DNA of 64,000 bases from Streptococcus merionis DSM 19192 (GTDB taxonomy: Bacteria > Bacillota > Bacilli > Lactobacillales > Streptococcaceae). Each line of letters starts with the position of its first letter. The stretch's first letter is position 1. Below the pieces are notes generated by a model. That model saw only the letters and a program-made list of their open reading frames with translations, made no database searches and had not been told where the DNA came from. Below, in pieces: positions 1 through 64,000 of the stretch. A program made the translations under genes and the position numbers. The DNA is taken from NCBI RefSeq assembly GCF_000380085.1, contig NZ_KB904558.1, positions 1-64,000 of the forward strand, given 5' to 3'.

Positions 1-93
1 TTAAGAAAAGCGACTGAAAAAGAGGAGACTGACCTAGTGTTCACTGAACACTAGGAGAGCCACCTTTTCCCCGAGTATTTTAGCTCGAATTCA
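1..93. repeat. Intergenic direct repeat, copy 1 (cut by window edge)
   Basis: This stretch recurs almost unchanged at 227-319, 226 bases downstream. At 33-55 it holds a near-perfect palindrome with 11-base arms (CCTAGTGTTCA and its complement) around one base, which would fold into a strong hairpin on either strand. The left end is at the window edge, so the full element may be longer. No gene is visible in it. Confidence 0.8.
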
Positions 94-206
94 GTTGTAA
101 GATACAAAGCCCGTTATGAAAAGCGTAGAAAAATGAAAAAATTGACGACGAGTCTGTAGACTCCAGGAAATTTTTGAATTTTATCGAGCTTTTTAGGGCG
201 TGTTCA
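91..206. repeat. Dispersed intergenic repeat, family C
   Basis: The segment begins near TAAGATACAAAG and ends near AGGGCGTGTTCAG. It sits between the two direct repeats. A related copy lies at 42908-43102, sharing the left end (ACAAGATACAAAGGCCGTTA) and the right end (CTTTTTAGGCCGTGTTCAG). It has no credible open reading frame. It looks like a non-coding interspersed element of streptococcal intergenic type. Confidence 0.65.
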
Positions 207-226
207 GTTTTAAGATACAAAGTCCA

Positions 227-319
227 TTAAGAAAAGCGACTGAAAAAGAGGAGACTGACCTAGTGTTCACTGAACACTAGGAGAGCCCCCTTTTTCCTGA
301 GTATTTTAGCTCGAATTCA
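227..319. repeat. Intergenic direct repeat, copy 2
   Basis: Second copy of the element at 1-93, with only a few differences. The same 11-base-arm palindrome is at 259-281. It ends about 14 bases from the pcrA stop codon, so in the minus direction its hairpin could help end the pcrA transcript. That role is inferred. Confidence 0.8.
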
Positions 320-333
320 ATTAATGTTGTGGA

Positions 334-2607
334 TTATTTCTTTTCAATCGGTGCAACACTGGCTAGCAGTTTTTTGAGACCAACTTCTGGAAAATTGATT
401 TTAAGTTCTTGGGCACTGCTACTACCTGAAACTTCAAGTACAATGCCATCTCCCCATTTTTTGTGGTGCGCAGTATCGCCGACTTGCCAATTGATGCTTG
501 GTTTGGATGAAGCTGTATTGGCAGCTTTTGCAGACGCTTGCGGCACAGCTTGAGCCTTACGGGTTTGGAGAGCTTGAGCTAAGCTCATGCCTTGTCCAAA
601 TGTTGGCGCAGCCCCATTGACATAGGAAACCTTAAAGCTAGTATCAGCAGGACGGGCGTAACCTTGATAGTCTAGCAAGTCGCTGGAAATTTCACTGAGA
701 AAACGGGTTGGACGGTTGTAGTTGGTGCGTCCGTAGAGGAGACGAGAGCTCGCATTGGTCAGATAAAGGCGTTGCTCAGCTCGTGTGATACCGACATAGG
801 CCAGGCGGCGCTCCTCTTCCAGCTCATCCTCGTCTTCCTTGGCACGACTGATCGGAAAGACATCTTCCTCCATCCCAATGACAAAGACGACTGGGAATTC
901 CAAGCCCTTGGCCGCATGAAGGGTCATGAGGGTAATTTCATTGCTAGTAGCATCGCCATCATCTGTATCAGCAACCAGAGCAAGGTCATTGAGAAAACGG
1001 CTAAGGCGTTCAAGTCCAGTCTCCTCTTCAGATGACTCCTGAGCTTTTTCATCAAAGTTTTTAGTGACAGAGAGAAACTCTTGAATATTTTCCAGACGGT
1101 TTTCACTCTCAGGAGTCTGTTGAGCAGCTAAGGCAGCTGTATAACCCGTATTGTCCAAGACTTTTTCAACAACCTCAGACACACTCAAACTATCCAAGCT
1201 CACCCTAAGATAATCAATTAAATTAGCTAGTTCAAAGATGGCACCTGCTGCCTTTCCCTTAATCGGAGACAGGAGAATGTTTTGACTGGCATCTAAAAGC
1301 GAGCTTCCTTCTTGACTCGCAAACGCACGTAGTTTGTCCAATGTACCAGGCCCTACACCACGCTTAGGTTCATTGATAATCCTCTCGAAACTGATATTAT
1401 CAGCCGGATTAGCAATGATGTTCAAGTAGGCAATGATGTCACGGATTTCTTTACGAGAGTAGAACTTCGTCCCACCGACCATCGTATAAGGAATATTGGA
1501 CTTAAGCAACGCTTCCTCAATAGTCCGCGACTGCGCATTGGTTCGATAGAGAACGGCAAAATCACGGTAATGGTAATCTTCCTCCCGCTTGAGGTCATCA
1601 ATGGTTCTTGCAACAAAGACAGACTCATCCTGCTCATCCGTCGCTCGATAATAAACAATCTGCTCCCCATCAGGATTTTGAGTCCAGAGCTTTTTCTCAC
1701 GGCGATGACGGTTATTTTGGATAACCTCGTTAGCAGCTTGAAGGATTTTCTTGGTAGAGCGATAGTTTTCCTCTAACAGCACAACCTTAGCTTCTGGGTA
1801 ATCCTTTTCAAAATCGAGGATATTTTGCATATCTGCTCCACGCCAGCCATAGATAGACTGATCAGCATCTCCAACCACACAAATGTTTTTAAAACGAGAA
1901 GCTAGGAGTTTTACCAATTGGTACTGAGCATGGTTCGTGTCCTGATACTCGTCAACATGGATATACTGATAGCGTTGCTGATAATAAGTCAACACATCAG
2001 GATTCTGGTCAAAGAGTCGCAACGTCAGCATGATCAAATCATCAAAGTCAACTGCTTCTGACTGGCGCAGTTCTCTCTGATAAGCCTTGTAACACTTAGC
2101 AACGATCTGAGTGTACATGTCCCCAGCCATATTTTCATAAGCCACTTCGTCAATCAAGTCATTCTTGGCATTGGAAATCGTTCCAAGAATAGCCCGCTCA
2201 TTCCATTTTTTAGAATCCAGATTTAGTTCCTTCAAAATTCGCTTCATCAAGGTGCGTTGCTCACCTGGATCAACAATGGTAAAGTTGCGATTATACCCGA
2301 TATGGTCAGCATCCCTTCTTAAAATACGAACACACATCGAGTGAAATGTTGCAATCAGACTCTCCTGAGTAGCCGGATTGAGTTGAAACGCTCGCTCACG
2401 CATCTCACGCGCCGCCTTATTGGTAAAGGTGATTGCCAAAATATTCCATGGATTGACCATCTTCTCATCAATCAAGTAGGCTATTCGGTGAGTTAGAACG
2501 CGCGTCTTACCAGATCCTGCTCCTGCCATGATCAAAAGCGGCCCCTCAGTCGCCTGTACAGCCTCTGCTTGTCGGTCATTCATCCCTTGTAATAATGAGT
2601 TTTGCAT
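334..2607 (-). CDS. pcrA: ATP-dependent DNA helicase PcrA (UvrD family)
   Basis: This encodes a superfamily 1 helicase of about 757 residues, which unwinds DNA 3'-to-5' in repair and rolling-circle replication in the cytoplasm. The Walker A motif GAGSGKT is at residues 29-35, and the DEXX-box (VDEYQDTNHAQ) lies near 222. Further helicase motifs QSIYGWRGAD, LLEENYRS and VGITRAEQRLYLT follow in order. The C-terminal tail ends in a conserved PcrA-type domain (VGDTAHHKKWGDGIV). I chose the ATG giving MQNSLLQG; a longer in-frame start nine codons upstream lacks a good ribosome site. An extended -10 box (TGGTATAAT) lies at 2668-2673 on the minus strand. The gene stands alone and is complete. Confidence 0.95.
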   Translation of the reverse strand: MQNSLLQGMNDRQAEAVQATEGPLLIMAGAGSGKTRVLTHRIAYLIDEKMVNPWNILAITFTNKAAREMRERAFQLNPATQESLIATFHSMCVRILRRDADHIGYNRNFTIVDPGEQRTLMKRILKELNLDSKKWNERAILGTISNAKNDLIDEVAYENMAGDMYTQIVAKCYKAYQRELRQSEAVDFDDLIMLTLRLFDQNPDVLTYYQQRYQYIHVDEYQDTNHAQYQLVKLLASRFKNICVVGDADQSIYGWRGADMQNILDFEKDYPEAKVVLLEENYRSTKKILQAANEVIQNNRHRREKKLWTQNPDGEQIVYYRATDEQDESVFVARTIDDLKREEDYHYRDFAVLYRTNAQSRTIEEALLKSNIPYTMVGGTKFYSRKEIRDIIAYLNIIANPADNISFERIINEPKRGVGPGTLDKLRAFASQEGSSLLDASQNILLSPIKGKAAGAIFELANLIDYLRVSLDSLSVSEVVEKVLDNTGYTAALAAQQTPESENRLENIQEFLSVTKNFDEKAQESSEEETGLERLSRFLNDLALVADTDDGDATSNEITLMTLHAAKGLEFPVVFVIGMEEDVFPISRAKEDEDELEEERRLAYVGITRAEQRLYLTNASSRLLYGRTNYNRPTRFLSEISSDLLDYQGYARPADTSFKVSYVNGAAPTFGQGMSLAQALQTRKAQAVPQASAKAANTASSKPSINWQVGDTAHHKKWGDGIVLEVSGSSSAQELKINFPEVGLKKLLASVAPIEKK

Positions 2608-2667
2608 TTTCCTACATCTCACTTTCTCATCCATTTGTCATCCATTCATCGAAATATCAACCTATCC

Positions 2668-2673
2668 ATTATA
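2668..2673 (-). promoter_or_regulatory. Candidate pcrA promoter (-10 box)
   Basis: Read on the minus strand there is TTGGTATAAT, a perfect -10 hexamer with an extended TG, about 60 bases upstream of the pcrA start. No good -35 box is seen at the usual spacing, which is common for extended -10 promoters. Confidence 0.55.
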
Positions 2674-2699
2674 CCAAAATTTTAGGAAGCCTGCCTAAG

Positions 2700-2955
2700 T
2701 CAGCCACAGGAAAATGCTAAGACAGGAACTGTTCTGAATTAGACTTACTTTTCCCAATGTCAACGCCTGAGACTGGGCAAGATATCCATGATGGCTCCGC
2801 CCCCACCCCTAAAACATGTAATCTTTGAAGATTACGTATAAAAGTTCTTTTCGGTTTGAACCAGTGTTGCCACCGTAACTGTGCGGGGGGGTGAGAAAAC
2901 GAACTCTTTTTGGGTTGCTCGACTTCTTTCCCACTCCCCTATTTTAGTTCAGTTT
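2700..2955. repeat. Composite intergenic repeat, family A copy 1
   Basis: The gap between pcrA and mntE is filled mainly by a repeat. Its core at 2787-2843 runs from CATGATGGC to ACGTATAAAA and contains a GTAATCTT/AAGATTAC hairpin. The same core is at 42526-42582 and, inverted, at 12923-12980, 15462-15520 and 61854-61911. A flank rich in G on one side and CCCACTCCCC on the other also recurs. There is no coding potential. Confidence 0.75.
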
Positions 2956-3206
2956 TCTTTAAGAATACGGCTTTCTCATCCCCTGTCCTGTTCACGGTTT
3001 AAATTTGACCTGCAAGTTTGGACACTAAAATAGCTCAAAAAGAAAGTGCATACAACCATTTTAAAACTGTCTTTTGATTATTTGCGCTAAAGGCTTTTTT
3101 CCTATGTTTATCCTAAGTCTAACAGCCCTTGTTTGAAAAAAACTCAGTAAAGCCTTATAATAAAAAGAAAATGATCTCTTGCATATCACACCTTGAAAGG
3201 CTACCA

Positions 3207-4406
3207 ATGACTCAAAAACAGCAAGCCAATAACCTCAAAATCGCAGAACGCGGTGCCCTGATCGGGATTGGTGCTTATATTCTCCTTTCCATTGCGAAAC
3301 TCACAGCTGGAAATCTGTTTAACTCTTCTGCGCTCACAGCAGATGGTTTTAATAACATCAGCGATATCTTATCCAATCTAGCCGTCCTCGTCGGTCTTCG
3401 TCTTGCTCGTAGGCCAGCTGACACTGACCATAAGTTTGGGCATTGGAAGATTGAAGACTTAGCCAGCCTCATAACCTCCTTTCTCATGTTTGCAGTCGGT
3501 TTTGATGTCCTCTGGGATACTGTTCAAAAGATTGTCGCTCAAGAGACAACTCCCGTAGACCCCATCGCTGCTATTGTCGGTATCGCTTCTGCCCTAATCA
3601 TGTTTTTCGTTTACCGCTACAATTCACGCTTAGCCAATCGGGTAAAGTCGAAAGCCTTAGCAGCTGCAGCCAAGGATAATCGAAATGATGCCCTAATCTC
3701 AATCGGTACTGCTATCGCCATCTTTGCATCTAGCCTTAACTTTCCCATTCTTGATAAAATCGTGGCCATTATCATCACATTTCTCATCCTCAAAACGGCC
3801 TACGACATTTTCATGGAGTCCTACTTCACTTTATCTGACGGATTTGATGACTCTCTGCTAGAACTTTATAGCAACGATATTTTGAAACTTCCCAAAATCT
3901 CTGCAGTCAAAGCGATTCGTGGCCGAACCTATGGTAGCCATGTCTATCTAGATGTGGTTTTAGAGATGCATCCCGACCTGTCTGTCTACGAGAGTCATGA
4001 AATTACAGAGCAGGTCGAAAGCATGCTCACGATAAAATATCAGGTCTTTGACGTGGATATCCATGTCGAACCAGCTATCATTGACGAAGATGAAGTCTTT
4101 GAAAATATTTTTAACAAACTCTACCGTTTGGAACATGTGGTTTTAACCAAGCAAGATCATTTTGAAGACCTCGTAGTGGAGAATTTCCAAAGTATTACTC
4201 AAGATGGAAACTATCTCAGCAAAAATAGCTATTTAGAGCAAAACGATCTTCCCCACCATCATTTGACCCACTTCACAGTTACCCCCATCAGTCAAAAAAG
4301 CATGCTCGTCCAATACCGTCTCAATCAAACACACCACACCTCTCTCTGGCGTCGCCATGAAACTTGGCAACTCCTCTATCATCAAGAAACCCCGTGCAAA
4401 GAATGA
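3207..4406 (+). CDS. mntE: Manganese efflux protein MntE (CDF family)
   Basis: This is a membrane protein of 399 residues in the cation diffusion facilitator family, closely resembling pneumococcal MntE, which exports Mn(II). The TM2 region has ADGFNNISDILSN, followed by the family signature HKFGHWKIEDLASLITS. TM5 has DNRNDALIS, with Asn/Asp instead of the His of zinc exporters, as in manganese-type members. A cytoplasmic domain follows, then a C-terminal NTF2-like extension ending TSLWRRHETWQ, which pneumococcal MntE also has. I chose the ATG at MTQKQQANN because AAAGG precedes it; the longer in-frame N-terminus is not family-like. Metal specificity is inferred from homology. Confidence 0.9.
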   Translation: MTQKQQANNLKIAERGALIGIGAYILLSIAKLTAGNLFNSSALTADGFNNISDILSNLAVLVGLRLARRPADTDHKFGHWKIEDLASLITSFLMFAVGFDVLWDTVQKIVAQETTPVDPIAAIVGIASALIMFFVYRYNSRLANRVKSKALAAAAKDNRNDALISIGTAIAIFASSLNFPILDKIVAIIITFLILKTAYDIFMESYFTLSDGFDDSLLELYSNDILKLPKISAVKAIRGRTYGSHVYLDVVLEMHPDLSVYESHEITEQVESMLTIKYQVFDVDIHVEPAIIDEDEVFENIFNKLYRLEHVVLTKQDHFEDLVVENFQSITQDGNYLSKNSYLEQNDLPHHHLTHFTVTPISQKSMLVQYRLNQTHHTSLWRRHETWQLLYHQETPCKE

Positions 4407-4625
4407 CAGCCCCACTTTTTATTGCAAAAAACCAATATCTGAACACGTTAATTAAGAACGGTACATCCTCACTTTAGAAAGACCACTAAAGACACTCTGT
4501 TTTTGAAGAATTATTCAAAAGCTAAATGAGATGGAACGAATTACAGTAGGATAATCACCCCCAAATTTTGATTTTCGCAAAGTATTAAAGTTTCATCATC
4601 TTTATAACAATTGGCAGAAGATCAC

Positions 4626-4660
4626 AAAAAATCAACTTTCATCAAGAAAGTTGATTTTTT
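4626..4660. terminator. Bidirectional terminator between mntE and rnsD
   Basis: A perfect 15-base inverted repeat (AAAAAATCAACTTTC, loop ATCAA) is flanked by A and T runs, so it can terminate both converging transcripts. It ends four bases before the rnsD stop codon. Confidence 0.85.
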
Positions 4661-4664
4661 AGGT

Positions 4665-5621
4665 TTATTTAGACTTGATGTAGTTAACCCCGTCGGCTTT
4701 AGGTGCGACAGCTTTTCCAAAGAAGGCTGCAAGAGCTACTACTGTAATCACGTAAGGGGCAATCTGCAAGTAGACTGCTGGTACTTTAGATAAGAAAGGA
4801 ATCTGTGTCCCAATAACGGCCAAACTCTGTGATAAGCCAAAGAAAAGTGAGGCCAACATCGCTCCGAGTGGATTCCATTTTCCAAAGATGACCGCAGCCA
4901 GAGCAATAAAGCCTGAGCCGACAATGGTCGATGCCGAAAAATTAATGTTAACAGACTGAGCACTCACTGCACCGCCAACACCACCAAGAAAACCTGCAAT
5001 CAAGACACCGGCATACCGCATAGCATAAACGTTAATCCCAAGTGTATCAGCCGCTTGCGGATGTTCTCCGACTGAACGAAGGCGCAGTCCAAATTTCGTT
5101 TTATAAAGGATAAACCAAGCGATAAAGGCTGTCAAAATGGCAACATAGCCCATCAAACTGGTATTTTTAAAGAAAATAGCTCCAATCACAGGAATATCTT
5201 CTAAAAGAGGGAATGAGAAACGTCCGAAAGACTGGGTGATAGAATCTGTCTGACCTTTTTGATAAATAACTTTAACCAAAAAGACAGAGAGGGCAGGTGC
5301 TAGAAGATTAAGAACAGTACCTGATACCACATGATCCGCACGGAGTGTAATGGTTGCCACCGCATGAATGATGGCAAACAGCAATCCTGCAATACCACCA
5401 ACAAGCACAGCTACAAGAGGAGTAGACTTGCCAAAGACCTCAACAAACTCAATATTGAAGACAACACCTGCAAAGGCACCGATAACCATGATTCCTTCAA
5501 GACCGACATTAACGATACCCGCTCTTTCTGAGAAGACACCTCCCAAACTTGTAAAAATCAAAGGTGCTGAATAGATGAGCATCTGCGAAACAAGCAAGAC
5601 TAAAATTGATGTGATATTCAT
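4665..5621 (-). CDS. rnsD: Nucleoside ABC transporter, permease subunit 2
   Basis: An integral membrane protein of 318 residues with eight or more hydrophobic segments, of the branched-chain/nucleoside permease family (BPD_transp_2). The conserved GGVFSERAGIVNVGLEGIM stretch is near residue 27 and the cytoplasmic coupling region RSVGEHPQAADTLGIN near 180. It forms the channel with the preceding permease and is driven by the duplicated ATPase. It is the last gene of the importer operon, one base after the upstream permease. The order matches rnsBACD of S. mutans, which imports purine and pyrimidine nucleosides; the substrate here is inferred from that. Confidence 0.9.
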   Translation of the reverse strand: MNITSILVLLVSQMLIYSAPLIFTSLGGVFSERAGIVNVGLEGIMVIGAFAGVVFNIEFVEVFGKSTPLVAVLVGGIAGLLFAIIHAVATITLRADHVVSGTVLNLLAPALSVFLVKVIYQKGQTDSITQSFGRFSFPLLEDIPVIGAIFFKNTSLMGYVAILTAFIAWFILYKTKFGLRLRSVGEHPQAADTLGINVYAMRYAGVLIAGFLGGVGGAVSAQSVNINFSASTIVGSGFIALAAVIFGKWNPLGAMLASLFFGLSQSLAVIGTQIPFLSKVPAVYLQIAPYVITVVALAAFFGKAVAPKADGVNYIKSK

Positions 5622-5622
5622 T

Positions 5623-6693
5623 TTACTTCGCTCCTTTCACTTGTTTTGTGCTTCTAATCTTGAGGAATTGTTCAAAGATAAACTTGACCCCGATAAAGAA
5701 TATAATAGAAGCAGTGACAACATTGATTAATTCTGGCGGAATCCCTGCTCTCGTCATACCGGTTGAGCCGATAGAAAGCATACCAAAAAGGAAAGCGGCA
5801 AAAGGAATTCCCAAAGGAGAATTGGTTGCCAGCAAGGCAACTGACATCCCGTTAAAGCCGATAGACAAGTTTGATCCTTGAATATAAACATTTTGGAAAG
5901 TTCCTAGTCCTTCAACAGCGCCACCAAGACCTGCCAAAGCACCAGATATGATCATAGAGAGGATGATAGTGCGTTTTGCCGACATCCCTGCATAATCAGA
6001 AGCTGTCGGATTTAAACCAACGGAGCGAATTTCAAAGCCAAGGGTTGTTTTCGTTAAAAGGAACCAAATGACAATAACAGCGATGATAGCAAAGAAAATA
6101 CCGATATTCATCCGAGAGTTTTCAGTCAAGGCTCGCAACCAAGCCGTTTGATAAGAAGCATTGGCAGAAACGTTAATACTTGAGTCTGTATTTTTCATGA
6201 TCTCATCTGAGAAGACATTTCGAATCAAGTGATTACTCGTATAAAGCAAGATGTAGTTCATCATGATCGTCACGATAACTTCACTTGTTCCTAGATAAGC
6301 ACGTAAAATCCCTGGAATAGCACCCGCAATCCCACCAGCCAGCATAGCGATGACGACAGTCGCTAAGATTAAGATAGGGCGCGGCAAATCTGGATTTTCT
6401 AACGCAAACCAGCCTGCAAAGACCCAGCCGACTAAGGCTTGACCTGGTAGGCCGACATTAAAGAAACCAGCACGACTAGCCACCGCAAAGCCGAGAGCTG
6501 TAAAAACGAGAGGAGCCATCGCACGGAAAATTTCCCCAATGGACTTCACATTACCAAAGGCAGTGTAAAAGAGTTCTTCATATCCCCATATAGGATCATA
6601 ACCAAAGACTAACATAATAAGGGCACCTAAGAGCAGGCCAGAGATAACTGCCATCAGAGGTATGGCCAAGTTTTGAAGTTTCTTATTAGGCAT
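5623..6693 (-). CDS. rnsC: Nucleoside ABC transporter, permease subunit 1
   Basis: A polytopic membrane protein of 356 residues, paralogous to the next gene. It carries ASRAGFFNVGLPGQALVGW near residue 72 and the coupling segment RSVGLNPTASDYAGM near 225. Its ATG overlaps the end of the ATPase gene by eight bases, which indicates translational coupling. It should pair with the downstream permease as a heterodimeric nucleoside channel. It is complete and unremarkable for the family. Confidence 0.9.
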   Translation of the reverse strand: MPNKKLQNLAIPLMAVISGLLLGALIMLVFGYDPIWGYEELFYTAFGNVKSIGEIFRAMAPLVFTALGFAVASRAGFFNVGLPGQALVGWVFAGWFALENPDLPRPILILATVVIAMLAGGIAGAIPGILRAYLGTSEVIVTIMMNYILLYTSNHLIRNVFSDEIMKNTDSSINVSANASYQTAWLRALTENSRMNIGIFFAIIAVIVIWFLLTKTTLGFEIRSVGLNPTASDYAGMSAKRTIILSMIISGALAGLGGAVEGLGTFQNVYIQGSNLSIGFNGMSVALLATNSPLGIPFAAFLFGMLSIGSTGMTRAGIPPELINVVTASIIFFIGVKFIFEQFLKIRSTKQVKGAK

Positions 6694-8221
6694 GTACTTC
6701 TCCTTCCTTTAAATAACCACCAGCCATCAAAACGCCAAGTTCTTGTTTATTCGTTGACTCAGGGGTCACAATACCATGGATAAAGCCATCATGAATAACC
6801 GCGATACGATCTGACACATCAAGAATCTCATCCAGTTCAAAACTGACAACTAGAACAGCTTTGCCTTTGTCACGCTCAGCAATCAGACGTTTGCGAATAT
6901 ACTCAATGGCGCCAACATCAAGACCGCGTGTCGGCTGACTAACGATCAATAAGTCTGGATTACGATCCACCTCACGAGCGATGATCGCCTTTTGCTGGTT
7001 ACCACCTGAAAGGGCCTTAGCAGGAACAACTTCACTAGCAGCGCGGACATCAAACTCTTCCATCAGCTGGCGAGCTTTTTCGTTAATCTTGCTATAGTTG
7101 AGGATACCATTTTTTGAAATAGGTTCTTTATAGTAGGTCTGAAGTGAAAAGTTTTCGGCAAGGGTCATATCAAGAACCAGTCCATCCCGATGACGATCTT
7201 CTGGAACGTGACTCACTTGCATTTCAGTGATTTTACGCGGACTCTTACCAACGATATTTTCACCCTTAATCCAAATCTCTCCCGATTTGACTTTACGCAA
7301 TCCGGTTATAGCCTGAATAAGCTCACTTTGACCATTTCCGTCAATCCCAGCAATTCCAACTATCTCACCCGCACGGACATCAAGAGAAAGGTTTTTGACA
7401 GCTGGAACGCCACGGTTCTCATCAACAACCAGATCCTTGATGGATAAGACAACTTCCTTAGGATCCGCAGCAATTTTTTCCGTCTTGAAAGACACTGAAC
7501 GTCCGACCATCCACTCTGCTAAATCACTATTGGTTGCTCCTACAACTGGCACACTTTGAATCCATTTCCCACGTCGAATAACCGTAACCATATCAGCAAC
7601 TGCACGAATTTCATCTAGTTTATGGGTAATTAAAATGATAGACTTGCCTTCTTTGACCAGAGTTCTCATAATATCCAGCAATTCCGTAATTTCAGCTGGC
7701 GTTAATACTGCTGTTGGTTCATCAAAGATGAGGAGATCAGCCCCACGGTACAAGGTTTTTAGGATTTCCACACGTTGTTGCGCCCCAACTGAAATATCAG
7801 CTACTTTAGCTGTTGGGTCAACACTCAACCCGTAACGTTCAGACAGTTCTCTGATTTCCTGAATGGCTTGCTTAAGGTCAATGACTCCGCCCTTAGTGGT
7901 TTCTGTCCCTAAAATGATATTCTCAGCAACGGTAAAAGCATCTACAAGCATAAAGTGCTGATGGACCATCCCAATTCCCAAATGAGAGGCCTTTGATGGT
8001 GAATCAATCGTCACACTTTTACCATTGATCAGAATTTCGCCGCTCGTTGGCTCTAAAAGCCCAGCCAACATATTCATGAGGGTAGACTTCCCAGCCCCAT
8101 TCTCGCCGAGAAGGGCATGGATTTCTCCTTTTCTGACATTCAAGTTTACATTATCATTTGCGGTAAAATCACCAAATTTTTTAGTAATTCCACGCATCTC
8201 AATGACATAGTCTTTTGTCAT
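6686..8221 (-). CDS. rnsA: Nucleoside ABC transporter, duplicated ATPase
   Basis: A cytoplasmic ATPase of 511 residues with two fused ABC domains, as in sugar/nucleoside importers. The first domain has Walker A GENGAGKST (residues 39-47), a signature ISVGAQQR and Walker B LLIFDEPTAVL. The second has a degenerate Walker A (GIDGNGQSE), a classic signature LSGGNQQK and DLLIVSQPTRGLD, where Ser-Gln replaces Asp-Glu. The imbalance is normal for the family. AAAGGATT precedes the ATG. It powers the two permeases encoded just downstream. Confidence 0.93.
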   Translation of the reverse strand: MTKDYVIEMRGITKKFGDFTANDNVNLNVRKGEIHALLGENGAGKSTLMNMLAGLLEPTSGEILINGKSVTIDSPSKASHLGIGMVHQHFMLVDAFTVAENIILGTETTKGGVIDLKQAIQEIRELSERYGLSVDPTAKVADISVGAQQRVEILKTLYRGADLLIFDEPTAVLTPAEITELLDIMRTLVKEGKSIILITHKLDEIRAVADMVTVIRRGKWIQSVPVVGATNSDLAEWMVGRSVSFKTEKIAADPKEVVLSIKDLVVDENRGVPAVKNLSLDVRAGEIVGIAGIDGNGQSELIQAITGLRKVKSGEIWIKGENIVGKSPRKITEMQVSHVPEDRHRDGLVLDMTLAENFSLQTYYKEPISKNGILNYSKINEKARQLMEEFDVRAASEVVPAKALSGGNQQKAIIAREVDRNPDLLIVSQPTRGLDVGAIEYIRKRLIAERDKGKAVLVVSFELDEILDVSDRIAVIHDGFIHGIVTPESTNKQELGVLMAGGYLKEGEVHA

Positions 8222-8310
8222 AGCTATAATCCTTTCTGACTATCATTTTTTGACAGTAAAACCTACTTCCAAAGAAATAGGCTTTACTGAGAAAAATCTC
8301 AGTTCCCAGA

Positions 8311-8336
8311 AAAGGCGACCGACTGAGGTCGCCTTT
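8311..8336 (-). terminator. Intra-operon hairpin between rnsB and rnsA
   Basis: A 10-base perfect stem (AAAGGCGACC, loop GACTGA) followed on the minus strand by TTTTCT lies between the binding-protein gene and the ATPase gene. Such partial terminators usually keep the lipoprotein more abundant than its transporter; that role is inferred. Confidence 0.7.
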
Positions 8337-8346
8337 AGGGGAGTCA

Positions 8347-9423
8347 TTATTTATCTTCCTTTTTAGGTGTTTCTGGAATTTTAATTTTACCATCTAAGAT
8401 ATCTTTTTTAGCAGCCGCTACTGCTTCAGAAGCTTCAGATGAAAGATTTGTTTCAGCCAACTCGACACCCTTATCAGCAAGTGAGAAAGTTACCACTTCG
8501 CCACCAGGGAATTTTCCTTTAAGCGCTTGGTTAGAAATTTCCTTAACTGATGTGCCAACTTCTTTAATAGTAGAAGCTAATACAAAGTTAGACTCTTTTC
8601 CGTCTTTAGAAGTGTATTTCCCTTCAGCTGACTGATCACGGTCAACACCGATGACCCAAACTTTATCAGCCTCATTAGTTGTTTCGTTGATAGCTTTAGC
8701 AGCGGCAAAGACACCGTTACCTGTACCACCTGATGCATGGAAGATAACATCAGCACCAGCAGCGTATTGCGCAGCAGCGATGGTTTGTCCTTTAGCAGCA
8801 TCTACGAATGAACCTGCGTAGTCAACAGTGATCTTAATATCTGGGTTAACAGATTTTACGCCTTCAACAAATCCAGCGTGGAAACGGTCAATAACGACGC
8901 CTTCCATACCACCGATAAAACCAACATGGTTCGTCTTAGTTGTTTTTGCAGCTGCTACACCAGCGAGGTAAGAAGCTTCGTGATCGGCAAATCCGATACT
9001 AACAACATTGTCCTTATCCGCCACTACTGAGTCAACAATGGCAAAGTGCGTATCTGGGTTGTTATCAGCGGCTTCAGCAATAGCTGTTTCTAAAGCAAAA
9101 CCAATCCCAAATACAAGGTTATAACCACCTGAAACAGCTGAATCTAAGTTAGTAACGTATTCAGACTCACTGTTAGATTGGAAATAAGTGAATCCATTGT
9201 CCTTAGACAGACCATTTTCTTTACCCCATTCTTGAAGGCCTTCCCAAGCAGATTGGTTGAATGAGCGGTCATCAACACCACCAACGTCAGTGACAACAGC
9301 TACGTTTAGAGCAGTCTCATCAGACGATGAAGAAGATGAGTTTTTGGCAGTACGACTACCACATGCCGCAAGAGTAAGGGTTGCAACTGCTGCAAGACCT
9401 AGACCAACAAATTTCTTGTTCAT
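8347..9423 (-). CDS. rnsB: Nucleoside-binding lipoprotein (BMP family)
   Basis: A membrane-anchored binding protein of 358 residues in the basic membrane protein family, which captures nucleosides outside the cell for the ABC importer. The signal peptide ends in the lipobox LAAC with Cys21. DVGGVDDRSFNQSAWEGL near residue 47 and GFIGGMEGVVIDRFHAGF near 160 are family-typical. I chose the ATG at MNKKF because AGGAGG stands just upstream; the longer frame only reads through the leader. A hairpin follows it before rnsA. Confidence 0.93.
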   Translation of the reverse strand: MNKKFVGLGLAAVATLTLAACGSRTAKNSSSSSSDETALNVAVVTDVGGVDDRSFNQSAWEGLQEWGKENGLSKDNGFTYFQSNSESEYVTNLDSAVSGGYNLVFGIGFALETAIAEAADNNPDTHFAIVDSVVADKDNVVSIGFADHEASYLAGVAAAKTTKTNHVGFIGGMEGVVIDRFHAGFVEGVKSVNPDIKITVDYAGSFVDAAKGQTIAAAQYAAGADVIFHASGGTGNGVFAAAKAINETTNEADKVWVIGVDRDQSAEGKYTSKDGKESNFVLASTIKEVGTSVKEISNQALKGKFPGGEVVTFSLADKGVELAETNLSSEASEAVAAAKKDILDGKIKIPETPKKEDK

Positions 9424-9496
9424 TTCTGAACCTCCTAAAAAATAATTGCGCAACGGATAAGGTTGCAGAGTACCAGTCAAACTGACTAGCCAGATT

Positions 9497-9886
9497 TTAA
9501 GTTAAATCTGTAAATGAATATGGAAGTAACTCCCCGACTGTCATCACGACTGTCGTTTTATTTTTAGAAACCAACGTTACGGGCATATCCTGATCAAAAA
9601 ACTCTGCCATGACTTGCCGACAAGCACCACAAGGCGAGATCGGTTCTTTAGATGTTCCGTAAACCACTAGCTCTGAGAACTCCTTATGCCCCTCAGACAC
9701 TGCCTTGAAAATAGCTGTCCGCTCACCACAATTGGTCAGACCAAAGGAAGCATTTTCAACGTTACAGCCTGTAATGACCTCACCAGATTTTGTGACCAGT
9801 GCCGCTCCGATTGGAAAATGTGAATAGGGAACATAGGCATGCTCACTGGCCTTAATCGCTAATTCAATCAACTCAGTAGTCGCCAT
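9497..9886 (-). CDS. cdd: Cytidine deaminase
   Basis: A cytosolic zinc enzyme of 129 residues that turns cytidine and deoxycytidine into uridine and deoxyuridine. Zinc ligands Cys53, Cys86 and Cys89 are present (TNCGERTA and PCGAC), with catalytic Glu55. The size is normal for the homotetrameric form. Its start overlaps the end of deoC by 14 bases. It feeds uridine to Pdp and follows naturally from nucleoside import. Confidence 0.95.
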
Positions 9887-10535
9887 CAGCTTTAAGACCT
9901 TTCATAATCGCCACACCTGAGGAAGACCCAATCCGATTGGCACCAGCCTCAATAAAGGCTTGGACATCTTCCAGTGAACGCGCTCCCCCTGAAGCCTTAA
10001 CTCCCATATCTGGGCCAACAATCTGACGCATGAGACCAATATCGTGAACATTAGCACCACCAGTTGAAAAACCAGTAGAGGTCTTAACAAAGTCTGCTCC
10101 TGCTGCTTTGGCTAATTCACAAGCAGTAATTTTTTCTTTATCCGTCAACAGGCAGGTTTCAATAATCACCTTGACTAATTTATCGCCACTAGCATCTACA
10201 ACTGCTTTGATGTCCGCTTCAACTAAATCCAAATCACCTGATTTAAGGGCACCAATGTTGATAACCATATCAATCTCGTCGGCACCGTTTTTGATAGCGT
10301 CCTCGGTTTCAAAAGCCTTAACAGCTGGCGTGTTAGCACCCAAAGGAAAACCAATAACGGTACAAACTTTAACATCTGTCTCAGCCAGAGCTTCTGCAGC
10401 AAGGGATACCCAAGTTGGATTGATACAAACGCTGGCAAAATCATACTCCTTAGCCTGATCAATAATCTCTAAAACTTGCTCTTTAGTTGTTTCTGGCTTT
10501 AGAATGGTATGGTCGATATACTTATTTATTTCCAT
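9873..10535 (-). CDS. deoC: Deoxyribose-phosphate aldolase
   Basis: A class I aldolase of 220 residues that splits 2-deoxyribose-5-phosphate into glyceraldehyde-3-phosphate and acetaldehyde. The Schiff-base lysine is Lys151 in [11 protein letters not shown]; Asp89 (DEIDMVIN) and the C-terminal lysine loop (VKASGGARS) are also present. AAAGG precedes the ATG. It sits between pdp and cdd and completes the route from deoxynucleosides to central metabolism. Confidence 0.96.
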
Positions 10536-10549
10536 TTTGATTACCTTTG

Positions 10550-11827
10550 TTAAGAAACGATTTCAAGTATTTCACGAATCTTAACTTCCTCCTGTTCTAT
10601 TTTAACATTTTTTTTGAAATCTGACAGCTCTTTTTGGCCTAAATTCTGGTTTGTGTAAATTTTTGCGACAACTTCGCCTACTTTCACAGCATCTCCGACC
10701 TTTTTCTCGAATACGATACCGGTTTCATAGTCTAAATCGTCCGTTTTTACCGCACGGCCTGCGCCTAATTTCATGGCAAATAGACCAAACTCCAAAGCTG
10801 GCAAGGCTGAAATATAACCGTCTTCCTCAGCCACAATCTCGACAATCTCAGCCACATCAGGTTCGCGATAAAGATCTGTCAAATCACCACCCTGAGCTTC
10901 AACCATAGCTTCAAATTTAGCCAAGGCTTTCCCGTTCGTCAGATTCTCTCTGATTTCAGGAAGATTTTTCTCAACACCTGCGAGCTTAAGCATGATTTGA
11001 GCCAACTCACAAATAAAATGAGCGACATCCTCACGCCCTTGTCCCTGAAGGATTTCAAGCGCCTCCAAAATTTCCAGACGATTGCCAATCGCTCGTCCAA
11101 CTGGCTGACTCATATTAGTCAAAACAGCAACGGTCTTGCGACCGACAGCATTTCCAAGGTTAACCATGGTCTGAGCGAGTTCTCGTGCATCTTCGATATT
11201 TTTCATAAAGGCGCCGTCACCAACGGTCACATCAAGTAAAATCGCATCTGCTCCTGCAGCAATCTTCTTGCTCATGACTGAGCTAGCGATGAGCGGAATG
11301 ATATCCACAGTCGCTGTAACGTCACGAAGAGCATAGAGAAGTTTGTCAGCCTTGACTAGATTATCGGACTGGCCGATGACCGCTAAGCCAATATCCTGAA
11401 CCTGCTCAATGAACGCCTCTTGCGTTTGCTCAATTTGGTAACCCTTAATAGCTTCTAACTTGTCCAGCGTGCCTCCTGTATGGCCGAGGCCACGACCGCT
11501 CATCTTTGCGACAGGTACATCAAAGGAAGCAACTAAAGGCGCTAGAATCAAAGTGACCTTATCACCAACACCACCTGTCGAGTGTTTATCCACCTTAATC
11601 CCAGGAATAGCAGAAAGATCAATCTGGTCGCCCGAAGCCACCATATTCATAGTCAGTTCTGAAATCTCCTCAGTGGTCATCCCTTGAAAATAGACTGCCA
11701 TAGCAAAGGCAGCCATTTGGTAATCTGGCACTGAACCGTCAACGTAACCTTCAATCAGCCACTTAATCTCTTCGGCAGTCAATTCCTGCCCATCACGTTT
11801 TTTTTGAATTAAATCAACCATTCTCAT
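10550..11827 (-). CDS. pdp: Pyrimidine-nucleoside phosphorylase
   Basis: This enzyme of 425 residues cleaves uridine and thymidine with phosphate to give the free base and (deoxy)ribose-1-phosphate. The phosphate and nucleoside sites show as [10 protein letters not shown] (81-90) and [16 protein letters not shown] (110-125), the thymidine/pyrimidine phosphorylase signature. The glycine-rich C-terminal domain is intact. Its start overlaps the upstream methyltransferase gene by 14 bases. Homologues begin [13 protein letters not shown], which supports the ATG chosen over the one two codons later. It could also be named deoA. Confidence 0.93.
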
Positions 11828-12416
11828 CTTTTTTAATACTCTGAAGGATGTAGTACCCCTTCTCCTTTCTGATAATCTCTACCTGACCAAAGACTTCCTC
11901 CATCTTTGACTTAGCACTAGGCGCCCCTTGCTTTTTCTGGATAACAATGGTAAATGTCCCACCGCTTTTAAGATAATTGATACTATCTTTGATAATGGCA
12001 TGAACCACCCGCTTCCCAGCTCGAATCGGTGGATTAGAAATAATATGGTCAAACTCACCCACCACCTGATCATAAACATCAGACTGGAAAATCGCCGCCG
12101 AAACCTGATTCGCTTCAGCATTCTTCCTAGCTAAATCAAGGGCACGCAGATTGACATCCACCATGGTGGGAATCACCCCCTGAGCCTTAGCCAGACTGAT
12201 CCCTAATGGCCCATAACCACAACCAACATCAAGTACGGTTTCACCCCTTTGAAATTCAAGGTTGTTTAGTAAAACTTGACTACCAAAATCAATCATTTTC
12301 TTAGAAAAAACACCCGCATCCGTCCAAAAGGTCAAATTTTGACCCAGCAAGATCACTTTTAACTGATGAACGTCATGTGAAACATCAGGATTCTCTGCAT
12401 AATACATTTTACTCAT
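11814..12416 (-). CDS. Class I SAM methyltransferase, RsmC-like
   Basis: A protein of about 200 residues with SAM-binding motif I LDVGCGYGPLGISLA and the NPP-type catalytic motif SNPPIRAGK. The NPP motif is typical of enzymes that methylate exocyclic amino groups of RNA bases, such as RsmC (16S rRNA G1207). It heads the pdp-deoC-cdd-rns operon, as in S. mutans. The start is uncertain: the ATG at MSKMYY falls about seven bases after a -10 box, with no Shine-Dalgarno, so the message may be leaderless. Alternative in-frame ATGs lie three codons before and after it. Confidence 0.85.
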   Translation of the reverse strand: MSKMYYAENPDVSHDVHQLKVILLGQNLTFWTDAGVFSKKMIDFGSQVLLNNLEFQRGETVLDVGCGYGPLGISLAKAQGVIPTMVDVNLRALDLARKNAEANQVSAAIFQSDVYDQVVGEFDHIISNPPIRAGKRVVHAIIKDSINYLKSGGTFTIVIQKKQGAPSAKSKMEEVFGQVEIIRKEKGYYILQSIKKDENG

Positions 12417-12423
12417 GCTTTTC

Positions 12424-12452
12424 ATTTTACCACAATTTTGAAAGCGTCTCAA
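12424..12452 (-). promoter_or_regulatory. Promoter of the rsmC-like/deo operon, with cre-like site
   Basis: On the minus strand TTGAGA (12447-12452) and TAAAAT (12424-12429) are 17 bases apart, with an extended TG before the -10. A sequence matching 12 of 14 positions of the CcpA cre consensus (TGAAAGCGTCTCAA, 12439-12452) overlaps the -35 and spacer, which suggests catabolite control of nucleoside use. CcpA binding is inferred. Confidence 0.65.
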
Positions 12453-12493
12453 TTACCTGACGGAATATCAGTATAGCATTTCCGAACCTTTTT

Positions 12494-12535
12494 TGCAAGC
12501 GTTTCCTTGCAAGAGATTCAAATTTATATTATACT
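12494..12535 (+). promoter_or_regulatory. Promoter of the small membrane ORF, with cre-like site
   Basis: TTGCAA (12507-12512) and TATACT (12530-12535) are separated by 17 bases. Directly upstream, TGCAAGCGTTTCCT (12494-12507) fits 13 of 14 cre positions. The 7-base inverted repeat TTGCAAG/CTTGCAA brackets the same spot. The promoter is divergent from that of the deo operon. Confidence 0.65.
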
Positions 12536-12571
12536 AATAATATAAAGTATACTGAAAACGGAGGGGAACAA

Positions 12572-12745
12572 ATGAAAAAAAAGCCAAGACTAATTTCTAT
12601 TCCTCTTGGTATTGTTGCTTACTACCTTCTCCTGTCCAGTTTTCAGCTGGAACAAGGAGGTACCCAAGACCTCTACCGTGTCATTGGCGAGATACTGGTC
12701 ACAATTTCAAGCCTACTCTTTTCCTTGTCCAACAAACAATCGTAG
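12572..12745 (+). CDS. Small hydrophobic protein, 57 residues
   Basis: The ATG follows a strong GGAGGGG site by six bases and a good promoter by about 35 bases, so this short ORF is probably real. The product starts MKKKPRLISIPLGIV. It has two hydrophobic stretches (about residues 8-22 and 39-53) around a charged loop EQGGTQDLYR, suggesting a two-pass membrane peptide with a positive N-terminus. I do not recognise a family. It lies between the deo operon and coaA and may be catabolite controlled. It was found by eye because it is under 60 residues. Confidence 0.65.
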   Translation: MKKKPRLISIPLGIVAYYLLLSSFQLEQGGTQDLYRVIGEILVTISSLLFSLSNKQS

Positions 12746-12779
12746 TCGCAGATGAGGTAAAAAAAGCACTTAGTCTCTT

Positions 12780-13050
12780 TTGTTTTTTAATTTAGTCAGT
12801 TTGACGCGGTAGTTGTTTGGTGTAAAATGCTGAAAATCACCGCTTTACTAAATCTAGTCAGCAGTGGTTCGCAGTGGTTCATTGAGAGTGGGGGAAAGTC
12901 GATAATTTCTCAGAAATTCGATTTTTATACGTAATCTTCAACGGTTACATGCTTTGAGGGTGAGGACAAAGCCATCATGGTTGTCTGTCCCAGCCTCTAA
13001 TGACCTGTTCAGGAGTAAAACTGAGCTGACATAGCCAACAAGTCTTACCC
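12780..13050. repeat. Composite intergenic repeat, families A and B
   Basis: This gap before coaA holds an inverted copy of the family A core (12923-12980). It also holds a degenerate copy of the family B hairpin (13015-13048: GTAAAAC, then AGCCAACAAGTCTTAC). The left part (GACGCGGTAGTTGTTTGG) resembles 62080-62100 beside alaS. I see no gene in it. Confidence 0.7.
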
Positions 13051-13112
13051 ATCTTGATCTTCAGTAGTCCGTCATAAAATGTTCTTAGTTACAAATTTTT
13101 GGTATAATGTTA

Positions 13113-13118
13113 GCAATC
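13113..13118 (+). promoter_or_regulatory. Candidate coaA promoter (-10 box)
   Basis: TTGGTATAAT is a perfect -10 box with an extended TG, 20 bases before the coaA ATG. AAGAAGG lies between. No clear -35 box is visible. Confidence 0.6.
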
Positions 13119-13138
13119 ACGACTTAAGAAGGATTTTT

Positions 13139-14059
13139 ATGCTTAACGAATTTATCAACTTTGAAATTATTTCACGCGATAACTGGCAAAATTTACACCG
13201 AAAAACAACGCCACCCCTGACTTCTGCAGAACTAGAATCAATTAAAGCACTTAATGACCGCATCAGCCTGCAAGATGTCATCGATATCTATCTGCCACTA
13301 ACAAGTCTCATTCGCATCTATAAAAAATCCAATGACGATTTGTCCTTTTCAAAAAGTCTCTTTTTACAAGAAAAGATTCGTCAACTCCCTTTTATCATTG
13401 GTGTGTCAGGCTCTGTTGCAGTCGGAAAATCAACAACCAGCCGCCTTTTGCAGAAATTGATCGCTGGTGCTTTCAAAAACGCCAAAGTTGAAATGGTCAC
13501 AACTGATGGCTTTCTTTACCCCAATGCTGTCTTGGAAGAAAGAAACCTCATGCACCGCAAGGGCTTTCCAGAATCCTATAATATGGATTTACTCCTTAAC
13601 TTTTTAGACACCATTAAAAGCGGACAAGACTCTCGTATTCCCATCTATTCTCACGAGACCTATGATATTTTAACAGATCAGGAACAACTTATCCAAGCGC
13701 CAGATTTTCTAATCGTTGAAGGGATCAATGTCTTTCAAAACCCGCAAAACCATGGGCTTTACATCAGTGATTATTTCGATTTTTCGATTTATGTTGATGC
13801 GGAACACGACGACATTGAGAACTGGTACATTGAACGCTTCAGTAAACTCCTACAATTAGCCGAAACAGATCCCAATAACTACTATCACCAGTTCACACAA
13901 TTGCCATACAGTGAAGCCATTCAGATCGCGCGAGACACATGGAAGTCCATCAATTTGCCAAATCTCAAACAATTTATTCAACCAACTCGAAGCCGTGCTG
14001 ATTTAATTCTTCATAAATCAGCTAACCACAAAATTGATAAAATTTTCCTGAAAAAATAA
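13139..14059 (+). CDS. coaA: Pantothenate kinase (type I)
   Basis: An enzyme of 306 residues, the usual length for type I CoaA. It phosphorylates pantothenate with ATP, the committed step of coenzyme A synthesis. The P-loop GSVAVGKS is at residues 91-98, followed by [10 protein letters not shown] and the PRK-like core [12 protein letters not shown]. The ATG chosen follows AAGAAGGA; the longer upstream frame runs through the promoter and is not credible. As in S. mutans it is followed by rpsT. Confidence 0.95.
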
Positions 14060-14127
14060 ATAATGCTTGTCAAACCATTAAAATTCAGATATAATGGTAT
14101 GGTTAGATTAAGATGGAGGTGAACAAA

Positions 14128-14361
14128 TTGGCAAATATTAAATCAGCTATCAAGCGCGCTGAATTGAACGTTTCTCAAAACGCTAAAAACTCAGCACAAA
14201 AATCAGCAATGCGTACAGCGATTAAAGCTTTCGAAGCTAACCCTTCTGAAGAACTTTTCCGTGCAGCTAGCTCAGCGATCGATAAAGCAGAAACAAAAGG
14301 CTTGATCCACAAAAACAAAGCAAGCCGTGACAAGGCTCGTCTTGCTGCAAAATTAGCTTAA
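14128..14361 (+). CDS. rpsT: 30S ribosomal protein S20
   Basis: A basic 77-residue protein that binds 16S rRNA early in 30S assembly. The product runs [14 protein letters not shown] through [12 protein letters not shown] and matches S20 along its length. The start is a TTG codon placed correctly behind GGAGGTGAAC. The ATG five codons upstream belongs to the ribosome-binding region, and using it would add five non-family residues. The gene has its own terminator. Confidence 0.95.
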
Positions 14362-14376
14362 GACTAAAAGGTATAC

Positions 14377-14405
14377 CCACTTCATCTTTCGAAGTGGTTT
14401 TCTTA
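14377..14405 (+). terminator. rpsT terminator
   Basis: The stem CCACTTC/GAAGTGG with loop ATCTTTC is followed by TTTTCTT. It lies just after the rpsT stop codon and ends before the next gene. Confidence 0.9.
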
Positions 14406-14426
14406 TTCATCAAAAAGGAACAGCTT

Positions 14427-14942
14427 ATGAAAATTGCTATTATCGGCTACTCTGGTGCGGGAAAATCAACCCTAGCTCAAAAACTGGCTCAACACTATCA
14501 GATTCCTAAACTGCACCTGGATACTCTCCAATTCTTGCCAGGTTGGCAAGAGCGGCCAAAAGAGTTGCTGTGTCAAGACCTTGCTCGCTTTCTCGAAGCT
14601 AACGACAACTGGGTGATTGATGGGAATTATAGTTTTGCCCATTACGAGCGACGTATGGAGGAAGCTGACCAGATTATTTTTCTTAATTTTAACCGCTTTA
14701 ACGCTCTCTGGCGTGCCTTTAAACGTGCAATCAAACACCGCAACAAAACACGGGACAGCATGGCAGCAGGTTGTCCCGAAAAATTCGACTGGGAATTTAT
14801 CCGCTGGATTCTCTGGGACGGCCGATCAAAACAAACCAAAACAAGATACCATAAACTATCCGAAAATTTTCCAGAAAAAGTAATTGTTTTAAGAAATCAA
14901 CGGGAAATGAATCACTTCCTAAAGAAAATAGAAATGATTTAA
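14427..14942 (+). CDS. P-loop NTPase, FlaR/adenylate-kinase-like
   Basis: A cytosolic protein of 171 residues with an N-terminal P-loop IGYSGAGKST (residues 6-15). Next come LHLDTLQFLPGWQERP and the NWVIDGNY motif that marks the family annotated as DNA topology modulation protein FlaR. The fold is that of small nucleoside/adenylate kinases and the true substrate is unknown. AAAAGGAACAG precedes the ATG. It follows rpsT, but a terminator separates the two, so it may be expressed by read-through or from an unseen promoter. Confidence 0.8.
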   Translation: MKIAIIGYSGAGKSTLAQKLAQHYQIPKLHLDTLQFLPGWQERPKELLCQDLARFLEANDNWVIDGNYSFAHYERRMEEADQIIFLNFNRFNALWRAFKRAIKHRNKTRDSMAAGCPEKFDWEFIRWILWDGRSKQTKTRYHKLSENFPEKVIVLRNQREMNHFLKKIEMI

Positions 14943-15058
14943 CTATAGTCAATTGAGGCAAGATTAGAACAAACCTGTCTCAAAATCAGAGCAATGTCTA
15001 GCAGGCCTTGTCTGAACCCTAGTGTACCGTCCTTGGTTCAATTGATTTATAAACACCC

Positions 15059-15090
15059 AAAAAGCCCTAGTTCAAAATGCTAAGGCTTTT
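15059..15090 (+). terminator. Candidate terminator downstream of the FlaR-like gene
   Basis: AAAAAGCC pairs with GGCTTTT around a short AT-rich loop, about 120 bases after the stop codon. The stem has a small bulge (CTAG/CTA), so it is moderate in strength. The 14943-15058 stretch before it shows no gene. Confidence 0.55.
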
Positions 15091-15129
15091 CATTCGAATT
15101 TAGCGCATGCGTTAGTAGAGTTATGCACA

Positions 15130-15545
15130 AAACGAGCTAAAAATGTAATGATGCATATAGAATTATTTTCAGTTGTTTTAAGGGAACTATACCGCTCCCA
15201 GACAAGACAGACAACCCATTTAGGGAGTGGGAAAGAACTCGAACAATCAAAAAAGAGTTCGTTTTCCCACCCCCCGCACAGTTGATTAGGCCAGATTTGG
15301 AGTGTAAAACACGAACAAATCTACCAATCAGCAGTGGTTCATTGGCGCTAAAGTACCTAATGATCTTTGCAGGGGTAAGACTAAGTTGGCACAGCCAACA
15401 AGTCTTACTCCCAACCACTGCGCTGAGATGTTGACGTAAACTATGAGTGGTGAGGCTGGACTTTTTATACGTAATCTTCAACAGATACACGCTTTGGGGG
15501 TGAGGGCGAAGCCATCATGGTTGTCTTGCCCAGCCTCTACTCGAC
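15130..15545. repeat. Composite intergenic repeat, families A and B
   Basis: The end of the rgp operon is followed by a repeat block. A family B hairpin at 15375-15408 has arms GTAAGACTAAGTTGGC and GCCAACAAGTCTTAC; related copies lie at 13015-13048 and 43228-43261. An inverted family A core is at 15462-15520. The phrase AGCAGTGGTTCATTGGCGC recurs near 43180. The open frame across it is repeat-derived, not a gene. Confidence 0.75.
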
Positions 15546-15587
15546 AAAAGCTGGTAAGTTGTTAATGCTCATCAACTTATTAAGAAA

Positions 15588-16823
15588 CTAGTCAATAACT
15601 CTATCCATTTTGGGAGCAATGATTTGGTAAATCTCTTTTAACAAGAAAGATAGGACTATCAAGGTAGAAAAAACAAGCGGCATAAACGTTCTCACACCTG
15701 AGGCATAAATCGTAGGTGATAAAGAAACAAGCATTCTAGCACCATAACCAATTATGAGAATTATGGTAGCACTTATCGCAATCTTCTGATCTGCAAAGAC
15801 ATCAAATATAACAACTACAATAACGGCCAATAAAAGAATTAAGAAGAACCAGATATATAAATCCTCTACAAAAGGTGGCTGTTCTCGAACATTTGCCATC
15901 ATTGCTTTCAAAGTTCTAAATGGTGTCATAATGTCAAGTTGCTGACCTAAGGTCAAAATGAGCATTAATAATGATAAACCTGAAGATAGATACCGCTTTT
16001 TAAGGATGCTGAGAATGAGAACTGCTAGAAATAACAATGGAATAACCAATAAATCTAGATCAACAAATAAGACCCGATTCGTCTCTACAAAACCATAGTA
16101 TATTTTTTGCCACAATGACAAGTCATTAAATTCTGGATACCAAGCTACGATTTCTTCCGCTAATCTAACTGCGCTACCAGGAGATAACTTAGCTGATGCA
16201 ACGCCAAATAGCGACACAACTAAGGAAAAAACATGAGGTAGTACAATTGATTTTTTCCAAAAATAATCAACTACAACAATGGAGCCAAAAAGTAAGAAGC
16301 TATAGAAAGCTATCTGCTCTTGCATAACTGCGAAGATAAAAATTGGAATTCCTAAAATCCATCCCCACGTCTTCTGTTTATTAAGAAGCCACATCCCGAC
16401 TGTTAAACAAACTATCGGAAAATAATAATTAGTTACAGTAGCAATTAATCCTGCACCAATAAACATCTCACCTGAAAAGAGTAACACAAATAAAATTGGA
16501 GTAAAAAATTTTAAATGAATATCTTCTTTTTTCAATACGAGTTCATTAAAACAAAAGATAAACAAGTAGCTACTGATAAACAAAGCGATATCAAATAAAA
16601 GATAATGAACTGAGAAAAACATCGTTGCCGATTCAATGAGTAAGCGACTGCTCCATGTCTCATATCTTTGAAAAGCAAATCCCAAATAATCATAGTTCAG
16701 TTCTCTAGCCCTTTCCGCAAACCATGTTTGATCCCCAGGCCAATTGATATAGGTTAATAGTTGCAGCGTGAAAAATACTGCTATCAAAACGTAATAAAAA
16801 TGAAGTATCGTTTTTTTATTCAC
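15588..16823 (-). CDS. GT-C-like polytopic membrane protein (DUF6056-like)
   Basis: A membrane protein of about 411 residues with roughly ten hydrophobic segments. The first external loop WPGDQTWFAERARELNYDYL... RYETWSSRLLIE resembles the DUF6056 group of polyprenyl-linked glycosyltransferase-like proteins. It is the last gene of the rhamnan operon, so it probably adds or flips a side-chain sugar on the outer face; the activity is inferred. I chose the GTG (MNKKTILHF) because CAGGAGAAAA lies just before it; a longer ATG frame overlaps the upstream gene by 29 bases and lacks a ribosome site. Confidence 0.65.
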   Translation of the reverse strand: MNKKTILHFYYVLIAVFFTLQLLTYINWPGDQTWFAERARELNYDYLGFAFQRYETWSSRLLIESATMFFSVHYLLFDIALFISSYLFIFCFNELVLKKEDIHLKFFTPILFVLLFSGEMFIGAGLIATVTNYYFPIVCLTVGMWLLNKQKTWGWILGIPIFIFAVMQEQIAFYSFLLFGSIVVVDYFWKKSIVLPHVFSLVVSLFGVASAKLSPGSAVRLAEEIVAWYPEFNDLSLWQKIYYGFVETNRVLFVDLDLLVIPLLFLAVLILSILKKRYLSSGLSLLMLILTLGQQLDIMTPFRTLKAMMANVREQPPFVEDLYIWFFLILLLAVIVVVIFDVFADQKIAISATIILIIGYGARMLVSLSPTIYASGVRTFMPLVFSTLIVLSFLLKEIYQIIAPKMDRVID

Positions 16824-16839
16824 CAGTTTTCTCCTGAAT

Positions 16840-19314
16840 TTAAGGTTGCTTACTAAAAAAGTTTTCATTTCTTGAAAGATACTTTGCGCCAGCCATTAAA
16901 TCATATTGAATTAACTTTAAATCATTTGCAATAGTTCGAGCGTCATCACTCAATTGTGTTTGATTTATTGAAGCATAATCCAAAACATCGGTCATCAAAG
17001 CATAATAAGGTGTAACTTTAGAGTCAGTATGTGCTAAAAGTGCCGCAGTAAAATCACTTGAATTGACATAATCGTAATCAAGTTTCTTACTTTCATGATT
17101 GCTCCAAATAAAATATTCTGCTTGATACTGTAACTCAGGGTTATCAGAGAATATAGAATCAGGATAGAGACCTGGCAAATGATCTCCATAAAAAACAACT
17201 GTAACATCCTTGTCTAATTGAGACAATTTATCTAAAAATTCTTTGGTTACTATATCTGTTTGATAGACTAGACGGGCATAGTTAGACAGTTCTGAGTTTT
17301 GGGCGTCTGTAAACTCAGGACTACTTCCAAATACGTCACTAGGTTCACCATACAACCATGGAATATGATTTTGATAAGTTATGACAGAAAAAAATTGACT
17401 CTTGGACTCATCAATATTTAATAAGACATTCTCATAGGTAGCTTCATCACTGGGATAGAGCCCCACTTCTTCTATTACTTCTGGCTCAAAAGCCGTTCCA
17501 TCAGTTGCAATAAATTTCTCAAACCCTAAACGTCTATAAAAGTCATTACGAGAGTAGGTTGCTGCCCCTCCCAGGTGTATCGCAATTCGATTTTTGCTAT
17601 CATAAAGATTACTAATTGATGGCAAGTAGGTCATCTTAGGAACTACTTCCGTATTCATTACAGATACAGCCGAAGAGAGATTATAGTAGGGCAGGCTTAA
17701 CAACGACTGATTTTCCATATTAGCCGTCCCACCGCCATAACCATCTGATCTCATCAGACCACCTGTATTTTTCGAAATGATTGTCCTGATATTTGGAATA
17801 ATATCTTTCGATAAGGTCACTGCTGGAATCCTACTTGGATCTGCCAAACTTTCACTAAGAATGTATATAACAGTCCTTTCAGTAATATCTGCAGAGCGCT
17901 CCTCATTAATAGCTTGAGCTCTTTTAGTATACTTGTCTACTAATTCTTCAATTCTTTCTTCAGAGTAGTCTTCAGGTCTTTCCATAATTGGTTTGGTTAA
18001 TTGCTTGGTCCAGACATACATGAGAGATTTATACCTAGCATTTGTCATATGACCCATATAAGCGATATCAAGCCAATTATTAACTTTTGATACAACCGGT
18101 ACACCGTCAACAATACGTTTATTTTCTTCATTAACAAAAATGGAATATACCGCAACGAATGCAGACAAGATAGAAGCAGCCATAATAAGACGAATCTTAG
18201 TTTGTTTTATTATTTGTCCAGCAACCCATCGTTTCCTTAGAAAAACAATCGCAACGATTGAAGCCAAAACTGCTAGAACAATCAGTATAGCAATCTTTGA
18301 ATCTACAAAACCCAGAATTAATTTAAATTGTTTCAACCATGAAAAATCAGTGACCAAAAGGGGTTCATTTCTCATGTTGCTCTTGATATAATTGGCTACT
18401 GACACTGCAACGCCAGAAAACGATATTAAAACACTAGCATATACATATTTATTAATAAGAACGTAGACAGTTAAATATACTAAGAAAAGAATGATGATTT
18501 GATAAAGAGTCCCACCCGGAAAAATAAACTGACCAAACAACGCTTCGTCTGTTCTTATTCCAAGCTGCAAGGTATAGTTAAATACCACCGCCCAAAAAAG
18601 ACTTGAGGTAATTGCCATTTCAATGCTCGGTTGATTGCTTTTAAAATCTGATAAAGCCTTAAAGATGAAAAACGAAACCAAGAGAAAGCCAATTAACATC
18701 ACACTAGTGGTTAAAGCAAGGATACGGGGAAAATAGTCACTCAAATCCTCATTTAAAAATATATCTAAATTAGACGAAATACTTCTAAATAGTTTATTAT
18801 CATTAATTGCAAAAGATGATGTCAAAATGGACAAAAGATAAAGTTCCTTGGTATAGCTATACCCTAATCGATTGAATTTACTCCTTAGCCCTAGCTCTCT
18901 AAATAGATACCGCGAAATAATACCTATAGCAAGAATTATTAAAGAAGGAACGATGAACTTCAACTCCCAAAAGCCATTTTTCAAAAATTTAAGGGGAGAT
19001 AAATCTGGATTATTAACATTTCTGCTAATGAAAATAAAATAAGACGATGCCGCATAGATAAAATAACCTACCACTAGCTTGAGAAAAAATTTCTTGGAGA
19101 AATAATAAGATATCGATATACCAATAAATACAATTGCCAAGGTAAATAATATGATATAAATCGGAAGATTAACTAGCTCCAGCATGTTAGAGCTGGTCAA
19201 AAAACGATATCCCAGAGTACAATAATTGATAAAAAAGGCAGACCAGAATAACAGAATATAATCCAATCTTAAAGATGGTAGCACCTGCTTTAAAGCGTTT
19301 AAATATTTTTTCAT
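16840..19314 (-). CDS. GacH-like glycerol-phosphate transferase
   Basis: A protein of 824 residues with an N-terminal membrane region of about ten segments (to about 395) and an extracellular LtaS-type domain. The catalytic threonine is Thr530 in GYGGGTANMENQ, the same number as reported for group A streptococcal GacH. FYGDHLPGL near 725 is a second metal-site motif. GacH transfers glycerol phosphate from phosphatidylglycerol to the rhamnan side chain, a modification linked to zinc and antimicrobial susceptibility. Here the gene overlaps rgpF by four bases, so it belongs to the same operon. The substrate is inferred. Confidence 0.85.
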   Translation of the reverse strand: MKKYLNALKQVLPSLRLDYILLFWSAFFINYCTLGYRFLTSSNMLELVNLPIYIILFTLAIVFIGISISYYFSKKFFLKLVVGYFIYAASSYFIFISRNVNNPDLSPLKFLKNGFWELKFIVPSLIILAIGIISRYLFRELGLRSKFNRLGYSYTKELYLLSILTSSFAINDNKLFRSISSNLDIFLNEDLSDYFPRILALTTSVMLIGFLLVSFFIFKALSDFKSNQPSIEMAITSSLFWAVVFNYTLQLGIRTDEALFGQFIFPGGTLYQIIILFLVYLTVYVLINKYVYASVLISFSGVAVSVANYIKSNMRNEPLLVTDFSWLKQFKLILGFVDSKIAILIVLAVLASIVAIVFLRKRWVAGQIIKQTKIRLIMAASILSAFVAVYSIFVNEENKRIVDGVPVVSKVNNWLDIAYMGHMTNARYKSLMYVWTKQLTKPIMERPEDYSEERIEELVDKYTKRAQAINEERSADITERTVIYILSESLADPSRIPAVTLSKDIIPNIRTIISKNTGGLMRSDGYGGGTANMENQSLLSLPYYNLSSAVSVMNTEVVPKMTYLPSISNLYDSKNRIAIHLGGAATYSRNDFYRRLGFEKFIATDGTAFEPEVIEEVGLYPSDEATYENVLLNIDESKSQFFSVITYQNHIPWLYGEPSDVFGSSPEFTDAQNSELSNYARLVYQTDIVTKEFLDKLSQLDKDVTVVFYGDHLPGLYPDSIFSDNPELQYQAEYFIWSNHESKKLDYDYVNSSDFTAALLAHTDSKVTPYYALMTDVLDYASINQTQLSDDARTIANDLKLIQYDLMAGAKYLSRNENFFSKQP

Positions 19315-21062
19315 AATTTTATCTTATGCAATAAACGTCTAATGATGTACTTTATTGCTAGTATAGGACCAGTAAATATATATTTAGCTGCTCCTTTGAT
19401 TCCTCCCATGTAAGTAAAGTCAACTGCAGTTGCTGGGACAGCAAACTGCCTTTCATTTAATAATTTATTGTCAATAAATGGTGTTAAATCTACTGGATTT
19501 TTTGAAATTCTGAAATCATACCCCTGATCCCAGGCGATATAGATAAGCAAACGCTCAATGGCATGCAGGATTGAATTTTGTGGCAGAGGTTCACTCGGAA
19601 CATCTTGATCTGTTAAATTCAGATTAAAAAGTGGTTTCAAAGCCTTGTATTTAAACCAGCAAAATGTCCCATAACTCATGACAAAGGTATCTATCGTTTG
19701 AAAATCGATTTCTTTGTTCAGGCGCATCTTCTCCCATAGATTATTCATTTCAGGTGCAATCTGATGCTCATTCCAAGCATTGACGATTCTATTAAATCTA
19801 AAGAAAGTTGGAATATCTGCAATAACAATCCCTAAGTCTTCCTTTTGTGTTATGTGACTAAGAATTTGATTGGCTGGTTGGACTAACATCTGAATCAATT
19901 CCTTACGCCAAGATTCTCCAGCCCAAAAATCTGCTTCTTTTGATTTTTTAGTGTGAAAATGACCAATAATATCATACTGAGACAGCTGTTTTTTCAATTT
20001 TAGCATCGGCAGGACATCTCGTCCAACAGTACCTGTCACAAAAATTTGTGCAGACATTTTGTAATCTGCTATTATTGCTTCTATCTCAATCTTCTTGTCT
20101 TCATTATCGGTCGTAATGAAGAGGTCGTAGGAAAATTTAAAGGCCTTAAACTCTTCAAGAAATTCCGTCAGTAGATCTGTGTAAAACACATGTAAATGCA
20201 CGGCAACTTTTGTATCCTCAGGTAAGGGTAAGTTCTCCTTAGACAAATATTTGTGCGCTAAGAGATAGTTAAAATCAGGCCGTGAGATTTGCGACATATA
20301 TGAAACAATTAGCTCTACTGGATAATCTGTCTTAGTCCCGATCTCATTCAAGATATAAGGGATAATACTTTGATTAGCATCAATAGCCTTTACCTTGATA
20401 AACGGAACCTGTTTAGAGATAATCGCTGTTGGATTGTAATAGGAGAAATCTGGATGCAACATGTCACTTGCATCTTCATTAAGCGTATCAAAAACAACCC
20501 CATACTGAAAACCCGCGCCAATGAGATTAGTGGTCACACGAGTCTCATAGTTGTCAATCACATCTTGAACATCAGTAAAATCTTGAACAGATTTCCAGAA
20601 TTTTTGAAAGGTGGCAGAAGCTATCACATGCTGTTTAAAACTCATGAAATAGCTTTGGATATGCTCGTCAAACTGCTTATTAGCACGAAAATTAGTCATC
20701 CCCCAGAAATCTACAGTAGCGTCTTGTTCAAATCGATGAAAGATAGGCGCCATATCATAAAGCGGACCAAAGCAAGTATCATTCATAATCGTGACACTAT
20801 CATAAACTGCCAGTTGCTCAAAGCCAACTTCTGCCATACCATCTCTCCAGGCAGCAAAGTCGTATCCCTTATTTTCTCGCTGAAGAAAGCGATCCGATAA
20901 CCTTTTCAGCTGATCTGATGAACGTTCTTCATCTGAGACAAGGCTGTTTGAAATCACAATGACTTCCTCAAACAGCGGTCTCATCTTCTCAAGTTGGTAC
21001 AGCACATGAGGACTGACCTTGTTAAATTTGTTAAAGTGAATATAAAGCAATAAACGCTTCAT
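19311..21062 (-). CDS. rgpF: Rhamnan synthesis protein RgpF
   Basis: A cytosolic glycosyltransferase of 583 residues in the rhamnan synthesis F family. It extends the polyrhamnose backbone on the lipid carrier. Landmarks are ENKGYDFAAWRDGM near 83, MNDTCFGPLYD near 113 and HFHTKKSKEADFWAGESWR near 365, all family-typical. It overlaps rgpE by four bases upstream and the GacH-like gene by four downstream, so the run is translationally coupled. Confidence 0.92.
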   Translation of the reverse strand: MKRLLLYIHFNKFNKVSPHVLYQLEKMRPLFEEVIVISNSLVSDEERSSDQLKRLSDRFLQRENKGYDFAAWRDGMAEVGFEQLAVYDSVTIMNDTCFGPLYDMAPIFHRFEQDATVDFWGMTNFRANKQFDEHIQSYFMSFKQHVIASATFQKFWKSVQDFTDVQDVIDNYETRVTTNLIGAGFQYGVVFDTLNEDASDMLHPDFSYYNPTAIISKQVPFIKVKAIDANQSIIPYILNEIGTKTDYPVELIVSYMSQISRPDFNYLLAHKYLSKENLPLPEDTKVAVHLHVFYTDLLTEFLEEFKAFKFSYDLFITTDNEDKKIEIEAIIADYKMSAQIFVTGTVGRDVLPMLKLKKQLSQYDIIGHFHTKKSKEADFWAGESWRKELIQMLVQPANQILSHITQKEDLGIVIADIPTFFRFNRIVNAWNEHQIAPEMNNLWEKMRLNKEIDFQTIDTFVMSYGTFCWFKYKALKPLFNLNLTDQDVPSEPLPQNSILHAIERLLIYIAWDQGYDFRISKNPVDLTPFIDNKLLNERQFAVPATAVDFTYMGGIKGAAKYIFTGPILAIKYIIRRLLHKIKL

Positions 21063-22072
21063 GAGTTTCTCCTAAAGAAATCGATAATCTTGGTTGGGAT
21101 AATCCAGCGACGAGAGTTTATTACAGAATTATATTTCTCGTTTATTACCCTATTTTGCTCTTTCAGCTGATTGATTTGATCACCAGAAATAATTACAACC
21201 TCTTGAAGTTGTTTTTCTAGTTCACTAATTCTATTAGTCAAGTGTTTAATGTGTTCGTTAAAATGAAAAATTCTCAATTCCTGCCAAGCATCATGCTCTG
21301 CTTGGATTTCAACCATCTTCTTCATATCTCGATTTGTATATTTATTAATATAGTATTGCTGAGTCTCTAGTAAACCATTAATTCTTCTTTCCATAGCTTT
21401 AGAACTTTTAGGACGTGAATCTGAATTACCAGTCATCCGATAAGCAACCGTTACTTCATCTAAATAGGATAAATCAGTCCTCTGAAACAGCTCTGCTTGA
21501 ATCGCAAAAGTATCATCAATTGACCGGTCGGGGATTTCTGAATTGACCACTCTCATCAAATCAGATTCTACTAACCAAGAAGAAGGTAGGGTCATTCCTT
21601 TAGTTGCTAGTAGCTTTTCATAAGTATCCGCAAACTTTATTGGACCATTCGTAAATACTTGCTCAGCTATAACATGGTTTTCTTCGTCAACAATGTTAAA
21701 ATTAGTATTACACCATTTTGAATTCGGATGAGATTCTAGAAGATCAACTTGCTTTTGTAATTTGAACTTGTCAATCCAATAATCATCTGCATCACAACGA
21801 GCAATATATTTTCCTCTAGCTTCTTGGCAGATAGATATCCAAGTTTTTGTAATCCCTTTATTCTCATTATTAAGAAAAACTCTCACCTTATCTGGGAAGT
21901 TAGTGCGAAAAGCTTCAATTATGCTACGAGAATTATCCGTCGAGCAATCATCTACCACAATAATCTCATAATCAAAATTTGTCTTCTGATTCACAAAACT
22001 TTGCAATGCCTGTGCGATATATTTTTCATAATTGTAGCTCGTGCAAATGATTGAAACCATTAACTGTTCCAT
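21059..22072 (-). CDS. rgpE: Family 2 glycosyltransferase RgpE
   Basis: A GT2 enzyme of 337 residues. The N-terminal catalytic domain has SIICTSYNYEKYI, the nucleotide-site DDCSTDNS and the DxD-type RCDADDYW. The C-terminus (about 270-325) is predicted coiled coil (LTNRISELEKQLQEV), which may tether it to RgpF or the membrane. In S. mutans the equivalent gene is needed for glucose side chains; that role is inferred from position. Confidence 0.83.
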   Translation of the reverse strand: MEQLMVSIICTSYNYEKYIAQALQSFVNQKTNFDYEIIVVDDCSTDNSRSIIEAFRTNFPDKVRVFLNNENKGITKTWISICQEARGKYIARCDADDYWIDKFKLQKQVDLLESHPNSKWCNTNFNIVDEENHVIAEQVFTNGPIKFADTYEKLLATKGMTLPSSWLVESDLMRVVNSEIPDRSIDDTFAIQAELFQRTDLSYLDEVTVAYRMTGNSDSRPKSSKAMERRINGLLETQQYYINKYTNRDMKKMVEIQAEHDAWQELRIFHFNEHIKHLTNRISELEKQLQEVVIISGDQINQLKEQNRVINEKYNSVINSRRWIIPTKIIDFFRRNS

Positions 22073-22111
22073 TTTTAATCACCTAACATTTCTACCTCTG
22101 TACTGACAGAC

Positions 22112-23323
22112 CTAATCCTGTATGATTTGCCACTGACCATTTCTTTGGATTAAACCAGTAGCAGAATCCTGTGCCGAACTATCTTCTGGAGAAATATCTT
22201 CTCTCTTAATTAAAAAGTATGGACTATTTTCAATATTAGCAAAAGCCAGCATTTCACGATTACGTCCTAAAACCGTGACAACTAATTGCAAGTTAAGATC
22301 ATTAACATTATCCAAACGGCAGGCGTATCGATATCTCTTATGCCCCTTTGTCATTGTCTTTAAATCCCAAGAGTTATCATTATAAATCCATACTTTCCTA
22401 TCAATATCTGTCAGTGAAAAAACTAAGAAAGCCTCCTTATCTTCCAAGACATCATAAGATACCTCAAAAATAATGTCATCGTTCGGGGTGATTTGAGAAT
22501 TTGATATAAGCTTAACTTCGAGATTTTCCACACCAGTCTTGCGCGCGACTCCTTCTTCTGGAGTTTCAGATGTAGCAGTATTGACTACATTATCAACACT
22601 ATACTGATTCGCCACATCGTATGGATCGCCTTGTGCCTTGATCAACCCATCCTCAATTAAGATAGCTTTGTTACAGTATTTTTTGACCGCACCCATGTCA
22701 TGGGTAACGAGGATGGTAGTCTTGCCGCTATCTTTTCTCTCTAGAAAGTAGTCGTTACACTTGCGCTGAAAAGCCTCGTCACCTACAGCTAGAACCTCAT
22801 CGAGTATCAAGATGTCTCCCTGAGCCTTGATGGCTACGGAAAAGGCCAGACGAACCTGCATACCGCTGGAATAGTTTTTGAGTTTTTGGTTCATGAACTC
22901 GTGGAGTTCTGCAAAATCAACGATGTCCTCGTACATGGCATCGATTTCTTGAGTGGTGAAACCGAGCATGGCGCCGTTGAGGTAGACGTTCTCCCGACCT
23001 GTCAGTTCAGGATTAAAACCGACTCCAAGCTCGATGAAGGAAACCATCTTCCCGTTAACAGTGATAGAGCCTTTTTCTGGCTCATAAATTTGAGAAATAA
23101 TTTTGAGCAGGGTTGATTTGCCAGAGCCATTTCGCCCTAAAATCCCAAAGAAATCTCCTTCTTCCACATCAAAAGTGATGTCTCTGAGGACATGCTGCTC
23201 CTTGTAGCCCTTGATGCCTTTAAAGCGATTGACAAGGGCAGTGCGTAAACTTTGCGTAGTTTCTGTCGGCAGTTTGAAATACTTGCTGACATGATCCACG
23301 CGAACTGCTATCTGTTTATCCAT
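22112..23323 (-). CDS. rgpD: Polysaccharide export ABC ATPase RgpD
   Basis: A cytosolic ATPase of 403 residues with Walker A GRNGSGKST (near 63-71), the signature YSSGMQVRLAF and Walker B ILILDEVLAVGD. The domain beyond residue 250 (LEVKLISNSQI...) is a Wzt-like beta-sandwich extension that can recognise the finished chain. With RgpC it moves lipid-linked rhamnan across the membrane. The gene begins two bases after rgpC ends. Confidence 0.93.
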   Translation of the reverse strand: MDKQIAVRVDHVSKYFKLPTETTQSLRTALVNRFKGIKGYKEQHVLRDITFDVEEGDFFGILGRNGSGKSTLLKIISQIYEPEKGSITVNGKMVSFIELGVGFNPELTGRENVYLNGAMLGFTTQEIDAMYEDIVDFAELHEFMNQKLKNYSSGMQVRLAFSVAIKAQGDILILDEVLAVGDEAFQRKCNDYFLERKDSGKTTILVTHDMGAVKKYCNKAILIEDGLIKAQGDPYDVANQYSVDNVVNTATSETPEEGVARKTGVENLEVKLISNSQITPNDDIIFEVSYDVLEDKEAFLVFSLTDIDRKVWIYNDNSWDLKTMTKGHKRYRYACRLDNVNDLNLQLVVTVLGRNREMLAFANIENSPYFLIKREDISPEDSSAQDSATGLIQRNGQWQIIQD

Positions 23324-23325
23324 TC

Positions 23326-24129
23326 TTATAAAATCTCCGCAAAGCGTTTGGCATTTTTATTAAATACGATAAGTCCGATGATGAAAATAACCACTGGAAT
23401 CAAGTAGGGAATTGCTACAATAAAGGGATTTTTTATCAAGTTCCATGTTGTAATGTTAGCCGGATGAATCAAGAGGTGGCGGGCATCCTGAATCATTTGC
23501 GCCATGGGGTTTAACATGATGAGCTTCCCTGCTTTCTGGCTATAATTCAAAACGTACGAAAGTGAGTAAATAATCGGTGTCGCATACATTCCAGCCTGCA
23601 TAATAACTTCCCAGACTGGGCCAATGTCGCGGTATTTGACAAAGAGGGTCGACAAGAGAAATGCAACCCCTGTAGACAGAAGGGCCAACTCCAAGAAAAG
23701 TGGAACAATCCAAAGCCATTGCACTGTAATGGGAACACCATTAACTACAGTGAAAAGCATAACTACCAATAAATTAATTCCGAAGTTAATAGCCGCATTA
23801 GCTACTGACGACAGAACAATGATTTGCTTGGAAAAATTAAGCTTCCGCAGAAGGTCACCACGCGCCACGATGGAAGTCAATCCCATGGCTGTAGATTCTT
23901 GAAAAAAGCTCCACATCACCATCCCTAGCAAGAGGGCTACTGGAAAATGAGGGACATCTCCACCTAAACGCAGAAAACGTACAAAGACAAAATATTGTAC
24001 AGTAAAAAGTAACAAGGGTTTTAAAATCGACCACAGATAACCAATCAAACTTCCTTGGTAACGCAGTTTAAAGTCCGTTTTAATCATTTCTCGTAAGAGA
24101 ATACGATTGCTTCTATTGAAAAAATTCAT
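23326..24129 (-). CDS. rgpC: Polysaccharide export ABC permease RgpC
   Basis: An ABC-2 type permease of 267 residues with six membrane segments and the conserved start LIKTDFKLRYQGSLIGYLWSILKP-like region (here MIKTDFKLRYQGSLIG). It carries the rhamnan-lipid out of the cell with RgpD. Its start overlaps the rgpB stop by four bases. Confidence 0.93.
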   Translation of the reverse strand: MNFFNRSNRILLREMIKTDFKLRYQGSLIGYLWSILKPLLLFTVQYFVFVRFLRLGGDVPHFPVALLLGMVMWSFFQESTAMGLTSIVARGDLLRKLNFSKQIIVLSSVANAAINFGINLLVVMLFTVVNGVPITVQWLWIVPLFLELALLSTGVAFLLSTLFVKYRDIGPVWEVIMQAGMYATPIIYSLSYVLNYSQKAGKLIMLNPMAQMIQDARHLLIHPANITTWNLIKNPFIVAIPYLIPVVIFIIGLIVFNKNAKRFAEIL

Positions 24130-25067
24130 TGAGATTTATGTCTCCTATAAGCAAATTTTGTAAGGATCAGGGTCCGAAAAACAAGAGTATGGAAAAATCT
24201 GTTTTTGCCAAGTCCAAAGTCTCGCAATGTTTTTAATCTCCCAAAGGCAGGCTGCTCCATAATATAGACAAATCCTTCCACCATAGCCTTGTCTTCCTGC
24301 TTTAAAGGGAAATCCAAGAGCTTTTTGGCTTGCTTTTGCGATGCCTTAATCAAGCTCCAATACTTGTCAAAAAGGACATGGGGCCGAATCCAGTTATTGA
24401 ATCGCTTGCGCAGGGTTCTAGCGCCAAGAACATTATCCGCGTGCTGACGATACAGTTCAGTCGGCTGAGGTAGATAAATGAGATGCCCAAAGGCAGCTGC
24501 CAAGAGAGCTAAGTACCAGTCGTGCATGAGCAGATCATCTGTATCTGTCCAGAGCTGAGCCAAAGCATGATTAATCATCATAGTCCCACCAGTTACAGTG
24601 TTTTCCGTCAACTCCTGACGAAGACTGGTATTGGCGTGATCAGACTGCGTCCGAATCATGCTTTCATGCATGACATGGAGCTCCTGATCGACCACCTTGA
24701 GGTCTGTGTAGATTAAAAGCGGTGTCTGCTTAGAGTAGGTCTGAGCTGCTTCAAGCTGGATTTGCAACTTGTCTGGCAACCAAACATCGTCCTGATCACT
24801 GAAGAAATAATAATCAGCTTTTTCATGCTTGAGCAAGGTGAAAAAACTCTTAATCACACCATAATTATCAAAGGAATTAGGAGTGATCAAACGAATGCGC
24901 GCATCCAGCTGCTCATAATCCGCAATAATCTGCCGCGTCTGATCTGTTGAGCCATCATCCCGAATCAGCAGTGTCCAATCTCTAAAGCTTTGCTTGCGAA
25001 TACTCTCAATCTGCTCTGCTAGATAGCGTTCACCGTTGTAGGTAGCCATAAGGATCGTGACTTTCAT
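24126..25067 (-). CDS. rgpB: Rhamnosyltransferase RgpB
   Basis: A GT2 enzyme of 313 residues with ILMATYNGERYLAEQ at the N-terminus, RDDGSTDQT near 37 and the metal-binding SDQDDVW near 92. Homologues in mutans and pyogenic streptococci add rhamnose to the growing rhamnan primer from dTDP-rhamnose. The gene overlaps rgpA by four bases. Confidence 0.9.
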   Translation of the reverse strand: MKVTILMATYNGERYLAEQIESIRKQSFRDWTLLIRDDGSTDQTRQIIADYEQLDARIRLITPNSFDNYGVIKSFFTLLKHEKADYYFFSDQDDVWLPDKLQIQLEAAQTYSKQTPLLIYTDLKVVDQELHVMHESMIRTQSDHANTSLRQELTENTVTGGTMMINHALAQLWTDTDDLLMHDWYLALLAAAFGHLIYLPQPTELYRQHADNVLGARTLRKRFNNWIRPHVLFDKYWSLIKASQKQAKKLLDFPLKQEDKAMVEGFVYIMEQPAFGRLKTLRDFGLGKNRFFHTLVFRTLILTKFAYRRHKSQ

Positions 25068-26212
25068 GATAAGAATAACTCCTCGTAACTAGAAACAATT
25101 TTCGCCCAAGTATAATTTGCCTGAATGTTGTCCTTAGCTTTTTGCCCAAGGATGGAATGATCCACCTCGCCATCCACAAGATCAATCAACCGACTAAGTG
25201 ACGTTTCCTCTTTTTCCCAGTAAAGGGCGGTATCTAACGCTACTTGGCGGTTGAAATCAACACCCAAAACTAAGTTGAGGTTCGTGTGGGCTAGAGCTTC
25301 CAGAAGACCAGGATTGGTGCCGCCAACCTCATGACCGTGAATATAGGCAAAGGCCTGCTGGCGGATATACTTGAGCAAATCCTGATCATAAACTGTTCCT
25401 ACAAAGCAAATTCGCTCATCCTGATCAAAACCTGTCGCTTCTCTTAATTTCTGGAAATAGGAATTGCCGTCATGATTGGCAATAATTAGAAGTTTGCGCT
25501 TGGTCTGTGACGTCATAAACTCACGAATACTAATTTCGTAATTATTTTCTGGAACAAAGCGTCCCAAAATCAAGTAATACTGACCTTCGCTGGTCTGCCA
25601 TTTATCAAAAAACGCTCTGACCTGCTGTTCTTGACCTGTCAAAGATGATGCTGTCAAATCCGTTCCATAGGCAATCATAGTCGTTTTAGCCCAAGGATAG
25701 TTTTTTTGCAGATAAGTTTCAATGCCTGCATTGTCTGCGATGACCAGATCCGCAGACTGGGTCATGGCTTTTTCCGCATGTTTAAGATAAGCTTGGACAG
25801 GTCTTGACCATTTGGCACGCCTCCACTCTAGTCCGTCTGGATTGATAAAGAAATGACCCCCAACCTGCTTGATTTTTTTTGCAAAAGGTTTGATAATTCC
25901 CCCGATGGTGTTGCCCAAAATATAGAAAATCGGGCGTATCATCTGCTGATCTTGAACCATTTTCAACCCGTAATGAATAGCCATCATATCGTAAGCGATA
26001 ACTCTTGCTGGGCCTAACTTAGGCGCCTTGATGGTAAAGCAATCCGCACCCTCATAGTCAAAATGGTGGTAGCTCTCCTCATCAGAAAGGCAGGCGACAT
26101 GGTATTTAATCTGATTACTCTGCTGGTTCTTTACCAACTCTGCCACAAAGGTTTCAAAACCGCCATACTGAGCTGGCAAGCCACGGCTACCAATGATAAA
26201 AACGTGTTGCAT
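25064..26212 (-). CDS. rgpA: Rhamnosyltransferase RgpA
   Basis: A protein of 382 residues with an N-terminal DUF1972 domain (IGSRGLPAQYGGFETFV at residues 6-22) and a GT1-like C-terminal domain with GHEVGGTNPGLLEAL. The family transfers the first rhamnose to GlcNAc-lipid. AAAGGATC stands before the chosen ATG; the longer frame is not family-like. It is the first gene of the rhamnan operon. The dTDP-rhamnose genes (rmlABCD) and rgpG are not in the window. Confidence 0.92.
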   Translation of the reverse strand: MQHVFIIGSRGLPAQYGGFETFVAELVKNQQSNQIKYHVACLSDEESYHHFDYEGADCFTIKAPKLGPARVIAYDMMAIHYGLKMVQDQQMIRPIFYILGNTIGGIIKPFAKKIKQVGGHFFINPDGLEWRRAKWSRPVQAYLKHAEKAMTQSADLVIADNAGIETYLQKNYPWAKTTMIAYGTDLTASSLTGQEQQVRAFFDKWQTSEGQYYLILGRFVPENNYEISIREFMTSQTKRKLLIIANHDGNSYFQKLREATGFDQDERICFVGTVYDQDLLKYIRQQAFAYIHGHEVGGTNPGLLEALAHTNLNLVLGVDFNRQVALDTALYWEKEETSLSRLIDLVDGEVDHSILGQKAKDNIQANYTWAKIVSSYEELFLS

Positions 26213-26357
26213 ACTGATCCTTTCATAAGATATGAGAATATTAAAAATGATCAAAGAAATCCAGACAGCTACAATTTAATTAAGTATTCTGTTCCAAATT
26301 TGATTCTATTAAACCGAATCGTATTTCTAAACCACAGTCATGAATCCACCCAAAAAC

Positions 26358-26379
26358 GGTATAATCAGTTGATTATACC
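26358..26379. promoter_or_regulatory. 22-base palindrome with -10 boxes on both strands, upstream of rgpA
   Basis: GGTATAATCA and TGATTATACC form a perfect inverted repeat around GT. Each arm contains TATAAT. On the minus strand it reads TGGTATAAT, an extended -10 element about 160 bases upstream of rgpA, so it may be the rgp promoter. No strong -35 box is seen. The symmetry could also be an operator. Confidence 0.5.
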
Positions 26380-26434
26380 ATTTTTCTCTATTTTTTTCAT
26401 GCGCTACCCTATACTTCCATCAGAAGACAGCAAA

Positions 26435-26487
26435 AAAGGAATGGAACTCAACCATCTTCTCATCCAATGGATTGTCTTCATTCCTTT
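26435..26487 (-). terminator. ptsI terminator
   Basis: AAAGGAATG and CATTCCTTT form a nine-base stem around a partly paired loop, followed on the minus strand by TTTTTTGC. It lies within 20 bases of the ptsI stop. Confidence 0.75.
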
Positions 26488-26502
26488 ATTAGTTTTTTCA
26501 GA

Positions 26503-28236
26503 TTAGTTAGCGTCCACGTATTCTGCTTGAAGGGCGATAACTTCTTCTGCTGTTGAGCACTCTGTCAAAGCACGATGAGCATACTCTTTCATCTTAGCAG
26601 AGTCAAGACGTTTCATGAGACTACGCGTACGAAGCACTGACGTAGCCGACATTGAAAACTCATCCAAGCCCATACCGACAAGAAGTGGCACTGCTTGCTG
26701 GTCACCAGCCATCTCACCACACATACCTGCCCATTTGCCTTCAGCATGCGCTGCCTTGATGACATTGTCAATCAAGCGAAGGATCGATGGGTTGTAAGGT
26801 TGGTAGAGGTACGATACTTGCTCGTTCATACGGTCAGCAGCCATCGTGTACTGGATAAGATCATTGGTACCAATTGAGAAGAAATCAACTTCTTTGGCAA
26901 ATTGGTCTGCCAGCATTGCTGCCGCTGGGATTTCAATCATAATTCCCACTTGGATATCGTCTGCTACAGCCACACCTTCTGCCAAAAGGTTAGCCTTTTC
27001 TTCGTCAAAGACCGCTTTTGCTGCACGAAATTCTTTAAGAAGAGCAACCATCGGGAACATGATGCGGAGTTGACCGTGGACAGACGCACGCAAAAGGGCA
27101 CGAATCTGCGTACGGAACATGGCATCACCAGTTTCTGAGATAGAAATACGAAGAGCACGGAAACCAAGGAATGGATTCATCTCATGTGGCATATCAAAGT
27201 ATGGCAATTCTTTGTCGCCACCGATATCCATGGTACGAACGACCACTGGTTTGCCATTCATACCTTCTAGAACTGCCTTATAGGCTTCGTATTGTTCGTC
27301 TTCTGTTGGGAAATCTTGCGAATCCATATAGAGGAACTCGGTGCGGTAGAGACCAACTGCTTCTGCACCATTGTCATTCACACCTTCAACATCTTTGGGT
27401 GTGCCGATGTTAGCTGCAAGCTCAAAATGTTTACCATCAGCCGTTACAGTTTCAGCATCTTTTAACAGTGCCCACTCAGCCTTTTGCTTAGCATAAGTTT
27501 CGCCAGCCTCTTTGAACTCAGTGATTTGCTCAGAAGTTGGGTTGATGATCACTTCACCAGTAATCCCGTTAACAGCTAGGATATCACCTGTCTTCACGCG
27601 CTCAGTGATATTATTTGTTCCTAAAACAGCTGCGATTTCAAGCGTACGAGCCATGATAGCTGAGTGACTTGTCCGTCCACCGATGTTTGTCACAAAGGCT
27701 TTTACAAATTGTTTGTCCAGCTGAGCGGTGTCAGAAGGTGTCAAGTCATGCGCAATGACGATAGACTCTTCGGAGATAGCTGCTGGGTTTGGTAGAGGCA
27801 CACCGAGGAGGTTTGCCAAAACACGCTTTGCCACGTCACGAATATCTGCTGCGCGCTCTTGCATGTAGGGGTTATCATCCATGCCTTCAAAGAGAGTGAT
27901 AAACATGTCTGTCACTTCTTTGAGACCAGCTTCTGCGTTTGTCTTTTTCGCACGGATTGTTTCTTTAATTTGACCGATCATCTCTGGGTCAGAGAGAACC
28001 ATCGCATGGGCATCAAATACTGCTGCTGCTTCCTCACCTAAGCTAGCTACTGCTTTTTCACGGATAAGAGAAAGCTCGTTTTGTGAGGCAACGAGGGCCG
28101 CATCCAAACGAGCTTCTTCTACGTTTGTATCTTCAACTGTAACAGTTTCAAAGGACAAATCCGGTTGAACAAGTAGATATGCTTTAGCAACAGCAACACC
28201 ATCAGATGCTGCAATTCCTTTAAGCAATTCTGTCAT
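26503..28236 (-). CDS. ptsI: PTS enzyme I
   Basis: A cytosolic phosphotransferase of 577 residues that passes phosphate from PEP to HPr, the first step of all PTS sugar uptake. The active-site histidine is His191 in [12 protein letters not shown]. The PEP-binding barrel follows, with [10 protein letters not shown] near 297 and MFPM near 395, and [15 protein letters not shown] near 448. The gene starts three bases after ptsH ends, and a terminator follows. It is complete and highly conserved. Confidence 0.98.
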
Positions 28237-28239
28237 ATC

Positions 28240-28503
28240 TTACGCCAATCCTTCTTTTTCCATAGTTTCAGTGATAGCAGCAAGCGCTTCGTCAGCATCA
28301 GCACCTTCAGCAGAGATAGTCACGTCAGCTCCTTGACCAACACCAAGGCTCATTACGCCCATGATTGATTTCAAGTTTACAGACTTACCTTTGTAATCAA
28401 GAGTGATGTCTGATGAGAATTTGCTAGCAGTTTGAACCAACAAGGTTGCTGGACGAGCGTGGATACCTGTTTCTGCCACTACGTGGAAATCTTTTGAAGC
28501 CAT
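28240..28503 (-). CDS. ptsH: Phosphocarrier protein HPr
   Basis: An 87-residue cytosolic protein. His15 ([10 protein letters not shown]) accepts phosphate from enzyme I, and Ser46 (NLKSIMGV) is the site used by HPr kinase to make the CcpA corepressor. AAAGGAG precedes the ATG. It forms an operon with ptsI. CcpA signalling through this protein would bear on the cre-like sites noted elsewhere in the window. Confidence 0.98.
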
Positions 28504-28566
28504 TTTGGTTTCTCCTTTTATGTTTTACAAATTTAGAATTATCTCTGATAACCCTTACAACTCTAG

Positions 28567-28595
28567 ATTATACCACGAATGCTAGGATTTTTCAA
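28567..28595 (-). promoter_or_regulatory. ptsHI promoter
   Basis: On the minus strand TTGAAA (28590-28595) and TATAAT (28567-28572) are spaced by 17 bases, with TG one base before the -10 box. It is about 65 bases upstream of ptsH. Confidence 0.85.
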
Positions 28596-28714
28596 TCATT
28601 AAACGGAGTCTTTTCAGAAAATTCTCCTAGAAACTGACCTGAACTGACTTAATATTTTGAAAAGATAGCAGCTGCAAAAACAAAATGAGGCTACTATTCT
28701 AAGGTAGTTTATTG

Positions 28715-28720
28715 TATAAT
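28715..28720 (+). promoter_or_regulatory. Candidate citO promoter (-10 box)
   Basis: TTGTATAATAG gives a perfect -10 with extended TG, about 48 bases before the citO ATG. The -35 region is poor, which suits an activator-dependent or autoregulated promoter. Confidence 0.55.
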
Positions 28721-28767
28721 AGTATTATCAAAACGGAGTAATAAATAGATATGAGAAAGGGAATTTT

Positions 28768-29463
28768 ATGAATCCTTATATCGATATTGTCAGGAAAAAT
28801 TTTCAACAAAGTCCGCAAAAAACACTCAAAGAAAGCATCTACGATGCCTTTCGCAAGACCATTATCCTTCGTGAGATTCCTGCAGGTGAGCGCATCAACG
28901 AAAAAGAGTATGCTGAGCTTTTAAACATTAGCAGGACGCCGATCCGCTATGCTTTGCAAGAATTGGCTAAGGAGGGCTTGGTGGAGCATACGCCTAAGGT
29001 TGGTGTCGTGGTGCGTGGCATCAGTCTGGCAGATGCTTATGAAATCTTTGACATTCGTAAAGCTCTTGATGGTCTTGCTACTATCAGGGCTGCTCAGTTG
29101 ATGTCTGCCGACGATTTTGAAGCACTACGCCTTTTGCTTGAAGAGGGTAACCGACTAGATGCTGCTAATGAAATTGATGCGCTTTTGCAAAATTTTACCG
29201 ATTTTAACAATTTTATTTATGAGAAGAGCCAAATGCCTCGTATGCAAAATATTGTTGAGACCCTACGAGAATACTTGGTTTACTTCCGAGATGTCTCTAT
29301 TCGCTCTCATAAGCGCCGCCACATTGCTCTTCAGGAACACTGGGGACTTTACGAAGCGATGAAAGAAAAAGACGAGGGAACTATCCAGAGGATTACCAAT
29401 CAGCATTTGGATTTCTCTCTCCGCTTTATTATTGAAGAGATGGAGCGCAGAAATATTGGCTAA
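28768..29463 (+). CDS. citO: GntR-family regulator of citrate genes (CitO-like)
   Basis: A DNA-binding regulator of 231 residues in the FadR branch of GntR proteins. The N-terminal winged helix-turn-helix reads NEKEYAELLNISRTPIRYALQELAKEGLVEHTPKVGVVV (about 45-85). The C-terminal all-helical ligand domain starts with DAYEIFDIRKALDGLA. It lies at the head of citG and citC and opposite the lyase operon. In Enterococcus and Lactobacillus the equivalent CitO/CitI activates citrate genes when citrate is bound; the same is expected here. Confidence 0.85.
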   Translation: MNPYIDIVRKNFQQSPQKTLKESIYDAFRKTIILREIPAGERINEKEYAELLNISRTPIRYALQELAKEGLVEHTPKVGVVVRGISLADAYEIFDIRKALDGLATIRAAQLMSADDFEALRLLLEEGNRLDAANEIDALLQNFTDFNNFIYEKSQMPRMQNIVETLREYLVYFRDVSIRSHKRRHIALQEHWGLYEAMKEKDEGTIQRITNQHLDFSLRFIIEEMERRNIG

Positions 29464-30325
29464 GTTGACCTTAGAGACTATCGTGCCCATGGCTGCTAAA
29501 GGGTTACTTTATGAAGTGAGCCTCAGTCCTAAACCTGGCCTGGTGGACCGTTATAACAACGGTTCTCACCATGATATGGACTTTAACCTCTTCCTTGATA
29601 GCAGCATGAGTTTGCTGCCATTTTTTAAGGCTTACTTCGAAGCTGGTCTAAAGCATGACGGCTCCCTTCCTCTCCTCTTTGATAAGGCACGCACCATTGG
29701 CATTGAAGCTGAAAAAGCCATGTTTACAGCAACGAAAGGCACCAATACACATAAGGGTGCGAATTTTTCTTTTGCTCTTATCCTTGCTGCCCTAGGCTAT
29801 TTTCTCAAGCATCACCCTCAGCTTGATGTATTGACAGCTGAGAATAGCGAGGCCGTTTTAACCTCAACTGCAGATATGTGCTACGTCAGCGTCATGGCTG
29901 ATTTTGACGCTATCGCTGGCAAACGTCAGCTTTCTTATGGGGAAAAGCTTTATGTCGACCATGGACTGATGGGAATTCGCGGTGAAGCAGTTTCTGGTTA
30001 TAAAAGCGTGAGAAAGCTCTTACTACCTGCCTTGAGAAAAAATCTCAAACTCTACTCAACTGAAGAAGCTTTCCTAAGGGCAATGATTCTCTTGATGAGC
30101 CAGATTGAAGACGGCAATCTCATCCATCGCGGTGGCATCGAAGTCTGGCAGCAGATCCAGACTGAGTGCCAGATTGTTCTTACGAGAAATTTATCTTCTC
30201 AGGACTTCTACCAATGGCTGAGAGACTATGACCAACTGCTCATTGAGCGTCACCTCAGCCCAGGCGGGACTGCTGATCTGCTAGCACTCGGTTACTTCTT
30301 CATGCAGTTAGAAGGGTTTTTGTGA
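29456..30325 (+). CDS. citG: Triphosphoribosyl-dephospho-CoA synthase
   Basis: This enzyme of about 290 residues makes the precursor of the citrate lyase prosthetic group from ATP and dephospho-CoA. Family marks are VSLSPKPGLVDRYNNGSHHDMDF near 20 and TKGTNTHKGANFS near 100. The frame overlaps the end of citO. There is no ATG; the TTG at 29456 has GGAG ten bases ahead, while TTGs at 29432 and 29465 are alternatives. It is translationally coupled to citO and precedes citC. Confidence 0.88.
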   Translation: MAKLTLETIVPMAAKGLLYEVSLSPKPGLVDRYNNGSHHDMDFNLFLDSSMSLLPFFKAYFEAGLKHDGSLPLLFDKARTIGIEAEKAMFTATKGTNTHKGANFSFALILAALGYFLKHHPQLDVLTAENSEAVLTSTADMCYVSVMADFDAIAGKRQLSYGEKLYVDHGLMGIRGEAVSGYKSVRKLLLPALRKNLKLYSTEEAFLRAMILLMSQIEDGNLIHRGGIEVWQQIQTECQIVLTRNLSSQDFYQWLRDYDQLLIERHLSPGGTADLLALGYFFMQLEGFL

Positions 30326-30356
30326 GAACTTTTCGATTTTTTACGGAGGAATTTTG

Positions 30357-31397
30357 ATGTCTTGGACCGTTTCAACTATTTACCCGTCTGACAAGAGAGG
30401 TCAGGCTAAGGTCAGCCAATTACTTGAACAAGAAGGTATCCAAAAGGATGGCAATCTTGATTATACTTGTGGTATTTTTAACGATGCTTACGAGTTGGTC
30501 GCTACAGGCTCTTGCTATGGCAATACGCTGCGCTGTTTAGCAGTGGACAGCAACTATCAGGGCGAAGGTCTGATGAACACGGTCATCACGCATCTAACCT
30601 CCTACCAATTTGAGCAGGGCAACACTCACCTCTTTCTCTATACCAAGCCCGAATCCTCCCCTTTCTTTGCTGATCTCGGCTTTTATGAAATCGCCAGAGG
30701 CAACAACATTGTTTTTCTCGAAAATAAAAAAAATGGTTTCCAAACCTATCTCAATCGTCTGAAAAAGCCTAAAACCTCTGCAAAAACAATTGCTGCCCTC
30801 GTCATGAATGCCAATCCTTTCACGCTTGGCCATCTCTACTTAGTAGAAAAAGCTGCTAAAGAAAACGATCTGCTCCATCTTTTTATCGTCAGCGAAGATA
30901 GCAGTCTGGTTCCTTTTACCGTTCGTAAGCAATTGGTCATGGCTGGCACCGCTCATCTGGATAACATCATTTACCATGACACAGAGTCCTACATGATCAG
31001 CCAAGCTACCTTCCCTAGCTATTTCCAGAAAGACAGCGAAGCGGTCATTCGAAGCCAAGCAGCAATCGACTTGAGTATTTTCACTCAAATTGCTAAAGCA
31101 CTTGGCATTACCAAACGCTATGTCGGAGAAGAACCGCAAAGTTTTGTAACTAATCTCTACAATCAGGTCATGTCAGAGCTTCTACCTCAAGCCGGTATTG
31201 ACTTTGTCGTGATTCCTAGAAAGACAGAAAACGACAAAGCTATCAGTGCTTCTACCGTTCGTCAACTGATCAAAGATGGCCAGTTTGATACCTTGACTAA
31301 CTTGGTTCCTGAAACAACCTTGGCTTTCTTTCAAAAACCAGAAGCACAACCCATTATTGACCGTATCCAAGCCGAGAAAAATGTCATTCATTATTAA
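30357..31397 (+). CDS. citC: [Citrate (pro-3S)-lyase] ligase
   Basis: A protein of about 346 residues that acetylates the citrate lyase prosthetic group to activate the enzyme. An N-terminal GNAT-like half (VDSNYQGEGLMNTVI) is followed by a nucleotidyltransferase half with ALVMNANPFTLGHLYLVEKAA (about 152-172), holding the HxGH-type motif, and later ISASTVRQLI. CGGAGGA lies before the ATG chosen; an overlapping TTG is one codon earlier. It ends in a shared terminator with citX. Confidence 0.93.
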   Translation: MSWTVSTIYPSDKRGQAKVSQLLEQEGIQKDGNLDYTCGIFNDAYELVATGSCYGNTLRCLAVDSNYQGEGLMNTVITHLTSYQFEQGNTHLFLYTKPESSPFFADLGFYEIARGNNIVFLENKKNGFQTYLNRLKKPKTSAKTIAALVMNANPFTLGHLYLVEKAAKENDLLHLFIVSEDSSLVPFTVRKQLVMAGTAHLDNIIYHDTESYMISQATFPSYFQKDSEAVIRSQAAIDLSIFTQIAKALGITKRYVGEEPQSFVTNLYNQVMSELLPQAGIDFVVIPRKTENDKAISASTVRQLIKDGQFDTLTNLVPETTLAFFQKPEAQPIIDRIQAEKNVIHY

Positions 31398-31402
31398 AAG
31401 AC

Positions 31403-31459
31403 AAAAGAAGAGAGTGCAACAACCAGTCACCACGGTTGTTTGTACCACCCTCTTCTTTT
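31403..31459. terminator. Bidirectional terminator between citC and citX
   Basis: AAAAGAAGAG pairs with CTCTTCTTTT, and inside it AACAACC pairs with GGTTGTT. Short T runs flank both sides, so it fits the converging transcripts. Confidence 0.8.
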
Positions 31460-31482
31460 ACTATATGCTCCACGCAAAACAC

Positions 31483-32046
31483 TCAAATGATATGGTCATC
31501 TTTAGCCATTTGGGTGATCCGTTCTTGCATTTCGGCTACAGAATGTGTCCGATTACGGCCGCAGGCTTTAGCGGATTGATCACAGATGAGACAGTGACGC
31601 TCTGGAAAACCAAGTTCTGTCCGCGAAAGACTTTGTAGAGCTGATTGCTCCAGTCCGACTTTTTCATCATCATTCCTGTAAATGACATCAATATCATACA
31701 AGCGTCCAATAGCTGAGGCCTGCTCCACCTCAATCATCAATTCCTTAACGCGCTTTGCCTCCTCATTAACAAGCATGAACGCTTCAATACCAGCTCTACT
31801 ATTAATGATTTTCTGGTGAGCGACATCCAAGTCTGCCATCATCACAGCTCTGGTCACCTCATCTAAACCGTGCTGAAAGAGCTTCTTAATCGCATCATTA
31901 TTCTTGATTGGCCCAGGGATGTTACACTTATAGTTAATCAGCGTACATTCTGGAAATTTCTCTAGCAGTTCTGTCTGTAATCGTACACGATATTCCCGTG
32001 CATCTAAAACTTCATGAAGTGTGACTTCTTCTCCTGTTTGAAACAT
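31483..32046 (-). CDS. citX: Apo-citrate lyase phosphoribosyl-dephospho-CoA transferase
   Basis: An enzyme of 187 residues that attaches the prosthetic group to the CitD acyl carrier. LDAREYRVRLQTELL near the N-terminus and TELGFPERHCLICDQSAKACGRNRTHS near the C-terminus are diagnostic. CAGGAGAGGTT stands before the ATG chosen, five codons inside the longest frame. It is the last gene of the lyase operon, behind a terminator-like hairpin, so it may be transcribed at a reduced level. Confidence 0.93.
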   Translation of the reverse strand: MFQTGEEVTLHEVLDAREYRVRLQTELLEKFPECTLINYKCNIPGPIKNNDAIKKLFQHGLDEVTRAVMMADLDVAHQKIINSRAGIEAFMLVNEEAKRVKELMIEVEQASAIGRLYDIDVIYRNDDEKVGLEQSALQSLSRTELGFPERHCLICDQSAKACGRNRTHSVAEMQERITQMAKDDHII

Positions 32047-32085
32047 AACCTCTCCTGTCATTTGTCCAAATACTATAACGAAAAA

Positions 32086-32114
32086 GAAGGTGAGAGCAAA
32101 CCTGTCCCACCTTC
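32086..32114 (-). terminator. Terminator-like hairpin between transporter gene and citX
   Basis: GAAGGTG and CACCTTC form a stem, followed on the minus strand by TTTTTCGTT. It lies between the citrate transporter stop and the citX start and probably works as a partial terminator. Confidence 0.65.
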
Positions 32115-32129
32115 CCGTTGTCTTATTTT

Positions 32130-33416
32130 TTATAGGAACATACCGAAGATAATACTTGCGATAACCAGTACCAAACCACCACCAAGACGAGATGATAATT
32201 GGGCATAAGAGATCAAGTCCATACGCTCAGCAGCACCAAGTACGGCCAAGTCGCCCGAACCACCACGGTTAGCCATACAAAGACCAGCTGTAACCGCAGA
32301 ATCGATTGGGTAGAAACCTACGAGGTAACCAACCACGGCAGATCCAAGGATAGCACCGACAACGATAACAAAGGCCATAACCACATTTGAGAATGTGATA
32401 GCTGCTGCTAATTCACCAAGGTCAGTATCAATACCAACACCTACCATGATGATCAAAATCATGTTCTTGGTAAAGAAACTTTGAAGGACTGTGGCTGCTT
32501 TGCGCACATAAGTTGGGATAATACCAGTTGCATTGGCAATTACCACAAAGATGATCATGTAAGCAAAAGTGTGGATTTGAACACCAAAGACTGACGGCAA
32601 CAAGACTTCGCTAAAGAGACGACCCAAAGCGTAGAAGGAAAGCGCAAGAAGGAGTGCCCCACCGTAGTCAATCATAGACAATTTCACATCTTCTTTTTGA
32701 ACTTCGATTTCATCGCTCTTTCTCATGAGCGTCTTACCATCACCGGTTAATTGAGGTTGTTTCTTACCGATACCATTTAAGATACCAGCTGTAATGATGG
32801 CAAAGATATTAGCGATAGTCAAGATTGTAATCGCAAAACTGTAGTAAGTCGCAGCTGGTTCACCAGTTGTTTTTTCATAGATTTGGCTTAATGGCACAGC
32901 GCCTGCACCGTTACCACCGCCCATGATTGGCAATACGTATTTAATCATAACGTCTGCTGGGCTAATCCCAAACATCAAGCCAAAGATTGCACCAATTAGG
33001 CCCGCACCTGCAACACCACCGAGGATAGCTGGGATGTAACCAGCCATGGAGCGAAGCAACAACTTGCGCTCAAGGCCTAGGATTGAACCAGTAATTAGGA
33101 TGACGATGAAGAAAGTCAAAAAGTTAACATCTTCTGTCGCCCAGTTCATCAGGGTCACATATTTTTCTGGGATCGCCTTGAAATAAACCAAAGCTGAACT
33201 TCCCAAGAATGCTAAGACTAACCCACCACCGATGTAGGTGTTCCAAATTGGGATGCGTTTCCCAATTTCGTTAAAGATAACACCGATCGAAAGCATGATG
33301 GCAAAGGCGCCAGCCAGATCTTCAGACAAAGCACCCGTGTACATAGCTGCCAAACAGATGGCAATTAATCCTGCGATGAGCGCAGGCGGTAAACCTAGAA
33401 ATTTCACGTTCTTCAT
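32130..33416 (-). CDS. 2-hydroxycarboxylate (citrate) transporter
   Basis: A membrane protein of 428 residues of the 2HCT family (CitS, CitP, MaeN) with about eleven hydrophobic segments. The two GGxG reentrant-loop motifs appear as IMGGGNGAGAVPLSQIY near 165 and ANRGGSGDLAVLGAAERM near 396, the latter being the citrate-site region. CitS-type members couple citrate to Na+; CitP-type members exchange it for lactate. The Na+-pumping decarboxylase in the same operon favours a Na+ symporter. GGGAGGAG precedes the ATG. Confidence 0.9.
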   Translation of the reverse strand: MKNVKFLGLPPALIAGLIAICLAAMYTGALSEDLAGAFAIMLSIGVIFNEIGKRIPIWNTYIGGGLVLAFLGSSALVYFKAIPEKYVTLMNWATEDVNFLTFFIVILITGSILGLERKLLLRSMAGYIPAILGGVAGAGLIGAIFGLMFGISPADVMIKYVLPIMGGGNGAGAVPLSQIYEKTTGEPAATYYSFAITILTIANIFAIITAGILNGIGKKQPQLTGDGKTLMRKSDEIEVQKEDVKLSMIDYGGALLLALSFYALGRLFSEVLLPSVFGVQIHTFAYMIIFVVIANATGIIPTYVRKAATVLQSFFTKNMILIIMVGVGIDTDLGELAAAITFSNVVMAFVIVVGAILGSAVVGYLVGFYPIDSAVTAGLCMANRGGSGDLAVLGAAERMDLISYAQLSSRLGGGLVLVIASIIFGMFL

Positions 33417-33443
33417 GAAATTCTCCTCCCTTTTTTAAAAAAA

Positions 33444-34982
33444 TTATTTTACGTTTTTAACAGTATCAATCAGCGTCCCATCACGGTATTCAATCAAGGC
33501 AACGACCTTGTCTCCGTATTCGATTGGGTCTGGCTGCCCAACAATTGCATAGGCTTTTTCTTGCAATTCTTTGATGGTGAATTGTGGCACTTTCAAGTTC
33601 TTGAAGTGTTCTACTAAGTCAGGGCGATTAGGGTTGATAGCAATACCAATTTCAGTCACGACGACATCGACACTAGTACCTGGTGTGATAACGGTATTAA
33701 CTTTCTCCACAAAGGTCGGAATGCGACCACGAACAAGTGGCGAAATAACCAAGCTCATCTTAGAAGCAAAAGCTGTGTCACAGTGACCGCCAGATGCACC
33801 GCGGATAACCCCGTCAGAGCCCGTCATAACATTGACATTAAAGTCTGTGTCAACTTCAAGCGCTGATAGGATACAAGTATCCAAACGGTTCACCATAGAG
33901 CCCTTGCTAAGTGGTGAAGCATACATGTTGGCATCAATTTCATAGTGTTTACCAGCATTGCGATCCAGTGATAATGCTGATGGGTGATCAAAGTCTTGGA
34001 CATCGATAATTTTCTCAACTAAGCCTTCTTCTAAGAGTTCCACCATAGCGTTTGTAATCCCGCCGAGGGCAAAGCTTGCTGTAATGCCATCCTTAAGCAT
34101 GGCTTCGCGAATAAAGCGTGTAACAGCTAGAGAGGCACCACCTGTACCCGTTTGGAAAGAGAAACCTTCCTTGTAGTAAGGTGAGTTGGTAATCACTTTT
34201 GCTGCGTATTCCGCAATCAAAAGTTCCTTAGGATTCTTGGTGAAGCGAGTTGCCCCCTTAGCAATCCCTTTAGGATCTCCGATTTCATCAACGACAACAA
34301 CATAGTCAACATCTGTCTGTGGAATACTAATCGGTGTGTTTGGATAAGGCACCAAGGTATCTGTAATGATAACGACTTGATCAGCATACTTGGCATCAAC
34401 CATAGCATAGCCAAGCGACCCACAGGTTGCCTTACCTTTGGTACCGTTAGCATTACCGTAAGCATCTGAACTTGGAGCACCGAGAAAAGCCACATCAATA
34501 TGAACATCTCCACGCGCAATAGCACGCGCACGACCACCGTGGGAACGGATAACTACTGGATTTTCCATGATTCCTTCTGAAATCGCTGCGCCTAGTTTAT
34601 CACGCAAGCCACTTGAGGTGATATTGGTAACAACGCCATTTTTAATATGCTCAATTAACGGTTCATGGACATTGGCGATGGAACTTGGAGCAATAGACAG
34701 GTTTTTGAAGCCCATCTTAGCAATCTCATCCATCACCATGTTCATGACATAATCACCTTCACGGAAATGGTGATGGAAAGAAATGGTCATGCCATCTTTC
34801 AAGCCCGTTTTCTCAATCGCTTCACGCAGGGAAGATACCAACTTTTCATCACCTGGTTTAGCTGGTTTTACCTGACGGCTTGACTCTTGATACTCTTTGA
34901 TGTTTTCAAGCTCTCCTTGGAAAACGCCAAACTGATCAGCATATTCTTGAGGAATCTCGCGTCCTAATTTGTTTACAACCAT
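33444..34982 (-). CDS. citF: Citrate lyase alpha subunit
   Basis: The citrate:acetyl-ACP transferase subunit, 512 residues, the usual size. It swaps citrate for acetate on the CitD carrier. Markers are [24 protein letters not shown] near 65, [34 protein letters not shown] and the C-terminal [17 protein letters not shown] placed the start at MVVNKLG because GAAGAGGAGG lies before that ATG, inside the end of citE; the longer frame has no ribosome site. Confidence 0.96.
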
Positions 34983-34983
34983 C

Positions 34984-35877
34984 TTAAGCCTCCTCTTCTT
35001 CAATCAAGCCAGCAGCCTTAGCAAGAGCCAAGACACGTTCTGCACGCTCAACAATCGGTTTGTCAATCATTTTACCATTGAGGGAAATAACGCCAGAACC
35101 TTTGCTTTCTGCTTCTGCAATGGCAAACATGACATTGCGCGCTTGGTCAATTTCTTTTTCAGTTGGTGCAAAGACATCGTTAACCACTGGAATTTGACGC
35201 GGATTGATGACCGATTTTCCATCAAATCCAAGTTGCTTGATGCGCTCTACTTCACGGCGGAAGTTGTCCATATCATTGACATCTGAAAAGACCGTATCAA
35301 CCGCTGCAATACCAGCAGCACGGGCAGCATGAACAATCATCGAGCGGGCAAAGAAGAGCTCTTCTCCGTTGCGGTCTGGGTAGCGCTTGGTCTTCATAGA
35401 GGTCACATAGTCCTCCGCACCAAGAGCGATCCCAACGACACGCTCGCTAGCAGTTGCGATTGCTAAGGCATTGAAGACACCTGTTGGGCCTTCAATAGCA
35501 CAGAACATCTTGGTTGATCCGACTGGGCGACCGATTTTTTCTTCAACTTCTGTGATAACCTCAGCTACATCTAGCACGTCTTGAGCCGTTTCTGTCTTCG
35601 GCAGGCGGATACAGTCAATACCTGCACGAACCATAGCCTCAATATCATCACGCCCACCAGCTGAGAGGTCATTGATCCGAACGATGGTTTCAGTATTGCC
35701 AAAATCAAACGTTTTTACTGCTTGATAAACAAGGAAACGAGACGTATCTTTTTCTTTTAATGACACTGAGTCTTCCAAGTCAAACATGATCGAATCAGCA
35801 CCGTAGAGATTAGCATCTCGAAGCATCGCAGCATTGCTCGCTGGGACAAACATCATTGTTCTTCTTAAACGTTCCAT
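34984..35877 (-). CDS. citE: Citrate lyase beta subunit
   Basis: The citryl-ACP lyase subunit, 297 residues, with the HpcH/aldolase fold. It releases oxaloacetate from citryl-ACP. Markers are [37 protein letters not shown] at the N-terminus, an Mg2+ ligand in AIEGPTG and [17 protein letters not shown] near 225. It overlaps citD by 13 bases and ends next to the citF start. Confidence 0.97.
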
Positions 35878-36182
35878 GCTTCAATCTCCTCCCAGTTAAT
35901 GTTGCCAACAGTATCGCTAGCGCGGTGTGCGGCTGCAATCACGCGGGCTTTGACGGTACAGTCCAAAGCCCCCTTGTCAACAGCTTCAATCTTGGCTGAT
36001 GTAATACCAAGATTTTGAACCGTTTCTAAAATAACCTTGCGAATTTGACGGCCGAATTGCTTTTCAACAGAGCTTTCCAGACTCAACTCAATTCCTTGAG
36101 TAGAACTTGGTTCGATTAGAACTTGGATATCTGAGGATTCCACAGTTCCTGCGAGCCCTGCTTGTTTAATTTCAAAACTCAT
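35865..36182 (-). CDS. citD: Citrate lyase acyl carrier protein (gamma)
   Basis: A small carrier of 105 residues. The prosthetic-group serine is expected at Ser16 in AGTVESSDIQV, matching Ser14 of the Klebsiella protein. DKGALDCTVKARV near 73 is a second family mark. It is modified by CitG/CitX and activated by CitC, all encoded here. Confidence 0.95.
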   Translation of the reverse strand: MSFEIKQAGLAGTVESSDIQVLIEPSSTQGIELSLESSVEKQFGRQIRKVILETVQNLGITSAKIEAVDKGALDCTVKARVIAAAHRASDTVGNINWEEIEAWNV

Positions 36183-36226
36183 TATAATTGTCCTTTCTGA
36201 TGTGAACTAACGATTCATTAAACGAT

Positions 36227-37357
36227 TTACCCGAAGTATTGTAATAACACGCCTGCTGCAACGGCAGAACCAATAACGCCAGCAACGTTAGGTCCCATGG
36301 CATGCATGAGCAAGAAATTGGACGGGTCCTCTTCGACACCAACCCCTTGTACCACACGTGCTGCCATCGGCACAGCTGACACCCCAGCAGCACCGATCAT
36401 CGGATTGATTTTCCCTTTAGTCAAATGATACATGAGACGTCCCATCAAGACCCCTGCTGCTGTTCCTGCCGCAAAGGCAATGAGCCCCAAGAGAATAATT
36501 TTAAGCGTATCTGGTGAGAGAAGAACCTCTGCTTTTGCCTTCGCACCGACACTGACACCGAGAAGAATGGTGATGATGTACATGAGGGAGTTTGACAATG
36601 TCTCAGTAATCTTTGGCACTTGACCAGATTCCTTAATCAGATTCCCAAGCATCAACATCCCGATAAGCGGTGCAGATGACGGCAATAACAAAACGGTAAA
36701 GATGGTAACAATAATTGGAAAGAGAATCTTTTCCTTCTTAGACACTGGGCGCAATTGCTGCATCTTAACCTTGCGTTGCTCTGGTGTTGTCAACGCTCTG
36801 ATGATAGGCGGTTGAATGATTGGCACCAAAGCCATGTATGAATAGGCTGCTAGTGCGATGGTTGAAAGCAAATGCGGAGCCAGCTGACTAGACGTGTAAA
36901 TCGCTGTCGGACCATCTGCCCCACCGATAATCCCGACAGAGGCAGCTTCTGGACCCGTCATACCCAGCATGATTGACCCAAGAAGGGCTACAAAAATCCC
37001 AACCTGAGCTGCACCACCAAGAAGCAAGGTCTTAGGGTTGGAAATCAAGGGACCAAAGTCTGTTGTCGCACCCAAACAAAGGAAGATCAGCGGAGGATAA
37101 ATCCCCTTATCAACCCCTTGGTATAGGTAATAAATGAGACCACCACCAGAACCATCAACAGGTGGATCCATAAGACCGCCTAAGGGAAGATTCACCAAGA
37201 GCATCCCAAATGCAATCGGAATCAACAAATACGGCTCATAGCCTTTAGCAATCGCAAGATAAAGAAAGAGACAGGCCAGACCGATAACAATCACCGCAGG
37301 AAGATCTAAAGCGAAAAGCCCCGATGACCTGAGCATATCAATAAGTGCATCAAACAT
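36227..37357 (-). CDS. oadB: Na+-pumping oxaloacetate decarboxylase, beta subunit
   Basis: An integral membrane subunit of 376 residues that decarboxylates carboxybiotin and pumps Na+ out. GIIGGADGPTAIYTSSQLAP near 145 holds the essential aspartate, and GAAGVSAVPMAARVVQ near 325 is a second conserved site. It forms the membrane sector with the OadG-like protein encoded nearby. AGGGAGG precedes the ATG. Confidence 0.96.
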   Translation of the reverse strand: MFDALIDMLRSSGLFALDLPAVIVIGLACLFLYLAIAKGYEPYLLIPIAFGMLLVNLPLGGLMDPPVDGSGGGLIYYLYQGVDKGIYPPLIFLCLGATTDFGPLISNPKTLLLGGAAQVGIFVALLGSIMLGMTGPEAASVGIIGGADGPTAIYTSSQLAPHLLSTIALAAYSYMALVPIIQPPIIRALTTPEQRKVKMQQLRPVSKKEKILFPIIVTIFTVLLLPSSAPLIGMLMLGNLIKESGQVPKITETLSNSLMYIITILLGVSVGAKAKAEVLLSPDTLKIILLGLIAFAAGTAAGVLMGRLMYHLTKGKINPMIGAAGVSAVPMAARVVQGVGVEEDPSNFLLMHAMGPNVAGVIGSAVAAGVLLQYFG

Positions 37358-37375
37358 AAGAGTTTATACCTCCCT

Positions 37376-37720
37376 TTACAATGTGACTAAGACAGCACCT
37401 GCTTCTACTTGTGCGCCTTTAGTGACAAGGACTTCACTCACTGTTCCATCTTCTGGCGCCACAATTTCATTTTCCATCTTCATTGCTTCTAAAATGCAAA
37501 GCACTTGACCTGATTTAACAGCTTCTCCTGCAGTCACATTGACAGCGATAATGGTTCCTGGCATAGGAGCATTGACTGGTGTTCCAGCTGATGCTGGCGC
37601 TGCAGTTGCTCCCGAGGTTGCTGGTTCAGCTGCTGGTTGTGCTTGGAAATCACTTGCGGATACTTCTTCGACAGTGACATCATAGGTTTTGCCATTGACA
37701 GTGATATGGTAATTTTTCAT
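37376..37720 (-). CDS. Biotin carboxyl carrier protein of oxaloacetate decarboxylase
   Basis: A 114-residue protein with an N-terminal beta segment, an Ala/Pro-rich linker (about 25-50) and a C-terminal biotinyl domain with LEAMKMENE; Lys81 should carry biotin. In enteric OadA this domain is fused to the carboxyltransferase; here it is a separate gene, as in lactic acid bacteria. It shuttles the carboxyl group from OadA to OadB. Confidence 0.93.
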   Translation of the reverse strand: MKNYHITVNGKTYDVTVEEVSASDFQAQPAAEPATSGATAAPASAGTPVNAPMPGTIIAVNVTAGEAVKSGQVLCILEAMKMENEIVAPEDGTVSEVLVTKGAQVEAGAVLVTL

Positions 37721-37733
37721 TTGTTTGAACTCC

Positions 37734-38027
37734 TTATTTAATGCGTTTTATAGAACAGATTCGGTATTTCTTATCTTGTTGATCTTCGTTAGCCCTGATT
37801 AAAGCCGTTAGAACGGCAACCATTTTACTTTCTTCATCTTCAACCAAGGCAGTCCCTGCAGGAACTCCTTTGGGCTGAGACAGTGTTTGAACTTGGTCGC
37901 TCGGCTTGTCTCCGCCAATATATTTGAAACCTTCAACGATAAACATCAAGCCAGCAAGTACGATCATAACAACAGTGATTGCGACTACTGAAAGTCCAAG
38001 AGCCTCTACTATAGTAATGTTTTCCAA
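37734..38027 (-). CDS. OadG-like gamma subunit
   Basis: A 97-residue protein with one N-terminal membrane helix (about 9-30, GLSVVAITVVMIVLAGLMFI) and a polar tail. Size, topology and position between the decarboxylase alpha and carrier genes fit the gamma subunit that joins the OadA and OadB subunits. The tail ends NEDQQDKKYRICSIKRIK, without the His cluster seen in enteric OadG. The assignment is mainly by context. Confidence 0.75.
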   Translation of the reverse strand: MENITIVEALGLSVVAITVVMIVLAGLMFIVEGFKYIGGDKPSDQVQTLSQPKGVPAGTALVEDEESKMVAVLTALIRANEDQQDKKYRICSIKRIK

Positions 38028-38039
38028 GTCTTGCCTCCT

Positions 38040-39440
38040 TTACATGATTGCTTCGATACGAATTGGGCCTTCTGATGGCGCACTAGCCACTTCAGACTCT
38101 GGGTTGTATTTTTTCTCTAAAAATTCCTTGCCCAGTTGAGGGAACATCGCGCAGATCAAGACGTCTTCGTCAGATTGTGCTAAACCTTCTAGCTCAGCTT
38201 TCATATGATCAAATTCAGGCTCTAGCAGGTCTGCTGGCCTTACTGTAATCACTTCTTCGTCTCCGATGATCGTCTGTTTGATCTCATCACTGATCGGAGC
38301 TGGTGACTGACCGTATTTCCCACGAACATAGTCCTTGATTTCATTTGGAATCATCTTATAGCGCTGACCAGTCAAGACATTAAAGACCGCCTGCGTGCCG
38401 ACCATCTGACTCATTGGCGTTACCAACGGTGGGTATCCTAAGTCTTCACGAACTTTTGGCACTTCTTTCAATACGTCATCATAAAGATGCTCTGCATTAG
38501 CTTGTTTGAGTTGCGCATAAAGGTTTGAGAGCATCCCACCCGGCACTTGATAGAGAAGGGTCTGTGGCTCAATGCCCATAATCTTAGGCGCTAAAATCCC
38601 CTCTTCGATGTACTTGGCTTTAATCGGTTTGAAATAATCACTAATAGCAATCAGCGCCTGATCGTCTAGACCAGTATCATAGCCTAATTCCTTGAGAACA
38701 ACAGCTAAGCTTTCTGTCGCTGGCTGACTAGTTCCCCCTGCTAAAGGCGATATAGCTGTATCAATGATATCAGCTCCAACTTCAACAGCTGATAAGTAAG
38801 TCATCTCAGCCGTACCACTCGTTGCATGAGTATGGATTTCGATAGGAAGATCCGTCACTTCTTTCAGAGCTGGAATCAATTCTCTAACTGCGGCCGGCGT
38901 CAAAATCCCTGCCATATCCTTGATACAAAGCGAATCTGCACCAAGAGAGACCAATTCTTTTGTTAACTTTTGATAGTAAGGAATCGTATGGACAGGACTT
39001 GTCGTGTAGCAGATCGTCACTTGGGCATGTTTGCCATATTTTTTAACGGCTTTAACGCTTGCTTCAAGGTTTCGAACATCGTTTAAGGCATCGAAGATTC
39101 GGAAGATGTCCATGCCGTTTTTGACAGCTGCTTCAATAAACTTTTCAACAATATCATCTGCATAATGACGATACCCCAAAAGGTTTTGACCACGAAGCAA
39201 CATTTGAAGAGGTGTGTTCGGTGCTTGTTTCTTAAATTGTCTCAAACGCTCCCACGGATCTTCATTCAAATACCTGACAGAAGCATCAAAGGTTGCACCT
39301 CCCCAGCACTCAAGTGCATTGTAGCCCGCTCTGTCTAGCTCTGCCATGATTGGTAACATCTCATCCGTTCTTAACCGTGTCGCCATCAAACTTTGATGCG
39401 CATCTCGAAGAACTGTCTCCGTAAAACGAATTTGCTTCAT
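38040..39440 (-). CDS. oadA: Oxaloacetate decarboxylase alpha subunit
   Basis: The carboxyltransferase subunit, 466 residues, with no C-terminal biotin domain. It transfers CO2 from oxaloacetate to biotin, leaving pyruvate. Markers are TETVLRDAHQSLMATR near the start, ECWGGATFDASVRYLNEDPWERLR near 45, CIKDMAGILTP near 170 and the metal-ligand region IEIHTHATSG. The ATG chosen has GAAAAGGTGG before it. It heads the citrate operon. Confidence 0.95.
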   Translation of the reverse strand: MKQIRFTETVLRDAHQSLMATRLRTDEMLPIMAELDRAGYNALECWGGATFDASVRYLNEDPWERLRQFKKQAPNTPLQMLLRGQNLLGYRHYADDIVEKFIEAAVKNGMDIFRIFDALNDVRNLEASVKAVKKYGKHAQVTICYTTSPVHTIPYYQKLTKELVSLGADSLCIKDMAGILTPAAVRELIPALKEVTDLPIEIHTHATSGTAEMTYLSAVEVGADIIDTAISPLAGGTSQPATESLAVVLKELGYDTGLDDQALIAISDYFKPIKAKYIEEGILAPKIMGIEPQTLLYQVPGGMLSNLYAQLKQANAEHLYDDVLKEVPKVREDLGYPPLVTPMSQMVGTQAVFNVLTGQRYKMIPNEIKDYVRGKYGQSPAPISDEIKQTIIGDEEVITVRPADLLEPEFDHMKAELEGLAQSDEDVLICAMFPQLGKEFLEKKYNPESEVASAPSEGPIRIEAIM

Positions 39441-39470
39441 TAAGACCACCTTTTCTAAAAATTAATTATT

Positions 39471-39506
39471 GGTAGGCGCTTTCAAGCCATCTTTAGCTCT
39501 AGTATA
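39471..39506 (-). promoter_or_regulatory. Citrate operon promoter with cre-like site
   Basis: On the minus strand there is a TATACT -10 box (39501-39506), with TTGAAA upstream at a loose 19-base spacing. Just downstream, TGAAAGCGCCTACC (39471-39484) matches 12 of 14 cre positions. CcpA control of citrate operons is known in related lactic acid bacteria. The weak -35 spacing suits activation by the GntR regulator. An AT-rich stretch farther upstream (39510-39640) holds no gene and may carry its sites. Confidence 0.55.
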
Positions 39507-39691
39507 CCATTATTTGTGCGTATTTTTTCAAAAAGACACAAAAAAAACAGGGTAAACACGAAAAAAACACTCCCTTGTCAAGAAATAAACTGAAAATTCT
39601 CATGAATACCTGAAAAATCCTTAAACTATCATCGATTGAATCAAGAATAATGCAATTTTATTTTAATTGATCAGATTTATTTCTAGATAGC

Positions 39692-39750
39692 AAAAAAAGA
39701 GCAGGGAAACCGAAATCGCCAGCTCATGACGCTCTCCATTTCCCTACTCT
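39692..39750 (-). terminator. Terminator downstream of the DUF1576-associated gene
   Basis: AGAGCAGGGAAA pairs with TTTCCCTACTCT (one mismatch), followed on the minus strand by TTTTTTTGC. It lies about 38 bases after the stop of the 113-residue protein. Confidence 0.85.
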
Positions 39751-39787
39751 CCAGTTTTATACTACTGCCATGGGCACTACCCGCAAG

Positions 39788-40129
39788 CTATCTCACATAG
39801 CGCCTGACTTTGAGAGTTAAAACGCCGTCTTCCAGATTAATAGAAGACTCATCTACCGCTTTTCCCAGCAGGGTGTAATCATGATCTGTGCCATGACCGC
39901 CTAGCAAGGCATTGTAATATTCATCGATTTCAACTTCGCGTTCTAAACTCAAATCCGCCATCAAATGATCAAAATGTGTCGGCATGTCCTCCGATACTGT
40001 TGAAATAGATAAATCAAATTTATCCTCGTCTAAGTTAAAGGATACATCAAATTGGTAGTAACCGTGTTCCAAAAAATAGCCAATAAGCTCTTTCATAATC
40101 CGAGTAGCTTTGCTTTTTTCTGTAATCAT
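39788..40129 (-). CDS. Conserved protein linked to DUF1576
   Basis: A soluble protein of 113 residues with no signal peptide or membrane segment. It is acidic and mixed alpha/beta (LSISTVSEDMPTHFDHLMADLSLEREVEID). I do not recognise a function. It overlaps the DUF1576 gene by four bases, so the two are translationally coupled and probably work together. A terminator follows. Confidence 0.75.
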   Translation of the reverse strand: MITEKSKATRIMKELIGYFLEHGYYQFDVSFNLDEDKFDLSISTVSEDMPTHFDHLMADLSLEREVEIDEYYNALLGGHGTDHDYTLLGKAVDESSINLEDGVLTLKVRRYVR

Positions 40130-41487
40130 TTCTTAATCTCACTTCTTTTATTTTTAGCAGACCATTGATCCTTAATACTCTCAAGCACAGGCACCATAAA
40201 GGCTGCTACAAAACCAGTTGAAAAACCGTTATTATACAGGCTGAGGCCAAGATGAAGCTTAATCACACTCTGCGTCAGATTAAATTGCAGAAAACCTGCC
40301 AACATCCCCATTATTATACCATAATATCCAGCAATGGGCGCTAAAGCAGTCCCGAAAAGGAGGGGTAGAATGACCGTTAAATCATCCAAGCGACCTAAAG
40401 AAAAATACCCTGCCAAAATAACACCAACAGCAACTGGCAATGTGTTACGAAGATGCTTCCCAAATGCTGAAAATCCTATAATCGAAACCAGTCCACCCGC
40501 AATAGGACCATTGAGCGGCATTCCCAACGTTATCACGAAAAGGAGGTAGGTAATCCCCATCAAGCCCATGTTCAAAAACGTGGTTCGTCGACCATATTTC
40601 ATCACAAAATCATCTGGCAACCGTCCGACACGCTTATCTAACTTGGCAAACTTTTGACGTATTTCTGAAAGATCCGCACCTAGTAACGAGAGAACGATAA
40701 AGCTTAAGCTCATCACCCCGATATACACCAAAATATACCAATGGGCATGGCGACTAATCATAGATATGTCATCAACCTCATAACCAAAATACCTCAAGCA
40801 AGCATAAACGATCATGACAATGATGCCTGTTGTAAAGCCAGTATTGTACAAAGTATAGCCTTGGTGAAATTTAAGAAAAGCTTCTGCCAATGGCGGCGTT
40901 ATAAAACCTAGAAGAAGACCAACGCCAAGCGCTAGCAGAATTGATTGAAGGCTCACACCATTTGAAAAAAGAAGGTAGGACACCAACGGCGCTGTTGAGG
41001 TAGCAAAGAGACTTTGAGAAGTGTATAATTTAAACGAGTGGCCTGCCCAATGAGCGTATAGCACAACTCCTGCAATGATGGGAACAATATTTAAAAGATG
41101 CGTTCCAAAAAAAGAATGGCCTATAAAAATTCCCGTAGCTGCCAATTGAAAACCCGTTAAATGCGTCAGATTATTACGGACATTAAGGTAGTAAGCAACA
41201 AGGAAATGAAGAGCGACATTGACAAAGGTTGCTGAAATACCAGCAACTTCAAAAAAATCGTGGATCAAGTACGTCTGATGCAGTAATAATTTCTGATAGT
41301 TAGTAATGACATCTTTACTGTCTGGCATCAGCATAGCATAAAGAAAGGTGACAATGCCCAGCAAGAGCATGCAATCCTTTTCCCAATGAATGTCTAGATG
41401 ATCCTTAAACTTCCTGATTAGCATACGGCCCTCGCTTGTCCCATTTGAATGATAGAAATCGCCCGCTATCTTGATATTATTAACCAT
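40126..41487 (-). CDS. DUF1576 integral membrane protein
   Basis: A membrane protein of 453 residues with about twelve hydrophobic segments in two similar halves. GYTLYNTGFTTGIIVM near 215 recurs as GLSLYNNGFSTGFVAAF near 420, pointing to internal duplication. The family is annotated only as DUF1576. The pseudo-twofold layout suggests a transporter or channel; the substrate is unknown. It forms a two-gene unit with the next gene and lies beside a 118-base palindromic element. Confidence 0.8.
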   Translation of the reverse strand: MVNNIKIAGDFYHSNGTSEGRMLIRKFKDHLDIHWEKDCMLLLGIVTFLYAMLMPDSKDVITNYQKLLLHQTYLIHDFFEVAGISATFVNVALHFLVAYYLNVRNNLTHLTGFQLAATGIFIGHSFFGTHLLNIVPIIAGVVLYAHWAGHSFKLYTSQSLFATSTAPLVSYLLFSNGVSLQSILLALGVGLLLGFITPPLAEAFLKFHQGYTLYNTGFTTGIIVMIVYACLRYFGYEVDDISMISRHAHWYILVYIGVMSLSFIVLSLLGADLSEIRQKFAKLDKRVGRLPDDFVMKYGRRTTFLNMGLMGITYLLFVITLGMPLNGPIAGGLVSIIGFSAFGKHLRNTLPVAVGVILAGYFSLGRLDDLTVILPLLFGTALAPIAGYYGIIMGMLAGFLQFNLTQSVIKLHLGLSLYNNGFSTGFVAAFMVPVLESIKDQWSAKNKRSEIKK

Positions 41488-41513
41488 AATAAAGCGATTA
41501 CAATTTTGGTCTT

Positions 41514-41631
41514 AGAACCTGTGTTCACAGGTATAGTTCTCATCTCAGCCCTTATTTTGAGCCACTTATCGTTAAATTTTTTCTAAAATAAGAGCTAATC
41601 TGAGAAATTTCCCTTTGTGAATACAGGTTCT
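41514..41631. repeat. 118-base imperfect palindrome (MITE-like)
   Basis: The ends AGAACCTGT and ACAGGTTCT are exact complements. Further inside TTCACA/TGTGAA, TCTCAG/CTGAGA and TTATTTT/AAAATAA also pair, so the whole element folds back on itself. It lies between the DUF1576 start and the amino-acid permease stop. It may be a miniature inverted-repeat element that now serves as a terminator. No clear target duplication is seen. Confidence 0.65.
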
Positions 41632-41714
41632 AATTCTACCTTATCCAAATTTGGAGGAATTGGCAAGATTTAAAGTGTTTTTTCAGTGTCTTTTTTTGAA
41701 ATCGGATACATGAC

Positions 41715-42386
41715 TTAGCCATAAGTCGCTAGACACTTTTCAAGTCTGTCCTGAGCGATGGCATAGAGACTACAAATAACCCAGTAGACTAGTGCAACCA
41801 GTATATAAACCGTCATGTAATCTGACTTAGCTCCACCGACAATCTTAGCCTTATTAAAAATCTCAGGCACAGTAATCATAGCTGTTAAGGATGTACTTTT
41901 AACCATATCAAGCAGAACATTGCTAAGAGGAGGAACGGCGACCCGAAAGGCTTGGGGGATGATAATCTTACGATAGATAGTTGAGGTTTTAATCCCCAGA
42001 GCACGCGCAGCCTCCCACTGTCCCTTGTCAACTGCTGATAGCGACGAGCGGATAATCTCAGCGATATAGGCACTCGACATCATGGTAAAGCCGACAATCG
42101 ATGCTGTGATGGCATCCAGTTGCAAACCAACAAAGGGCAAGCCAAAGTAAATGAGGAACAAAAGAACCATGAGAGGCGTTCCCCGCATGAGAGAAATGTG
42201 GAAAGTCATCACCCAACGCAAGGGCAACAGGTGTGACATCTTCATCAAGGCTACGAAAAAACCAGCCACTGTCCCCAAGCCAAAGCCTACCAAAGAAAGA
42301 GCAAGCGTATAAGGTAGCCCCTCTAAAATAACAGGTAAGGCTTCCAGTGCCAGAGGAAGATTAAAAATAGCTTCCCATTTTATCAT
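41715..42386 (-). CDS. Amino-acid ABC transporter permease
   Basis: A membrane protein of 223 residues of the His/Glu/Arg/opine permease group with five hydrophobic segments. The EAA loop EAARALGIKTSTIYRKIIIPQAFRVAVPPL lies near 135-165. It should pair with a binding lipoprotein, presumably the one at 43348-44232, but the two are split by about 960 bases of repeats and no ATPase gene is in the window. The amino acid is not determinable. Confidence 0.9.
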   Translation of the reverse strand: MIKWEAIFNLPLALEALPVILEGLPYTLALSLVGFGLGTVAGFFVALMKMSHLLPLRWVMTFHISLMRGTPLMVLLFLIYFGLPFVGLQLDAITASIVGFTMMSSAYIAEIIRSSLSAVDKGQWEAARALGIKTSTIYRKIIIPQAFRVAVPPLSNVLLDMVKSTSLTAMITVPEIFNKAKIVGGAKSDYMTVYILVALVYWVICSLYAIAQDRLEKCLATYG

Positions 42387-42479
42387 TCAATTCTCCTATA
42401 CCAATCAAGAAAAGATGATTTCGCAGCGGTTAGAAGCCAATCTTGCCATCACATGACGTCGTCTGGCTCCCAGCCACTG

Positions 42480-43290
42480 CGAAAATCTGCTGTTACTGAG
42501 AAATCATGAGAGTGGGACAGACCACCATGATGGCTTCGCCCTCACCCCCAAAACATGTAATCTTTGAAGATTACGTATAAAAAATCGGAAATTTCGTAGA
42601 AATTCGATTTTCTTCGCTCTCTTATTTCAAGGCTCAGGTAGAAATCATCCACTGGATAAGACTACCCCACCTCCGCACAGTTACGGTGGCAACACTGGCT
42701 CAAACCGAAAAGAATCTTCGTCTTGCCCTTTCCAGTATTAAACTCTAATCGCAGTAGCTGATTGGCTTCTCATTCACCTCCTTAGTAGGTTTTGACAAGC
42801 CTAATCAGCCTTGCGGGGGTGGGACGACAAAATTGAAGCCCCTGGCTTACCAATTTTTGTCCCACTCCCAGATGTTCCACCTATGCGATAGCTGTCCAAG
42901 AGTTGCGAACTACAAGATACAAAGGCCGTTAGGAAAAGCGTAGAAAAATGGCGGTAAGTCAGAAATCTTTGATTTCGTTGACGCACCCCCGTCAGGACGA
43001 CTAGGTTTTTCACAGATGAAATCGAAGAAAAACCAGACGTCTACGACGATAAGGTAATTAAGACAGTATCCCCTGACATCTAGCTTTTTAGGCCGTGTTC
43101 AGTTAGTCAGCAAACGATTGGAGACAGCGAACCGCTGAGTAGGGTTCTAAAAGTTGATTTATCAATGTATTAGAGCCCACTCAGCAGTGGCTCATTGGCA
43201 CTAAAGCGCCTAATGACCTGTGCAGGGGTAAGACTAAGTTGGCATAGCCAACAAGTCTTACTCTCAACCACTGCGTCTTGCAAGGAAATT
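42480..43290. repeat. Large composite repeat block (families A, B, C)
   Basis: This block of about 800 bases separates the permease from the binding-protein gene. In order it holds a family A core (42526-42582), GC-rich hairpin segments (for example 42690-42860), a family C copy (42908-43102) and a family B hairpin (43228-43261). The phrases AGCAGTGGCTCATTGGC and CCACTCCC recur in other blocks. The short open frames in it follow from the repeats. I see no gene. Confidence 0.75.
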
Positions 43291-43347
43291 AGAAAAATAA
43301 GCGAATCTGGGATTACTTTTGTCCCAGACTCGTCCTGCTGCATGTCC

Positions 43348-44232
43348 TTATTTGACATCAGAAACATCAATCACTGGAATATCATCAACATTTTCGAGTG
43401 GGGCAGTCAAGTCTTGACCGGCATAATATTTTTCAGAGATTGCTTTTAAGGTTCCATCAGCCTTCATCGTTTTGATGGCTTCGTCCAGCTGAGCCTTCAG
43501 GCTGTCATCAGTCTTGCTCATGACAATCCCTTGCTCTGTTGGGTTATATTTGACATCTCCCATCTTCACTTTGATGTCTGGGAATTTTTCAGTGATCAAT
43601 TTGACTGCGATTGCCTGAGTAAAGTAGTCGTTAGGCACGAAGTCTGTACGACCTGTTGACACATCGCGCAGGTAGACATCGTTGGTCACATTGTCATAAA
43701 TTACTGGCTCTGCCCCTTGTTTTTCAGCGATTTTCATGTACTGAGTACCTGCACCGCCACCAGCCTTTTTGCCAGTCCAGTCGCTAAGGTCGTTGGCCTT
43801 GAGGCCAGAAGTGTCATCTTCACGCACAATCATACCACCAACAGAATACTTGTATGGCTCTGAGAAATTGTACTTTTCAAGACGCTCAGGTGTTGTATCA
43901 AAATTGTTAACCGCAACGTCAACTTTGCCGCTGTCTACAGATGTGAAGGCTTCCGCCACACCAACTTCGACAAACTCAGCCTTGACATCCAAACGCTTAG
44001 CAATCTCGTTCATCATATCGATCTCGTATCCGATCAATTCTTTATCATCGTTGTAGTAGCTTGTTGGATAGAGTGTTCCTGGTGTTGCAATCTTCAAGAC
44101 ACCCGCTTCTTGGACTTGCTCCCACACGGTAGCATCTTTGCTTGCGCTTCCAGTCATTGAACGAGTGTTTACACAACCAACTAATACTGCAGCACCAAAA
44201 GCTGCTAGTAACGTCAACGATTTCTTTTTCAT
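43348..44232 (-). CDS. Amino-acid-binding lipoprotein (SBP family 3)
   Basis: A binding protein of 294 residues. The lipobox is LVGC with Cys20; the mature protein starts CVNTRSMTGS. The family 3 core shows as GVLKIATPGTLYPTSYYNDDKELIGYEIDMMNEIAKRLDV and DVAVNNFDTTPERLEKYNFSEPY. It delivers an amino acid, perhaps cystine-like, to the permease encoded after the repeat block; substrate unknown. I chose the ATG at MKKKSLTL since a G-rich ribosome site precedes it. Confidence 0.9.
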   Translation of the reverse strand: MKKKSLTLLAAFGAAVLVGCVNTRSMTGSASKDATVWEQVQEAGVLKIATPGTLYPTSYYNDDKELIGYEIDMMNEIAKRLDVKAEFVEVGVAEAFTSVDSGKVDVAVNNFDTTPERLEKYNFSEPYKYSVGGMIVREDDTSGLKANDLSDWTGKKAGGGAGTQYMKIAEKQGAEPVIYDNVTNDVYLRDVSTGRTDFVPNDYFTQAIAVKLITEKFPDIKVKMGDVKYNPTEQGIVMSKTDDSLKAQLDEAIKTMKADGTLKAISEKYYAGQDLTAPLENVDDIPVIDVSDVK

Positions 44233-44264
44233 GAAAAGAACCCCCCTAAATTTTTTATTGTTGG

Positions 44265-44297
44265 AGCACGCCCAACTGCTCGGAGCAGCTTCCAACT
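44265..44297 (-). other. Leader hairpin before the amino-acid lipoprotein gene
   Basis: In the 5' untranslated region TTGGA pairs with TCCAA, and inside them CTGCTC pairs with GAGCAG. The predicted message begins just upstream, so this stem would sit at its 5' end and could stabilise it. Role unknown. Confidence 0.5.
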
Positions 44298-44332
44298 GTT
44301 TTCAATATAGCATATTGAAAACCTATTTTCAA
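44298..44332 (-). promoter_or_regulatory. Promoter of the lipoprotein gene with overlapping operator
   Basis: On the minus strand TTGAAA (44327-44332) and TATATT (44304-44309) are spaced by 17 bases. A perfect 11-base inverted repeat, GTTTTCAATAT and its complement around AGC (44298-44322), covers the -10 and most of the spacer. A repressor bound there would block RNA polymerase. The regulator is not identified. Confidence 0.7.
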
Positions 44333-44460
44333 TTCATTTGCTTGGAAATTTCACAAAGTTATTTAAAAAGCAACAATTCGTGAATTTCATTGATATAAAA
44401 GGGGTTTCAAGGGATATAATTTCCAAAAAATCGTTCCAAATTTCACAAACAGAACCTTTG

Positions 44461-45906
44461 CTAGATGAGTTTTCCTGCATCTTCAAAATCCATGGCCAAA
44501 TGGAGCAGGAGATCCTCACGACCTTTGGCTGCTGTTAATTGAATTCCCAGCGGCAACCCGTCAGCGCGTCGATAAGTCGGCAGGGAAATGGCGGGCTGTC
44601 CTGTTAAATTGGCTTGCTGTGTAAAGGGGGTCCAGGCTAAGCTATCCGCAAACATCTCCCATATCAACTCTTGCTGCTCCTGCATGCTGATCTGGTCGAT
44701 ATGAAGTAGCCGCTCCTTTACTTGAGCCGTCAGGTCAAACTGACCATGCTTTGGGGCAACGTCAGCCACTGTCGGCGTGAGAAGGATATCGTAGGTTTCA
44801 TGGAATTTAGCCATCTGAGCTGACAATTGATCCCAGTCATTAAGTGTTTTGCTATAAAGCTTGGCAGGGATGGTCTGTCCAGCCTGATAAATCGCCCAAG
44901 TCATCAGCTCCATATCCTCAGGGGTCATGATTCTTCCTAGGCTAGCCTCGATGCCATCAAACATAGCTGCTGTCTCGACGCTGTTCATGAGATAGTAGGC
45001 CTGCATAGCCGCAACCCCATCGACAGGCTGGTCCTGGAGTGGGGTGATGTCATGGCCTTGATCGGCCAAGAAGTGAGCTGCCTGATTCACTGCTCTGCTG
45101 GCTGTCTCAGATACGGGAGTTCCGATCGGCGACGCCGTTAAGACTCCAATCTTGAGGGGCTTTGCCCATTTTTCCGAAAAAATCTCCGAATGACTCAAAG
45201 GTGCCAGAGGAAAGGGGCTTTCTAGCTGATAACGCTGCGTGTGATAGAGCAGGGTCTGGGTGTCACGGACGGACTTGGTCAGGGCGAAATTGACCGAAGC
45301 TCCCTGCCAACCGCGGTAGGAATCTGGTCCAACAGGAATGCGGCCACGACTGGTCTTAAGGCCAATCAGGCTGTTGAAAGAAGCTGGAATACGGATGGAG
45401 CCACCTCCATCACTGGCTGCGGCTACTGGAACCATGCCAGAGGCAACTGCGGCTGCAGCTCCACCGCTTGAACCGCCAGCATTGCGACTTGGATCAAGCG
45501 GCAGATTAACTGGCCCGTGCAGGCTTGAGTCGCTGATGTTTTTAAAACCAAATTCTGGTGTATTGGTTCGACCAAGAATAATGAAGCCTAGACTTTCAAA
45601 AATCTTGACCAGATAATCTGTCTGCTGGGCGCGATAATGAGCAAAGAGCCTAGAGCCTGAGGTAGACAGTTGTCCAGCTTGATTCTGCCCCAAATCTTTG
45701 AGCAAAAAAGGCACACCAAGGAAGGGTTGCCCCTTATCCACCAAGTTTTGCGCCTTTTTTCTAGCCTCTTCATACTGCTTGCTGACAACCGCATTAAACT
45801 TTGGATTATCGCGTTCAATACGGGCGATGCTATCCTCCACTAATTCTAGTGCTGAAACATCTTTCTTGCGCACCGCTTGCGCCATACTCGTTGCATCTTG
45901 AAACAT
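44461..45906 (-). CDS. Amidase (amidase signature family)
   Basis: A 481-residue hydrolase of the GatA/amidase family. The Ser-cisSer-Lys triad is visible: Lys in PFLLKDLGQ near 69, and the serines in AGGSSGGAAAAVASG near 144-158 with SDGGGSIRIPASF following. It is a stand-alone amidase rather than GatA, as gatB and gatC are absent. GAGGAGG precedes the ATG. It starts ten bases after the LacI gene and so appears to be the last gene of the large operon. Substrate unknown. Confidence 0.88.
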   Translation of the reverse strand: MFQDATSMAQAVRKKDVSALELVEDSIARIERDNPKFNAVVSKQYEEARKKAQNLVDKGQPFLGVPFLLKDLGQNQAGQLSTSGSRLFAHYRAQQTDYLVKIFESLGFIILGRTNTPEFGFKNISDSSLHGPVNLPLDPSRNAGGSSGGAAAAVASGMVPVAAASDGGGSIRIPASFNSLIGLKTSRGRIPVGPDSYRGWQGASVNFALTKSVRDTQTLLYHTQRYQLESPFPLAPLSHSEIFSEKWAKPLKIGVLTASPIGTPVSETASRAVNQAAHFLADQGHDITPLQDQPVDGVAAMQAYYLMNSVETAAMFDGIEASLGRIMTPEDMELMTWAIYQAGQTIPAKLYSKTLNDWDQLSAQMAKFHETYDILLTPTVADVAPKHGQFDLTAQVKERLLHIDQISMQEQQELIWEMFADSLAWTPFTQQANLTGQPAISLPTYRRADGLPLGIQLTAAKGREDLLLHLAMDFEDAGKLI

Positions 45907-45916
45907 GATGACCTCC

Positions 45917-46921
45917 TCAAATCTCGGTTGATTGCCTTTTTATAAGACTCGTTCCAATCTCTACAGAGCTTACGTCCTCTTCATCAATCAGTTTTAACAG
46001 AGATTTTAATAACTGACTAGATAGCTCTACATAATTTGGGGAAATCGTCGTCAGAGCAGGTGTGTAATATTGAGAAATAGGGATGTTATCATATCCAACA
46101 ACTGCAATATCCTGTGGTATGCCTATCCCTTTCTCATAGCAGGCTCGAATGAGTCCCTGAACCTTTTCATCTCCCGACACAAAGATAACATCTGGATAAT
46201 TTCCATTGATGAGATGTTGAAATGAATAGTCGTAAATCGCTTCAATCGTCAACAAACCATACACTATCTCAACAGACATTTGCTCATTTTTCTCTTGAAT
46301 ATAGGTTTCAGCACCCCTAGCACGCTCTAAGTTGACAGAGCTCTCTCCTCCCATCAGCATCCAAACGTTTCGGTACCCAGCTTTGTCTAACTCAGAAAAT
46401 AACTGATATAAAGCTAAAAAATCATCATTAGAGACGTAGACAACATCCTCATTCCTCCCTTTTCCAAACACAATAAAGGGAATAGCCTTTTTCTTTAGAA
46501 AGCCAATGCGTGAGTCATTTTCACTTTCATAAAAGACAATAACACCATCCACAAGGCTACCAGAGCTAAAGATAATAGAATTTGTAATTGAGTCATTTTC
46601 ATCAAAGTATTCAACAATCGCATTAACTCCTAATTCTTTACAGGTCAATAACAGTTTATCCAATAGAGTCTGAAACCATATCAACGGAAAGGCATCTTTC
46701 TTTTTGACTGAAATTAGGATATTAGTCGTAGCTTTCCTAGACAGATTTTTAGCATACGCATTCGGAGAATAAGCTAACTGTGCAATCACTTGCTCAATCT
46801 TCTCACGAGTAGTTGCCCGAACACTTTCCTCCTTGTTGATTACTCTTGAAACAGTTTTAGGGGAATAGCCAGATATTTTTGCAATATCATAAATCGTATA
46901 ATTTTTTTTCTTTATCGTCAT
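45917..46921 (-). CDS. LacI-family transcriptional regulator
   Basis: A 334-residue repressor. The helix-turn-helix and hinge are YTIYDIAKISGYSPKTVSRVINKEESVRATTREKIEQVI (residues 8-46), with a sugar-binding domain after. DVIFVSGDEKVQGLIRACYEKGIGIPQDIAVVGYDNIP near 235-275 is typical. It lies between galE and the amidase gene. It is the natural candidate to bind the two operator copies at 56015-56028 and 56168-56181. The effector is probably a sugar or sugar phosphate from the pathway. Confidence 0.9.
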   Translation of the reverse strand: MTIKKKNYTIYDIAKISGYSPKTVSRVINKEESVRATTREKIEQVIAQLAYSPNAYAKNLSRKATTNILISVKKKDAFPLIWFQTLLDKLLLTCKELGVNAIVEYFDENDSITNSIIFSSGSLVDGVIVFYESENDSRIGFLKKKAIPFIVFGKGRNEDVVYVSNDDFLALYQLFSELDKAGYRNVWMLMGGESSVNLERARGAETYIQEKNEQMSVEIVYGLLTIEAIYDYSFQHLINGNYPDVIFVSGDEKVQGLIRACYEKGIGIPQDIAVVGYDNIPISQYYTPALTTISPNYVELSSQLLKSLLKLIDEEDVSSVEIGTSLIKRQSTEI

Positions 46922-46952
46922 CCATCACTCCTGCATCTTATTTCCAACTTTT

Positions 46953-46978
46953 TGCAAATGCTTTCAGTGATTATTTTA
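46953..46978 (-). promoter_or_regulatory. Candidate promoter and cre/LacI-type site before the LacI gene
   Basis: On the minus strand an extended -10 TGGTAAAAT (hexamer 46973-46978) is followed by TGAAAGCATTTGCA (46953-46966), which fits 13 of 14 cre positions. The LacI-type gene may therefore have its own promoter besides read-through from galE. Confidence 0.5.
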
Positions 46979-47088
46979 CCATATTTTAGAACGATATTGA
47001 ACACTAATCCAATTATTTCAATCTTTCTGATAACGCTACACAAGATAGAAGCCCTTTTCCATCTAAACATCAATGTCGTATCATTTCA

Positions 47089-48102
47089 TTATCCTTCATA
47101 ACCATTGGGATTGCTAAACTGCCAATTCCATGTATCTCTACACATATCTGCTATGCTACGCTCTGTTTGCCAATTTAACTCTCTTAAAGCCTTATCTGCA
47201 TTTGCATAACAGATAGCTATATCACCAGGTCGACGCTCAACCAATTGGTAAGGTATGGCGACCCCTGTCTCTTTTTCAAAAGTTTTGATAAGCTCTAGTA
47301 CACTCGTCCCTCTACCAGAACCTAAATTATAGGTATAAACGCCATTTTTATCTACAAGATATTCCAATGCTCTAATATGACCTATAGCTAAATCGACCAC
47401 ATGAATGTAATCACGTACACCAGTGCCATCAACAGTATCATAATCTGAACCAAATACACTTAGCTGAGGACGCTTTCCAACCGCCACTTGTGCAATAAAT
47501 GGCATGAGGTTATTAGGAATACCAGAAGGATCCTCTCCTATTAGACCAGAGCGATGCGCACCTATTGGATTAAAATAACGCAACAATGCTATACTCCAAC
47601 TAGGATCTGCACTTACAATATCCCGCAGTATTTGCTCCAGCATTACTTTCGTGTATCCGTAAGGATTGGTAGCACTTGTCGGCATCGTCTCAACTAAGGG
47701 TGATAGATTAGTTAGACCATAGACTGTCGCACTAGAGCTAAACACAAGATTTTTGATGCCCTTTTCTGCCATCACTGTAACCAACGAAAGCGTAGACATT
47801 ATATTGTTTTCATAATACATAATTGGTTTTTCGACAGATTCTCCAACTGCCTTATAACCTGCAAAATGAATAACAGAGTCAACAGCCTCTTTTTCAAGGA
47901 CCACTCTTAGAGCGTCTTTATCAGTGACATCTAACTCATAAAAAGTGGGACGTTTTCCTGTTATTTGTTCAATCCTATCTAATACTAGAATACTGGAATT
48001 CGAGAGATTGTCGACAATGACTACCTCTTCCTCTTTTTGCAATAATTCAACAACTGTATGGCTACCAATATAGCCTGTACCACCTGTTACTAATACTGAC
48101 AT
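47089..48102 (-). CDS. galE: UDP-glucose 4-epimerase
   Basis: A 337-residue short-chain dehydrogenase-type enzyme interconverting UDP-galactose and UDP-glucose with bound NAD. The Rossmann motif GGTGYIGSH is at residues 7-15; the catalytic Ser-Tyr-Lys set is SSSATVYG and NPYGYTKVMLEQ. DYIHVVDLAIGHIRAL and the C-terminal WQTERS are family-typical. It starts 13 bases after galT. No galK or galM is in the window. Confidence 0.96.
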   Translation of the reverse strand: MSVLVTGGTGYIGSHTVVELLQKEEEVVIVDNLSNSSILVLDRIEQITGKRPTFYELDVTDKDALRVVLEKEAVDSVIHFAGYKAVGESVEKPIMYYENNIMSTLSLVTVMAEKGIKNLVFSSSATVYGLTNLSPLVETMPTSATNPYGYTKVMLEQILRDIVSADPSWSIALLRYFNPIGAHRSGLIGEDPSGIPNNLMPFIAQVAVGKRPQLSVFGSDYDTVDGTGVRDYIHVVDLAIGHIRALEYLVDKNGVYTYNLGSGRGTSVLELIKTFEKETGVAIPYQLVERRPGDIAICYANADKALRELNWQTERSIADMCRDTWNWQFSNPNGYEG

Positions 48103-48115
48103 CTCATTTCTCCTA

Positions 48116-49591
48116 CTATTTTATTCCTAAAGAGACAATAAACCGTTGAAAGGCTGCTTGACCTTCCACTGTGTGTTTATAGACACCTGCATCTTCTAAG
48201 ACACGCTTGAAAATCTGACCTACTGATGTTCTAACAATTTCTCTAACAGACATCTTGTCACACTTGGGATTTTCCTCTAATAGTCTCATCGCCCAAGGTT
48301 TATGGTATTCCTTTACTTGAGCCTTATTTCCCAGTAAGAACTGTTCAACCTCTTCTAATTCACGCTTTAAACGTGGTGGCAAAACGGCAAGTCCCATCAC
48401 CTCAATCAAACCGATATTCTCTTTTTTAATATGCTGAACATCTGGGTGCGGATGATAAATACCATCTGGAAATTCTTCTGAGGTTTGATTATCACGAAGA
48501 ACTAAATCCAGTTCAAATTGACCCTCACGGCGTCGAGCAATTGGTGTTACGGTATGATGGGGAACATCTCCTGTAGCTGCTAGAATATCTGCCGAACGAT
48601 CTGAATAATTCTCCCAACACCTTAAAACATGACTTGCAGCTTGAATCAGTCTATCTTTATGTTCACCTCTAAGACGAATGACTGACATCGGCCAATTTAA
48701 GGTTCCTGCCCAAATATCATCATAGCCAACTAGTGTAAATGTCCTATCAACATCAGCAACTTCCATTGGAAACTGATGACGTCCTCCCTGATAATGATTA
48801 TGGCTAAGAATCGAACCACCTACTATGGGTAAGCCTGCATTACTTCCCACAAAATAATCTGGGAAAATATCAACAATTTCAAGTAATTGTTCAAAAGTCT
48901 TTGTTGTAACAGCCATTGGTACATGTTCCTGAGAAAGAAAGATGCAATGTTCATTAAAATAAGCATATGGAGAATACTGTAACCCCCATTTCTCCTTCCC
49001 TAAATCTAGCCGAATGATACGATGATTGGCTCTTGCTGGATGGTTGATGCGTCCTTGATATCCCTCGTTTTCCATACACAGAAGACATTTGGGATAATTT
49101 GACGATTTCTGCTGCCTTGCTGCTAAGATGCTCTTTGGGTCTTTTTCGGGTTTTGAAAGGTTAATCGTAATCTCTAAATCTCCGTATTCCGTCTGAGTTT
49201 GGTAATAGATATTTTTAGCCACGGCTTTTACTTTAATGTAGTCATTGTCCTTACTCAATTCATGAAAATATGTCAAGGCTTTTTCTGGTCTTTCCTTATA
49301 AAAAGTCCAAAACACTTGGTTAAACTGACTTGGTAGAGGAGTTATAAAATTCATAATCTCCGCACCAAGACACTCTTTTTCTTCCTCCAAAGCTCCAATC
49401 TTACCATTTTTCACAGCCACTTCAACCAAATTGTCTTTTAACTCAATGAGTGTATTGCCAATTTCTATTTCTTCTGATAATCCTTCTCCCACCAAATGTA
49501 ACAATCTGTTGATAAGATATATGCGATCTAACTCGTCATAATAACCATCACCTATTAGTTTATCAACAAAAGTTGTAATGCATTTATTCAT
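48116..49591 (-). CDS. galT: Galactose-1-phosphate uridylyltransferase (class II)
   Basis: A 491-residue Firmicute-type GalT. It swaps UMP between UDP-glucose and galactose-1-phosphate. [25 protein letters not shown] near 168-192 and the HxH active-site motif in [15 protein letters not shown] near 255-270 are diagnostic, and [24 protein letters not shown] follows. It starts nine bases after the PhoU-like gene, so galactose-1-phosphate handling is tied to a phosphate-linked operon. Confidence 0.95.
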
Positions 49592-49600
49592 TCTTACTCC

Positions 49601-50245
49601 TTAACCTACCAGTCTTCCTGTTTTTTTATACACTACCCATTTAAGTAGATTCTTAGCAAAATCCTCAATTTTAGTAATATGCAGTAGCATATTAAGATAT
49701 TCTCGACCAATCATCAACTGATTGACATCGTTTGTTATCTGCTCTAAAATCCAGGATTCCAGAAAAGTAGCCTCTGGTGCTGTCTCCCACTCTTCTAATC
49801 TATGTAGCGCCAATGCCATGTTACCATTTACAAATAAAGAAAAGACAGACTCAAGTTTTTCTTGTATCGCTAGTAGAAGGTCTATCAAATTCTGGTGAAG
49901 TTCACCTGATAGTTTCTCCCCTTTTAATCGTAATAGAGAACAAGCAATGCCAACAATGTGGTCACCAACACGCTCTAAATCTGAACACGCTTTTAGAATA
50001 ATAATAGTATGACGTAAATCAACAGATACTGGATTTTGAAGAGCAATGACTTCAACAGCTTTTTCTGTCAGTTTTCTCTCATAGCTATTCAAACTACTAT
50101 CATCCTCAATAATTGACTTGATAGCTAATTCATCATAGTCATCCATAGACAATAACAGCCTCGATAACTGAAGTCTGACCATTTCTCCCATGTGGGAATA
50201 GCGCTCTTGAAGTTCTCTTAATTCATACGTAAGTTTCGCTCGCAT
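49601..50245 (-). CDS. PhoU-like protein
   Basis: A 214-residue all-helical protein. The first PhoU metal-cluster motif is clear as VSVDLRHTIIILKACSDLERVGDHIVGIA (about 74-102). The second, normally ARYLERIGDH, is degenerate here (HITKIEDFAKNLLKWVVY). PhoU proteins restrain phosphate uptake through PstB or partner transporters. There are no pst genes nearby. It begins directly at the end of the unknown 124-residue protein gene. I infer a phosphate-balance role for a phosphoester-import pathway. Confidence 0.78.
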   Translation of the reverse strand: MRAKLTYELRELQERYSHMGEMVRLQLSRLLLSMDDYDELAIKSIIEDDSSLNSYERKLTEKAVEVIALQNPVSVDLRHTIIILKACSDLERVGDHIVGIACSLLRLKGEKLSGELHQNLIDLLLAIQEKLESVFSLFVNGNMALALHRLEEWETAPEATFLESWILEQITNDVNQLMIGREYLNMLLHITKIEDFAKNLLKWVVYKKTGRLVG

Positions 50246-50620
50246 TTATATCTCCTTGTTTGCTAGCTTTAAATAGGTGTACCGCCTATCAAAACCACAT
50301 ATTTCAGCCATTCTTTGTCTCAAGATACTTGATTGAATATTCATAGTCACCATTGAACACTTCCAGTGCTGACTTATCTGACTCAATTCTCGCAAAACAC
50401 TGTTCAGATATACCTTTACTATTGAACGATACTTACCTGATAAATACTCTAAATCACACTCTGCAACCCTCCTCCCCAGTGTGATTTGAAATAGATGTTC
50501 TAAAGAGTAAATATCAGCTTCTTTGCCCCTTGTTGCTATAAAATAATAAGGAACAGATATCTCTATATCATGAACAATGCACCCTTTCTGGTAATCTAGG
50601 GTGACTTGCAATTCATTCAA
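50246..50620 (-). CDS. Unrecognised 124-residue protein
   Basis: I do not recognise a family. The protein is soluble-looking, with no signal or membrane helix. The N-terminal half is beta-rich (NELQVTLDYQKGCIVHDIEISVPYYFIATRG-like) and the C-terminal half helical (VYLNSVLRELSQISQ, RQRMAEICGFDRRYTYLKL). A TTG start is chosen because AGAGAGGAG lies seven bases before it; the longest frame begins at another TTG eleven codons upstream with no ribosome site. It lies between MgtC and the PhoU-like gene with no gap to the latter, so a joint function is likely. Confidence 0.7.
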   Translation of the reverse strand: MNELQVTLDYQKGCIVHDIEISVPYYFIATRGKEADIYSLEHLFQITLGRRVAECDLEYLSGKYRSIVKVYLNSVLRELSQISQHWKCSMVTMNIQSSILRQRMAEICGFDRRYTYLKLANKEI

Positions 50621-50708
50621 TCTCAAACTCCTCTCTAGTAAAAAAGCAGGCAAATGTTCCTGATGACATCAACACATCTGCCCACCTCAACTCTCTATCT
50701 CAAACCTC

Positions 50709-51407
50709 TTACAATTCCTCTACATACAATACACCGGGTATCAATGACAGTTCTTCCATCGTTTTCAAATGTTCAAAACTATCTTTTAATTCAATCGTTA
50801 AATACGAAGCTATTTGTTTGTCTTCTACATCAAAATATTTTAACTTACTCTTGCTGACTTCTCCAAAGGAGACCTTAGATTCACTAATACTGATTCTGTT
50901 CTCAGCAAAATAAATCAAGACACGATTATAGGACTCCATCGAATCAAAGACTAAGTAAAGATCCATCACTTTAGAGCGTTTTTGGATATACGCCTTCATG
51001 GGTTGAAATAGTGTCATCACTCCCCACACAAATCCAAAACTAATAAGTGCTCCACGGTAAAATCCAATACCAATAGCTAGTCCAATCGCTGCTGCCACCC
51101 ATACACCAGCTGCTGTCGTCAGACCTCTCACCTTGTTATCATTAGTAACAAGAATGGTTCCTGCACCAAGAAAACCGATGCCATTGACCACTTGTGCTCC
51201 CATACGAGTCGGATCTCCAACTTGAAATTCAATGGATACAAACAGATTGGTCATCATAATAACACAGGCACCAAGACAGACCAAACTATGAGTACGAATG
51301 CCAGCTGGTTGATTTTTCCCTCCACGCTCCAGACCTATAAAGCCACCCACTAAAACTGCCAACAACGAGCGTATAGCGATATCAACTAATGTTAATTGAT
51401 CTATCAT
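50709..51407 (-). CDS. MgtC-family membrane protein
   Basis: A 232-residue protein. The N-terminal MgtC domain has four or five membrane helices with RSLLAVLVGGFIGLERGGKNQPAGIRTHSLVCLGACVIM and VVNGIGFLGAGTI, the family hallmarks. A C-terminal ACT-like domain (VFDSMESYNRVLIYFAENRISISESKVS) follows. In other bacteria MgtC proteins affect ATP, magnesium and phosphate balance. Its ATG directly abuts the permease stop codon, a strong sign of coupling to that importer. Confidence 0.88.
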   Translation of the reverse strand: MIDQLTLVDIAIRSLLAVLVGGFIGLERGGKNQPAGIRTHSLVCLGACVIMMTNLFVSIEFQVGDPTRMGAQVVNGIGFLGAGTILVTNDNKVRGLTTAAGVWVAAAIGLAIGIGFYRGALISFGFVWGVMTLFQPMKAYIQKRSKVMDLYLVFDSMESYNRVLIYFAENRISISESKVSFGEVSKSKLKYFDVEDKQIASYLTIELKDSFEHLKTMEELSLIPGVLYVEEL

Positions 51408-53099
51408 CTAACGTTTCCTTGGCTTGCTTCTTCTCTGCGTAATGTAGAGCACACCACTTGAGATAATCATCAAGATAATCGTGTAAACAAAGATGAGGGC
51501 TTGAGCACTTGAAGTCGCTGTTTCATCACCAGCAGACTTAATGGCAATCCCCAGAGGTTTTAGTAGAGGATGGTAGAGAAAGACTGATAAATCATAGTCT
51601 GTTAAAAGTGAGTTGAAGTTAAGTGCAATAACAGAAAGAACAACTGGCAGAATGTAAGGAATAATTACCTTAACCATTGTATAAAACGGTGTTGCTCCCA
51701 TACTTCTAGCTGCTTCTTCCATTTCATCGTCCACACTAAAGAGAATCGCCCGAATCATTCGATAAGAAAATGGAATCTTAACAATGATATAAGCAATAAG
51801 TAACATCACAATCGTCCCAACTAGTACATAGTTCAAAATCAGTGGTTGTGGCTCATTGAACGTAAACAAGAGACTGACAGCTAGTAAAGTACTCGGCAAC
51901 AGCCACGGTAACAAGGCACCGTACTCAAACATAAAATCAAACTTTGTCTTGTTCTTTCGCACGACACGAGCAAAGACGACTGCCAAAATAGTAACTGTCA
52001 CAGATGCGATCAAGGCATAGCCGAAACTAACTAAGAATGGCGAGAATGCCTCTGAGCTGCTAAAGAAAAGCTGGTAATTAGCAAGCGTCAAATTAGCGAG
52101 TGACAAGTCTCCTGTCTGAATAGCTACTGGATCAGTAAATGAGTAAAGCACGATCAACATGATTGGTAGCATAAAAACTATAAATAAGGCATAGGCTACA
52201 ATATGTGCAATCCCATTCCAGACTGGAGATTGAATTTTTTGTTTTTTCAATGGTGCCTTTGTTTTTGACACTGAAATATAATTACCACCCTTTTCGATCC
52301 TGTTCATCACTGTCAGCAAAATTGTAGTCGCAACACCCAACATCATGGCTAGCAAAGCAGCCAAATCACGCGAGGTAGCCATCTTTGCAAATGTAATAAC
52401 CATTGGGTTAATAGTTTGGAAGTTCTCTCCACCTACAATCATTGGCGCTGCAACAGCTGACAAACCACTCAAAAATACCATGATTGTTAAGGCAAACAAA
52501 GTTGGTTTCAAGGTTGGTAAAACAATTTTTCTAAAAACTTCAAATGGCTTTGCTCCCATATTTCTTGCTGCTTCAATCGTATGATAGTCTACACTACGAA
52601 TAGCATTTGTTAAAAATAGGGTATGGTTTGCTGTACCAGCAAAAGTCATGATAAATAACACTGCTCCATAACCAATAAACCAGTTTGGATCTAGGCTAGG
52701 AACGAGATTCTTCAAAAATCTTGTGACTAAACCATACGGTCCATATACAAATTTGTACCCTGTTGCCAGTACAACACCACCGTAAATGAGTGACGTCATG
52801 TAACCTAATTTCAGTATTCTTGCTCCTTTAATATCAAAATATTCAGTGAACAAAGTAATCAAGACACCGACAATATTAACTGTAAATATCAAGGAAAAGG
52901 CTAACTTGAAACTATTCATAATACTCGAAATAGCACGTTCTGATTTCATGATACGATCAAAAGCGCTAAGCGAGAATACCCCATCTTTGAAAAAGACACT
53001 CGAAATAACACCAAGGTTTGGATAAACGATAAAAGTAAAGACAAACCAGATTAGTCCTAGCCTTATCGCAATATCTTTCCAGTTTAATTTTTTCCCCAT
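51408..53099 (-). CDS. ABC permease, fused double domain (AfuB/FbpB type)
   Basis: A 563-residue membrane protein with two binding-protein-dependent permease domains in one chain, about twelve helices. EAA loops appear twice, as [24 protein letters not shown] near 175 and [25 protein letters not shown] near 475. The layout matches ferric-iron and AfuB permeases. AfuABC of Actinobacillus takes hexose phosphates, so the iron label often given to this family is unsafe. It starts 11 bases after the ATPase gene. Confidence 0.9.
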
Positions 53100-53110
53100 A
53101 AGGCCCTCCC

Positions 53111-54121
53111 TTAGAATTGTAATACTTCAGTTGGATTGATAAATAGTTCTACTTCTGTACCGATTTCCTTGATTGCTGATTGTTGATCAATCGTGGTCAC
53201 ATTAATCATTTGATTTTCTGAAACCTTAACAGCATATCGAGTAGTCACTCCTGAAAACTCAGTGTCAACAATCTGACCTTTCAACACAATGTCATTGTCT
53301 GTTACAGAAGTAAAACGAACCTTTTCCAAACGAACATATCCTTTTGTTCCCTCAAGAGAAACCTCTGGATTTGCATAACGGATATGCTGAATAGTTTCCT
53401 CATTTAGAACGTTAATATCACCGATGAAGTCACATACAAATTCTGTCTTAGATTCGTGGTATATTTCAACCGGCGTACCTACTTGCTCAATATAACCATT
53501 GTTAAACACAGCAATCCGATCAGACAATGTCAAGGCTTCTTCTTGGTCATGAGTGACATACAAAGTTGTAATCCCAAGTTCTTTTTGGAGACGTTTTAAT
53601 TCCTTACGCATATCAACACGTAATTTAGCATCCAAGTTTGAAAGCGGCTCATCTAAGCAAAGAATTTTTGGTTCTAAGACCAAGGCACGAGCTAAGGCCA
53701 CACGCTGCTGTTGACCACCTGATAGCTCAGATACATTTCGTTGTAATTGCTCTTCTGAGATTTTAATTTTAGCTGCTGCTTCTAGTACCTTAGCTTTAAT
53801 AAGATCTGGTGAAACTTTTTTTACTTTCAACCCAAAAGCGATATTATCATATACCGTCATCGTTGGGAAAAGAGCATAGCTTTGAAAGACAATACCAATG
53901 CCACGATCTTCTGGCTCTAGGTGAGTAATTGCCTTATCGTTGATTGTAATATCCCCAGCTGCAGCCTCTAAGAATCCTACTAAGCAACGCAGTGTCGTTG
54001 ACTTTCCGCATCCAGAGGGCCCTAAAAATGTAAAGAATTCTCCCTCCTTAATTTCGAGGTTGAGATTATCAATCGCTACAAAGTCTCCATACTTAATCTG
54101 AATGGCATCAAATTTAATCAT
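53111..54121 (-). CDS. ABC transporter ATPase with TOBE domain
   Basis: A 336-residue ATPase of the Fe3+/spermidine/sugar-phosphate class. Walker A is GPSGCGKST near 39-47, the signature [15 protein letters not shown] near 138, Walker [13 protein letters not shown], and the H-loop [10 protein letters not shown]. The C-terminal 110 residues form a TOBE regulatory domain. It drives the double permease encoded next. The ATG chosen gives MIKFDAIQ; the longer frame reads through the leader. A 105-base gap with an imperfect GAGCCA...TGGCTC stem separates it from the upstream lipoprotein gene. Confidence 0.92.
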
Positions 54122-54226
54122 TCTATTCTCCAATCTTTTCCCCTTATAAATACTAAGAGCCAAGATTCTCCAACCATTTATTGTGTCAAAAAATCCTGGC
54201 TCCCTGTATTTAGGAGGGAACTTTAA

Positions 54227-55297
54227 TTATTTTACAAACTCAAGTTCTGTTTTTTCAACCCATTGATCAAGGTATTGGCCAACTACTTCCCAGTCAATGT
54301 CTTGCTGGTGCACTGAATCTAAGAGTTTTTGAGTATCTTCAGGAAGCTCTTTAACAGCGTCGCTGTTGGCTGGAATCGAACCAAATTCTTTGGCATAAGC
54401 TACTTGAATCTCTGAGGAACCAAACCAGTTGATAAACTCTTTAGCCAATGCTTTACGTTTACTTGAAGCAAGAATAGCTGTTTGCTCCGTTACAAACGGT
54501 ACACCAACTTTAGGACTCATTACTTGAAATTCAGTGTTAAATTCTTTTTGGTTTACTAAAACACCTGAACCCCACATCATGCCATAGACCACTGGATCGT
54601 TATCATCAAGCATTTTAACGACCGATGATTCACCTTTCTGCAGAACGTAAGCATTTTGGATATACTCTTTTGCAACTTTCCAGCCTTCCTCAGATACTCC
54701 GAGTTCACCTTTTTCATCCAGATAACGTACCAAAATACTTGCTAAAATCGCACGAGGTGTTCCACCTTGTAAGCCATTAATCGAGTATTTCCCTGCGTAT
54801 TTAGCACCCAACTCTGTCCAATCTTTCGGCATTTCCGTTACATCCTTGCGACCAATCAAGACAAGCGGTTGAACAATCACTGGGTTATAGTAACCATCCT
54901 TATCAGCAAGAGAAGCCTCAATCTTATCCTTCCATTCAGGTTCAAATTTGATCAGTAATTCTTCATCACGAAGTTTATTTGAGTCTACAGCACCGATACC
55001 AAATACCATATCAGCAATGCCATTATTCTTCTCTGCGATAACACGATCTGCAAGTTCCGCACCTGCAATATCGACCATTTCGATATTAAATCCTTCTTCT
55101 TTAGCCTTAGCTGTTAACCATTCACCACGGCCATTTGATACAGAATTTGAATAAATAACAAGTGTTTCGCTACGATCAGCTGGTCCTTCAGATGAGACAG
55201 CTGTTTCTTCTGTTTTACTTCCACCATCTGCACAGGCTACTAAACTAAGTGCTACGATTGAGGTTGTAAATAATGAGACAAACTTTTTAAGTTTCAT
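54227..55297 (-). CDS. ABC binding lipoprotein (AfuA/FbpA type)
   Basis: A 356-residue secreted lipoprotein. The signal peptide ends LVAC with Cys22. The mature part is a two-lobe type II binding protein: ETLVIYSNSVSNGRGEWLTAKAKEEGFNIEMVDIAGAELADRVIAEKNNGIADMVFGIGAVDSNKL, then YYNPVIVQPLVLIGRKDVTE. The Tyr-Tyr pair used by ferric-ion binders is not evident in the C-terminal lobe. Gene context favours a phosphorylated organic ligand. It starts 12 bases after the 2H phosphoesterase gene. Confidence 0.88.
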   Translation of the reverse strand: MKLKKFVSLFTTSIVALSLVACADGGSKTEETAVSSEGPADRSETLVIYSNSVSNGRGEWLTAKAKEEGFNIEMVDIAGAELADRVIAEKNNGIADMVFGIGAVDSNKLRDEELLIKFEPEWKDKIEASLADKDGYYNPVIVQPLVLIGRKDVTEMPKDWTELGAKYAGKYSINGLQGGTPRAILASILVRYLDEKGELGVSEEGWKVAKEYIQNAYVLQKGESSVVKMLDDNDPVVYGMMWGSGVLVNQKEFNTEFQVMSPKVGVPFVTEQTAILASSKRKALAKEFINWFGSSEIQVAYAKEFGSIPANSDAVKELPEDTQKLLDSVHQQDIDWEVVGQYLDQWVEKTELEFVK

Positions 55298-55309
55298 GGG
55301 TTTTCTCCT

Positions 55310-55975
55310 TTAAATTTTATTTATTTTTTCTACATATGGTGTGAATCGAGTCATATCATCAAAAACAGTATAGTCTACTCGATTAATACTGATTGTCGGT
55401 AATTTCTCCAACAAAATTCGACTTAACTTCTCTTTCACTTCTGAAAAGAGTGCTTCTTCTTCCTCGGTCAGGTTTTCTCTCAGATAACCTACCGAAATAT
55501 GGAATTGATAGTTGTCATGATTCGGGAAACGGACACCTGCATGCTCAGATACATACTCACGAATTTCAGCTAAACGGTCCGCTGTTTTGGTATCAGCAGG
55601 CTCTACCAAAATATTTTGAGAGCCCATTGCTGTTGTTCTCATCACAAGCTTCTCATCTGTCAAGGGAAAGATTGGCAACTTCTCTGCAAAATAATCCGAA
55701 ACCTCATCAATCGGTAGCTCCAAAGATAAATCTTTACTCCAATATTCTGAAAGACGATTCCTATCACAGAGCAATTCGATAACGGTCATATGAATAGATC
55801 CTTGTGGCGTTAATGTAAACTTGTCAATAAAAGGTAGCTTCCGATATTCCGTCTGGATAATCTCAACCAATTTCATGACCTCTTCATTACCATAAAGATT
55901 GGCAACGATTGTGTTTCCAGGAAAATGATTAAAATCACCATTCTCCTTAAATTTAACTTTTGTTAGATTGACCAT
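55310..55975 (-). CDS. 2H phosphoesterase-superfamily protein
   Basis: A 221-residue cytosolic protein. Two HxT/Sx motifs, HMTV (His62) and HISV (His159), are spaced as in 2'-5' RNA ligase/cyclic phosphodiesterase enzymes (2H superfamily). These cut 2',3'-cyclic or similar phosphodiesters. The start is MVNLTKV, with GGAGG before its ATG; the longer frame would extend through the operator, so it is rejected. It is the first gene of the importer operon, so the imported compound may be a phosphodiester or cyclic phosphate. That is inference. Confidence 0.8.
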   Translation of the reverse strand: MVNLTKVKFKENGDFNHFPGNTIVANLYGNEEVMKLVEIIQTEYRKLPFIDKFTLTPQGSIHMTVIELLCDRNRLSEYWSKDLSLELPIDEVSDYFAEKLPIFPLTDEKLVMRTTAMGSQNILVEPADTKTADRLAEIREYVSEHAGVRFPNHDNYQFHISVGYLRENLTEEEEALFSEVKEKLSRILLEKLPTISINRVDYTVFDDMTRFTPYVEKINKI

Positions 55976-56014
55976 GTAACCTCCAATTTCAATTTTGATG
56001 TCTTTTTTATTTTT

Positions 56015-56028
56015 TGACACCGGTGTCA
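56015..56028. promoter_or_regulatory. LacI-type operator, copy 1
   Basis: TGACACCGGTGTCA is a perfect 14-base palindrome with a central CG, the hallmark of LacI-family sites. It lies about 15 bases beyond the likely transcription start of the minus-strand operon. It is preceded, in the direction of transcription, by TAAACGCTT (56031-56039). The same pair of motifs flanks the divergent promoter. Confidence 0.8.
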
Positions 56029-56046
56029 TTAAGCGTTTACATTCGT

Positions 56047-56075
56047 ATTATAAACTGTTAACGTTTTCTTGTCAA
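56047..56075 (-). promoter_or_regulatory. Consensus promoter of the importer operon
   Basis: On the minus strand TTGACA (56070-56075) and TATAAT (56047-56052) are both perfect and 17 bases apart. A cre-like sequence on the opposite strand (TGTTAACGTTTTCT, 56056-56069, 13 of 14 positions) fills the spacer. A promoter this strong needs tight repression, consistent with the adjacent operator. Confidence 0.88.
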
Positions 56076-56121
56076 CCATTTTGATAAAAATTTTATAAAA
56101 AAACCCGTATTGCATTTTTTC

Positions 56122-56150
56122 TTGACTATTTATATCAATTAAGATATAGT
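56122..56150 (+). promoter_or_regulatory. Promoter of the beta-helix surface protein gene
   Basis: TTGACT (56122-56127) and TATAGT (56145-56150) are separated by 17 bases. The start of transcription would fall near 56157, next to AAGCGTTTA and the operator copy. The leader to the ATG is about 130 bases. Confidence 0.8.
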
Positions 56151-56167
56151 GAGGGCAAGCGTTTATA

Positions 56168-56181
56168 TGACATCGGTGTCT
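56168..56181. promoter_or_regulatory. LacI-type operator, copy 2
   Basis: TGACATCGGTGTCT differs from copy 1 at two of 14 positions. It lies 17 bases downstream of the plus-strand -10 box, preceded by AAGCGTTTA (56157-56165). Geometry and motif order mirror copy 1, so one regulator likely blocks both promoters. Confidence 0.78.
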
Positions 56182-56290
56182 TTTATGGTAGATTGAAATA
56201 AGATTAGGAGATCATCAAACCTGTATTTCTAAACCGATGGTCTTTCTCTCTCGTTTCAATCGAATATATCATTCAAAGGAGAATCTATAA

Positions 56291-58432
56291 ATGACACAAT
56301 TCAATAAACAAAACTTTTCCATTCGTAAGTTATCGGTTGGAGGTTGTTCAGCATTTATTGGGCTTGCCCTATTTTCTACTACTCCTGTCTTTGCCAATGA
56401 AGCTTCTTCAATAGAACAAGATCCCTCACTAAGCACATCACAGCTAACAGAAATAGAAAACACGCAGAACAATTCAGAAGGAACTCTCGGTGCTGAAATG
56501 AAATCGGCAAGGACAAGTGACGAGATTATCCCGAAAGAAAGCGGCAATACAGAGTTAATACTTTCAGATGAGGCTCTAACACAAGAAGAATCCCTCACTG
56601 CTGAAATAAGACAAGCTGGCAATGAGGGAAATACTGAGCAAACATTTTCAAATGAACCTCTAAATATAAAAACACAATACGGTGCAATTGGCGATGGTAT
56701 TGCAGATGATCGCAAAGCTTTGCAAGATGCTATTGATGCAGCAAGCACAGGACTTGGGGGTGGTATCGTTTATCTCCCAGAGGGTACTTACCGCATGGAG
56801 GAAATTATCTTCCTCAAGAGTAATATTCATGTCCAACTTCACGAAAAAGCAACCATCCTAAACTACATCAATCAGAAAGATCATCCTTCTATTGTTTTTA
56901 TGACCGGTGAATTTACCGATGATGGAAAGCAGGTGGAATGGGCTCCAACCGAAAATATCACTTTTACTGGTGGAACTATTGATATGAATGGCCAGCTAAA
57001 TGCTGAGGGAACAAAGGCTAAAAATCTCCCACTTATCAACTCTTCTGGTGCTTTTGCTATCGGAAATTCAACTAATGTTACAATCCGTGATGTAACCTTC
57101 AAAGATAGTTATAAGGGGCATGCTATCCAAATTGCAGGGAGCAAAAACGTCCTTATTGATAATTCCCGTTTTATCGGCCAAGCCCTTCCAAATACCCTTA
57201 AAGATAGCCAACTTATCAATTATGAGAGCATTCAAATCGAACCCCTCACAAGGAAAGGTTTTCCTTATGCTCTTAATAATACTGGAGCAAAATCAGAAAA
57301 TATCACCATCCAAAATTCCTACTTTGGAAAAAGTAATACTGCTGGTGAATTAGTGACCGCTATCGGTACTCATTACCAAGATATGACAACCGAAAATCCA
57401 GAAAACATTAAAATCCTGAATAACCACTTTGATAATATGGTCTATGCCGGTATACGTTTTACAGGATTTACAAATGTCCTCATTCAAGGAAATCACTTCA
57501 CCAAAAAAGCGAAGGAAGATAGTATCCACTATCGCGAAAAAGGTGCTACATTAGTGAACGGTTATTCTTATAATAACAAAGATAAATCACATGTTCTGGA
57601 TTTGAACAAGCATATCACTGTCACGGAAAATACCTTTGATATTGCTGATTCCAATACCAAATCCATTCGTTTTGCGAAAGACAATGCTCAAAATTTAGGC
57701 GAGATTCGAGATATTGCAATTACTAATAATACAATTACATATACGCATCCCGACTCAAAGCAACCAGCTATCCAAACCTTGCGTGTCGTTGATAACTTGA
57801 CCATTACAGGAAATACAATTCTTGGTGGCTATCAAGGTATTACACTAGCAGAAACTTCTGGAGCTACTCTCCTAGCAAACAATATCATATCTAACGTGTC
57901 GGATACTTATATGGATTTATCTAAATTAGGGTCTAATCAGACAATTCATTTAAAAACACAAGGAGCTGGCACAATCGAATTAACCACTGATGATAACCAG
58001 TATCACTTCCTTGCAAAATCCAATTCTGGATTTGTCTATGCGGGGCTGTATAGTGATCCAGTGTCGAAGCAAAAAATTTCTGATGCTACGACATACTCTA
58101 TTCCAATAAACGAAGCCACTACTTCCTCACTAATCTTCTTATTTAATGTTCTATCCAAAGAAGAACAAGATGTTTCACCTAAAAGCAATCCTAAACTTCC
58201 AAGTAACCCTCAAAACAACAGGCCTAGTCCATTGAATGATATAAGAATAACTCTTAACACAACGGAGAAAAAAGATTCATCTCCTATATCGTCAATTACA
58301 AAGAAAGCCCAGATTTCACCTCAATCAATCTTACCAAGAACAGGACAGAGCACCTCAACGTTAACTCTATTAGGAAGTTTTATCCTGCTAGGAGTGGGGA
58401 TGAACTTAATATCAAAAAAAGATGGAAATTGA
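56291..58432 (+). CDS. LPXTG-anchored beta-helix protein (pectate-lyase-3-like)
   Basis: A 713-residue surface protein. A YSIRK-type signal (FSIRKLSVGGCSAFIGLALF, 11-30) is followed by an acidic Ser/Thr/Glu-rich stretch to about 120. The catalytic-looking domain starts NIKTQYGAIGDGIADDRKALQDAIDAA, typical of pectate_lyase_3 folds, and continues as right-handed beta-helix rungs (NVLIDNSRFIG, NIKILNNHFDN, NVLIQGNHFT, NLTITGNTILGG). The sorting signal LPRTG is near 681-685, then a hydrophobic helix and KKDGN. It is probably a polysaccharide hydrolase or lyase; the exact substrate is unknown. AAAGGAG precedes the ATG. Confidence 0.85.
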   Translation: MTQFNKQNFSIRKLSVGGCSAFIGLALFSTTPVFANEASSIEQDPSLSTSQLTEIENTQNNSEGTLGAEMKSARTSDEIIPKESGNTELILSDEALTQEESLTAEIRQAGNEGNTEQTFSNEPLNIKTQYGAIGDGIADDRKALQDAIDAASTGLGGGIVYLPEGTYRMEEIIFLKSNIHVQLHEKATILNYINQKDHPSIVFMTGEFTDDGKQVEWAPTENITFTGGTIDMNGQLNAEGTKAKNLPLINSSGAFAIGNSTNVTIRDVTFKDSYKGHAIQIAGSKNVLIDNSRFIGQALPNTLKDSQLINYESIQIEPLTRKGFPYALNNTGAKSENITIQNSYFGKSNTAGELVTAIGTHYQDMTTENPENIKILNNHFDNMVYAGIRFTGFTNVLIQGNHFTKKAKEDSIHYREKGATLVNGYSYNNKDKSHVLDLNKHITVTENTFDIADSNTKSIRFAKDNAQNLGEIRDIAITNNTITYTHPDSKQPAIQTLRVVDNLTITGNTILGGYQGITLAETSGATLLANNIISNVSDTYMDLSKLGSNQTIHLKTQGAGTIELTTDDNQYHFLAKSNSGFVYAGLYSDPVSKQKISDATTYSIPINEATTSSLIFLFNVLSKEEQDVSPKSNPKLPSNPQNNRPSPLNDIRITLNTTEKKDSSPISSITKKAQISPQSILPRTGQSTSTLTLLGSFILLGVGMNLISKKDGN

Positions 58433-58640
58433 CATACATGTTATTCCAAAAACACATTTAGAAAAGCAAACTCCAGATGTAACTGAAATTAGATAGAGTA
58501 AGTTGAGAATATAACAAAAGATAAACTGAATAACGTATCTATTTCTCAAGATAGCTTTCTAGTAATAGATTGACACAGCTTCTCTCTATCAAGTCTACAA
58601 TCTCAGTTACTAATCACCCTCTAATATTTCCTCTCTATGC

Positions 58641-58668
58641 GAAAAAGCCTTGCAATCAAGGCTTTTTC
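58641..58668 (+). terminator. Strong terminator downstream of the surface protein gene
   Basis: A perfect 12-base stem (GAAAAAGCCTTG and its complement around CAAT) with T/A-rich arms. It lies about 210 bases after the stop codon and could act in both directions. Confidence 0.8.
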
Positions 58669-58856
58669 TAATTCCTTTCACTCTAGAGTTACGAGTCTTT
58701 TATATATAGAACGGTACATCTTTGGTTTAAAAAGGCGTACTAGATCATGATCTGATTTTGAGACAACTTTGTATCTTGTTTCAATCTACTATACCCCTAA
58801 CATTTCCTTTGAATTCATGTTCTTTCAGAATAACGCATTTTGTGGGATGGGTCAAG

Positions 58857-58885
58857 AAAAATCAGCCTGTAACAGACTGATTTTT
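58857..58885. terminator. Candidate alaS terminator
   Basis: AAAAATCAG and CTGATTTTT form a nine-base stem around an 11-base loop, with A and T runs at the ends. It is 245 bases beyond the alaS stop in the minus direction and may serve either strand. Confidence 0.65.
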
Positions 58886-59129
58886 GTGTATGGTTATCTT
58901 CACAGCAGACAAGGCTAGTCTTGAGGTGGAAATCATGATTTCGTCCAATCTGTTTTTTCACCGTTGAAAGACGACTATTTGCACAGTTTCTAACCTTTGT
59001 AAGCCAAGTGTGATTGTTGGATCGCTGCTTTAGTAAGTTTCGTTCTAACCTTTGACCGCTTCCCAGACTTTTAAAGCTCAGCAAGACAGATTGAAGATTA
59101 GCGATAAATCTTTTGATGTTCTAAAAATA

Positions 59130-61751
59130 TTAGAGGTTTTCTGCGACTGCTGATAAGAGCTTGTCCATACCTGACACATCGCTACCACCAGCCATAGCCA
59201 TATCTGGTTTACCGCCACCTCGACCTGAGATGTGAGGTGCCAGAGCCTTAACTAGATTCCCAGCATGAACACCATCAGACTTGCTAGCGACTAGGAGGTT
59301 GACCTTATCGCCGATAGCCGCCACAAGGACAAGCACATCAGAGTAGTCTTTCTGCTTCCAGTTGTCCGCAAAGGTACGAAGAGCACCAGCATCAGATACC
59401 TGAACCTGACTTGCAATATAACGTACCCCATGAGCCTCCTTGACGTCCTTAAAGACATCTCCAGCCGCTGCTGCGGCAGCCCTTTCTTTGAGGGCCGCGT
59501 TTTCTTTTTGAAGTTCACGCAATTGCTCTTGCAGGCTTGCTACCTTGCTTGGAACTTCCTTAATTTGTGGTGCTTTCAAAGTTGTTGCGATTTCCTTGAG
59601 GGCATCTTCTTGTTCACGGTAGGCCTTAAAGGCATCTGCACTGGTCACTGCAATGATCCGACGAGTCCCTGAACCAATCCCCTCTTCCTTGAGAATTTTG
59701 AAGAGGCCGATTTCTGAGGTGTTCTCCAAATGCGTTCCACCACAAAGCTCAATCGAGTAATCACCGATTTTGACGACACGCACACTCTGACCATATTTTT
59801 CACCAAAGAGTGCCATCGCACCAAGCGATTTCGCGGTATCAATGTCTGTTTCAATCGTTTCAATAGCAAGTGCTTCCCAGATTTTTTCATTGACCTGTGT
59901 TTCGATGGCACGGAGTTCTGCTGCTGTCACTGCTTCAAAATGGGTAAAGTCAAAGCGGAGCATGTCCTCGTCATTGAGGGAACCTGCCTGAGTTGCATGT
60001 TTGCCAAGGATATTGTGAAGGGCTGCGTGAAGCAAATGAGTAGCTGTGTGATTTTTTTCAACTGCGTAACGGCGCTTCTGATCCACGGCTAAATGGTAAG
60101 TCTGACCAAGGCTTAGATCTGCTAGGACGTCCAGCGTGTGAAGGGGTTGACCATTTGGTGCTTTTTGCACATCAACAACCTTGGCCACAATGTCCCCAGC
60201 AGCAGTCGTGATGAGACCATGATCCGCTACTTGACCCCCCATCTCCGCATAAAACGGCGTTTCTGTAAAGACAGCCAGAGCAGTCTGACCTGCTTGAACG
60301 GTTTCAACAGCTTCATTATCAAAAACAAGGGCGGTCAAGTCAGAATCAAGCGCTAACGTGTCGTAAACAAAGGCAGACGGCACTGTGATGTTTTGCAAGG
60401 TTTCATTTTGCATGCCCATAGAACCACCTTTGACCACTGCTGCCCGAGCGCGATCCTGCTGCTCTTTCATGGCAGCCTTAAACCCATCGTGATCAATCTT
60501 AAAACCAGCATCCTCAGCCAATTCCTCAGTCAGCTCCACTGGGAATCCGTAGGTATCATAAAGTTTGAAAATGTCCTGACCTTCAAGCGTGTCCTTGCCA
60601 GCAGCCTTAAGCTCTGCTAAGAGATCGTCCAAGTGACCTGATCCCGCATCGATGGTACGAGCAAAGGTATCTTCCTCACGCTTAACGATTTTTTCGATGA
60701 AATCGCGTTTTTCAAGGACTTCTGGGTAATAACTTTCCATGATTTGACCAACGGTCACGACCAATTTGTATAGGAAAGGCTCATTGATCCCCAGACGACG
60801 GCCGTGCATGACCGCTCGACGAAGGAGGCGGCGCAGAACATAACCCCGACCTTCATTACCTGGCAATGCACCATCGCCAATCGCAAATGTCAGCGAACGG
60901 ATATGGTCAGCAATCACCTTGAAACTCATATTATCCCCATCTGGGTCATAAGTCTTACCAGAAAGCTTTTCCACTTCACGAATGATTGGCATGAAGAGAT
61001 CCGTTTCAAAGTTAGTTTTGGCCCCTTGGAAAATCGAAACGATACGCTCCAAACCAGCACCCGTATCGATGTTTTTAGCTGGTAATTCCTTGTACTCTGA
61101 ACGAGGGACTTTAGGATCGGCATTGAATTGAGACAAAACGATGTTCCAGATCTCGATGTAGCGATCGTTCTCGATATCTTCTGCAATCAAGCGTATGCCA
61201 ATATTTTCAGGGTCAAAGGCTTCACCACGGTCATAGAAAATCTCTGTGTCTGGACCAGAAGGGCCTGCACCGATTTCCCAAAAATTGTCCTCAACCGGAA
61301 TGAGGTGACTTGGGTCAACCCCCAATTCAATCCAGCGATTGTAGGAATCCTTGTCCTCAGGATAGTAAGTCATGTAAAGCTTGTCCAACTCAAAACCAAA
61401 CCATTCTGGGCTGGTCAAAAGTTCAAAAGCAAAGCCAATGGCTTCATCGCGGAAATAATCACCAATAGAGAAATTTCCCAGCATTTCAAACATGGTATGA
61501 TGACGAGCAGTCTTTCCGACATTTTCAATATCATTGGTCCGAATAGACTTTTGAGCATTGGTAATCCGTGGATTTTCAGGAATAACAGAGCCGTCAAAAT
61601 ATTTTTTGAGAGTTGCAACCCCAGAGTTAATCCAAAGAAGGGTCGGGTCATTGACAGGTACTAAGTTAGCCGATGGCTCAACTGAGTGCCCTTTTGATTC
61701 AAAAAAGTCAAGCCACATTTGGCGAACTTGTGCAGAAGATAATTGTTTCAT
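59130..61751 (-). CDS. alaS: Alanyl-tRNA synthetase
   Basis: An 873-residue class II synthetase that charges tRNA-Ala and edits mischarged Ser and Gly. In order: the class II core ([49 protein letters not shown]), a tRNA-binding helical region, the editing domain with [13 protein letters not shown] (about 567-579) and [11 protein letters not shown], then a coiled coil and C-Ala domain ending [12 protein letters not shown]. The second ATG (MKQLSSAQV) is chosen because AAAGGA is correctly spaced from it. It is 415 bases after the LURP-one gene and may share the T-box-controlled transcript. Confidence 0.97.
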
Positions 61752-61839
61752 TTTCATATTCCTTTATTGTAAGATATAGAGCTATTAAGAAATCCTTCGA
61801 AAGCATGAGAAAACTTTTAAGCCTCTAGGGAGTTTTTCA

Positions 61840-62165
61840 GTTACAGTTTTTAGTTTTATACATAATCTTCAGAGATTACAAACTTTTGGGGTTAGAGCAG
61901 AGCCATCATGGCTATCTGTCTAGTGTGATGATGTCGAAGAGTTAGCTGCAATGGCTTCCTGCTCCTTGACGTAATCAATAGCGATGACGAGAGAAATGAC
62001 TAGATCCGCATAACTGTCTTCGGAGAGGCTGGTATAAAAGTAATCGGTCTCGTTTCTTTTGTAGTTTAAACAGATTGACGCAGTAGTTGTCTGGGTTGTA
62101 AAATACTGATAATTCACCATTCTACAACCCTAGCCAACTTTGCGGGGGTGAGACGACGAAGTCAA
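61840..62165. repeat. Composite intergenic repeat beside alaS
   Basis: An inverted family A core (61854-61911: TTTATACATAATCTTCAG onward to GCCATCATGGC) is followed by sequence resembling 12780-12830 (GATTGACGCAGTAGTTGTCTGG) and by a GGGGGTGAGACGACGAAG...CTCTCACTCCC hairpin close to the LURP-one stop. A 66-codon frame in it (61920-62120) is probably not a gene. The block separates the T-box/LURP-one unit from alaS. Confidence 0.7.
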
Positions 62166-62564
62166 TTATGACTTCTCTCTCACTCCCATACGCAACCATT
62201 CCTGACGGATTTTGGCAACGGTCTGCCCTACTTGCTTAAGCGTAAAGTTCATATCCCAGAAATCACCCTGAACCGTCATGCCAAGGCCTGAAATCGTATA
62301 TTTAGGCTTAAAGAAGGTCCATTCTTTTTTGATCGTAAATCTCTGCCCAGTCGCCAAAGTCACTGTAAACTGAGGCAAGAAAGTCAGGATTTTCTTCTCG
62401 ATTTTACTGACTAGTCTACCTTGCGTGTCTGCAATCGTAAAGGTCTTCGGAATCTGGAAAAAGCTTCCAGTGACTTCATAGGCTGGTAGACCTAGTTCAT
62501 CTTTAATGGTGAATTTCCCACCTAAAGCCCACATTTTTTGCTTGATTTCAAAATATTTTGCCAT
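62166..62564 (-). CDS. LURP-one-related protein
   Basis: A 132-residue protein of the LURP-one/Tubby-like beta-barrel family: FEIKQKMWALGGKFTIKDELGLPAYEVTGSFFQIPKTFTIAD and later TFFKPKYTISGLGM. Bacterial members have no known reaction; some bind membrane lipids. GGGAGG precedes the ATG. It lies directly behind a T-box leader, so its expression should rise when tRNA-Ala is uncharged, which is odd for a non-synthetase unless alaS is part of the same transcript. Confidence 0.82.
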   Translation of the reverse strand: MAKYFEIKQKMWALGGKFTIKDELGLPAYEVTGSFFQIPKTFTIADTQGRLVSKIEKKILTFLPQFTVTLATGQRFTIKKEWTFFKPKYTISGLGMTVQGDFWDMNFTLKQVGQTVAKIRQEWLRMGVREKS

Positions 62565-62592
62565 AAGAACCTCCCTAAGACAAGAAGAAGCC

Positions 62593-62790
62593 CATCAAAC
62601 GAAGGGCGAAAACCGCGGTACCACCTTCATTCGATGAACTTGTCATCCTCGTTGAGCCAAAGCTCAGCTATAAAAAGTGCAGAAGCACTTATTGTCAAAC
62701 AAGTAGCAACATCCGCTCAGCAAAGATGGCTCGCACTAACCGCCACTTCCCTGAATTTGCTTTAAGAGGGAGGATTCTTGTTTGTTGATC
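62593..62790 (-). ncRNA. T-box riboswitch leader, alanine type
   Basis: Read on the minus strand, the T-box sequence AAGGTGGTACCGCGG is at 62613-62627. A competing terminator pairs CATCGAATGAAGG (62624-62636) with CCTTCGTTTGATG (62593-62605), holding the T-box sequence in its loop, as expected. Upstream stems include GTGC..GCAC and TGAGC..GCTCA, and a stem I region with AGTGCGAGCC. The specifier is best read as GCU, followed by A, at 62705-62707, which codes alanine. It begins just after the prsA stop. Confidence 0.88.
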
Positions 62791-62794
62791 TTCA

Positions 62795-63757
62795 TCATTC
62801 AGAAGTTGATGATGACGTCTCTGTCTTGTCGGTCTTGGTGTATTGCGAAAGAAGACCTTGGAAGGCTTGATCTTTAACTTTCACATTGGCTGCTTGAAGT
62901 TCATCAGAAACAACGCCTGTGATAAAGGTTGCATCAGCTTTTTTCTGAGCCAAGATCGCTTTTTTCAACGTATCCTGATAATCTTTCCAGTTATCAGACT
63001 TCTCTGTTTTTTCGTTAAGTTTAACCACATAATAGCTGGTTGCATAAGTTTGAGGATCAACGACAGTCACCACAGACTCTCCAACTTTACCTGCTTCAAG
63101 AGCGAAAATAGCCTTTTGCAATTGGGCTGGAATGTCAGTAGAGGTAGAATCAAAAGTGACATTTCCCCCTTTTTCTTTAGTGGCAGTGTCTATCGAATTG
63201 TCCTTAGCTAATTGAGCAAAATCAGCACCCTCGGCCTTAGCTTTTTCAAGGACTTCGTTAGCTTTTGCTTCGTCTGCCAACTTGATGATTTGAGCTTTCA
63301 CTTCAGGTGTATAAGCATCGTAAGCTGCTTTGTAAGCTTCATCAGTCAATTCTTTTTCGGCTGCTTGAGATACTGCATACTCTACCAATTTATTGGTGCG
63401 GATTTGAGACCTATAGCTCTCCTCGGTCATACCGGCTGATGACAGAGCTTTAGCAAAGTTATCACCATATCGCTTCGCACTTTCCTCGTAAGCCTTTTGA
63501 ACCTCTTCATCGGTCACCTTTGAGCCATATTTAGCTTCAAAGATAGAGGTGATGACTTGTTCGAGAAGAACTTGTTGAGCGGCCTTATTGTTTTTGACCA
63601 CATCATAAAATTCTGAAACGGTGATGGTATCACCTTTCATCGTAATGATGTCTGAATCTGCGTTTGTTTTTGAAGTCACTGATAAGGTTGCTACTGAAGC
63701 AATGACTGCTGTCGCAATCAAGGCAATACCAGTGCCGACAATAGATTTTCTATTCAT
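62795..63757 (-). CDS. prsA: Foldase PrsA without lipobox cysteine
   Basis: A 320-residue extracytoplasmic folding protein with an N-terminal chaperone region, a parvulin-like PPIase core (VKAQIIKLADEAKANEVLEKAKAEGADFAQLAKDNSID... KGGNVTFDSTSTDIP) and a helical tail (LQAANVKVKDQAFQGLLSQYTK) ending in a Ser/Thr-rich end. Streptococcal PrsA is normally a lipoprotein with LAAC. Here the matching position reads LSVT at 25-28, with no cysteine in the whole protein, so lipid anchoring looks lost. It may stay as a signal-anchored or secreted form. AAGGAG precedes the ATG. Confidence 0.9.
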   Translation of the reverse strand: MNRKSIVGTGIALIATAVIASVATLSVTSKTNADSDIITMKGDTITVSEFYDVVKNNKAAQQVLLEQVITSIFEAKYGSKVTDEEVQKAYEESAKRYGDNFAKALSSAGMTEESYRSQIRTNKLVEYAVSQAAEKELTDEAYKAAYDAYTPEVKAQIIKLADEAKANEVLEKAKAEGADFAQLAKDNSIDTATKEKGGNVTFDSTSTDIPAQLQKAIFALEAGKVGESVVTVVDPQTYATSYYVVKLNEKTEKSDNWKDYQDTLKKAILAQKKADATFITGVVSDELQAANVKVKDQAFQGLLSQYTKTDKTETSSSTSE

Positions 63758-63794
63758 AGAATTCGTTTACTCCTTCTTTAAAATTAGCTTGTCT

Positions 63795-63800
63795 ATTATA
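63795..63800 (-). promoter_or_regulatory. prsA promoter (-10 box)
   Basis: The minus strand reads ATGGTATAAT, a perfect extended -10 box about 40 bases before the prsA ATG. No strong -35 is seen. Confidence 0.6.
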
Positions 63801-63826
63801 CCATAAAACCTTGAAGAATACTTAAA

Positions 63827-64000
63827 TTAGTCTGGCAGAATGATATTTTCTGCTTTTTTTCGAATCATGAGCAGGCCATCGCCAAGCGGGACAAGGCTTG
63901 CTGTTAGGTCAGGATGGTCAAGAGTCGCCTCAAAAAGCGCTTGAAGTCCCTTATAAATAGCGCGTTGCCCTCGCTTGATTTCTGAAAAATCCAACGCCAC
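63827..64000 (-). CDS. O-methyltransferase, C-terminal end (partial)
   Basis: The last 57 residues of a protein that runs off the window: FSEIKRGQRAIYKGLQALFEAT, then DLTASLVPLGDGLLMIRK and a TAA stop. SLVPLGDGL is the typical C-terminus of family 3 (caffeoyl-CoA-type) SAM-dependent O-methyltransferases. In pneumococci an O-methyltransferase gene also precedes prsA. Substrate unknown. Confidence 0.85.
   Translation of the reverse strand: MALDFSEIKRGQRAIYKGLQALFEATLDHPDLTASLVPLGDGLLMIRKKAENIILPD

Follow-up and report, generated by a model that had tools for sequence, protein, structure and literature searches.

The closest described counterparts of the locus treated here are the alanine T-boxes of Streptococcus pneumoniae and Streptococcus agalactiae (PMC2494555, PMC8546594), which, according to the accessible portions of these papers, also precede a hypothetical gene linked to the Ala-tRNA ligase and, in S. 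pneumoniae, give rise to a discrete leader RNA. Specifically, spr1241 of S. pneumoniae and SAG0809 of S. agalactiae appear in the accessible part of Wels et al. (2008; PMC2494555) as alanine T-box genes described as 'Ala-tRNA ligase related hypothetical', and from the gene order we infer that both are LURP-one genes. Spd-sr70, a pneumococcal T-box small RNA that its authors place in the 5' UTR of the alaS operon, is documented by sRNA-seq and Northern blot in the accessible part of PMC8546594. In transcriptional T-boxes, the terminator takes its 5' strand from the 3' strands of the antiterminator helices A1 and A2, and in the model given in reviews charged tRNA lets the terminator capture these strands (accessible parts of PMC7583486 and PMC10907184). 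The role of stem III was called unclear in the available portion of a single-molecule study (PMC6197855), and the element is called integral to the sensing domain in that of a later review (PMC7583486). Neither a promoterless T-box following prsA nor an antiterminator enclosed by the terminator is described in the accessible text of PMC2494555 and PMC8546594. A search of the open-access PMC literature, outside which key T-box papers may lie, retrieved no nested T-box terminator, and likewise no paper pairing LURP-one with Streptococcus was found in this literature.

The window, that is, the whole analysed stretch of 64,000 nucleotides from Streptococcus merionis DSM 19192 (NZ_KB904558.1), carries the locus on its minus strand with the following features.

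63757 down to 59130, minus strand: gene order prsA-like foldase gene, T-box leader, LURP-one, remnant ORF, alaS
63795..63803, minus strand: extended -10 element TGGTATAAT before prsA, the best match upstream of this gene and likely promoter of the whole transcript
62795..63757, minus strand: prsA-like foldase gene, 320 aa (Pfam Rotamase/Rotamase_3), whose stop codon adjoins the T-box leader
62599..62794, minus strand: alanine T-box leader (RF00230)
62696..62784, minus strand: stem I (RF00230 alignment and sequence); the basal helix, assigned by eye, is CAAACAAG/CTTGTTTG
62705..62707, minus strand: specifier GCU (alanine), from the sequence
62633..62647, minus strand: stem III, GATGA-CAAGT-TCATC, whose loop and 3' strand double as predicted terminator 5' strand
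62601..62628, minus strand: antiterminator A1/A2 with the T-box bulge UGGUACC
62588..62641, minus strand: predicted terminator hairpin enclosing the antiterminator, with A1 kept (folding)
62577-62587, minus strand: terminator tail CTTCTTGTCTT, without an unbroken U run
62166..62564, minus strand: LURP-one gene (PF04525), truncated to 132 aa compared to about 160-166 aa in relatives
62044..62187, minus strand, end point approximate: copy of a dispersed repeat that interrupts the LURP-one 3' end
61920..62120, minus strand: 66-aa ORF with repeat-derived start and the cut-off LURP-one tail YADLVISLVIAIDYVKEQEA, without Pfam match
59130..61757, minus strand: alaS, 875 aa (PF01411, 609.7 bits)

The leader is a genuine alanine T-box, confirming what a preliminary description made from the letters alone had proposed. 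With lax filters, a covariance search of 901 bases gives a match to RF00230 at 62794..62599 on the minus strand (44.1 bits, E 2.6e-8), and the covariance check which that description had suggested also succeeds genome-wide (E 1.7e-8), the leader being the sixth of eight clear T-boxes found with RF00230 in the whole genome. At gathering threshold, an Rfam scan of the window returns no match at all, the 44.1 bits of the leader comparing to a gathering score of 93 bits, which is the curators' cut-off and not a biological feature. This score is reached by none of the eight clear T-boxes of this genome, and two of 14 control genomes have one that passes. As had been read, the specifier is GCU (GCT at 62707..62705) and thus not a codon for another amino acid. 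It recurs in all of the 107 leaders that could be parsed among 113 distinct streptococcal ones (six not parsed), in 106 by the pattern GCT[AG]CT and in one, GCTACC, by eye. Stem I with the specifier, T-box bulge, A1/A2 antiterminator and stem III are all present. In an alignment of 56 non-redundant leaders, the bulge UGGUACC is invariant (56/56), A1 and A2 are paired in 100% of cells with one A1 pair being A-U in 51 and G-C in 5 leaders, and stem III is paired in 280/280 cells, its outer pair occurring as A-U (49), G-C (4) or G-U (3). Genes for tRNA-Ala with the anticodons GGC and TGC are present in the genome (9/30 tRNA loci scanned, among 48 matches).

The assignment of the first gene as LURP-one-related also stands, since its 132-aa product matches Pfam LOR (PF04525) with 33.6 bits at a gathering cut-off of 24.5. 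What does not stand is the impression that LURP-one in front of alaS is odd: this order is common in streptococci and was already tabulated in 2008 (accessible part of PMC2494555). Among 35 loci encoding a close LURP-one relative (34 from Streptococcus and one from Lactiplantibacillus), a T-box motif directly precedes LURP-one in 33 and alaS follows it in 34. The exceptions are L044, having neither T-box motif nor alaS, and L016, where the T-box was missed by the strict motif and recovered in a later leader scan. Downstream of the 113 distinct leaders, LURP-one is found in 98 cases, alaS within 450 nt in 14 and neither of them in one. The option of a single alanine-sensing transcript covering both genes is supported by this conserved order of T-box, LURP-one and alaS as well as by the lack of promoter and terminator matches between the genes on the transcribed strand. 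Overall, the earlier interpretation is partly supported; it passed over the promoterless state of the leader, prsA as the likely source of the transcript and a terminator enclosing the antiterminator.

Between LURP-one and alaS, the gap comprises 408 bases. A repeat does lie ahead of alaS, as had been stated, but it measures about 145 bases, running from 62187 to about 62044, and not the approximately 300 assumed, and it starts inside the LURP-one reading frame. Using 62200..62040 as query against this genome, at least 30 matches were obtained from 40 of 50 candidates scored, the own site included and some of them representing pieces of one copy. Three full-length copies begin at the base matching 62187, and their matches end between 62049 and 62022. 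In eight aligned relatives, LURP-one continues into a tail like TSTYxVxVYDExYADLVISLVIAIDYVKE, whereas here the frame runs into the repeat and stops at 132 codons, its severed tail persisting in the 66-aa ORF that follows. On the basis of this alignment, the idea of a distinct small gene ahead of alaS was rejected. Counted from the match start, LURP-one frames comprise 159 codons or more in 33 of 34 Streptococcus records; in the remaining one (L016:5001-5186, Streptococcus sp. S784/96/1), the frame is also broken, stopping at 61 codons, and a promoterless leader is located behind prsA.

The second option of the preliminary description, a repeat that has cut off alaS from its riboswitch, would fit with the 408 bases separating both genes and with the position of the repeat across the LURP-one end. 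However, the transcribed strand of the gap shows neither a terminator nor a promoter match, its best promoter-like site being no better than in shuffled sequences (54/200 as good), and the gene order persists in species where the two genes lie about 150-260 bases apart (L012, L013 and L017). Such an uncoupling is thus very unlikely, the repeat interrupting LURP-one instead, and a role of the repeat as insulator was rejected on the same lack of terminator and promoter matches. Besides, the repeat at 62145-62201 on the minus strand matches positions 1-67 of 270 of the staphylococcal sRNA family S35 in Rfam (24 bits versus a gathering score of 69), perhaps due to a shared repeat hairpin. On the opposite strand, at 62075-62104 (plus), it bears a promoter-like site (10/12, the best of nine found) from which an antisense RNA over the LURP-one end could originate.

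Most streptococcal leaders examined possess a promoter of the type TTGACn-17-TATAAT about 165 nt upstream of the T-box core. Among 284 genomes of the genus scanned, 241 contained the core and 185 the core together with the promoter, a difference that is not a count of promoterless leaders because the patterns are strict. For comparing individual leaders, 141 loci were oriented, seven of them without the strict core pattern, and the remaining 134 collapsed to the 113 distinct leaders. This sample is non-random, since leaders lacking the promoter match were deliberately over-represented in it (17 added in this way). Within this sample, a promoter match of at least 10/12 is present in 74 and absent in 39 leaders. 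The prsA stop codon lies no more than 330 nt from the core in 37 leaders without and 49 leaders with promoter, while all 25 leaders lacking prsA in the flanking DNA examined have a promoter. In the two other promoterless cases (L155 and L156), prsA is farther off and a repeat-like block sits between it and the T-box. The loci of Streptococcus oralis and Streptococcus infantis differ from the window in having a leader promoter and no prsA in the flanking DNA examined. Where promoter and adjoining prsA coincide, the -35 element is placed 0-13 nt after the prsA stop in 46 of 49 leaders and 34 nt after it in three, which leaves little room for a prsA terminator.

The 37 promoterless leaders adjoining prsA, among them those of the window and Streptococcus moroccensis, all carry the stem I box, AGAAT or a variant of it, 2-17 nt after the prsA stop, and some of them keep a TTGAC after this stop without a -10 element at the usual spacing. 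Upstream of the window leader no promoter-like site was found (166/200 shuffles as good), whereas the extended -10 element TGGTATAAT upstream of prsA is matched by 15/200 shuffles. Since the leader promoter is missing and stem I starts no more than about 17 nt after the prsA stop, the polymerase transcribing the T-box in these lineages probably arrives via prsA. A promoter of other type in the prsA 3' end is conceivable. On an alaS tree of 111 rows, in which 60 of 92 inner branches are unsupported and L161 forms a long branch, at least six changes of promoter state are needed, the row nearest to the window being S. moroccensis with the same state. Additional irregularities were noticed in individual leaders, such as a repeat-like block within stem I itself in L141 (by eye) and, among L055, L064, L121, L122 and L124, about 150 additional bases separating stem I from stem III. 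The latter five keep TTGACG after the prsA stop with no -10 element at the usual spacing.

With the canonical class I T-box, the leader shares stem I with the specifier, stem III, the A1/A2 antiterminator with its UGGN bulge and a downstream hairpin. In contrast to it, A1 stays paired here, and the predicted terminator draws its 5' strand from stem III. Thermodynamic folding, which does not follow the course of transcription, gave for ten leaders a minimum free energy (MFE) structure consisting of one long hairpin built on helix A1, with a lower stem in which stem III, through its loop and 3' strand, pairs with the bases preceding the U tract. Stem III and this lower stem are mutually exclusive, while A1 is compatible with both. 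A1 is kept in the terminator fold of all 113 streptococcal leaders. In 97 of them the T-box bulge is open and A2 paired, leaving the antiterminator whole inside the terminator, and in 16, including the window and S. moroccensis, A1 stays and the bulge or A2 re-pairs. In the window copy, it is the hairpin tip that re-pairs, covering part of the T-box bulge.

In the 56 non-redundant leaders, the lower stem is paired in 90.6% of cells. The column pair 22-74 occurs as UA (21), UG (10), GC (3), AU (1) and CG (1), with seven rows not paired and 13 gapped, and this covariation cannot be explained by stem III because column 22 sits in the stem III loop. Within Streptococcus, ten cells of the lower stem are changed on both sides, compared to a mean of 1.9 after shuffling (reached in 0/500 shuffles), while only two pairs are affected by such changes, compared to 1.2 after shuffling (reached in 153/500). 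Outside the genus, 19 leaders show five pairs (18/500 shuffles) and 12 cells (0/500) changed on both sides. RNAalifold applied to the 56-row alignment chose stem III plus antiterminator and not the terminator. Taken together, alignment and folding show a conserved stem of the predicted terminator employing stem III as 5' strand.

The nested topology was scored by a rule that was revised twice, the third version being quoted here. It assigns 113/113 streptococcal and 29/29 Lactobacillales alaS leaders as nested (the latter set has 30 loci, one without core, and overlaps with the streptococcal one), whereas 20 of 22 alaS leaders from other Bacilli (24 of the loci found, two without core) are exclusive, that is, of the ordinary strand-exchange type. 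The two others, L220 and L225, were called nested, yet their folds show a downstream hairpin. Among T-box controls from the own genome, six of seven are exclusive. Under the first rule, 112/113 streptococcal leaders were nested, the window being the exception as the U run used lay within LURP-one, the order gave 27/29 nested (not the window and L198), and 18/22 leaders from other Bacilli as well as 5/5 own-genome controls were exclusive. The second rule resulted in 113/113 and 29/29 nested and 22/22 other Bacilli exclusive, but called three of five own-genome controls nested, contrary to their folds. When only the downstream part is folded, median values are -12.0 and -11.6 kcal/mol for the Lactobacillales sets and -25.3 kcal/mol for other Bacilli, with -16.0 kcal/mol for the window; the ranges just fail to overlap (-18.4 in Lactobacillales versus -19.0 in other Bacilli). 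The one nested control (L004, contig C5:47503-47666) is a second T-box terminator of this kind in the same genome, scored by the same rule, present as one copy and specific for a different amino acid. It is positioned upstream of a serS-like ORF, this identity as well as its TCT specifier having been read by eye.

In principle, the leader might still be an ordinary class I T-box possessing a promoter of its own that escaped recognition and the usual strand-exchange terminator, for which GCCC could pair with a GGGC just downstream. These four pairs can form in the window, the fold of the window copy re-pairs A2, and 74 of the 113 distinct leaders of the non-random sample do have a promoter match. 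Nevertheless, this explanation is unlikely given that no promoter-like site precedes the window leader, that downstream-only folding is weaker in Lactobacillales than in other Bacilli and that GCCC/GGGC is not generally conserved, for which reason it was also rejected as main terminator. The alaS leader is not filed under the canonical class I platform, because the 3' strands of A1 and A2 do not form the 5' strand of the predicted terminator.

We consider it likely that the alanine T-box acts as a conditional terminator within a prsA-LURP-one-alaS operon, employing a nested terminator that makes use of stem III. RNA polymerase would come from the promoter of prsA. When tRNA-Ala is charged, stem III would open and its strand would pair downstream, lengthening the A1 helix into the long terminator, so that the transcript would end behind prsA. 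Uncharged tRNA-Ala bound to the T-box bulge, on the other hand, would keep stem III docked on the antiterminator, the long hairpin could not close and polymerase would proceed into LURP-one and alaS. If A1 is indeed present in both states, any account of how the tRNA keeps the lower stem from forming is a guess. Whereas the gene order is common and in print, the promoterless, prsA-fed position and the terminator enclosing the antiterminator may be new, the latter being the more important.

The terminator of the window itself departs from those of its relatives. The GACAAG/CUUGUC arm is present in 113/113 leaders, but the eight bases following this helix contain only one U in the window, the lowest number of all 113, while S. 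moroccensis has three and the others have at least four. With closure at AAGUUCAUC/GAUGGGCUU instead, the hairpin leaves the tail CUUCUUGUCUU, which is U-rich but broken. With the poorest U tract of all, the terminator may hardly terminate, and the broken tract probably makes termination leaky in this genome. The locus could even represent a decaying riboswitch, having lost promoter and U tract and with LURP-one truncated, so that alaS would be read constitutively from prsA. The U tract, the repeat in LURP-one and the absence of an own promoter match would agree with that. Decay is nevertheless doubtful, as specifier, T-box bulge, antiterminator and stem III are intact, a change from A-U to G-C in stem III keeps the pair, and the hairpin (MFE -29.7 kcal/mol, z -2.75) is stabler than most shuffles, only 2/200 being as good. 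Control by this copy may be either reduced or lost.

Alternatively, the leader might have changed to translational control, the former U tract CUUCUU pairing with the Shine-Dalgarno sequence AGGGAG of LURP-one. Indeed, the MFE fold of 62650..62570 pairs CUUCUUG with UAGGGAG, but this helix is weak, being short and containing several G-U pairs, and it was not seen in S. moroccensis (by eye). Since these bases are available in either state, the pairing is independent of the switch and would not constitute one. Translational control is considered very unlikely. By eye, CCUCCCU of stem I could also pair with the ribosome site AGGGAGG, the match being weaker in S. moroccensis.

Extending the conditional-terminator reading beyond this strain, we give about even chances to the proposal that the alaS T-boxes of Lactobacillales form a distinct platform, in which A1 is kept in both states and stem III competes with an enclosing terminator, and that promoter loss has turned them into conditional terminators in prsA-(LURP-one)-alaS operons of several streptococcal lineages. 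If true, the transcript of the secretion foldase PrsA would be tied to the charging of alanine tRNA. Furthermore, if the alaS leaders of an order leave A1 unbroken, stem III has to be the place where the switch is read, and orthologous leaders with two topologies (Lactobacillales versus other Bacilli) would make this stem III readout directly testable. Loss of the leader promoter beside prsA would also show a riboswitch moving from a leader to a mid-operon position.

Finally, in S. oralis DD21 (L037:6098-8596) the alaS match is in two pieces with a gap, which may be due to an insertion or a break in the assembly. Elsewhere in the window, at 56291-58432 on the plus strand, a 713-aa protein is encoded which has a signal-like start, a stretch GDGIADDRKAL with a beta-helix look and an LPRTG sorting motif.
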